Shown here in pieces: positions 1 through 32,332 of a stretch of DNA of 32,332 nucleotides. The DNA comes from Acidobacteriota bacterium (GTDB lineage Bacteria > Acidobacteriota > Vicinamibacteria > Vicinamibacterales > CAVVIG01). The position numbers and the translations under genes are program-made. The DNA is taken from assembly GCA_003222535.1 (NCBI GenBank), contig QHWJ01000071.1:1-32332 (forward strand), written 5' to 3'. Within the stretch, counting starts at the first letter, position 1, and each line of letters opens with the position of its first letter. The notes beneath the pieces were generated by a model. That model saw only the letters and a program-made list of their open reading frames with translations, did not search any database and was not told the DNA's origin.

Positions 1-878
1 TGAACCCGGCTGCAGCGGCCGCGTATTACCCGAAGCCGTTTGCGGCGTCTGCCACGAAGACGACGTTCAACGGCTACGAGGCGGTCAAGACTGGCAACGT
101 CTATCTGCTGTTCACGAAAGTCGCGACCACGCCCCAGAATGAGCTGACCGGGCCGCAGACTTCGGTGTGGCATTTCGGCTGGAACACGCCGGACTCACGA
201 AAGTACGACGAGCGGTTCCGCGCGATGGGCCTGGAAATCGCGCAGATGTGGGACGCGGCCGACGGCAAGCTCGTCGACATGTCGAGCGATACGCTGCCGG
301 GGTTGCCGACGCAGGAGCAGATCCTGGAGATGCGATCGAAGGGCACGCAGCCGACTCGTCAGGGGGGCTTCGGCTATCTGCGCGGTCCCGACGGCGCGAT
401 GATCGAGAACGCGCAGAGCGGCACGGTGGAGCGCTTCAACCACGTGCACATGTATCACGAGCACCCGCGCTGCGCGATGGAGTGGTATGTGACGCATCTT
501 GGGGCGACGATCCCGCAAGGCCGCGGCGGCGCCGCGCCGGCGGCGCCGGAAAGCGGCGACTGCCATACGAAGATGTACGCGCCGCCGACGTGGCCGTCGT
601 TCGCCAGGACCGGGTTCGTCCGCGACCCGGCCGGCGGCGTGCTCTTCGACGACATCTCCATCTCGATCCGGCCATGGCCCGGAGGCGGCCTGGTCAGCAC
701 GCGCGGGAAGATCGTCGATCACTGGGCGCTCAGCACGGCCGATTTGAACGTCACCGTCACGCGGCTGAAGCGCGAAGGCGTCAAGTTTCTCGAAGAGATC
801 CACCCGTGGGGCAATGCACGCGCGGCGATGATCGAAGGACCCGATCGCATCGCGATCGAGCTCGTCGAGGTGAAGTAA
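1..878 (+). CDS. VOC/glyoxalase-family protein, 5' end outside window
   Basis: The frame is open from base 3 to the TAA at 876-878, so the true start lies upstream of the window. The visible part has the vicinal-oxygen-chelate pattern: FNHVHMYHEHPRCAMEWYVT in the middle resembles the metal-binding HVHLY..DP..A..WY signature, and the C-terminal part (DHWALSTADLNVTVTRLKRE, then GPDRIAIELVEV) resembles a second betaalphabetabetabeta module with a closing Glu. Such proteins are metal-dependent isomerases, dioxygenases or lyases; nothing here fixes the substrate. The gene converges on prfC with only a 36-base gap, which is filled by a heptamer array. The VOC call is from motif memory; the reaction is unknown. 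Confidence 0.8.
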   Translation, partial: NPAAAAAYYPKPFAASATKTTFNGYEAVKTGNVYLLFTKVATTPQNELTGPQTSVWHFGWNTPDSRKYDERFRAMGLEIAQMWDAADGKLVDMSSDTLPGLPTQEQILEMRSKGTQPTRQGGFGYLRGPDGAMIENAQSGTVERFNHVHMYHEHPRCAMEWYVTHLGATIPQGRGGAAPAAPESGDCHTKMYAPPTWPSFARTGFVRDPAGGVLFDDISISIRPWPGGGLVSTRGKIVDHWALSTADLNVTVTRLKREGVKFLEEIHPWGNARAAMIEGPDRIAIELVEVK

Positions 879-883
879 GAGCG

Positions 884-914
884 ACTTCAGACTTCAGACT
901 TCAGACTTCAGACT

Positions 915-924
<10 letters not shown>
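884..924. repeat. Heptamer array (ACTTCAG), five perfect units plus a partial unit
   Basis: Five consecutive ACTTCAG units run from 884 to 918, followed by ACTTCC. The array fills the gap between two convergent genes, and the prfC stop codon (915-917 on the minus strand) lies inside it. A diverged array of the same word family occurs at 5364-5411. Confidence 0.95.
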
Positions 925-2573
<1,649 letters not shown>

Positions 2574-2579
2574 TCATTC

Positions 2580-2585
2580 ATTGTA
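2580..2585 (-). promoter_or_regulatory. Possible -10 box of prfC (TACAAT)
   Basis: On the minus strand TACAAT ends 6 bases before the GTG start of prfC. This would put the transcript start at or next to the start codon. No convincing -35 box was found at the usual spacing, so this is a weak call. Confidence 0.25.
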
Positions 2586-2739
2586 CTGGGTCGGCAGTGT
2601 TGCTCTTTCGTGCGTGGCGTGAGTCGCTGTCTCTCTGACATGCGACCCTGACCGCCTTCGCCAAAGCTACGGCGGTCCGCCGAAGCTTCACGCGGAGGCG
2701 GAAAGGGTCGGCCTACGTGAAAGGGTTGCGGCCGTCGTC

Positions 2740-2910
2740 TCAGGATGTTTGCGCGGACGGCGCGGGAGTGGTGCGCTTCATCTCAATCTGCGCGCGAAGG
2801 ATGGAACACCAGTCTTTGTGCTCGGCGAGCGGCATCCCGCACTCGATGCAAACCCGGATTCGCTGCTTCGGTGGCTCGCTCTTCCCGAACAAACGCTTCA
2901 ACAGAGACAT
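2740..2910 (-). CDS. 56-residue Cys/His-rich mini-protein
   Basis: The reading frame could extend further 5', but ATG at 2910 is preceded by GGAGGGCAC, a strong Shine-Dalgarno, so that start is chosen. The product begins MSLLKRLFGKSEPPKQ and contains CIECGMPLAEHKDWC, a C-x2-C then H-x3-C pattern that could bind one zinc ion. It has no signal peptide and no membrane segment, and its C-terminal tail is rich in Pro, Ser and Thr. I do not recognise a named family. The gene lies upstream of prfC on the same strand, about 170 bases away. The function is unknown; the good ribosome site and the motif argue that it is real. Confidence 0.6.
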   Translation of the reverse strand: MSLLKRLFGKSEPPKQRIRVCIECGMPLAEHKDWCSILRAQIEMKRTTPAPSAQTS

Positions 2911-2986
2911 GTGCCCTCCAGGCCCGAGGTCGATAGGTAACGTTACGTTAGACGGGCCCGGCGGGTTCCCGGTTGTCAGCGACTTT

Positions 2987-3048
2987 GAACAAGAGCTCAA
3001 GAGACCAGGAGCCCGGGTAGTTGTCTACCTGATCTCTTGATTCCTGGT
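2987..3048. repeat. Palindromic repeat, copy A (CAGGAG-TCA family)
   Basis: The arms CAAGAGACCAGG (2998-3009) and CCTGATCTCTTG (3028-3039) pair with one mismatch and enclose 18 bases. The words match the palindromes at 3110-3158 and 5196-5275, so this is one copy of a dispersed inverted-repeat family. Confidence 0.75.
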
Positions 3049-3076
3049 GGACCGATCTAGGACGCCCGCTTCCACG

Positions 3077-3094
3077 GTCCGGCTGAAGCCGGAC
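3077..3094. repeat. Perfect short hairpin
   Basis: GTCCGGCT-GA-AGCCGGAC is an 8-bp perfect inverted repeat between two copies of the CAGGAG-TCA palindrome. No T-tract follows on either strand, so it is not a standard terminator. Confidence 0.6.
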
Positions 3095-3109
3095 ACTACC
3101 GAGAGACTT

Positions 3110-3158
3110 GAACAAGAGGTCAGGAGACCAGGAGTCTCTTATCTCTTGATCTCCTGTT
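3110..3158. repeat. Palindromic repeat, copy B (CAGGAG-TCA family)
   Basis: The left arm (3111-3129) and right arm (3140-3158) form an imperfect stem of about 19 bp whose mismatches are all transitions. It lies about 40 bases upstream of the amidase start and shares its words with copies A and C. Confidence 0.7.
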
Positions 3159-3196
3159 AACAGCCGCCGCGCCTATTCCGCATAAGATATCCCCCT

Positions 3197-4987
3197 ATGA
3201 AAGGCACGCTGATCGGCTCCTGCCTGGGAATCCTCGCCGCCGCGCTCGTCGCCCGCGGAGAGGTGCCGCAGAAGCTGAAGGGCCGCCCTCCGGCAACGGC
3301 TCGCCCAAGCGCCACCTCGTTTCGGATCGTCGAAGCAGGCATCCCCGAGATGCGCGCCGCCATGGCCGCGGGCCGCCTGACGTCGCACGCGCTGGTGAGC
3401 CAGTATTTGATCCGCCTCGCGCTCCATGACCATCGCCTCCACGCAGTGCTCGCGGTCAACCCGCACGCGCTCGACGAAGCCCGACAGCTCGATCGCGAGC
3501 GAGCCGCCGGCAAGGTGCGCGGTCCGCTGCACGGCGTTCCCGTCGCCCTGAAGGACAACATTCACACCGCCCATCTGCCGACAACGGGCGGGGCGCTCGC
3601 ATTCGCGGGCTATGTGCCGCCGTACGAAGCGACGCTGACGAAGAATCTTCGCGACGCCGGGGCGATCATCGTCGCAAAAACCGGGCTGACCGAGCTCGCC
3701 AACTGGGTCGCCGGCAATCCAACGGCGATGCCCGGCAATTACAACGCCGTCGGCGGCTTCGGGTTCAATCCCTACGACCCGCGGCCCGATCCGCGCGAGG
3801 CCACCTTCGACGGCAGGCCGGCGCTGCCGACCGGCGGCTCGAGCTCCGGCATCGGCACGGCGGCAAGCTTCTGGGCGGCCAACGTCGGCACCGACACCGG
3901 CGGCTCCGTCATCAGCCCGTCCAACGCGAACATGCTCGTTGGTATCCGCCCGACTATCGGACGCATCAGCCGATACGGCGTCATTCCGATCACCGCCGAC
4001 CACGATACGGCCGGACCGATGACGCGCACGGTGGCCGATGCGGCCATCATGCTGGGCGTGCTCGAGAGCCCGTCGCCCGATCCACACGATCCGGCCACGA
4101 CCACGTGTATGCCGCCGCCCGGGCGAGACTACACGAAGTTCCTGCGGACCGATGGTCTCAAGGGCGCGCGCATCGGCGTCCCACGCGCGTTTTACTACGA
4201 CCGCATCACGCTGACCGGCGATCTGCCAGGCCGTCCCGAAGGCATCGGACCGACGACGGGCATCACGGCGGGACGCGGCGGCCTCAACGCCGAGCAGGCC
4301 AGGGTGATGGCCGAAGCGATCGCCGTCCTGAAACAACAGGGCGCGATCGTCGTCGATCCGGCGAACGTTCCAAGCCTCGCCGCCAGAGATCCGCAAAACA
4401 ATTTCGCGGCCTGGGACTTCTGTTCGGGGGCCGAGCACGCCAGGGGCAAGGACGAGAACTGCTCGGTGGCCTTCAAGTACGGCATGAAGCGCGACTTCAA
4501 TCTCTGGTTGAAGAGCCTCGGCGCGTCGGCGCCGGTGAAGACGCTGACCGAGCTTCGGCAATGGAACGTGAGCCACGCGAAAGCGGGCGCCATCAGATTC
4601 GGGCAATCGAGGCTGGACATCTCCGACGAGATGGACGTCGAAGCCGATCGCGCGCGCTTCGACGCCGATCGACGGAAGGACCTGGCGCTCAGCCGCGCCA
4701 ACGGCATCGACGGCGCGCTGAAGGCGCATCAGCTTGACGCGATCCTCACGCCGGGAGGCGCGGGAGCGGGGCTCGCCGCCCGTGCCGGGTATCCGATCAT
4801 CGTCGTCCCGTTCGGGATGGTGCCGAACGCGCCGTCGCCGGCGTTTCCGGCTGGATTCGACGCCAGGCCGGCGCCCTTTGGCGTCGGATTCACGGGGACG
4901 GCCTGCAGCGAGCCGCGGCTGATTGAGCTCGCGTACGCGTTCGAGCAGGCGACGAAGCGTCGCGTGGCGCCGCGTCTCGATGACTGA
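3197..4987 (+). CDS. Secreted amidase-signature hydrolase
   Basis: Amidase-signature enzymes cleave amide bonds with a Lys-cisSer-Ser triad. Here K119 (VALKDNIHT), S215 (GGSSSG) and S237 (GTDTGGS) are present; the two serines are 22 residues apart instead of the more common 24, so this is a divergent subfamily. The start of the 596-residue product (MKGTLIGSCLGILAAALVAR) looks like a Sec signal peptide, placing it outside the cytoplasm. It is therefore unlikely to be GatA of the tRNA amidotransferase. ATG at 3197 is the first good start; there is no clear Shine-Dalgarno, and TAAGAT lies 8 bases upstream. The substrate is unknown. A second secreted amidase lies at 6927-8507. Confidence 0.9.
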   Translation: MKGTLIGSCLGILAAALVARGEVPQKLKGRPPATARPSATSFRIVEAGIPEMRAAMAAGRLTSHALVSQYLIRLALHDHRLHAVLAVNPHALDEARQLDRERAAGKVRGPLHGVPVALKDNIHTAHLPTTGGALAFAGYVPPYEATLTKNLRDAGAIIVAKTGLTELANWVAGNPTAMPGNYNAVGGFGFNPYDPRPDPREATFDGRPALPTGGSSSGIGTAASFWAANVGTDTGGSVISPSNANMLVGIRPTIGRISRYGVIPITADHDTAGPMTRTVADAAIMLGVLESPSPDPHDPATTTCMPPPGRDYTKFLRTDGLKGARIGVPRAFYYDRITLTGDLPGRPEGIGPTTGITAGRGGLNAEQARVMAEAIAVLKQQGAIVVDPANVPSLAARDPQNNFAAWDFCSGAEHARGKDENCSVAFKYGMKRDFNLWLKSLGASAPVKTLTELRQWNVSHAKAGAIRFGQSRLDISDEMDVEADRARFDADRRKDLALSRANGIDGALKAHQLDAILTPGGAGAGLAARAGYPIIVVPFGMVPNAPSPAFPAGFDARPAPFGVGFTGTACSEPRLIELAYAFEQATKRRVAPRLDD

Positions 4988-4989
4988 TT

Positions 4990-5335
4990 CAGACTATGTG
5001 TACAGCGCCAGTGACGGGCCCGCGCAGCTTGGGCTCTCGCGCGGCGCGATGCCCTGGGGCGTGACGCTCGCGGCACTGGCGGGAATGGCGGCGATCCCGT
5101 TCTTCGGTGCCCTGTCCGACGCGTCGGCCGCCGGCCGGCGTATCTCTTCGGCGCGGCGTTCTCGTTCGCCTGCGCGTGTTCTTCAAGAGAGCGAGTCTCC
5201 TGGCCTCCTGACCTCCTGTTCAAATCCCGCCGCGAGCGCACCACGGTTCGCAGGAGCTCAAGAGATCAGGAGTTTTGTCCGTTCTTCTGGCTGCTGGGCA
5301 CGCGTCGCCCGAGAGCGCGAGGCCCTCAGCCAAGC
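4990..5335 (+). pseudogene. Remnant of an MHS-type MFS transporter, interrupted by a palindromic element
   Basis: The first piece reads GAMPWGVTLAALAGMAAIPF then FGALSD. One missing base after SD shifts the frame to RVGRRPAYLFGAAFSFACA, which is the conserved loop and following helix of metabolite:H+ symporters. About 100 bases of unrelated palindromic DNA follow, after which the expected continuation PFFWLLGTRRP resumes near 5279-5310. Only about 100 residues of a protein of roughly 430 remain, with neither end. The piece begins directly behind the amidase stop. An intact relative of the same family lies at 24592-25881. This is a dead gene, identified by eye from family patterns. Confidence 0.65.
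5196..5275. repeat. Palindromic repeat, copy C, inside the MFS remnant
   Basis: The arms at 5196-5221 and 5250-5275 are inverted copies of CAGGAG-N-TCA-N-GAG-NN-CAGGAG, matching at 18 of 22 positions, around a GC-rich centre of 28 bases. The element separates two pieces of a transporter gene that read on from each other when it is removed. TGT is found near both borders and might be a short target duplication, but the exact ends are uncertain. Confidence 0.7.
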
Positions 5336-5363
5336 GGAACGAGACCCTGCTACACTGCGTCAG

Positions 5364-5411
5364 ACTTCCGACTTCAGACTTCAGACGTCCGACTTCCGAC
5401 TTCCAACTTTG
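5364..5411. repeat. Degenerate heptamer array (ACTTCCG/ACTTCAG)
   Basis: Six 7-base units (ACTTCCG, ACTTCAG, ACTTCAG, ACGTCCG, ACTTCCG, ACTTCCA) plus a partial seventh run directly into the Shine-Dalgarno of the next gene. It is the same word family as the 884-924 array. Confidence 0.9.
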
Positions 5412-5424
5412 AAGGAGGGTCACC

Positions 5425-6732
5425 ATGTTGAGCCGACGTTCTGTCCTGCGGCTGGCCGGGAGCGCTGCGGGGGCGGCGTTCGCCGTTCGCAACTACGGGA
5501 TCGACGAGGTCGCGGCCGCCACTGCGGCGGTCGAGAGCCGTTCGCCCGAGGAGGTCGCGGCCGACGAAACCTACTGGCGGGAGATCCAGTTTGCCTTCAC
5601 GCTCGATCGCTCGCTGATCAACCTCAACAACGGCAATTCGTGTCCCAGCCCCACCGTTGTCCACGAGGCGTACAAACGGTACCTGGACTCGTCCAACCAG
5701 GCGCCGGTGTATCACCGCGGGCTGATTGAGCGGAACATCGAAACGGCCCGGCGGCGTCTGGCTGCGGAGTTCGGCGCCGACCCGGAAGAGATCGCCATCA
5801 CGCGCAACGCGAGCGAGTCGCTGCAGATCGCGCAGAACGGCCTCGACTTCAAGCCGGGCGACGAGATCATCACCACCGAGCAGGACTACGGCCGCATGCT
5901 CACCACCTGGGACCAGCGCGCGCGGCGGGACAAGATCAAGGTCACGCGGCTCGATTTTCCGTGCCCCACCACGCAGGCCGATCTGCTGCAGCGGTTCGAG
6001 AAGGCGATCACGCCGCAGACCCGGGTGCTGCATTTCTGCCACATCACCAATCAGTCAGGGCAGCTTTTCCCCGTCCGCGATCTGAGCCGCCTGGCGAGGC
6101 AGCGCGGCATCACGACGATCGTCGACGGCGCGCACGCCATGGGACACTTTCCCTTCAAACTGCGCGATCTGGAGATGGACTTCTACGGCGTGAGCCTGCA
6201 CAAGTGGCTGCTCGCGCCGACCGGCACCGGCCTGCTCTACGTCCGCAAGGATCGCATTGCCTCGACGTGGCCCCTGCAGGCCGCGCCGGAGCGCCGCGAC
6301 AACGACATCCGCAAGTTCGAGGAGATCGGCACGAGCCCCGCCGCGACGAAGGCGGCGATCAACGAGGCCATCGCGTTCCAGCAGGCGATCGGCATCGAGC
6401 GGAAGGCCGCGCGGCTCCGGTACCTGACGCTGCGCTGGGCCAACGAGCTGAAGAAGAACCCGCGGATCAAGCTGCACTCGAGCCTGGAACCGGGGCAGAC
6501 CTGGGGCCTGGCGGTCGTGTCGATCAACGGCGTCGATTCCAACAAGCTCGTGACGCACCTGTGGGACAAGTACCGCATCGTGATCGTGAGCGTGGGTCAC
6601 GACAACGAGAAGACGCCGAGCCTCAGCTATCACGGGCTGCGCGTGACGCCAAACATCTATACGCCGCTCGAAGAGGTGGACACATTCGTCGAGGCCATGC
6701 AGAACGTGGTGAAGAATGGGTTGCCCTCATGA
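5425..6732 (+). CDS. Class V aminotransferase, Tat-type signal peptide (isopenicillin N epimerase-like)
   Basis: This is a PLP-dependent fold-type I enzyme of 435 residues. VDGAHAMG (Asp234, His237) and SLHKWL (Lys260, the PLP Schiff-base lysine) are the class V landmarks. The sequence resembles the isopenicillin N epimerase/CefD-like group, whose members are often misnamed; the reaction cannot be told from sequence. The N-terminus MLSRRSVLRLAGSAAGAAFA has the twin-arginine pattern and an Ala-rich h-region, so export as a folded holoenzyme is likely. The start at 5425 is fixed by GAAGGAGG 6-7 bases upstream. It is flanked by two secreted amidases on the same strand, but repeat arrays on both sides argue against a tight operon. 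Confidence 0.9.
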   Translation: MLSRRSVLRLAGSAAGAAFAVRNYGIDEVAAATAAVESRSPEEVAADETYWREIQFAFTLDRSLINLNNGNSCPSPTVVHEAYKRYLDSSNQAPVYHRGLIERNIETARRRLAAEFGADPEEIAITRNASESLQIAQNGLDFKPGDEIITTEQDYGRMLTTWDQRARRDKIKVTRLDFPCPTTQADLLQRFEKAITPQTRVLHFCHITNQSGQLFPVRDLSRLARQRGITTIVDGAHAMGHFPFKLRDLEMDFYGVSLHKWLLAPTGTGLLYVRKDRIASTWPLQAAPERRDNDIRKFEEIGTSPAATKAAINEAIAFQQAIGIERKAARLRYLTLRWANELKKNPRIKLHSSLEPGQTWGLAVVSINGVDSNKLVTHLWDKYRIVIVSVGHDNEKTPSLSYHGLRVTPNIYTPLEEVDTFVEAMQNVVKNGLPS

Positions 6733-6735
6733 ATC

Positions 6736-6914
6736 TGGTAATCGAGTAATCGGGTAATCTGGTAATTGAAATGATGGATTGGCGGATTGTTCGATTGAAT
6801 TTGGACGATCGATCTCCAATCCAATTACCCGGTTACCAACGCCCCAATCCAATTACCCGATTACCAATGCCCCAATCTAATTACCCGATTACCAGATTAT
6901 CCAATTACCCGATA
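6736..6914. repeat. Octamer arrays in inverted orientation (GGTAATC / GATTACC)
   Basis: Units of 8 bases (TGGTAATC, GAGTAATC, GGGTAATC, TGGTAATT) occupy 6736-6767. Complementary units (AATTACCC, GATTACCA) occupy about 6820-6914 and include a roughly 28-base direct repeat that begins GCCCCAATC. The two halves can pair over long stretches. The AT-rich composition differs from the surrounding genes. The array ends just before the Shine-Dalgarno of the next amidase. Confidence 0.85.
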
Positions 6915-6926
6915 CTGCGGAGGTTT

Positions 6927-8507
6927 ATGTCTCTTTCCCGACGCGAGTTCACGGTCTCCGTTCTCGGGGCAGCGGCTGCGGCGACGCGCGTCGCAATCGC
7001 TGCACCAGCCCCCGCGCAGACAGGAACGCCGGCGTCGAAGGCGCCGGCGCCGTCTCCCGGGACCGCTTCGGATGCGCTTGCCGGGCTGACGCTGGCCGAG
7101 GTCTCGGCACGGCTGCGAGCCGGCACGGTCACGTCGACCGACCTCGTGAAGGCCTGCCTCGCGCGCATCGACGTGTACAACCCCAAGGTCAACGCCTTCA
7201 TTACCGTCACACGTGAAGCGGCTCTGGCCCAGGCCAGGGTGCTCGACGCCGAACAGCGCGCCGGCAGACTGCGGGGGCCGCTCCACGGCATTCCGATCGC
7301 GCTGAAGGACAACATCGACACCGCGGGCCTGCGAACGACCGCCGCGAGCGCGGTGTTCGACGATCGCGTCCCGACCGAAGACGCCGAGGTGACGCGGCGG
7401 CTCGCTGCCGCCGGCGCGGTCGTCGTCGGCAAAGCGAATCTCCATGAGTTCGCTTTCGGCGGGTCGTCCGCCACGAGCTACTACGGGCCGGTGCGAAACC
7501 CATGGGCGCTCGAACGGAATCCAGGCGGATCGTCGGGCGGCTCGGCGGCCGCTGTCGCGACCGACCTCTGCTACGCGGCGCTCGGCACCGACACCGGCGG
7601 CTCCATTCGCACGCCCGCCTCGTACTGCAGCGTCGTCGGGCTGAAGCCGACCTACGGCCTGGTCTCGATCCGCGGGATCATTCCGCTCACGGTGTCGCTC
7701 GATCACTGCGGCCCGCTCACGCGGACCGTGATGGACGCCGCGATGATGCTGAACGTGCTCGCGGGCTACGACAGGCTCGACATCGCGAGCGTGGAGCATG
7801 CGCCGGAAGACTATGTCGCCGCACTGAAGCAGCCGGTGGGCGGCCTCAGGATCCGGATCGCGCGGGCGCCGTTTTTCGACCTCCTCGATGCCGACGTCGC
7901 CACGGTCACCGACGAGGCGCTTCGGGTGCTGGCCAGGCTGACGCGCAGCCTGACCGACACGATCCTGCCCCCGACGCGCGACATCACGGTCGGCGCCGAG
8001 ACGTACGCCTACCACGAAGAGAACTTCGGCCGGATGTCAGGACGCTATCAGATTCCGACACGACGATCGCTGCAGGGTGGCGCGAACGCGAAGGCCGGCG
8101 ACTACATCCGCGCCCGGTGGCGGCTCGAGCTGCTCCGCCGCACCATCGACGATGCATTTCGCGGTGTCGATCTGGTGGTGCTGCCGACCCGCCGGCGGAC
8201 GCCGCGCACGGTCGACGCGTCGATCAAGCGCGAGGAAACCGACGTGCCGCGCAACCCCGAGCTGGAGAACACGGGCGCGTTCAACGCCTACGGCATCCCG
8301 GCGATCTCCGTGCCGTGCGGCTTCACGTCCAAGGGCCTTCCTGTCGGGCTGATGATCGCGGGGCCCCGATTCTCAGAGGGCAAGGTGCTCGCGCTCGCGC
8401 ACGCGTTCGAGCAGGCGACCGACTTCCATACGAAGAAGCCACCGATTCGCGCGGAGACGCCGGTGCCGCCGCTGGCGACGACTGACGAAGACAAGGCTAA
8501 GGGCTGA
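6927..8507 (+). CDS. Secreted amidase-signature hydrolase (Tat-type signal)
   Basis: This 526-residue amidase-signature protein has the full triad: K127 (IALKDNIDT), S202 (GGSSGGS) and S226 (GTDTGGS), with the standard 24-residue spacing between serines. The start at 6927 is chosen because GCGGAGG lies 3 bases upstream. The frame extends upstream to 6771, but that part only translates repeat DNA. The N-terminus MSLSRREFTVSVLGAAAAAT is a twin-arginine-like signal, so the enzyme is probably exported and is not GatA. The last residues (AKG) and the TGA at 8505-8507 come from the GGGCTGA array, so the original C-terminus may have been replaced. The substrate is unknown. Confidence 0.9.
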   Translation: MSLSRREFTVSVLGAAAAATRVAIAAPAPAQTGTPASKAPAPSPGTASDALAGLTLAEVSARLRAGTVTSTDLVKACLARIDVYNPKVNAFITVTREAALAQARVLDAEQRAGRLRGPLHGIPIALKDNIDTAGLRTTAASAVFDDRVPTEDAEVTRRLAAAGAVVVGKANLHEFAFGGSSATSYYGPVRNPWALERNPGGSSGGSAAAVATDLCYAALGTDTGGSIRTPASYCSVVGLKPTYGLVSIRGIIPLTVSLDHCGPLTRTVMDAAMMLNVLAGYDRLDIASVEHAPEDYVAALKQPVGGLRIRIARAPFFDLLDADVATVTDEALRVLARLTRSLTDTILPPTRDITVGAETYAYHEENFGRMSGRYQIPTRRSLQGGANAKAGDYIRARWRLELLRRTIDDAFRGVDLVVLPTRRRTPRTVDASIKREETDVPRNPELENTGAFNAYGIPAISVPCGFTSKGLPVGLMIAGPRFSEGKVLALAHAFEQATDFHTKKPPIRAETPVPPLATTDEDKAKG

Positions 8508-8546
8508 GTCAGGGCTGAGGGCTGAGGGCTGAGGGCTAGGGCTAGC
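8495..8546. repeat. Heptamer array (GGGCTGA)
   Basis: GGCTAA, GGGCTGA (several copies, one interrupted by GTCA) and GGGCTAG units overlap the 3' end of the amidase and supply its stop codon. The words are related to the TGGCTGA/TGGCTAA families at 19885, 29390 and 31932. Confidence 0.9.
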
Positions 8547-8912
8547 GCCGTTCAACGCAGAGCTCGCTAAGCCCGCTGAGCGATCTTTCTCGGCGTGTTC
8601 TGCGGTCTTTGCGTTGATCGTCGTCTTCGTGGCCGTTTCAGAAGCCTCGCAGCGCGGCGCTTTCAATGAAGAAGGCGATGATCGTCGTCGTCGGCTCCTG
8701 GCTGGGAAAGAAACAGAACCCGAAGCGGTCCTGACGGAGAGACAGGGAAACGAGCGGTGCCACAAATGAGGTGGGCGCTCCTGAAACAGGATTTGGGGTT
8801 CTGAGAACCAGTCCTGACGCCCCGGGCCGATGACCTCCACCCGGTACTTGGACCCGTGGTCACCGCTCGGCGTTACCCTATCACCCTCGTGCTCGACTCC
8901 GCAACGCCACGT
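8508..8912. other. Gene-free stretch with repeats and a possible decayed coding fragment
   Basis: The left part holds the end of the GGGCTGA array and, at about 8555-8640, a degenerate CGCAAAG-type array (minus-strand words such as ACGCAAAGACCGC). TTTGCGTTGATCGTCGT at 8608-8624 matches 28521-28537 at 16 of 17 bases. On the minus strand, about 8720-8860 reads SKYRVEVIGPGRQDWFSEPQ and about 8637-8760 reads, in another frame, DRFGFCFFPSQEPTTTIIAF. Both look protein-like but have no start and match no family that I recognise. They may be remnants; no intact gene is seen. Confidence 0.4.
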
Positions 8913-11900
8913 TCATCTTCGCAAACGATACAATCGGCATTCTCCTTCCTCCCACGAGGACGTCGCGACGAACTCGAGACGAGCCTGCAGCCCGACATCG
9001 CCGACGACGCGTCGGAACATCGCGGTGCCGTAGTAGCCCTCATGAAGGACGAAGTACTCCGTTCCGAGCTCCCGGAACGCGTCGAGCGTCGCGTCGGATG
9101 GGAAGTCGCGGGCGATTGCTCCAAGCGGCTCGTACCACGCGGGAGCGAAACCGCTGCTTCCGTTGACAATGGGATGCCAGTGGAACGTCGCGAAGTACAT
9201 GTAGACGGGGTCATGCCAGAACGCGTCCTGACCCCAGGGCAGTGGCAGATCGGCCAGCACCGAACGGGGATCGGGCACGTACTTGTAGATTCCGGGCGCG
9301 TGGTTCCAGAGAGGCTGCAGCTCGATCGCGGGATGGACATCCACGAGCACCGCGAGACCGATGGCCCAGAGCGTCGCGCGACTCCGCCAGACGGATCCGA
9401 TTCGCCGCGCGATAGCAACGGCCCCAACACCCGCTAATAGCGCGAGGTACAGCCCGGCGATGGCTCGAAATCGAGCCGGCGCGCGAAACCCCCGAAAGGG
9501 CGGCAGCTTGTGCAACCAGCTGTAGATCGTTCCGTTGAGTCCGAGCGAGGCGTCGACGCTCGTCGCCAGGGTCACGGCCACAACCACCGCCGCGGGTTCG
9601 AGGGGCGGCAGAAGCGCCGCGGCGCCAAGGAGGAGGGGCGCCGTGCCGGGAAACAGCTCGCGCTCTCCACCTTCCCGTTCAAAGAGCCGCATACCGTACA
9701 AGGCGCTGCGGCGTGACGCCGTCAGATAGTCACGACCGCGGGCGCTGTACGCGCGAATCTCGTCTACGGACCGTTCGCCGAGCGTCGAGCGATTGGCCCA
9801 GTAGGGAATCGTGACGAGCGCCGCTGTAGCCGTCCCAATGAGGACCACGACGCCAAGCGGCACCAGCGCGCGGCGGGTGGGACGTCCGAAGACGCCAATC
9901 CTGCACTGAACCAGCACAGTCAGCGATAGCGCGAAATACGCGCCGAGGTAGAGCGAGGATAGGCCTTGTAGCGCGACCAGCGCGCCCGCAAGCACTCCGG
10001 CGCCCCGATCGCCGGTTGCCAGCGTGCGCAGCACGCACAGCGCAGCGAGCGGCATCCAGAAACTGAATTCCAACTCCAGGTGGCTGTAGTGCGAGAACCG
10101 AAACGGGTCGAACGCGAAGACCAGGCCCGCAATCAGGGCGCCGCCCACATGGCCTGAGATCGCACGCGCGAGGGCAAACATCGCCAGCCCGGCTGCGACA
10201 AACGAGAACAGCATCAGACTCGTATAGACGACCGCGAGCGGCGCGCCGAGCCACAGCGCCGGCGCGGCGATCAGCCCCGGAAGCAGCATGGCATCCGAGT
10301 ATGCAAGCGTACGGACGGCAGGATGGAAAATGTTGGCGTCAAACAGATGCAGAGGATCCCGTGGCAATTGATGGGCGACCCAGGCGAGCCGCCACATGGA
10401 AAACAGCGGATCGCCAAGATCCGGCACGCTCGTGAACGCGAGCACCTGCTGATGCAGCAGGAGAACGGTCGCGCCTCCAACCACGACGAATGCCAGGAGC
10501 CACTCGCGCCTCGACGGCCATCCGAACGCCGCCGGCCACGCGTGTTCGTGCCGGCGACTCAACAGCAGTTTGAGCGGTGAAGAGCCTTTGAACGCTGCTC
10601 GTCGAAGAAGCCACACGGCAAGGGCGGCGAGCACCAGGTACGTCCCACCTGGAATCAGCACGTGAAAACCACCGGCTTGCGATTCGCCACCGCCGCCCAC
10701 AAGATCGATCAAGAACTGCGCCGCGACCAGGCTCACGACGACGAGGTCAGCAGCGGCTGCGAGTCGCCGGATCCGCACGAGCGCCTTCACCCGCTGCAGC
10801 GTGATCAGGAGGCGTGCGGCAAGCGAGGGATGGCGGACGACCGCATGCCGCACCACAAGAACGATGCCGGCCAGGGCCGCTGCGCGGGTGCCGGAGCCGG
10901 CGGTCACACGCAGGCTGCCGATGTGCCAACTGACGCCGCCCGCCATGCTGATGAAGGCGGCCACTCCGGCGAGCACCAGGAATACGAAATCGGCGACCAG
11001 GGCGAAGCGGTCCCTCATAAGCGGCGACACACGAAGAACGCAAAAGGGCTTCGCGTCGGCTACGAATTGCTCGCCGTTGACCATGTACACAGAGGGCGAC
11101 GCAAATATCCCGGCACCGGTGTTGAACTTCCACAGCAGCTCGCCACTCTTCGCATCGTAGGCAAAGAAGTAGCCGGCGATGTTGCTGCCCGCACCCACGA
11201 AGACCAGACCGCCCGCGGTCACCACCGATCCGGCCTGCCCGTGGCCGTCAAAATCCCTTTGCCACACGAGCTCACCGGTACTCGGATCGAAAGCCGAAAA
11301 ATATCCTCGCGCTGGGCGTCCCGCACCAGAGGGGCTGTCGACCGCAGCGACATAGAGCAGGCCCGTCTGCGGGCTATAAGAGATCGGACCGTAGTTCGCT
11401 CCGCCCTCCGTTCCAGGCGCGCGGATCTGATTCGGACCTGGAGGAGTAAATATCGGAACGAGCTTTCCCGAAGCGAGCCGTTCCGGCGGGATGTTCACGG
11501 GGAACACCGGTGACACAGGGCGCATCGGCTGGCCGGCCGCCGTGTACGGGATCGGCTGTGTCGGCCACGGCTGCTCTCCGGAACGCGTCGTTTCGGTCGG
11601 AACGGGCATTTCCTTGATCGGATGAATCGGCTGTCCGGTCTCGCGGTTCAAGATGTACAAGTAGCCGTTCTTGCTCGCTTCGGCCAGGGCTTTCACCTTC
11701 TGGCCACGCACCTCCATGTCGAAGAGGATCGGCTGATTGGCGGAGTCGTAGTCCCAGACGTCGTGGTGTGTCTGCTGGAAGTGCCACTTGAGCGTACCCG
11801 AGCCCAAGGTGAGCGCGATGATCGAATCGGTAAAGAGATTGGTGCCGATCCGTTTCGTGCTGTCGCCGAATGGGTTCCCGACTGCCACGTAAAGCAGTCC

Positions 11901-12728
11901 CAGGTCAGCATCGATCGAGGGCGTTTCCCAGATCCCGCCGCCATTGCGCTCACCGCCCACCCAGGTCGGACCGGCAACCGCCCAGCCCTGATCGTTTTCG
12001 TCCTGCGGAATGGTGTTGAAGTGCCAGAGCACCTTGCCCGTTTTCGCGTCGACGGCGATTACATGGCCGCCGGGAATGTGGCTCTCGCTTCGCGTGCTGC
12101 CGATGTAGAGGACGCCGTCGTACACCTGCGGCGCCGTGGTGAACCAATACCCGAGCGTGATGGGCGACGTCACGTCCGGGTATCTCACGTTTAGCACGTC
12201 CAGGATCACGTGCGCATGGCCGTTCTTGCCGAAGCCCGGCATCGGCTTCCCCGTTTTTGCGTCGAGTGCCAGCAGAAATGACCCGGCCGCCCCGTAGATC
12301 ACCCCGTTGGCATAGCAGACCCCGCGGTTGCGGAATACGTAGCCGTCTTTCGCTCCCCCGCCAATCGCCGTCGTGACGTCGTAGGTCCAGAGAAGATGTC
12401 CGTCGGCGGCGTCGACCGCGTACACGCTCCCGCGGGAATCGGTCACGTACAGCGTCCCGTCGGCAATCACGGGCGTTGTCTGGTTGCTGACGCCGTCGAT
12501 GACACCGTGCTGGAAGAGCCAGCGTGGGCCGAGCAGCTTCACGTTCGACGTGTTGATCTGGTCCAGCGCGGAGAATCGGCTGCCGGCCAGATCCAGGTTG
12601 TGGAGCGGCCAGTTCGCGGACGTTGCGGCGTTCGGCCGCGGCTGCTGGCCTCGTGGCGCCGGAACCGAAGAGGCCAGCACGGCCGAAACAGCCGCCACGC
12701 TAAATAGAACTGAACACTTTTGATCCAT
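8913..12728 (-). CDS. Fused frame: truncated PQQ-type propeller plus multi-pass membrane protein
   Basis: One uninterrupted frame of 1271 codons joins two unrelated proteins. The first ~565 residues are a secreted PQQ-dependent alcohol-dehydrogenase-like propeller: signal MDQKCSVLFSVAAVSAVLAS, then blades with GTLYVTDSRGSVYAVDAADG, WETPSIDADLGLLYVAVGNP and, near its end, FASPSVYMVNGEQFVA. It lacks the usual last ~25 residues. After a linker (DAKPFCVLRVSPL) the frame continues with about 700 residues rich in membrane helices, with FRAPARFRAIAGLYLALLAG and GTEYFVLHEGYY. This resembles GT-C/YfhO-like lipid-linked sugar transferases of unknown substrate. The start at 12728 has GGAGAG 6 bases upstream. 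ATG at 11018 could start the membrane protein alone, but it has no good ribosome site. The linker is repeat DNA, so the fusion probably arose by rearrangement. Confidence 0.75.
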   Translation of the reverse strand: MDQKCSVLFSVAAVSAVLASSVPAPRGQQPRPNAATSANWPLHNLDLAGSRFSALDQINTSNVKLLGPRWLFQHGVIDGVSNQTTPVIADGTLYVTDSRGSVYAVDAADGHLLWTYDVTTAIGGGAKDGYVFRNRGVCYANGVIYGAAGSFLLALDAKTGKPMPGFGKNGHAHVILDVLNVRYPDVTSPITLGYWFTTAPQVYDGVLYIGSTRSESHIPGGHVIAVDAKTGKVLWHFNTIPQDENDQGWAVAGPTWVGGERNGGGIWETPSIDADLGLLYVAVGNPFGDSTKRIGTNLFTDSIIALTLGSGTLKWHFQQTHHDVWDYDSANQPILFDMEVRGQKVKALAEASKNGYLYILNRETGQPIHPIKEMPVPTETTRSGEQPWPTQPIPYTAAGQPMRPVSPVFPVNIPPERLASGKLVPIFTPPGPNQIRAPGTEGGANYGPISYSPQTGLLYVAAVDSPSGAGRPARGYFSAFDPSTGELVWQRDFDGHGQAGSVVTAGGLVFVGAGSNIAGYFFAYDAKSGELLWKFNTGAGIFASPSVYMVNGEQFVADAKPFCVLRVSPLMRDRFALVADFVFLVLAGVAAFISMAGGVSWHIGSLRVTAGSGTRAAALAGIVLVVRHAVVRHPSLAARLLITLQRVKALVRIRRLAAAADLVVVSLVAAQFLIDLVGGGGESQAGGFHVLIPGGTYLVLAALAVWLLRRAAFKGSSPLKLLLSRRHEHAWPAAFGWPSRREWLLAFVVVGGATVLLLHQQVLAFTSVPDLGDPLFSMWRLAWVAHQLPRDPLHLFDANIFHPAVRTLAYSDAMLLPGLIAAPALWLGAPLAVVYTSLMLFSFVAAGLAMFALARAISGHVGGALIAGLVFAFDPFRFSHYSHLELEFSFWMPLAALCVLRTLATGDRGAGVLAGALVALQGLSSLYLGAYFALSLTVLVQCRIGVFGRPTRRALVPLGVVVLIGTATAALVTIPYWANRSTLGERSVDEIRAYSARGRDYLTASRRSALYGMRLFEREGGERELFPGTAPLLLGAAALLPPLEPAAVVVAVTLATSVDASLGLNGTIYSWLHKLPPFRGFRAPARFRAIAGLYLALLAGVGAVAIARRIGSVWRSRATLWAIGLAVLVDVHPAIELQPLWNHAPGIYKYVPDPRSVLADLPLPWGQDAFWHDPVYMYFATFHWHPIVNGSSGFAPAWYEPLGAIARDFPSDATLDAFRELGTEYFVLHEGYYGTAMFRRVVGDVGLQARLEFVATSSWEEGECRLYRLRR
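11027..11057. repeat. CGCAAAG-family repeat at the fusion junction
   Basis: ACACGAAGAACGCAAAAGGG and the bases after it resemble the CGCAAAG arrays at 8555-8640 and 28462-28535. This stretch encodes the linker between the PQQ propeller and the membrane protein. The similarity is judged by eye. Confidence 0.5.
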
Positions 12729-12752
12729 CGACTCTCCTACTTTGGGAAATTT

Positions 12753-12822
12753 GGAATTAAAAATTTGGAATTTGGAATTCGCACCGCATTCCAAATTCCA
12801 AATTCCTAATTCCTAATTCATA
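12753..12822. repeat. Inverted heptamer arrays forming a long hairpin (ATTCCAA / ATTCCTA)
   Basis: The stem 12762-12778 pairs perfectly with 12788-12804 (17 bp) around the loop TCGCACCGC, and extends to 12753/12813 with two mismatches (24 of 26 pairs). The right arm is a clear heptamer series: ATTCCAA x2, ATTCCTA x2, ATTCATA. It lies between two minus-strand genes and supplies the stop codon of the upstream one. The stem is AT-rich, so if it acts as a terminator it is an atypical one. Confidence 0.9.
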
Positions 12823-13958
12823 AGCTCGAGCAATGGCGATTCGGCGGCGAGCGCGCTGACGACCGCGTCGACGTCGCCGTCGGTGTTGTACGCGTGGAAC
12901 GCGACACGCAGCCCGTTGCCCCGGCAGGAGGCGATGATGCCCCGCGCCGCAAGCTTCATGACGAGCGACGGGCCGTCGAGACTTTGCACGACGACGAGCG
13001 GGCCGCGACAGCCGGGGGCGGCAGGCGTTCGCACCACGAATCCCCGGTCGCGCGCGGCGGAGGCATAGCGGCCGGCGAGCCGATCGACCTGCCGCCCGAC
13101 GACGTCGTAGCCGATGCGGTCCAGCAACTCCAGGGCGGCAAGCGCCGCATAGGCGTTCGGCACGGGCGGCGTCCCGCTTTCAAACCGATTCGCGCCGGGC
13201 GGCCAATCCAACGCGTCGATACGAAACGCAAACGGGTTCACGCGGCCGAACCAGCCGGTGAAGGTCGGCTCGAGCGGCTCGATGAGATCCCGCCGCACGT
13301 ACAGAAAACCGATGCCGGCCGCCGCGAGCAGGTACTTCAGGCACCCGGTGACCATGAAGTCGACGCCGAGCGCGTGGACATCGATCGGGCCCGATCCTGT
13401 CCGCTGGTAGTCGTCCAGGAACACGTACGCGCCGCGCTCGTGGGCCAGCCGCACGAGACCACCGATGTCGGTCCTGTGACCGTTCCGAAAGCACACGTGC
13501 GTGGCGGGGACGATCAGCGTGCGCCCGTCGATCACGGCGTCATAGCCGGCGAGCGGCAGCGTGTCGGCCTCGGCGCGGGCCCGGCGAATCACGGCGCCGC
13601 GGCGCTCCTGCGCGAGCCATACCTGCGCCATGGTCGGAAACTCGAAATCGCCGACGACCACGTGCGACCGAGGTCCGGAGAAGCTGAGTGCGCTCGCGAC
13701 GGCGTTGATCCCCGCTGATGCGCTCGGCGTGACGGCGATCTCGTCAGCGTCTGCGCCAATCGATGCGGCGAACCGGGCGCGCAGACGCTCGACCTGTTCC
13801 ACCCACAGCTCCCAGGGCGATCCGCCCTGGTGCCACGAATCGAGGTACGACCGCATGGCCTCGTCGACGTCAGTCGACAGCGCGCCCTGCGAGCAGCTGT
13901 TGACGTAGACGCGTCGCCCGAGGATCGGGAACCGCGCGCGGAATTCATCGAGCGTCAT
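12813..13958 (-). CDS. Class V aminotransferase, cytosolic
   Basis: This 381-residue fold-type I PLP enzyme has FLDDYQ (Asp182) for the PLP ring nitrogen and GCLKYL (Lys208) for the Schiff base. It lacks a signal peptide. The N-terminus MTLDEFRARFPILGRRVYVN matches the start pattern of cysteine desulfurase/kynureninase-like class V proteins. The start at 13958 is chosen for GAGGTGG just upstream and for the 14-base overlap with the upstream gene, which indicates coupled translation. The two products may act together or form a heterodimer (inference). The stop TAG (12813-12815) is part of the ATTCCTA array. The substrate cannot be told. Confidence 0.85.
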   Translation of the reverse strand: MTLDEFRARFPILGRRVYVNSCSQGALSTDVDEAMRSYLDSWHQGGSPWELWVEQVERLRARFAASIGADADEIAVTPSASAGINAVASALSFSGPRSHVVVGDFEFPTMAQVWLAQERRGAVIRRARAEADTLPLAGYDAVIDGRTLIVPATHVCFRNGHRTDIGGLVRLAHERGAYVFLDDYQRTGSGPIDVHALGVDFMVTGCLKYLLAAAGIGFLYVRRDLIEPLEPTFTGWFGRVNPFAFRIDALDWPPGANRFESGTPPVPNAYAALAALELLDRIGYDVVGRQVDRLAGRYASAARDRGFVVRTPAAPGCRGPLVVVQSLDGPSLVMKLAARGIIASCRGNGLRVAFHAYNTDGDVDAVVSALAAESPLLELMN

Positions 13959-15402
13959 CGACCACCTCGCCCAACGCCGCCCCAAACCGCGCGATCTCGG
14001 CGGCCGTGTTGTAGTGCACGAGCGAGGCGCGCACGGCGCCACCCGGCATCAGGCCGAGCCGCGCCATCAGCCGCGGCGAGTACATATGGCCGCTCCGGAC
14101 ACCGACGTCGCGTCTCGCCAGGCCTGCCGCGACCGCCGCCGAGTCGAGACCCGCCACGCTGAAACACAACGTCGGGACGCGATCGCCCAGGCGCTCGCCG
14201 TCGGTGATGCCGTGCACGGTAACCCGGGGCATGCGCGCGACGGCGTCGAGGAGCTCCTTCGACAACGTGCGTTCGTACTCGGCGATCGTCGTCATCGCGA
14301 CCCGGAGCGCCTCCACGCGCGTCGCGCTATCGGACGGGCCCAGGGCGCCCCGAGCCTGTCGCCCCCCGGCCGTGCTCGGAGCGACCCGGAGACTCTCGTC
14401 CCTCGACTGGGCTCGGGGCGACCCTGCGCTCGTCGAAGGGTCGAAGGATCGACGGGCGCCGCCCGAGTGGCAGCGGCGCCCGAGATGCTCCAGGTAGCCG
14501 ATGGCCGCTTCCATTCCGGCGACATTCTCGTATGCGTACGTGCCGGCCTCGAGCTTGTCCGGTGTGACGTCCGGAATGAAGTCTTCACGAAACGTCGGCA
14601 GGCGATTGATCGCCTCGCGCCGGCACCACGCGAACCCCATGTGCGGCGCGAAGACCTTGTAACCCGAGCACACAAGGTAGTCGCAGTCGAGCGCCTGCAC
14701 GTCGATCGCCCCATGAGGCGCGTAGTGGACGGCGTCGAGGAAGACCTCGGCGCCCACGGCGTGCGCGCGCCGCGCCACATCGGCGACATCGACGAGGCTG
14801 CCGGTGGCGTTCGAAGCCATCGTGCAGGCCACCAGCCGCGTACGCTCGGTCAAGAGCGGCCCGAGATCGGCCATATGCAATCGCGCGCCATCGCCGCCCA
14901 CGGCAGAGCGCGAGGCGTTCTTCCCCGCGAGGCCGGCTCGCGCGGCCTCCAACTGGCGTGCGGCGTCGACACGCGCGTGCCACCAGACGATGCGCGCGCC
15001 TGAACGCTCCAACGACAGCCACGTCGCGACATTCGCCTCGTGATCGAGATCGCTGAGGACGATCTCCGGACGCGAGTCGAGCGTCTGGCCAACGGCGAGG
15101 CTGATCGCGCGGATGAACGACGTGGCGTTGAGGCCGAAGGCAATCTCGTCGGCGCCGCGCGCGTTGACGAACGCCGAGACGCTTTCACGCGCGCGCACGA
15201 TCATCGCGTCGACCTCGCGTGAACGCCCGTACGGCCCGCCCCGCTGCACGTTGCGCGCGAGCAGGTGGTCGGTCACCGCCTCGACGACCGTGTCCGGAAT
15301 CTGCGCCCCCGCCGCATTGTCGAAGAACATGAACGGCCCCGCCCGCTCGAGCGCCGGAAACCGGCGGCGCACCTCGTCGATCGGGAATGCATGGTCAGGC
15401 AT
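13945..15402 (-). CDS. Class V aminotransferase (cysteine desulfurase-like) with an in-frame repeat insertion
   Basis: This 485-residue PLP enzyme is longer than usual (about 400-430). The core reads FFDNAAGAQIPDTVVEAV at the N-terminus, LSDLDHEAN, VFLDAVHYAPHG (Asp223, His226) and SGYKVFAPHMGF with Lys249 as the PLP lysine. At the C-terminus GVRSGHMYSPRLMARLG is typical of SufS-like cysteine desulfurase relatives, but no Cys is seen in the usual catalytic loop, so desulfurase activity is doubtful. Residues about 312-358 (RRSFDPSTSAGSPRAQSRDE and following) are low-complexity and encoded by a palindromic repeat. The gene overlaps the next aminotransferase by 14 bases. The start at 15402 fits the family. 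Confidence 0.85.
   Translation of the reverse strand: MPDHAFPIDEVRRRFPALERAGPFMFFDNAAGAQIPDTVVEAVTDHLLARNVQRGGPYGRSREVDAMIVRARESVSAFVNARGADEIAFGLNATSFIRAISLAVGQTLDSRPEIVLSDLDHEANVATWLSLERSGARIVWWHARVDAARQLEAARAGLAGKNASRSAVGGDGARLHMADLGPLLTERTRLVACTMASNATGSLVDVADVARRAHAVGAEVFLDAVHYAPHGAIDVQALDCDYLVCSGYKVFAPHMGFAWCRREAINRLPTFREDFIPDVTPDKLEAGTYAYENVAGMEAAIGYLEHLGRRCHSGGARRSFDPSTSAGSPRAQSRDESLRVAPSTAGGRQARGALGPSDSATRVEALRVAMTTIAEYERTLSKELLDAVARMPRVTVHGITDGERLGDRVPTLCFSVAGLDSAAVAAGLARRDVGVRSGHMYSPRLMARLGLMPGGAVRASLVHYNTAAEIARFGAALGEVVDDAR
14331..14470. repeat. Palindromic repeat inserted in frame in the aminotransferase
   Basis: The stretch contains nested inverted repeats, among them CGACCCT (14419-14425) with AGGGTCG (14437-14443). 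Its words (CCTTCGAC, GCTCGGGGCG, GTCGAGGG) are typical of dispersed intergenic palindromes of GC-rich bacteria. It adds about 47 codons without a stop between GYLEHLGRR and ATRVEALRVA. Borders are approximate. Confidence 0.65.
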
Positions 15403-15410
15403 GGGCTCTT

Positions 15411-15595
15411 TTGGTCCTTGGTCCTTTGTTCTTGGTCCTTAGTCCGTCCCTGGTCCTTGGTCCGTCCCTGGTCCTTGGTCCTCGGTCCGTCCCTGGTCCT
15501 TGGTCCTTGGTCCGTCCTTTGGTCCTTGCTTCCTGGTCCGGGCACCAAGGACAGGGACCCTGACGGACCAAGTACGAAGAACCAGGAATCAAGCA
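15411..15595. repeat. GGTCCTT arrays with an inverted tail
   Basis: Many GGTCCTT units, some grouped in an 18-base higher-order unit (GGTCCTTGGTCCGTCCCT), run from 15411 to about 15540. They are followed by complementary words (CCAAGGACAGGGACC, GAACCAGGAATC) up to about 15592. The array lies between the aminotransferase start and the end of the permease pseudogene. Confidence 0.9.
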
Positions 15596-15597
15596 CG

Positions 15598-16901
15598 CTA
15601 CGTCGCGCTGCCGCGTTTGCGAGCGTACATGATGGACATCCCCGCGAGGCACGGCAGGAAGGACACGACACTGTACTGCAGGCCGTCCACGAAAAACGTC
15701 GTCGCCGAAATCGCCAGGAGCGAGACGATGCCGAAACACGCGGCCGCGCGGTGCGCGGGCATCCTGATGGGCAGCCGCGCCAGCTGCTCGGGAGCGAGCG
15801 CCTTCCTGAAGCGCAGGTAGGTGAACAGGGTGACGATCCAGATGAAGAGCATTCCGGCCACCGCCGTGCCATAGAGGGTGAGGAACGCACTGGCCGGGGC
15901 GAACACCGCAAGCAGGATCGCCGAAGCCATTCCGGCACTGGCGATCGCGACGGCGCGGAGCGGTACGCCGGCGTGGCTCACGGACGCAAGCCAGCCTGGC
16001 GCATAGCCCGACCGCGCCAGCGACAACAGCATCCTCGTCGTCAGGTACAGGTTGCAATTCGCGCTCGAGACCGCCGCGGAAATCACGACCAGGTTCATCG
16101 CGCCCGCGGCATACGGGATACCGACCGCGGCAAACGCCCGCACGAACGGGCTGCCCGTGATCCCGCTACCGCCTTCAGCCAGCTGGTTCCACGGGGTCAT
16201 CGTCAGCATCACGGAAATGGCGAGCACGTAGAAGATGATGAGACGCAGCACCATCGTTCGCATCGCGCGCGGGATGGACGTCTCCGGATGCTCGGCCTCG
16301 CCCGCCGTCACGGCGATCCCTTCGATGCCCATGTAGCTGGTGATGACGAGCGGATACCGGTCGCCAGCACGAGGCCCACCGCGATGAACGCCAGAATCGC
16401 GACCACCTTGATCAAGGCAAACCAGTACTCGAGCTCGCCGAAGACGCCCACCTGTGCGGTGTTGACGGCAACGAGCGCCACCGCCATCCCGACGACCCAC
16501 AGCCACGGCGGAACACCGGGGAACCAGAAGGAGAAGTAGATCGCGACGGCAGTCACTTCGGCGCCGATCGCCAGGATCTGGACGAATGCATACGTCGCGC
16601 GCACGACGAACCCGAACCACGGCGACAGGTACCGATCCGCGAACACGCCAAAGGACCCGGCCACGGGGTGGACCACCGCCATTTCGGCGAGCGCGTAGCC
16701 CATCACGAGCGCGATCAGCGCGCCGATCGCATACGTCACGATCACGCCCGGTCCGGCCAGCCGGATCGTGACCGTGCTGCCCAGGAACAGCCCGACGCCG
16801 ATCGCGCCGCCAATCGCCATCATGGCGATCTGGCGGGGGACCAGCTTCCGTCGCAGCCCCTCTTCGGTAGGAAGCCGCGCGGGTTCGGCTGAGAGCATCA
16901 T
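15598..16901 (-). pseudogene. Broken amino-acid permease (APC superfamily)
   Basis: The N-terminal part (MMLSAEPARLPTEEGLRRKL, then IAMMAIGGAIGVGLFLGS) is the classic start of AAT-type amino-acid permeases and runs to GLVLATG. There the frame breaks near 16355-16370. The other part resumes in a second frame at YPLVITSYMGIEGIAVTAGE (AEHPE follows) and ends RKRGSAT. Between the two, some 30-40 residues expected for the family (the loop and helix before the ITSYMG segment) are missing, so an internal deletion caused the frameshift. The retained parts are well preserved, which suggests recent loss. A single sequencing indel would not explain the missing residues. Confidence 0.75.
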
Positions 16902-17015
16902 GACGCGGGAGCATATCCCGTATGTCCTTCGGCGCGGATGGCTCCCTGCACGACCGAGACTGTGGTGCAGGCCTTCAGGCGACGTCGGCGATGTAGAAGT
17001 GATTGCCCGCCTCAG

Positions 17016-17684
17016 TTACGGCGCGAAGCAGTAGATGCGTCCCGCGCCGCCGCGGGGGGCGGTGTTCGAACAGTTCAGGTTACTGTGCGCGGAGTTCCAC
17101 GACGACAACGCACCGGAGGTATCGCCATTCGGCCCCAGTCCGTCGGAGTGACCGACCTGCCCCACCGCCGTCGTGGAATCGGATGTCCAGTCGCCACAGG
17201 TCAATCCGGCCAGCAGCGTCCCGTCAGCCGCCGACCCCGTCATGATGTCGTGTTCGACCGGCGACGGCGATCCGGGCCACTGACCGTTAATCGGCTGGCC
17301 CTTTTCATCGATGAACACCGTCGAGTCTCCTTTTCGTGCGTGGAGCTCCGTCAGATTGCTCGCGACCGGGGCGAGCTTCGCGTTCAGCCACGGGCCGTTG
17401 CCGATGCGACTGCGCGCATCGGTCGGGCGATTGCCGTTGTCGGCGTCCCGCTCGACGCTGAGGTAGGCTCGCCAGGTCTTGTTGCCCGCGCCGGCGTTAG
17501 TCGCCAGGCTCTGGCACAGCGCGTCGGCGCCGCGCAGGCCGCCGATGTTGCCCGTGGGGCTCCGGGAGCTCGTGACGAAGAAGCTCATCGTGGGACCGCT
17601 CGGAGTCGGAGCGGCGGTGTTGCTTTTGGTGCAGGCAGCCGCAAAGGTTGCGGCGAGCGCGAGCGCGACAATGCGAGACGTCAT
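17016..17684 (-). CDS. Lipoprotein with a Cys-rich C-type-lectin-like/DUF1554-like domain
   Basis: The start at 17684 is preceded by AAAGGTGG. The N-terminus MTSRIVALALAATFAAAC is a lipoprotein signal with Cys18 as the lipidated residue, followed by a Thr/Ser/Pro linker. The folded part begins MSFFVTSSRSPTGNIGGLRG and includes ADALCQSLA, TWRAYLS and CGDWTS, ending GRIYCFAP. This order resembles the DUF1554/endostatin-like C-type lectin fold of surface lipoproteins (memory of the family, moderate confidence). It is predicted to sit in the outer membrane or periplasm. The ligand is unknown. A strong hairpin separates it from the PQQ gene upstream. Confidence 0.75.
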   Translation of the reverse strand: MTSRIVALALAATFAAACTKSNTAAPTPSGPTMSFFVTSSRSPTGNIGGLRGADALCQSLATNAGAGNKTWRAYLSVERDADNGNRPTDARSRIGNGPWLNAKLAPVASNLTELHARKGDSTVFIDEKGQPINGQWPGSPSPVEHDIMTGSAADGTLLAGLTCGDWTSDSTTAVGQVGHSDGLGPNGDTSGALSSWNSAHSNLNCSNTAPRGGAGRIYCFAP

Positions 17685-17725
17685 TGAATCCACCTTTCCT
17701 GTCCAGCCCATCCTATTAATCGTGT

Positions 17726-17777
17726 AGGGCGACCCTTTCAGGGTCGCCGGTGTGGCGATCCTAAAAAGGGTCGCCCT
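17726..17777 (-). terminator. Strong GC-rich hairpin (AGGGCGACCCT), possible terminator of the PQQ gene
   Basis: AGGGCGACCCTTT (17726-17738) pairs perfectly with AAAGGGTCGCCCT (17765-17777). A local alternative, GGCGACCCT-TTC-AGGGTCGCC (17728-17748), is also perfect. It lies directly 3' of the minus-strand PQQ gene. There is no clean U-tract, so a dispersed palindromic repeat is an equally good reading. Confidence 0.5.
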
Positions 17778-17780
17778 GCA

Positions 17781-19838
17781 TCAGCGCGGCAGCGCGAACA
17801 CGACGATCGTCGGCGCGCCCGGGTTCCTGTCCACCCAGAAGTTCGACGGGCTTCCCGACGCGACGGCGATGTACTGCCTGCCGCCCGTGGCATAGGTGAC
17901 GATGCCGCCGCCGATCGGGCCGCCCGTGTTGAACCGGTACAACACGTCGCCGCTCCGCGCATCGAACACGACGAAGTCGCCGGTCAGCTCGCCGGTCAGC
18001 AGCAGGTTGCCGGCCGTGGTGGTGACCGCCGCCACCATCGGGCGCGGTGAGCGGTACTTCCATTTCACGGCGCCGGTCGAGGCGTCGACGGCGGTGACCC
18101 ACCCCTGCGCCCTCGCCGGCGGATCGAGATCGTTTCGACCGCCCATGTACAGCTTCCCCGGAATGTAGCGGACCTGTTCAAAGGACGAGAACGTCGCGCA
18201 CCAGTCCACCGCCGGGACGTAGAGCAGGTTTGTGCCGGGATTGTACGCCGGCCCATTCCATTGGCTGCCGCCGAGCACGCCCGGGCAGGCACGCAGCGGC
18301 GTCGTGATCACCGGCGTCTCCGCGTTCTCGCGCGTCGTCACGGGCGTCTCGTAGAGGACACGATGGGTGTCCCGATCCAGCGCGCGCAGCATCCCGTCCT
18401 TGCCCGCGGTCGCCACGAGCCGCCGCCTTGTGCCGTCGACCGTCGCGCTGAACATCGGCGTCGCGTGAGTGACGTCCCAATCGTGCGAGTCGTTGGGCAC
18501 GAGTTGACGATGCCATCGCAGCTTCCCGGTGCGCGCGTCGAGGACGACGATCGAGTTGGTGTAGAGGTTGTCACCCTGCCTGAGGTGAACGGGCAGATCG
18601 GGCGCCGGGTTTGTGACCGCGACGTGCAGGTCGCCGTTGTCGGTGTCGAGAGCGAACGTCGTCCACACGGCACCGCCACCCATGGGAATGCCCTTCGGGT
18701 TCTTCCACGTCTCGTACCCCGGCTCGCCCGGTTTGGGCACCGTGTTGAAGCGCCACACCGATGATCCATCGGAGACACGGAATGCGCCCACCCAGCCCTG
18801 GACGTTGTTCTCGCTGCCGGCCGGACCGATGAGCACGAGGTCCTCGAAGATCATCGGCGCCATCGTGAAGGTCTCGCCCTCAGCCGGCTTCGCCACCTGG
18901 CGCGCCCACAACTGCGCGCCGGTGTCGGCGTTCAGCGCGAGGAGGTAACCGTCCGGCGTCCCGCGAATGACGCGGCCATCCTTGAGCGCGACGCCGCGAT
19001 TGCGCTGAAATCCGAGGTCGTCACGGGACGTCCAGGCATGCCGCCACTTGACGCGGCACGTCGCCGAGTCGAGCGCGATGGTGCTCGTCATGGTCGTCAC
19101 ATACATCGTGCCGTTGTAGACGATCGGCCCGGTTTGGAAGTTGTCGCGCTCGCCGACCTGAAACACGCACGCCGGCGCGAGACGCGCAGCCGTCGTGGTG
19201 TTGATCTCCTGAAGCGGCGAGAATCGGGTCCCGCTGTAGTCGTGGGCGGGGAACAGCCAGTCGGTCGAGCGTGCCGACGCGGTCAGCGTGGCCTGGTCGG
19301 GACCGCTGGTGGCCGGCGCCGCGCCCGCGGCGCCTGGAATGAAGGCCGGCGGAGCCGGACGCGCAGTCGCGCGCACGCCCTCTGCAAGAAGGTGTTCGCG
19401 GTCCAACTGCGGGGACTCTGGTGTCACAGCCGACGGACCTGGAGGAAAGCCGTTTGCCTTGAGGATGTAGGCGAAGACCGCGGCGTGATCCAGCGCCGAC
19501 ACGGAGTTGGACGCTCGAGGCGGCATGGTCGTCCGCATGATGAAGAAGAGGTCGGCGAGCGTGACGCGCGGATCGCCCCAGCTTGTCTCGAACCGGGAAC
19601 CGGTCAGCGACGGCGCGGTGCCGCCCGTGAGCGTCGCGCCGTGACAGGCGGCACACGATTGCCGGTACACCGTCTCGCCGCTCGCCGCCTGCGCTTCAGT
19701 GAAAAGCCGTGGCCGTGGTGCCGTATTCGCGGTCTGGCTCGACTGCCCCGCGCCGAGGAGCGCCGCGGTCCCGGCGCCGACAACGCTGCTGAACACGACC
19801 GCTATGCGGCGCGCCTGGATCGCTCGCGTCTGGACCAT
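17781..19838 (-). CDS. Secreted cytochrome c / PQQ-binding-like propeller protein
   Basis: The 685-residue protein starts with a membrane/signal segment (RIAVVFSSVVGAGTAALLGA). It is followed by a class I cytochrome c domain with SCAACH (Cys62, Cys65, His66) and a Met in MRTTMPP as probable axial ligand. From about residue 195 a propeller follows with PQQ-type blade motifs (GTMYVTTMTSTIALDS, DARTGKLRWHR, DAVKWK-like strands) and ends IVVFALPR. Such haem-PQQ proteins are periplasmic dehydrogenases passing electrons to the respiratory chain; the substrate cannot be assigned. The heme domain is N-terminal, unlike classical quinohaemoprotein alcohol dehydrogenases, where it is C-terminal. The propeller is complete, unlike the truncated one at 11019-12728. 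Confidence 0.85.
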   Translation of the reverse strand: MVQTRAIQARRIAVVFSSVVGAGTAALLGAGQSSQTANTAPRPRLFTEAQAASGETVYRQSCAACHGATLTGGTAPSLTGSRFETSWGDPRVTLADLFFIMRTTMPPRASNSVSALDHAAVFAYILKANGFPPGPSAVTPESPQLDREHLLAEGVRATARPAPPAFIPGAAGAAPATSGPDQATLTASARSTDWLFPAHDYSGTRFSPLQEINTTTAARLAPACVFQVGERDNFQTGPIVYNGTMYVTTMTSTIALDSATCRVKWRHAWTSRDDLGFQRNRGVALKDGRVIRGTPDGYLLALNADTGAQLWARQVAKPAEGETFTMAPMIFEDLVLIGPAGSENNVQGWVGAFRVSDGSSVWRFNTVPKPGEPGYETWKNPKGIPMGGGAVWTTFALDTDNGDLHVAVTNPAPDLPVHLRQGDNLYTNSIVVLDARTGKLRWHRQLVPNDSHDWDVTHATPMFSATVDGTRRRLVATAGKDGMLRALDRDTHRVLYETPVTTRENAETPVITTPLRACPGVLGGSQWNGPAYNPGTNLLYVPAVDWCATFSSFEQVRYIPGKLYMGGRNDLDPPARAQGWVTAVDASTGAVKWKYRSPRPMVAAVTTTAGNLLLTGELTGDFVVFDARSGDVLYRFNTGGPIGGGIVTYATGGRQYIAVASGSPSNFWVDRNPGAPTIVVFALPR

Positions 19839-19884
19839 GATGGCGCGGATTATACGCGCCCTGTGTTCAGCCAGGCACGTGCCA

Positions 19885-19935
19885 TGGCTGGTGGCTGATG
19901 GCTAAGGGCTAAGGGCTAAGGGCGCCATCAGCCAT
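19885..19935. repeat. GGCTGAT/GGGCTAA array with a perfect 10-bp stem
   Basis: GGCTGATGGC (19893-19902) pairs with GCCATCAGCC (19924-19933), extended by one T-A pair, around three GGGCTAA-type units. It lies between the PQQ gene start and the DUF2911 gene end. Confidence 0.85.
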
Positions 19936-19941
19936 GATGAG

Positions 19942-20610
19942 TTACTGCCTGGCCTTGAACGGGGTGCTGGCCATGGTTTTTCCCCACATGAGGGCCATCC
20001 TGCCGCCGTCGTTCGTCATGTCGACGAAACTCCACGTCAACTGATCGATGGCGAACGGCAGCGTGTCGACCTTCATCGGGATGCGGGCGACGTCCTTCTC
20101 CGCCGTATAGCCGTACGCACCCCAGAGCGCCGTCTTGTCCTGCGGATCGAACTTCTGCTGCGCCGCCCAGTTCGAAACGATCAGCGTCCACTGTGACGGC
20201 TTCAAGATGATGAAGAGACTGTATTCGCCGGCCGGCACGGTCTTGTCGCCGAACATGAGCGGGACTTCGGTCTTGAGTCGAGTCGTGACGTTCGCGCCGG
20301 CTCGCCAGACGGGCGGCGCCGGAAAGCCGGGGGCGCCCACATCGAGGGCGGCCTTGCCGTAGTTCTCGCCGGATCCGAACAAATCGCGTTCGCGCTGGAG
20401 CGGGCGGCCGTAGGTGATCTCGATCCATTTGCCGCCCAGATAGTTCTCGCGGCCGAGCGTGAACGCAGGACGCTGGCCTTTGGTCCATTTGCCGAGCACC
20501 TGCACTTGCGCCGCGCCGTCGGGGCTCATCGGCCGTGTGCCGGCCTGCGCGAAGACCAGCGCGCCAGTCGCCAGGAGCGGAACAATCGCTGCCATCGCTT
20601 TGCGTGTCAT
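19942..20610 (-). CDS. DUF2911 family secreted protein
   Basis: The start at 20610 has GGAGG 7-8 bases upstream. The 222-residue product begins MTRKAMAAIVPLLATGALVF followed by AQA, a Sec signal peptide. The mature part carries the DUF2911 pattern: ITYGRPLQRERDLFGS, YGKAALDVGAPGFPAPPVWR, GANVTTRLKTEVPLMFGDK, PAGEYSLFIIL and WGAYGYTAEKDVARIPMKV. DUF2911 proteins are abundant, uncharacterised periplasmic proteins of Bacteroidetes and Acidobacteria. No catalytic residues are known. Its upstream region and 3' flank both carry repeat arrays. Confidence 0.85.
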   Translation of the reverse strand: MTRKAMAAIVPLLATGALVFAQAGTRPMSPDGAAQVQVLGKWTKGQRPAFTLGRENYLGGKWIEITYGRPLQRERDLFGSGENYGKAALDVGAPGFPAPPVWRAGANVTTRLKTEVPLMFGDKTVPAGEYSLFIILKPSQWTLIVSNWAAQQKFDPQDKTALWGAYGYTAEKDVARIPMKVDTLPFAIDQLTWSFVDMTNDGGRMALMWGKTMASTPFKARQ

Positions 20611-20700
20611 TGGTGTCCTCCACGAGTGCGAGTCGGGACACTGTCGCACGACACCTGAGGCTTTCGCAAGATCACCATCGACTCGCCGCCCACGCGCTCG

Positions 20701-20918
20701 GGTCAAGGTTCAACGTTCAGGTTCAAGGTTCAAGGTTCGTTCTCGGTTCGGGGTTCGACGTTCAAGGTTCGGCGTTCGGAGTTCTGCGTTCCGAACTGCG
20801 AACGGCGCGCTTGGAACTCAGAACCTTGAACCCCGAACGCTGAACCTCGAACCAGGAACCAAGAACTCCGAACATGAACGAACCTTGAACCCTGAACCCT
20901 GAACCCTGAACCCTGAAG
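20701..20918. repeat. Facing GGTTCAA and CCCTGAA arrays
   Basis: The left part has GGTTCAA/GGTTCGA-type units. The right part has their complements, ending in four regular CCCTGAA-type heptamers at about 20889-20917. The whole stretch could fold into one long imperfect hairpin. It sits between the DUF2911 start and the ExeA-like gene end. A 22-base segment (20724-20745) recurs identically at 25964-25985. Confidence 0.9.
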
Positions 20919-20925
20919 CGGTCCA

Positions 20926-22545
20926 TCATCGGGCGATCGGCACAACCTGCGTGCCCGTGAGACCGGCGCTATGAAGGCGCCGTTGCGCTTCCTCAGCGTC
21001 AGCGCGAGCCGCAAACGGACCGGCGATCACCTGTTGCCAGCCGTCCGAGACGCGCCGGCGAATCGGCAGACCGAGCGCCGCGACTTCGGCCGCCGCTGAT
21101 GCCGCACGTGCGTCGGTCCGAAACGATGCGACCACAATATCGAAGCCCCCGCCGGGTGCCGTCGCGACGCCCGCGGACGGAACAGGAGCGGTGACCTCCG
21201 GAGCTATTTGTGTTCCTGTGGTCGCCGTCGCTTCGGGCACCGGCGAGTTGGCGCCCGCAGGCGCCGGGTCGCGTCGCGCGCCGGACCCGCGGGTTGCAGA
21301 CGAAGCCGGCGCTGGCACGGAGGGAGGTGCATCAGCCACCGGCGGTCCGGCCGTACGAAGGCCGAACCAGACGGCCAGGGCAGCCGCGAGCGAGCTCGCG
21401 ACCACGAGATACTTCGTCAAGCGTGGTGCCGCGGCCGGAAGGTTGCGGGTGCTTAACCCGTCAGGCACGGGCACGGACTCGTCAGCAGGTTGGAGGGTGT
21501 TGCCAGCCGCCTCGGATTCGGACGAAACGGCCCTGAACGATTCCTCGGGTTCGACCAGCGTGCCGCCTTCGGTCGCGTTCACACGTGCCGCCGGCGAGGC
21601 TGGCGCAGCCTGCTCTCCGACTCCCAGCGCGCGGGCTGCCGCCTGGATCAACGGGCCGTCGATGATGCGCAGCCGGGAAGCACAGGCCGCTTCGAGCGAG
21701 CGATCGCACAGCAGGTTGACCATCCGCGGCAGGCCGCCCGAGAGCACTGATACGGCTTGAATCGCGTCCGACGTGAACTCGGCGCCCGCGTTCGTCCCCG
21801 CCCGCCCGGCGAGGTCCGGTGTCGGCCCGGTCGCGCCGGGCGCCTCAGACGGCTTGCCGTCGCTGGCCAGCGCGAGCCGGTGCTGGATGTACTGCGCCAC
21901 CTCCTCTCTGGTCAGCGGCGCCAGCCGGAACCGCCGCGACACGCGCTGCTGCAACTGACGCAGTTCGGGACGGGACAGCAGGGGCTCCAGGTCCGTCTGC
22001 CCGACCAGGATGATCTGAAGGAGCGTGCCGCCCTCGTCGTCGATGTTCGAGACCAGACGAATCTGCTCGAGGACGTGAGGCTGCAGATGCTGCGCTTCGT
22101 CGATGATGACGACTGCGTGCGCCTGGATCGGCGCGAGCGAGCGGAGAAACGCGTGCAGCGTCTGGATCAATTCGTGACGGCTCACGTCGGTGAGCTTGAT
22201 CCGATCCTTCGAGACGACGCCGAAGTCCTGGAGCAACTGCTTCAGAAGGTCGTCGCGTTCGAGCAGCGGGTCGTTGATGAGCGAGAGAAACGTCTTGCGC
22301 CGGAGTTCCTGCAGTACTGTCCGGCACAGGAGTGTCTTGCCGCTGCCGATCTCGCCGGTGATGACGACCAGCGGCTCGCGCCTCTCGAGCGCGTAGGCGA
22401 CCTGGGCGAGCGCGGCCGAATGCGACGCGCTCGCAAACAGGAATCGAGTGTCGGGAGCGAGGCTGAATGGCGCCTTGTTCAATCCGAAGAACGGCTCGTA
22501 CCTCTCCACTCGCCCGGGTTGCTCAAGTGTAGTCACGGCTATCAT
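20926..22545 (-). CDS. ExeA/GspA-like AAA+ ATPase with C-terminal SPOR domain
   Basis: The 539-residue product begins MIAVTTLEQPGRVERYEPFF and continues GLNKAPFSLAPDTRFLF, the usual ExeA N-terminus. Walker A is GEIGSGKT (64-71), Walker B VIIDEAQ (about 146-152), with a sensor region QIILVGQTDLEP and the Arg-rich RVSRRFRLAPL. A Pro/Ala-rich linker contains one membrane helix (YLVVASSLAAALAVWFGL). The last ~75 residues form a SPOR domain (GFDIVVASFRTDARAASAAA ... AARADAEEAQRRL), which binds denuded peptidoglycan. ExeA-like ATPases help secretion or pilus complexes cross the cell wall, so a cell-envelope role is likely. The frame extends to a GTG at 22704, but homology begins just after 22545. 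Confidence 0.85.
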   Translation of the reverse strand: MIAVTTLEQPGRVERYEPFFGLNKAPFSLAPDTRFLFASASHSAALAQVAYALERREPLVVITGEIGSGKTLLCRTVLQELRRKTFLSLINDPLLERDDLLKQLLQDFGVVSKDRIKLTDVSRHELIQTLHAFLRSLAPIQAHAVVIIDEAQHLQPHVLEQIRLVSNIDDEGGTLLQIILVGQTDLEPLLSRPELRQLQQRVSRRFRLAPLTREEVAQYIQHRLALASDGKPSEAPGATGPTPDLAGRAGTNAGAEFTSDAIQAVSVLSGGLPRMVNLLCDRSLEAACASRLRIIDGPLIQAAARALGVGEQAAPASPAARVNATEGGTLVEPEESFRAVSSESEAAGNTLQPADESVPVPDGLSTRNLPAAAPRLTKYLVVASSLAAALAVWFGLRTAGPPVADAPPSVPAPASSATRGSGARRDPAPAGANSPVPEATATTGTQIAPEVTAPVPSAGVATAPGGGFDIVVASFRTDARAASAAAEVAALGLPIRRRVSDGWQQVIAGPFAARADAEEAQRRLHSAGLTGTQVVPIAR

Positions 22546-22792
22546 TCTACGCACCGGGACCGGTAGAACGAACTCTCGTGTGAATTGATGAGGTATCAAT
22601 TCTCCATGAGCGCCTTCAGTCTCGTGTCCTGTAACACTAGCGAGATCGGTCTGCAGCGTCACGAACTGGGCGTCGAGGGCGCCTTCCACCTGCTCGAGTG
22701 GCACGGGAGGCGCGTGCAGAATGAAGGGGTAGATGTTGGAGTTTCACGAGTCGTCGCGCGGCGCCAGCGGCCCCTGTGGTAGATTCGAGCCC

Positions 22793-23932
22793 ATGAGAGC
22801 CGTTGCGATCTCATCGGCGGCGTTGACTCTGGCGACCGGTTTGCTGGCTGCCGTGCCGCAGTCGCCCCCGGCTCGAAAACCCATCGATGTCTCGACGCTC
22901 GGCCCTCAAGTAGGCGAGCGCGTTCCCGACTTCGACCTGAAGGATCAAAACGGCAAGAGCTGGACCCTCCATTCCATGATGGGACCGAAGGGGGCCATGC
23001 TCGTCTTCTTCCGCTCGGCAGACTGGTGACCGTACTGCAAGACGCAGCTCGTGGAGCTGCAAGGACGCGTCGACGAGATACGGAAACAAGGCCTCTCGTT
23101 GGCGGCGATGAGTTACGACCCTCCCGAGATCCTCGCGGCCTTCAGCCGTCAACGCGGCATCACGTTTCCGCTGCTGTCGGACATCGGGTCGGAGACGATA
23201 AAGCGTTACGGCATCCTCAACGCGGTTGCGGCCGAGGCGGTTGGTCCAAATGCGACGGATCCGGTTGTCGCCGCGGACGTGAAGAAGTACGTCTCGCAGG
23301 TGGGCGCGAGTGCTCGGATGGTCGGGATTCCGTTCCCGGGCACCTTCATTCTCGACCGCGACGGCCGCGTGAAGTCGCGCTTTTTCGAAGAGTCCTATAT
23401 CGAGCGGAGCACGTCGTCGAGCATCCTGATGCGCGTCGGCGCTAAAGAGACCGCGGTTCCCGGCACGCAGCTGTCGGCCGGGCACCTCGACCTCAAGACC
23501 TATCCAGGCGAAGCGGCGGTGGCGCCGGGGAATCGATTTTCGATCGCGTTTGACGTAACGCCGAAGCCACGAATTCACGTCTATGCGCCTGGCGCGTCAG
23601 GGTACCGCGTCGTCGGCGTGACGATCACGCCGCAGCCGTTCGTGCGTGTTCTGCCGCTCGAGTATCCGAAATCGGAGATCTACTTCTTCAAGCCGCTCAA
23701 CGAGCGCGTGCCGGTGTACGCGAAGCCGTTCACGCTCGTTCAAGAGCTGGTCCTCGAGGGACACCCCGAAGCGCAAGCGGCGTTGCGCGGGAAGGATTCG
23801 GTGACCGTTACCGGCGCTCTGGACTATCAGGCATGCGACGACAAGGTGTGCTTCAATCCGACGTCGATTCCCCTGAGCTGGACGCTCTCGCTGCGTCCGC
23901 TGATACGAGAGCGACCCACCGTTCCACAGTAG
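22793..23932 (+). CDS. Predicted selenoprotein: redoxin domain (UPYC) plus DsbD-alpha-like domain
   Basis: Bases 22793-23932 form one frame of 379 residues interrupted only by TGA at 23027-23029. Before it lie a signal peptide (MRAVAISSAALTLATGLLAA) and a redoxin start (VGERVPDFDLKDQNGKSWTL ... LVFFRSADW). After it comes PYCKTQLVELQ and a full AhpC/TSA-like fold (YDPPEILAAFSRQRGITFPL, FPGTFILDRDGRV). The family has CPYC at this site, so residue 79 is expected to be Sec replacing the attacking Cys, with Cys82 as partner. The C-terminal ~130 residues resemble the DsbD N-terminal domain, with YQACDDKVCF as its disulfide. The protein is probably a periplasmic thiol oxidoreductase. A hairpin with bacterial SECIS geometry follows the TGA. 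The alternative is a Cys-to-stop mutation (TGC to TGA). Confidence 0.8.
23044..23060 (+). promoter_or_regulatory. Candidate bacterial SECIS hairpin
   Basis: GCAGCTC-GTG-GAGCTGC is a perfect 7-bp stem with a 3-base loop beginning with G, 21 bases after the TGA. From memory, bacterial SECIS elements need a G at the start of the apical loop and a spacing of roughly 16-37 bases, which this satisfies. The same codons encode QLVEL with common GC-rich codons, so the palindrome could arise by chance. Confidence 0.55.
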
Positions 23933-23956
23933 CGAGCCAACGTAGCTTGACCTCGC

Positions 23957-24592
23957 ATGCGTGTCGCGATCGTCGGCGGACCGGGAATTGGAAAGAGCAC
24001 GCTCGTCCGGCAACTCGGCGACCTGTACCACAACGGGTCTTACGGGGAAGGCGAGAAAGGCGTCTGGGATCCCCGGGTGCTCGAAGACATCGCGGCGGGG
24101 CGCAACCCTGTTGGCGTCACGATGTACTTCGGACGGCTCTATGACGCGAACTATCGCGACGCCGCGGCAAACGACCGGCCCGGCAAAGTGATCTTCTTCG
24201 AAGGCGCCCGCATCACGCTCGAAGCGCACATCCCGGAGTATCCGGAAGCGTACCATGTGGAGCTCCGGAAGGCCCTCGCGATCGGGGACACGTGGAACCC
24301 GGATCGCGTCATCGTCCTCACGTCGAACACCGACACGATCGAGAGACACATCAAGCAGAGGAACCGGCCGTACGAGAGCGCCGCGAACATGGTGCGGCGT
24401 TTCCGGCTGATCGACGGCGAATTCCGCCGCCTCGCGCCGCTCTACCCCAATACCGTCGTGATCGACCGCGACAGCCTGGAATTCCACGAGCGCGAAGGCC
24501 TCAACAGCATCATCGATGCCGCAGGGCTCCCGATGTTCCAGGAGATCCCCTACGAGAGGCTGGACCGTCACCGCGATGGTGAGCGACCGTGA
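23957..24592 (+). CDS. Deoxynucleoside-kinase-like P-loop protein
   Basis: The 211-residue protein begins MRVAIVGGPGIGKSTLVRQL, a clear P-loop at residues 7-15. Further features are the FFEGARITLEAHIPEYPEAY segment in the place of the dNK substrate/ERS region and IERHIKQRNRPYE, which resembles the LID region (RIKKRGRxYE) of deoxyadenosine/deoxyguanosine kinases. Family members phosphorylate deoxynucleosides for nucleotide salvage in the cytosol. The canonical ERS motif is not evident, so the substrate is uncertain. The start ATG is 24 bases after the selenoprotein stop and has no clear Shine-Dalgarno, and the gene end overlaps the next start (TGATG). The three genes probably share a transcript. 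Confidence 0.7.
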   Translation: MRVAIVGGPGIGKSTLVRQLGDLYHNGSYGEGEKGVWDPRVLEDIAAGRNPVGVTMYFGRLYDANYRDAAANDRPGKVIFFEGARITLEAHIPEYPEAYHVELRKALAIGDTWNPDRVIVLTSNTDTIERHIKQRNRPYESAANMVRRFRLIDGEFRRLAPLYPNTVVIDRDSLEFHEREGLNSIIDAAGLPMFQEIPYERLDRHRDGERP

Positions 24593-25881
24593 TGGAGAGG
24601 GCATCTCCCGCCGCGACCATCAGGGCCCTCAACAGCCCCGGCCAGGTGCTGTTTGCGAGCCTGATCGGCACCACCATCGAGTTCTTCGACTTCTACATCT
24701 ACGCCACGGCAGCGGTGCTCGTCTTCCCCCGCCTGTTTTTTCCGAAGTCGGATCCGGCATCCGCGACGCTCGCCTCGCTCGCGACCTTTGCGATCGCCTT
24801 CCTGGCGCGACCGATCGGCTCCGCGCTCTTCGGCCACTTCGGCGATCGAGTCGGCCGTAAGACGACGCTGGTCGCCGCGCTCATGACGATGGGCGTGTCG
24901 ACGGTCGCCATCGGTGCGCTGCCCGCCTACGGCACGATCGGCATCGCCGCGCCGCTGCTCCTCGCGCTCTGCCGGTTTGGCCAGGGCCTCGGCCTCGGCG
25001 GGGAATGGGGTGGCGCCGTGCTCCTCGCGATCGAGAATGCGCCGCCCGGGAAGCGCGCATGGTACGGGATGTTCCCTCAGCTCGGCGCGCCGATAGGATT
25101 TCTTTTCTCCGGCGGCGTCTTCCTCGCGCTGTCTGCCCTGCTCACCGATGAACAGTTTTTCGCCTTCGCCTGGCGCATTCCGTTTCTGGCGAGCGCCGTG
25201 CTCGTGCTGCTGGGCCTCTACGTGCGGCTCACCATCACCGAAACGCCCGTGTTTCGCGAAGCCCTCGAACGGCACGACCGGGTGAATGTGCCGATGCTCG
25301 TCGTCTTTCGCGACCACGCCGGTACACTGTTCCTCGGCGTCCTCGTGTCGCTGTCGGCATTCGTGGTCTTCTACCTGATGACCGTCTTTGCGCTCTCGTG
25401 GGGAACCAGCGCGCTCGGCTACACGCGCGAGCGGTTCCTCGTCATCCAGTTGTTCGCCATGCTGTTCTTCGCGCTCTTCATCCCCATCTCCGCCGTGCTC
25501 GCGGAGCGGGGGCGCCGCCGCATGCTGATGTGGGTGAACGTCGCCATCGGCGCTTTCGGACTGGTGATGGCGCCGTTGTTCGCGGGGGGAACCGCGGGCG
25601 CGGTGACCATGATGGTGTCGGGCATGTCGCTCATGGGCCTCGTCTACGGACCGCTCGGAACGGTGCTATCGGAGCTCTTTCCGACATCGGTCCGCTACTC
25701 GGGCAGCTCGCTGACATTCAACCTGGCCGGCATCTTCGGCGCGTCGCTGGCGCCGTACGCCGCCACGTACCTCGCCACGACCCACGGGCTGCATTACGTC
25801 GGGTACTATCTCAGCGCAGCCGCGGTGCTCTCGCTCACGGGGCTGCTCGCGACGCGTGAAACGAAAGACGACGTGCTCTAG
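24592..25881 (+). CDS. MFS transporter, metabolite:H+ symporter (MHS) family
   Basis: The 429-residue, 12-helix protein has the MHS hallmarks: IGTTIEFFDFYIYATAAVLV in helix 1, ARPIGSALFGHFGDRVGRK in the loop 2-3 signature, LGLGGEWGGAVLLAIENAP and ELFPTSVRYSGSSLTFNLAG near the end. MHS proteins import organic acids, osmolytes or aromatic compounds with protons. The start codon is ATG at 24592, overlapping the preceding stop by one base; a GTG at 24589 in the same frame is possible. Translational coupling with the kinase-like gene is likely. Confidence 0.9.
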   Translation: MERASPAATIRALNSPGQVLFASLIGTTIEFFDFYIYATAAVLVFPRLFFPKSDPASATLASLATFAIAFLARPIGSALFGHFGDRVGRKTTLVAALMTMGVSTVAIGALPAYGTIGIAAPLLLALCRFGQGLGLGGEWGGAVLLAIENAPPGKRAWYGMFPQLGAPIGFLFSGGVFLALSALLTDEQFFAFAWRIPFLASAVLVLLGLYVRLTITETPVFREALERHDRVNVPMLVVFRDHAGTLFLGVLVSLSAFVVFYLMTVFALSWGTSALGYTRERFLVIQLFAMLFFALFIPISAVLAERGRRRMLMWVNVAIGAFGLVMAPLFAGGTAGAVTMMVSGMSLMGLVYGPLGTVLSELFPTSVRYSGSSLTFNLAGIFGASLAPYAATYLATTHGLHYVGYYLSAAAVLSLTGLLATRETKDDVL

Positions 25882-25944
25882 CGGCTCGGCACCTCACGAA
25901 AAGCACGACGACGTTGAAAGCTCGAACGAGCACTGGTCCGCGAT

Positions 25945-25985
25945 CGGTTCAAGGTTCACTGTGCAAGGTTCAAGGTTCGTTCTCG
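25945..25985. repeat. Short GGTTCAA array
   Basis: GGTTCAA, GGTTCAC and further units follow the MHS gene. The last 22 bases are identical to 20724-20745 in the large array upstream. Confidence 0.85.
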
Positions 25986-26111
25986 CGTGGTTACGAAACC
26001 CTTACGGCCTCCCGGCGGACCTGGGTATATAACGGTGCCCGAGCGCCGGCCAAATGAAAATCCCGGCGTGATCCCGAGTCAGTAGCTCGCCCGTACGGCG
26101 AGGAGGTCTGC

Positions 26112-26978
26112 ATGACATCGAGGGTGACGCGGCGATTGATTTTCGTCGGCTCGATTCTGACGATCCTGGCTGTGCCAGTTACAGGGCACGCGCAGGAAGC
26201 GACGGTCAGTGGCACAGTAACCGATTCCACGGCTGGTGTGCTGCCCGGAGTGACAATCAAAGCGGTGAACGAGGCCTCTGGAAATAATTTCGAGGCCATG
26301 ACCGACGCGCGCGGGGCTTATCGGATCGCGTTGCGCATTGGCAGCTACCAGATGTCACGTCCCCGAATGTGCAGTGGGCAGAGTCCGCTGCGACGATCGC
26401 GCTCATTACGGCAAATAATGACGGCCGCGCCGATTTTGCGTCGAACCCGTTCAATGGGCCTCTGCCCACCTTCGATCAGGCCACGAAGCTCTTCTGCTAC
26501 GCAAATAACAATGCGCCCGGATGCCTGATCCGGGACCTGCAGGAATTGGCTCCGCCCCCGGGGAAGTTGGCGGAAGTCACGCACAGCTGGCAGAGCTCCG
26601 TCGGCATGGCACGGCAGTTCGGGAGCGACATGGCGCTCGAGGCCGACTACGTGTTTACGGGTTCTCGCAACGAGCATCGCATCCAGGACAACGTGAATAT
26701 CACGTTTGATCCGACGACCGGCAGGCCCTTTGATCCGACGACCGGCAGGCCCTTGAATTTCAACGTCAGGGATGCGAATGCGGCTTCAGCGGCATTTCAA
26801 GCTCGGCAGCCGTGCGGGGGCCGATGGGATCGTGGAGCTGTTCAACGTGCGTGATCGTGCGAACTACGGGGGCTACGTCACCAACGAGTCAAGTCTGCAG
26901 TACAAGCAGGCGACGTCGAGCACGAATCTCTCCTACGCGCCACGAAGTCTGCAGCTGGGCTTCCGCATGACGTTCTAA
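26112..26978 (+). pseudogene. Remnant of a TonB-dependent receptor with a carboxypeptidase-regulatory-like domain
   Basis: GAGGAGG lies 4-5 bases before ATG at 26112. The start MTSRVTRRLIFVGSILTILA is a signal peptide, followed by EATVSGTVTDSTAGVLPGVT and DARGAYRI, the usual plug-preceding beta-sandwich. The frame is lost near 26350. A second frame carries barrel-like sequence (NNDGRADFASNPFNG, AEVTHSWQSSVGMARQFGSD, ALEADYVFTGSRNEH). A third ends with GIVELFNVRDRANYGGYVTN and SLQLGFRMTF, the typical C-terminus ending in Phe. Known relatives have about 1000 residues, so most of the gene (plug and much of the barrel) has been deleted. The preserved promoter-proximal region suggests a transcript may still be made. 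Confidence 0.7.
26705..26752. repeat. 24-base tandem duplication in the receptor remnant
   Basis: Two identical 24-base units (26705-26728 and 26729-26752) each encode FDPTTGRP in the same frame. There is no difference between the copies, which suggests recent slippage. Confidence 0.95.
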
Positions 26979-27069
26979 CAATCGTCTCTCGTGGCAGATT
27001 CTCGGTCGTCGCGCCGTGCCATCCGGGCGCCGCGCTTCGGGATCTCCACCGCGATCGAGACCCGGCTCC

Positions 27070-27516
27070 TCAGGCGCGCAACAGCGCGCGGCGCACGCGG
27101 ACGAACATCTGACTGAACGTCGTGTGCTGTCCCGGCGTCGCCTTATCGGCGGCTCGGAGCGATCCTCGCCGCTCGCCTTCGGCAACGGGCGGCACATGAT
27201 CCCGCCATTCGAGATGGTCATGGCCGACGATTTCGGCGTGCCCGCGGATCACCGCCTCCGCGCGGCGATCGCCCTGCGGAAACCAGCGGCAGAAGTCGTC
27301 GACTGTCGATTCGGGATCGACGCCGACGGCGTTCGAGTATTCACGCACGAAGGATCGCGCGTAAATGCCGTTCGGCCATCGCGAAAAGTCGTTCCGCTCC
27401 AGCCCTTCCCACAAGGCGGCGGGGACTTTCGTCGAGGTGGCGATTTGTTCGAGTGAGACGCCGCGTTGAATGCGAATGCGGCGAAGGTTGGGGCCGAAGG
27501 CAGCGCGTTCGCTCAT
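27070..27516 (-). CDS. RodZ-type helix-turn-helix protein
   Basis: The 148-residue product begins MSERAAFGPNLRRIRIQRGV followed by SLEQIATSTKVPAALWEGLE and NGIYARSFVREYSNAVGVDP. This is the HTH_25 domain found at the N-terminus of RodZ and related short proteins. No membrane helix follows, so it is not a full RodZ; a small DNA-binding regulator is more likely. The Arg-rich C-terminus (FVRVRRALLRA) has no known role. The start at 27516 follows homology; there is no clear Shine-Dalgarno, and the frame could begin 20 codons earlier. Confidence 0.75.
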   Translation of the reverse strand: MSERAAFGPNLRRIRIQRGVSLEQIATSTKVPAALWEGLERNDFSRWPNGIYARSFVREYSNAVGVDPESTVDDFCRWFPQGDRRAEAVIRGHAEIVGHDHLEWRDHVPPVAEGERRGSLRAADKATPGQHTTFSQMFVRVRRALLRA

Positions 27517-27966
27517 GGCGCAACAAGCATTCGCAAGAATGCTACCAGCGGCGATACACGCCCGGATGGGTGCCAAACCGCGCCGGGTGCGTCACTTGCG
27601 CGATGTAGCCGTTTCGGTTCGTCGCGCGCCGTGTGCCATTTCGTTACAGACGATGACGATTCCGGCTCACCAGGAACGTGTTCACATTTCTCGAACACGC
27701 TCCTGGCAACGAAGATTCGCTCGCCGACGGAGCGTCACCCGGCGGTTTGAGGCCTCCACCAGCCGAGCTGACCCCGTGCGAACGAAACGGACGAGGTCGC
27801 GGCGTACGGTTTCGTTCCAGGCGAAGCTTCATTACGAGCCCGTCGGAGTAATGCCGCTCGGGCTCCCAGTAGCCGCGCTTCGCGCGGAACGACTTGCGAA
27901 TTCGGACGTTTTTTCGCCGGCGGAGCCGGCCTACTAGGAGCGTGTTCACATTTCTCGAACACGCTC
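27517..27966. other. Gene-free stretch carrying two copies of one palindrome
   Basis: No credible gene was found. The stretch holds two copies of a 37-base palindrome (27670-27706, 27934-27970) and an inner hairpin (GAGCCCG with CGGGCTC, about 27836-27870). It also holds a T6 tract followed by GCCGGC-GGA-GCCGGC (about 27909-27929). Reading frames such as one with FEKCEH only translate the palindrome. Confidence 0.5.
27670..27706. repeat. 37-base palindrome, copy 1
   Basis: CCAGGAACGTGTTC and GAACACGCTCCTGG pair over 14 bp with one mismatch around the 9-base loop ACATTTCTC. Copy 2 has the same loop and orientation. Confidence 0.9.
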
Positions 27967-27971
27967 CTAGT
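27933..27971. repeat. 37-base palindrome, copy 2, overlapping the DinB-like stop codon
   Basis: ACTAGGAGCGTGTTC and GAACACGCTCCTAGT form a perfect 15-bp stem around ACATTTCTC. The stop TAG of the DinB-like gene (27967-27969) is inside the right arm. Confidence 0.9.
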
Positions 27972-28443
27972 CGAACTCTCGCCGGGGCGCGCTTTGTTCG
28001 GCGCCAACCCTGCCGGCCACGATGTCCGCGCGCGAGTAGTTCTCACCCTTGATCTTCGCGCCGGCGAGCCGCCGCAGCATCGCGAGCTGGCCGACGTGCG
28101 TCAGCGCGTCGGCAATCGCGCCCTGGAACACCTGCTCGTGCGGCAGGGCCAGCGGCGTGTCGGAGGCGAGGAAATCGTCGAACCGCGCCACCGAGGCGAA
28201 GAAGCGATCGACCTCACGCTGCCACTCGAGCGGTGTAGAGTCGGTCCACGCTTCGGCGCCCTTCGCCTGCGACAGCGCCCAATCGAAGAGATCGCCGATG
28301 TGCGCCAGGATCTTCGCGGGCGTTCGCGGCGACCCATCCGCGCTGTACGACGCGAAGCTCGCGGGCGCGCCGCGGATCGCCTTACCGCCGCGATACGCGA
28401 CGGTCGCCACCGTGTGTCGCAGGAATGATCGCTTGTCGTCCAT
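27967..28443 (-). CDS. DinB-family (four-helix) protein
   Basis: The 158-residue protein begins MDDKRSFLRHTVATVAYRGG. It has the DinB fold signature HIGDLFDWALSQAKG, WQREVDRFFASVARFDDFLA and DALTHVGQLAMLRRLAG, in which histidines of helices 2 and 4 would bind a metal ion. The family includes thiol-dependent S-transferases and many uncharacterised stress proteins; the substrate is unknown. The start at 28443 is preceded by GGAGACTCAC. The C-terminal few residues (REFD) and the TAG stop run into the palindrome. Confidence 0.8.
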   Translation of the reverse strand: MDDKRSFLRHTVATVAYRGGKAIRGAPASFASYSADGSPRTPAKILAHIGDLFDWALSQAKGAEAWTDSTPLEWQREVDRFFASVARFDDFLASDTPLALPHEQVFQGAIADALTHVGQLAMLRRLAGAKIKGENYSRADIVAGRVGAEQSAPRREFD

Positions 28444-28461
28444 GTGAGTCTCCGTACCTTT

Positions 28462-28605
28462 TGCACGCAAAAGCGCGCAAAGCACGCAAAGACCGATCTG
28501 TCTTTGCGGGTTTCGCGGCCTTTGCGTCGATCGTCGTTCTAACGACTAATCTACGACTAACGACAAACGACTAACGACTAACGACTAACGACTATCGACT
28601 ATGAC
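28462..28605. repeat. CGCAAAG arrays followed by an ACGACTA heptamer array
   Basis: The part 28462-28535 has ACGCAAA, GCGCGCAAAG and CACGCAAAG words, then their complements (TCTTTGCGGG, CCTTTGCG). The part 28553-28601 has seven 7-base units of the ACGACTA type (one is ACGACAA, the last TCGACTA). The second part overlaps the end of the next minus-strand gene. Confidence 0.9.
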
Positions 28606-29368
28606 CGACTATCAGGCTGCAGCACGTCACGGCGCCCTCGGCCTTCGCGACCTCGCTGGCCTCGACGATCGCCAGCTGAAGGCCGCGCCGGCGGAGGCAG
28701 TCGGCAGTGCGCGGAAATGATGCGGACACCATGATCCGATCCGCGAGGCGCAGCGCGTTCGCCGCCGCCGGTTCCTCGGGATCCACATCGACGAGGGTGA
28801 ATCCGCCGAACGCGGCCCTGTCGATCCAGTCGCGGTTCACGAGAAGCAGATCGTCGTCCAGCGCGGTGGCCGCCGACTTCAAATGCAGGCAGCCGCGAAC
28901 CTCCGTGTCGCAGACCGTATAGCCGCGGGGCCCGAGCAGCTGCCTCATCTGGGCGATCGCCGGGTCGTTGGTACGTGACGAACGGCCGACGAACACGCGG
29001 CGGCCGGCGACCAGCACGTCGCCGCCGTCCACGGTCCCCGGCGGCTGAATGACATGCAGCGGGCGATAGGCGGCGAGCGCCTCGGCGACCGCCGGCGTCT
29101 CCCGCCGCCGCGATTCCGCCCCGGGCCGCGTGATGATTGCCAGCTCGTCGAACACGACGGCGATGTCTTCGACGAACACCGAATCGGGCATGTCCGGGCC
29201 GGTATCGAGCCGCTCGACTCGGTAGCCGGCGTCGATGAGTGCTTGCTCGTAGGCCCGATGCTGCGCGCGCGCCAGCTCGACGTCGATCGGCACGCGCGCC
29301 ACATGCGTCAGTTCGCACGCGCCGAGCGCCGGGCTGACGGCGCGGGTGATTGCCACTGCCTGGGGCAT
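28592..29368 (-). CDS. Dimethylargininase-like hydrolase (DDAH family)
   Basis: The 258-residue product has the guanidine-modifying enzyme pattern of N(G),N(G)-dimethylarginine dimethylaminohydrolase: PDSVFVEDIAVVF (Glu67/Asp68), RPGAESRR, PPGTVDGGDVLV, GCLHLKSA with catalytic His162, and EGAVTCCSLIV with nucleophile Cys249 or Cys250. It would convert methylarginines to citrulline and methylamines in the cytosol. The start at 29368 fits the family. The natural C-terminus after CCSLI normally has only a few residues. Here those residues, GHSR, and the TAG are encoded by the ACGACTA array. Its start is 62 bases from a divergent permease gene, with the TGGCTNA array between them. Confidence 0.85.
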   Translation of the reverse strand: MPQAVAITRAVSPALGACELTHVARVPIDVELARAQHRAYEQALIDAGYRVERLDTGPDMPDSVFVEDIAVVFDELAIITRPGAESRRRETPAVAEALAAYRPLHVIQPPGTVDGGDVLVAGRRVFVGRSSRTNDPAIAQMRQLLGPRGYTVCDTEVRGCLHLKSAATALDDDLLLVNRDWIDRAAFGGFTLVDVDPEEPAAANALRLADRIMVSASFPRTADCLRRRGLQLAIVEASEVAKAEGAVTCCSLIVGHSR

Positions 29369-29389
29369 GCGCGCAATAATAGCCCGTCA

Positions 29390-29466
29390 TGGCTAATGGC
29401 TAATGGCTAATGGCTGATGGCTGATGGCTGATGGCTCATGGCTCATGGCTCATGGCTCATGGCTCA
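29390..29466. repeat. Eleven-unit heptamer array in three blocks (TGGCTAA x3, TGGCTGA x3, TGGCTCA x5)
   Basis: Units are exact and differ only at position 6: A in 29390-29410, G in 29411-29431, C in 29432-29466. Because 7 is not a multiple of 3, each block of three carries its stop (TAA, then TGA) once in every frame. The CA block has no stop on this strand and carries ATG in every frame. The permease reading frame starts in this last block. Confidence 0.98.
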
Positions 29467-31920
29467 TGGTCGCTTCGCGCAACGCCGGTGGTGTCGGTCG
29501 TCGCGGCCCTTTCCCTCGCGCTCGGCATCGGCGCAAACACCGCGATCTTTTCACTGGTCAACAGCCTGCTGCTGCGCGCGCTGCCGGTGAAAGAACCGCG
29601 GCAACTTGCCTTGGTGACCGACGATGTGGCCGGGGGCGTCGAGGCGTGGACCAATCCCATCTGGGAGCAGATGCGCGACCGGCGCGACCTGTTCGACACC
29701 TCGTTCGCCTGGAGCACACAACGCTTCAACCTGGCTGCCGGCGGCGAAACGCAGTTCGTGGACGGCATCTGGGCGAGCGGCGGCATGTTCGAGACGCTCG
29801 GCGTGTCCGCGATGCTGGGCCGCACGTTCAGAGAGGCTGACGACCGCCGCGGCGGCGGGCCCGACGGCCCCGTGGCCGTGATCAGCTACAGCTTCTGGCA
29901 GCGCTGGTTCGGCGGCGCGGCCGACGCGATCGGCCGCGTCCTGAACGTGGAGAGGGTGCCCTTCACGATCATCGGCGTCACGCCGCCCGACTTCTTCGGG
30001 CCCGACGTCGGCCGGCAATTCGACATCGCGATTCCGATCGGGGTCGATCCGCTCATCCGCGGCAAGGAGTCCTTCCTCGATGCGCGATCGACCTGGTGGC
30101 TGACCGTCATGGTGCGCCTGAAGCGCGGCCAGTCGCTCGAGGCCGGCACGGCGGCGCTGCGCGGGATTCAGCCGCAGCTGCGCACCGCGACGCAGCCGTC
30201 CGACTGGCGGCCGAGCGATCTCGCCAAATACCTGAGCGATCCGTTCACGCTGGTGGCCGCAGCGACCGGCAACTCGCCAATGCGGCGCCGCTACCAGCAG
30301 CCGCTGATGACCATTCTGGTCGTCGTCGCGCTCGTGCTGCTGATTGCGTGCGCCAACATCGCGAACCTTCTCCTCGCGCGCACGGCGGCGCGGCGGCACG
30401 AGTGGAGCGTCCGGCTGGCGCTCGGCGCATCGCGCTGGCGGCTCGTGCGGCAGTTGCTGGCGGAGAGCCTGCTGCTGGCGGGTATCGGCGCCGCAGCGGG
30501 TCTGCTGATCGCGCGCTGGGCGAGCCGCCTGCTCGTGCAGCAGCTCTCGACGCAGACGAACACGGTGTTTCTCGATCTCACGCTCGACTGGCGCGTGCTG
30601 ATCTTCACGACGGCCGTCACCGTCGTCACCGCGCTGCTCTTCGGCACGGCGCCGGCGTTGCGCGCGGCGGACGCCGCGCCGATGGACGCGTTGAAGGAGC
30701 ACGGCCGCGGTGCGTCGAGCGACGCGCGCGTGAGCGTCGCGAGCGGGCTCGTCGTCGCGCAAGTGGCGCTGTCGCTCGTGCTCGTGGTGGGGGCGGGGCT
30801 TTTCATGCGAACGTTCAGCTCGCTGGCGAACCTGCATCTCGGATTCGATCGCGATCCGGTCCTGCTCGTGACCGTCAACGCCCAGCGTACCGACATCCCC
30901 GCCCCCGAGCGCCTGGCGGCGTACGAGCGCATCCGTCAGAGCGTCGCCGCGGCCCCTGGCGTGAGGGCGGCCGCAGTGTCCCTGGTCACGCCCGTGAGCG
31001 GCAGCACCTGGAACACCCGTGCGACGGTCTCGGGCGGCGTGCCGTTGCCCGAGCGGCAGAGCCAGTCGAACTTCAACGCGATCACGCCGGGATGGTTCGC
31101 GACGTTCGGCACGCCCCTTCTCGCGGGTCGCGACATCACCGATCGCGATCGCAAGGGCGCGCCGCCCGTCGTCGTCGTCAACCAGGCGTTCGTGCGGAGA
31201 TTCCTGAACGGCGAGAACGCCATCGGCCACACGGCGAAACAGACCGGGTTCTATCCCGGCCCGCCGCTGGAAATCGTCGGCGTCGTCGCTGATGCGGTGT
31301 ACCGATCGCTGCGCGAGCCCGTGCCTCCGACGATGTACGTGCCGCTGGCGCAGTTCGACGACAGCAGGCGGCCGGCGCCGCCGACTGTGAGCGTGAGCGT
31401 GCGCGCGGCGTCGGGCCCGCCCGCGCTGCTCGCGCGCGGCGTATCGGCTGCGATCGGCACGGTGAACCCGGATCTGGCGCTGACGTTCCGGCCGTTGTCG
31501 GACCAGGTGAACGCGTCGCTCACGCAGGAGCGCGTCGTCGCGATGCTGGCGGGGTTCTTCGGCGGGCTGGCGCTGCTGCTCGCCGGCCTCGGCCTCTACG
31601 GCGTCACGTCGTACGCGGTCAGCCGGCGCAAGACGGAGATCGGCATCCGCATGGCGCTCGGCGCCGCGCCCGGCGGCGTCGTGCGGCTCGTGTTGTCGCG
31701 CGTGACGCTCCTCGTCGGCAGCGGCGTGATTGCCGGCGCGGGCGTCAGCGTGTGGGCGTCGAAGTTCGTCGCGACACTGCTCTACGGTCTCGAGCCGCGC
31801 GATCCCCTCACGCTCGTGGCTTCAGCCGCCGTGCTCGCGACGGTCGGCGGCGTCGCAGGCTGGCTCCCGGCACGGCGTGCGTCACGCATTGATCCCGCGC
31901 AGGTGCTCAGGGACAGTTGA
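29431..31920 (+). CDS. MacB-like orphan ABC permease (ADOP class), repeat-derived N-terminus
   Basis: This 829-residue membrane protein has two MacB-periplasmic-core/FtsX units. The first has LSLALGIGANTAIFSLVNSL, a periplasmic core (VAVISYSFWQRWFGG), then FtsX helices with NIANLLLARTAARRHEWSVR. The second ends GLALLLAGLGLYGVTSYAVS and WLPARRASRIDPAQVLRDS. ADOPs lack a dedicated ATPase gene and are expanded in Acidobacteria; their roles are mostly unknown. The next gene begins MSDLRLAVRSLRATPVV, while this one reads MAHGSWLMAHGSWSLRATPV, so the first 8-9 codons have been replaced by the heptamer array. Start sites at 29431 or 29452 are both in frame. No Shine-Dalgarno is seen. Confidence 0.85.
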   Translation: MAHGSWLMAHGSWSLRATPVVSVVAALSLALGIGANTAIFSLVNSLLLRALPVKEPRQLALVTDDVAGGVEAWTNPIWEQMRDRRDLFDTSFAWSTQRFNLAAGGETQFVDGIWASGGMFETLGVSAMLGRTFREADDRRGGGPDGPVAVISYSFWQRWFGGAADAIGRVLNVERVPFTIIGVTPPDFFGPDVGRQFDIAIPIGVDPLIRGKESFLDARSTWWLTVMVRLKRGQSLEAGTAALRGIQPQLRTATQPSDWRPSDLAKYLSDPFTLVAAATGNSPMRRRYQQPLMTILVVVALVLLIACANIANLLLARTAARRHEWSVRLALGASRWRLVRQLLAESLLLAGIGAAAGLLIARWASRLLVQQLSTQTNTVFLDLTLDWRVLIFTTAVTVVTALLFGTAPALRAADAAPMDALKEHGRGASSDARVSVASGLVVAQVALSLVLVVGAGLFMRTFSSLANLHLGFDRDPVLLVTVNAQRTDIPAPERLAAYERIRQSVAAAPGVRAAAVSLVTPVSGSTWNTRATVSGGVPLPERQSQSNFNAITPGWFATFGTPLLAGRDITDRDRKGAPPVVVVNQAFVRRFLNGENAIGHTAKQTGFYPGPPLEIVGVVADAVYRSLREPVPPTMYVPLAQFDDSRRPAPPTVSVSVRAASGPPALLARGVSAAIGTVNPDLALTFRPLSDQVNASLTQERVVAMLAGFFGGLALLLAGLGLYGVTSYAVSRRKTEIGIRMALGAAPGGVVRLVLSRVTLLVGSGVIAGAGVSVWASKFVATLLYGLEPRDPLTLVASAAVLATVGGVAGWLPARRASRIDPAQVLRDS

Positions 31921-31931
31921 AAACATGTCAT

Positions 31932-32022
31932 GGCTGATAGCTGATGGCTGATGGATCATGGTTGAGCGTGGTAACGTAGCGCCATCATCCATTGGCCATA
32001 GCCATTAGCCATCAGCCGTCAG
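31932..32022. repeat. TGGCTGA array with inverted partner
   Basis: Units TGGCTGA, TAGCTGA, TGGCTGA, TGGATCA, TGGTTGA (31932-31966) are followed at about 31994-32022 by complementary units (ATAGCCA, TTAGCCA, TCAGCCG). The array lies between the two permease genes. Confidence 0.9.
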
Positions 32023-32041
32023 ATTTGACAGGGCGAAGCGA

Positions 32042-32332
32042 ATGAGCGATCTCCGCCTCGCCGTTCGCTCGCTCCGGGCCACGCCAGTCGTCACTTCAGT
32101 TGCCTTGCTGTCCCTCGCGCTGGGCATCGGCGCGAACACGGCGATCTTCTCCCTCGTCGACAGCCTCGTGCTTCGCCCTCTGCCGGTCGTCGAGCCCGCA
32201 CGGCTCGCAATCGTCACCGGCGGCGGGTCACCGAATCAGGCATATCCATACCGGACATGGGAAGAGATGAGGAAGCGCGCCGACGTCTTCGGCGGCATCT
32301 GCGCTTGGTGGGCGACGCGGTTCGACCTGGCG
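32042..32332 (+). CDS. MacB-like orphan ABC permease (ADOP class), cut by window end
   Basis: The first 97 codons are visible: MSDLRLAVRSLRATPVVTSV, LSLALGIGANTAIFSLVDSL, VLRPLPVVEPARLAIVTGGG and then AWWATRFDLA at the border. This is the N-terminal membrane helix and the start of the MacB core, closely similar to the preceding gene, so the pair arose by tandem duplication or belongs to an ADOP cluster. The start ATG at 32042 is intact and shows what the upstream paralogue has lost. No strong Shine-Dalgarno is present. Confidence 0.85.
   Translation, partial: MSDLRLAVRSLRATPVVTSVALLSLALGIGANTAIFSLVDSLVLRPLPVVEPARLAIVTGGGSPNQAYPYRTWEEMRKRADVFGGICAWWATRFDLA

Follow-up and report, generated by a model that had tools for sequence, protein, structure and literature searches.

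Introduction

MITE and REP/BIME are short, dispersed, non-coding inverted repeats that form hairpins, and the STRR of cyanobacteria are marked by an excess of repeats with a period of seven. Such a period-7 excess has likewise been reported for the long simple sequence repeats (LSSR) of some bacterial genomes, polymerase slippage being proposed (Mrazek 2007, cited via PMC4679880).

Two heptamer families are closest to the one described here. In marine Beggiatoaceae, all-frame stops, nearness to start codons and overlap with the ends of open reading frames have already been noted for arrays of the heptamer TAACTGA (MacGregor 2015, PMC4679880). Heptamer repeats of the GGGNATC type occur in Xanthomonas and Nostoc, and the same work remarks that little research has followed on the known over-abundance of bacterial heptamer repeats (Rehm 2015, PMC4692102).

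The window analysed here is a stretch of 32,332 nucleotides from a genome of Acidobacteriota (contig QHWJ01000071.1; draft assembly of 8.06 Mb in 450 contigs), which carries an array of TGGCTNA heptamers next to a permease gene. The element of this family resembles MITE and REP/BIME in being short, dispersed, non-coding, inverted-repeat and hairpin-forming, but its arms are variable heptamer arrays. Like TAACTGA, TGGCTNA is a seven-base unit whose arrays are dispersed, mostly intergenic and near start codons, with all-frame stops in one orientation, few ribosome-binding motifs and some overlap with ORF ends; however, TAACTGA arrays are described as direct repeats, mostly two- to six-fold, apart from one indirect repeat, whereas TGGCTNA arrays mostly appear as paired inverted arms with a recurrent terminus (PMC4679880). 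With GGGNATC the family shares dispersed heptamer arrays over-represented in non-coding DNA, although GGGNATC forms G-quadruplexes while TGGCTNA holds no run of three Gs, and a paired-arm element is not among the features that the available text on GGGNATC describes (PMC4692102). Unlike TGGCTNA arrays, LSSR and STRR are not presented as arms of a hairpin element in the descriptions available. Among the titles listed by our literature search, which mostly covered literature outside subscription, none concerned heptamer elements in Acidobacteriota.

An array of three pure blocks

The array spans 29390-29466 and consists of 11 exact TGGCTNA units whose variable base reads AAA GGG CCCCC (AAAGGGCCCCC), with GTCA directly before it and TGGTCGC directly after it, the sequence 3' of the array being TGGTCGCTTCGC. 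The eleven exact heptamers in three pure blocks announced by the original prediction are thus confirmed. A two-unit search allowing one mismatch found 18 matches in the window where dinucleotide shuffles predict 0.08; eleven of the 18 are exact. The features of the array, all on the plus strand, are:

29386..29389, plus strand: GTCA, outer terminus of the element (from sequence and flank comparison)
29390..29410, plus strand: three TGGCTAA units, TAA in all three frames (from sequence)
29411..29431, plus strand: three TGGCTGA units, TGA in all three frames (from sequence)
29432..29466, plus strand: five TGGCTCA units without stop, with ATGs at 29431 and 29452 in the permease frame (from sequence)
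29467..29475, plus strand: junction, TGGTCG and then permease codons TCG CTT CGC (S L R), with the putative breakpoint

Because 7 = 1 mod 3, three successive heptamers put any triplet in all frames. Indeed, the TAA block carries one TAA per frame (29394, 29401, 29408) and the TGA block one TGA per frame (29415, 29422, 29429), both being the all-frame stops that had been claimed. The TCA block contains no stop, also as claimed, but the ATG in all three frames that was seen as its special feature is not particular to it: ATG occurs once per unit in every block, giving 11 ATGs from 29396 to 29466 in all frames. Stops in every frame of one strand result from 31% of possible heptamers, and ATGs in every frame from 11%. 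Positions 29431, 29452 and 29470 lie in the permease frame, in which two of the five TCA units supply a TCA codon (29443 and 29464, from sequence reading), the last one alone (29464) mattering for a start at 29452; upstream of the TCA block, this frame meets TAA at 29401 and TGA at 29422. The idea that an in-frame ATG would outlast gain or loss of units is correct but trivial, as changes within the array leave the last three ATGs unmoved. A phase-variable contingency locus, in which slippage would switch the reading frame of the gene, was considered and ruled out: ATGs recur in every frame, and by arithmetic the last three stay at a fixed distance from the gene.

The window holds further heptamer families (GACTTCA, ATTCCAA, TTGGTCC, TCAAGGT, CTAACGA and others), located at:

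883-923, 5363-5409, 8511-8543 and 12747-12823: other heptamer families
15411-15540, 19884-19923, 20703-20917 and 28539-28601: other heptamer families, continued

When runs of at least 12 matches were sought at periods 2-30, the window showed 12 runs at period 7 and others at multiples of 7, those off these multiples being single ones at periods 12, 18, 24 and 25. Over 719 kb of sequence, period 7 was the commonest (22 runs), followed by period 18 (12 runs).

A dispersed element with paired heptamer arms

A three-unit pattern matched 172 times in the source genome and never when reversed. The reversed control pattern did match in five genomes of other families of the phylum (G157, G210, G311, G312 and G327; at most 16 matches in one), where it represents another heptamer family. 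From 57 stretches of the source genome, which cover 169 of the 172 matches and thus miss one to three arrays, we retrieved 70 arrays of at least three units, 327 units in all (G 213, A 82, C 27, T 5); rescanning every source-genome locus retrieved revealed no further array. Exact period seven, at least three units and many loci identify these 70 arrays as dispersed heptanucleotide tandem repeats of the LSSR/STRR type. They lie mostly outside coding sequence, only 4 of 70 being more than half inside a called CDS in a sample with a coding fraction of 77%.

Most of these arrays are not solitary. An inverted unit was found within 200 nt on the inner side of 47 of the 70 arrays and on the outer side of two, so that terminal inverted repeats of the MITE kind are present for 47 arrays, the window array itself having none. 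Termini also recur: TCA stands before 28 of 70 arrays and GTCA before 19, the inner stretch begins with TGGCATA in seven and with TGGCTAT in another seven, and when the arrays are printed side by side a mirrored right half is visible in many. The TGGTCG of the window junction resembles TGGTCGA, found directly 3' of two of the 70 arrays. Folding z values of four two-arm stretches of the source genome were -10.05, -10.00, -6.91 and -5.54, against -2.07 for the window array. The last of the four lies within the window, downstream of the permease:

31926..32027, no strand assigned: fuller, degenerate element of the TGGCTNA family between two ADOP genes (hairpin fold z -5.54), the second of which starts at 32042

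On the basis of inverted-unit placement, termini and fold scores, most arrays look like arms of a dispersed, hairpin-like inverted element, and we read the window array as a lone left arm that would have been joined to the ADOP permease gene. Target-site duplications were not seen by eye in the printed array flanks.

The family is patchily distributed. It was detected in 11 of 59 other relatives, all of other genera than the source (12/60 with the source genome), and a four-unit pattern in 3 of 296 other genomes of the phylum (4/297 with the source). It is dense in a relative, the MAG 'Acidobacteria bacterium gp6 AA45' (QHWK01), with 49 arrays at 32 loci (32 of 36 kept, four from other taxa dropped); these loci were selected by their GTCA terminus, so that the frequency of GTCA among them is meaningless. 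Single family loci occur in a cyanobacterium, a Psychrobacter, an Anaerolineales MAG and a Proteobacteria MAG. At three loci of a distant relative (L241, L242 and L243 of G070), the unit string CCGC is common to all three, with longer inverted stretches around it, possibly a further element of the TGGCTNA type.

A single Y1 transposase gene (PF01797) was found in the source genome. By eye, it is flanked by a different palindrome, of GTCCGGCTTCAGCCGGACC type (locus L198, about 1320-1400 and 1930-2000), with which it could form a REP/RAYT pair, and its flanks contain no tandem repeats. In REP/BIME with a RAYT the Y1 gene is flanked by its own palindrome, which is not the case for the TGGCTNA family; with the sole Y1 gene flanked by another palindrome and no tandem repeats, we do not claim RAYT mobilization of this family.

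Loss of the native permease start

The array lies between two divergent genes:

28592..29368, minus strand: dimethylargininase-like divergent gene (NCBIfam NF045660, Pfam ADI)
29431..31920, plus strand: ADOP family permease (TIGR03434), 829 aa from 29431 or 822 aa from 29452

The permease belongs to TIGR03434 (835.5 bits for a cut-off of 622.3; E 4.1e-251 over residues 14-828), and its frame has the top gene-call score of the window (182) in our home-made, simple model, which is biased to ATG starts. The divergent gene matches NF045660 with E 2.1e-70 and 237 bits, below the cut-off of 340, and Pfam ADI with 27.6 bits, just over the cut-off of 22.8. Matches to it were found in 37 of 59 other genomes (38/60 with the source genome), yet its pairing with an ADOP gene is not general: the two adjoin at 3 of 29 loci of other genomes, as judged by motif search in flanks mostly of at most 1500 bases.

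In the three syntenic relatives (G017, G026 and G016; loci L134-L136), the gene pair is divergent, the permease N-terminus is intact (M[HN]DLRLA[IF]R.LR.TP) and no TGGCTNA array lies between the genes. BLASTP aligned source residue 14 to residue 10 onward of all three relatives, at 71-77% identity over partial relative sequences. The source permease accordingly lacks the native start and nine native residues, and has array-coded residues instead, reading MAHGSWLMAHGSW or MAHGSW and then SLRATP. By eye, the repeats between the gene pair change from one relative to the next: G017 has a hairpin-like repeat, G026 has TGGTGGC/TGGTGAC-like (TGGTGRC) heptamers, and G016 has two ATTTCAG-like arrays inverted to each other.

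Since the permease lacks the native start and the first nine residues that three relatives retain, its translation probably begins inside the array, at ATG 29431 or 29452, the TCA run leaving the permease frame open. The claim that the array gives the permease its start is therefore upheld as probable.

Overall, we consider it probable, at about 70%, that the array is the left arm of an inverted-repeat element, grown by unit duplication, joined by deletion to the permease and supplying its start. The arm would come from a dispersed inverted-repeat element with heptamer-array arms, and its pure blocks would have arisen through local duplication of single units by replication slippage or unequal exchange. 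A deletion, deduced by comparison with genomes of other genera, would then have removed the inner part of the element, its right arm and, from the permease, the native start along with the first nine codons, with a breakpoint presumably within 29467..29475. The left arm would thereby have been joined to the permease gene, which could be read from ATG 29431 or 29452 through TCA units without in-frame stops.

It is unlikely, in our estimation, that the permease is instead decaying or starts further downstream, leaving the array inert and its ATGs unused. Such a reading would agree with the loss of the native start and with the absence of AGGA, GGAG or GAGG before 29431 or 29452. Nevertheless, the 829-aa frame is intact and matches the ADOP model almost throughout, as given above, and a missing Shine-Dalgarno-like motif is common in the source genome, where just 107 of 301 confident starts have one (44 of 301 random positions). 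By eye, the closest downstream GTGs border the hydrophobic segment, and the permease might still start at a GTG bordering its first transmembrane segment.

Order of the blocks

Block sorting is what local duplication of single units predicts, and it is common in the source genome. Within 49 arrays of at least four units, 66 junctions separate unlike neighbours, versus 89.1 in shuffled arrays (a value as low was reached by 0 of 2000 shuffles); for 40 arrays of AA45 (QHWK01) the values are 35 and 44.5 (15 of 2000 as low). The genome-wide search for unit order proposed with the original prediction thus revealed a clear excess of sorting, but not full sorting, as 21 of 36 mixed arrays of the source genome are fully block-sorted and 15 are unsorted. 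Moreover, when the window array is set aside, C units lean to the inner end (mean relative position 0.746 versus 0.499; fraction of shuffles at least as high 0.0005), and when it is included 14 of 70 arrays end in a C unit and one begins with it. This same bias elsewhere means that C units close to the inner end are characteristic of the element and not of the permease; together with the commonness of blocks, it leaves the block order without need of a start-codon reason.

The length of the TCA run is more particular. Across the 70 arrays, all 22 other C runs are single units, and the five TCA units form the only run of at least two. One pair of TCA units exists in AA45 (QHWK01), and three consecutive TCA units occur in 5 of 193 genomes of the class, source included. 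In the four relatives concerned, the runs of three or four TCA units lie without a clear gene start in three cases; the fourth (L237) is ambiguous, with an open frame but a called start six bases further on. TCA runs as a mark of gene starts were consequently rejected. Their rarity fits selection for an open frame, and the relatives show that they can originate without such selection.

These results bear on the proposal that the order is adaptive, the stop blocks insulating the permease against translation that is spurious or arrives from upstream, and the TCA block tuning or securing initiation. In its favour, the sole TCA run of at least two units in 70 arrays sits exactly where an open frame is needed, and TAA (29401) and TGA (29422) stand upstream in the permease frame. 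However, the inner-end bias of TCA in other arrays, the pair in QHWK01, the TCA runs mostly away from gene starts in four relatives, and the fact that one or two TCA codons would be enough render it improbable. Neither design in the block order nor an insulating or tuning role, as originally suggested, is needed, duplication and element polarity being sufficient.

Finally, an assembly artefact, by which the array would be a collapsed or chimeric join between repeats of a family present at some 70 places in a draft of 450 contigs, is very improbable, as three relatives have these two genes side by side, no other array was found with a TCA run that could have joined here, and the array is shorter than 90 bases.

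Contact of arrays with gene starts and stops

The reading of the window array as a lone left arm joined to the permease can be set beside the contacts that other arrays make with genes. Where the outer neighbour ends towards the array, 9 of 28 arrays contain that gene's stop codon; where it starts away from the array, the called start coincides exactly with the outward ATG in 10 of 39. AA45 (QHWK01) shows four such starts and six such stops among 49 arrays. The nine stops reflect overlap rather than function, because a gene entering a TGA or TAA unit must soon stop.

All ten array-started proteins match a Pfam family above cut-off, and they include QueG, LpxI, a FabZ-LpxA fusion, an ABC-F ATPase and a YmdB-like phosphoesterase. 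For LpxI and the YmdB-like phosphoesterase, the NCBIfam match runs from residue 2 at model position 1; the LpxI score is below the NCBIfam cut-off, and Pfam LpxI_N, likewise from residue 2, is above its own. The 25 bases upstream of these genes are entirely or almost entirely array sequence, with AGGA, GGAG or GAGG in none of the ten. In the sample of 301 starts of the source genome, AGCC is the commonest tetranucleotide before starts (8/301; the next, 7). Towards the ten genes the units read TNAGCCA, while the permease lies on the other side, where they read TGGCTNA; the permease, of opposite orientation, is thus not the typical array-started case. Two genes of QHWK01 (L216 and L231), which we take to resemble SelB and a MEMO1-family protein, start with MT... 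at the element end, which suggests that this end adds codons to conserved proteins.

A wider role can be offered tentatively. The hairpin element with heptamer-array arms might act as punctuation filling intergenic gaps, its units stopping the upstream gene and its ends giving the downstream gene an AGCC-ATG start without Shine-Dalgarno; the window arm would then have taken over the permease start, with selection keeping the TCA run free of stops.

Dispersed heptamer arrays, all-frame stops and nearness to starts are already known from earlier work (PMC4679880, PMC4692102); of greater interest are the paired-arm element and the exactness with which it meets gene starts and stops. Conserved genes (LpxI, the FabZ-LpxA fusion, QueG and the YmdB-like phosphoesterase) begin exactly at an array boundary, by which ribosome initiation on a repeat-derived leader becomes testable. 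In the same way, the window array suggests a route by which a repeat may replace the start of a gene while the reading frame survives.
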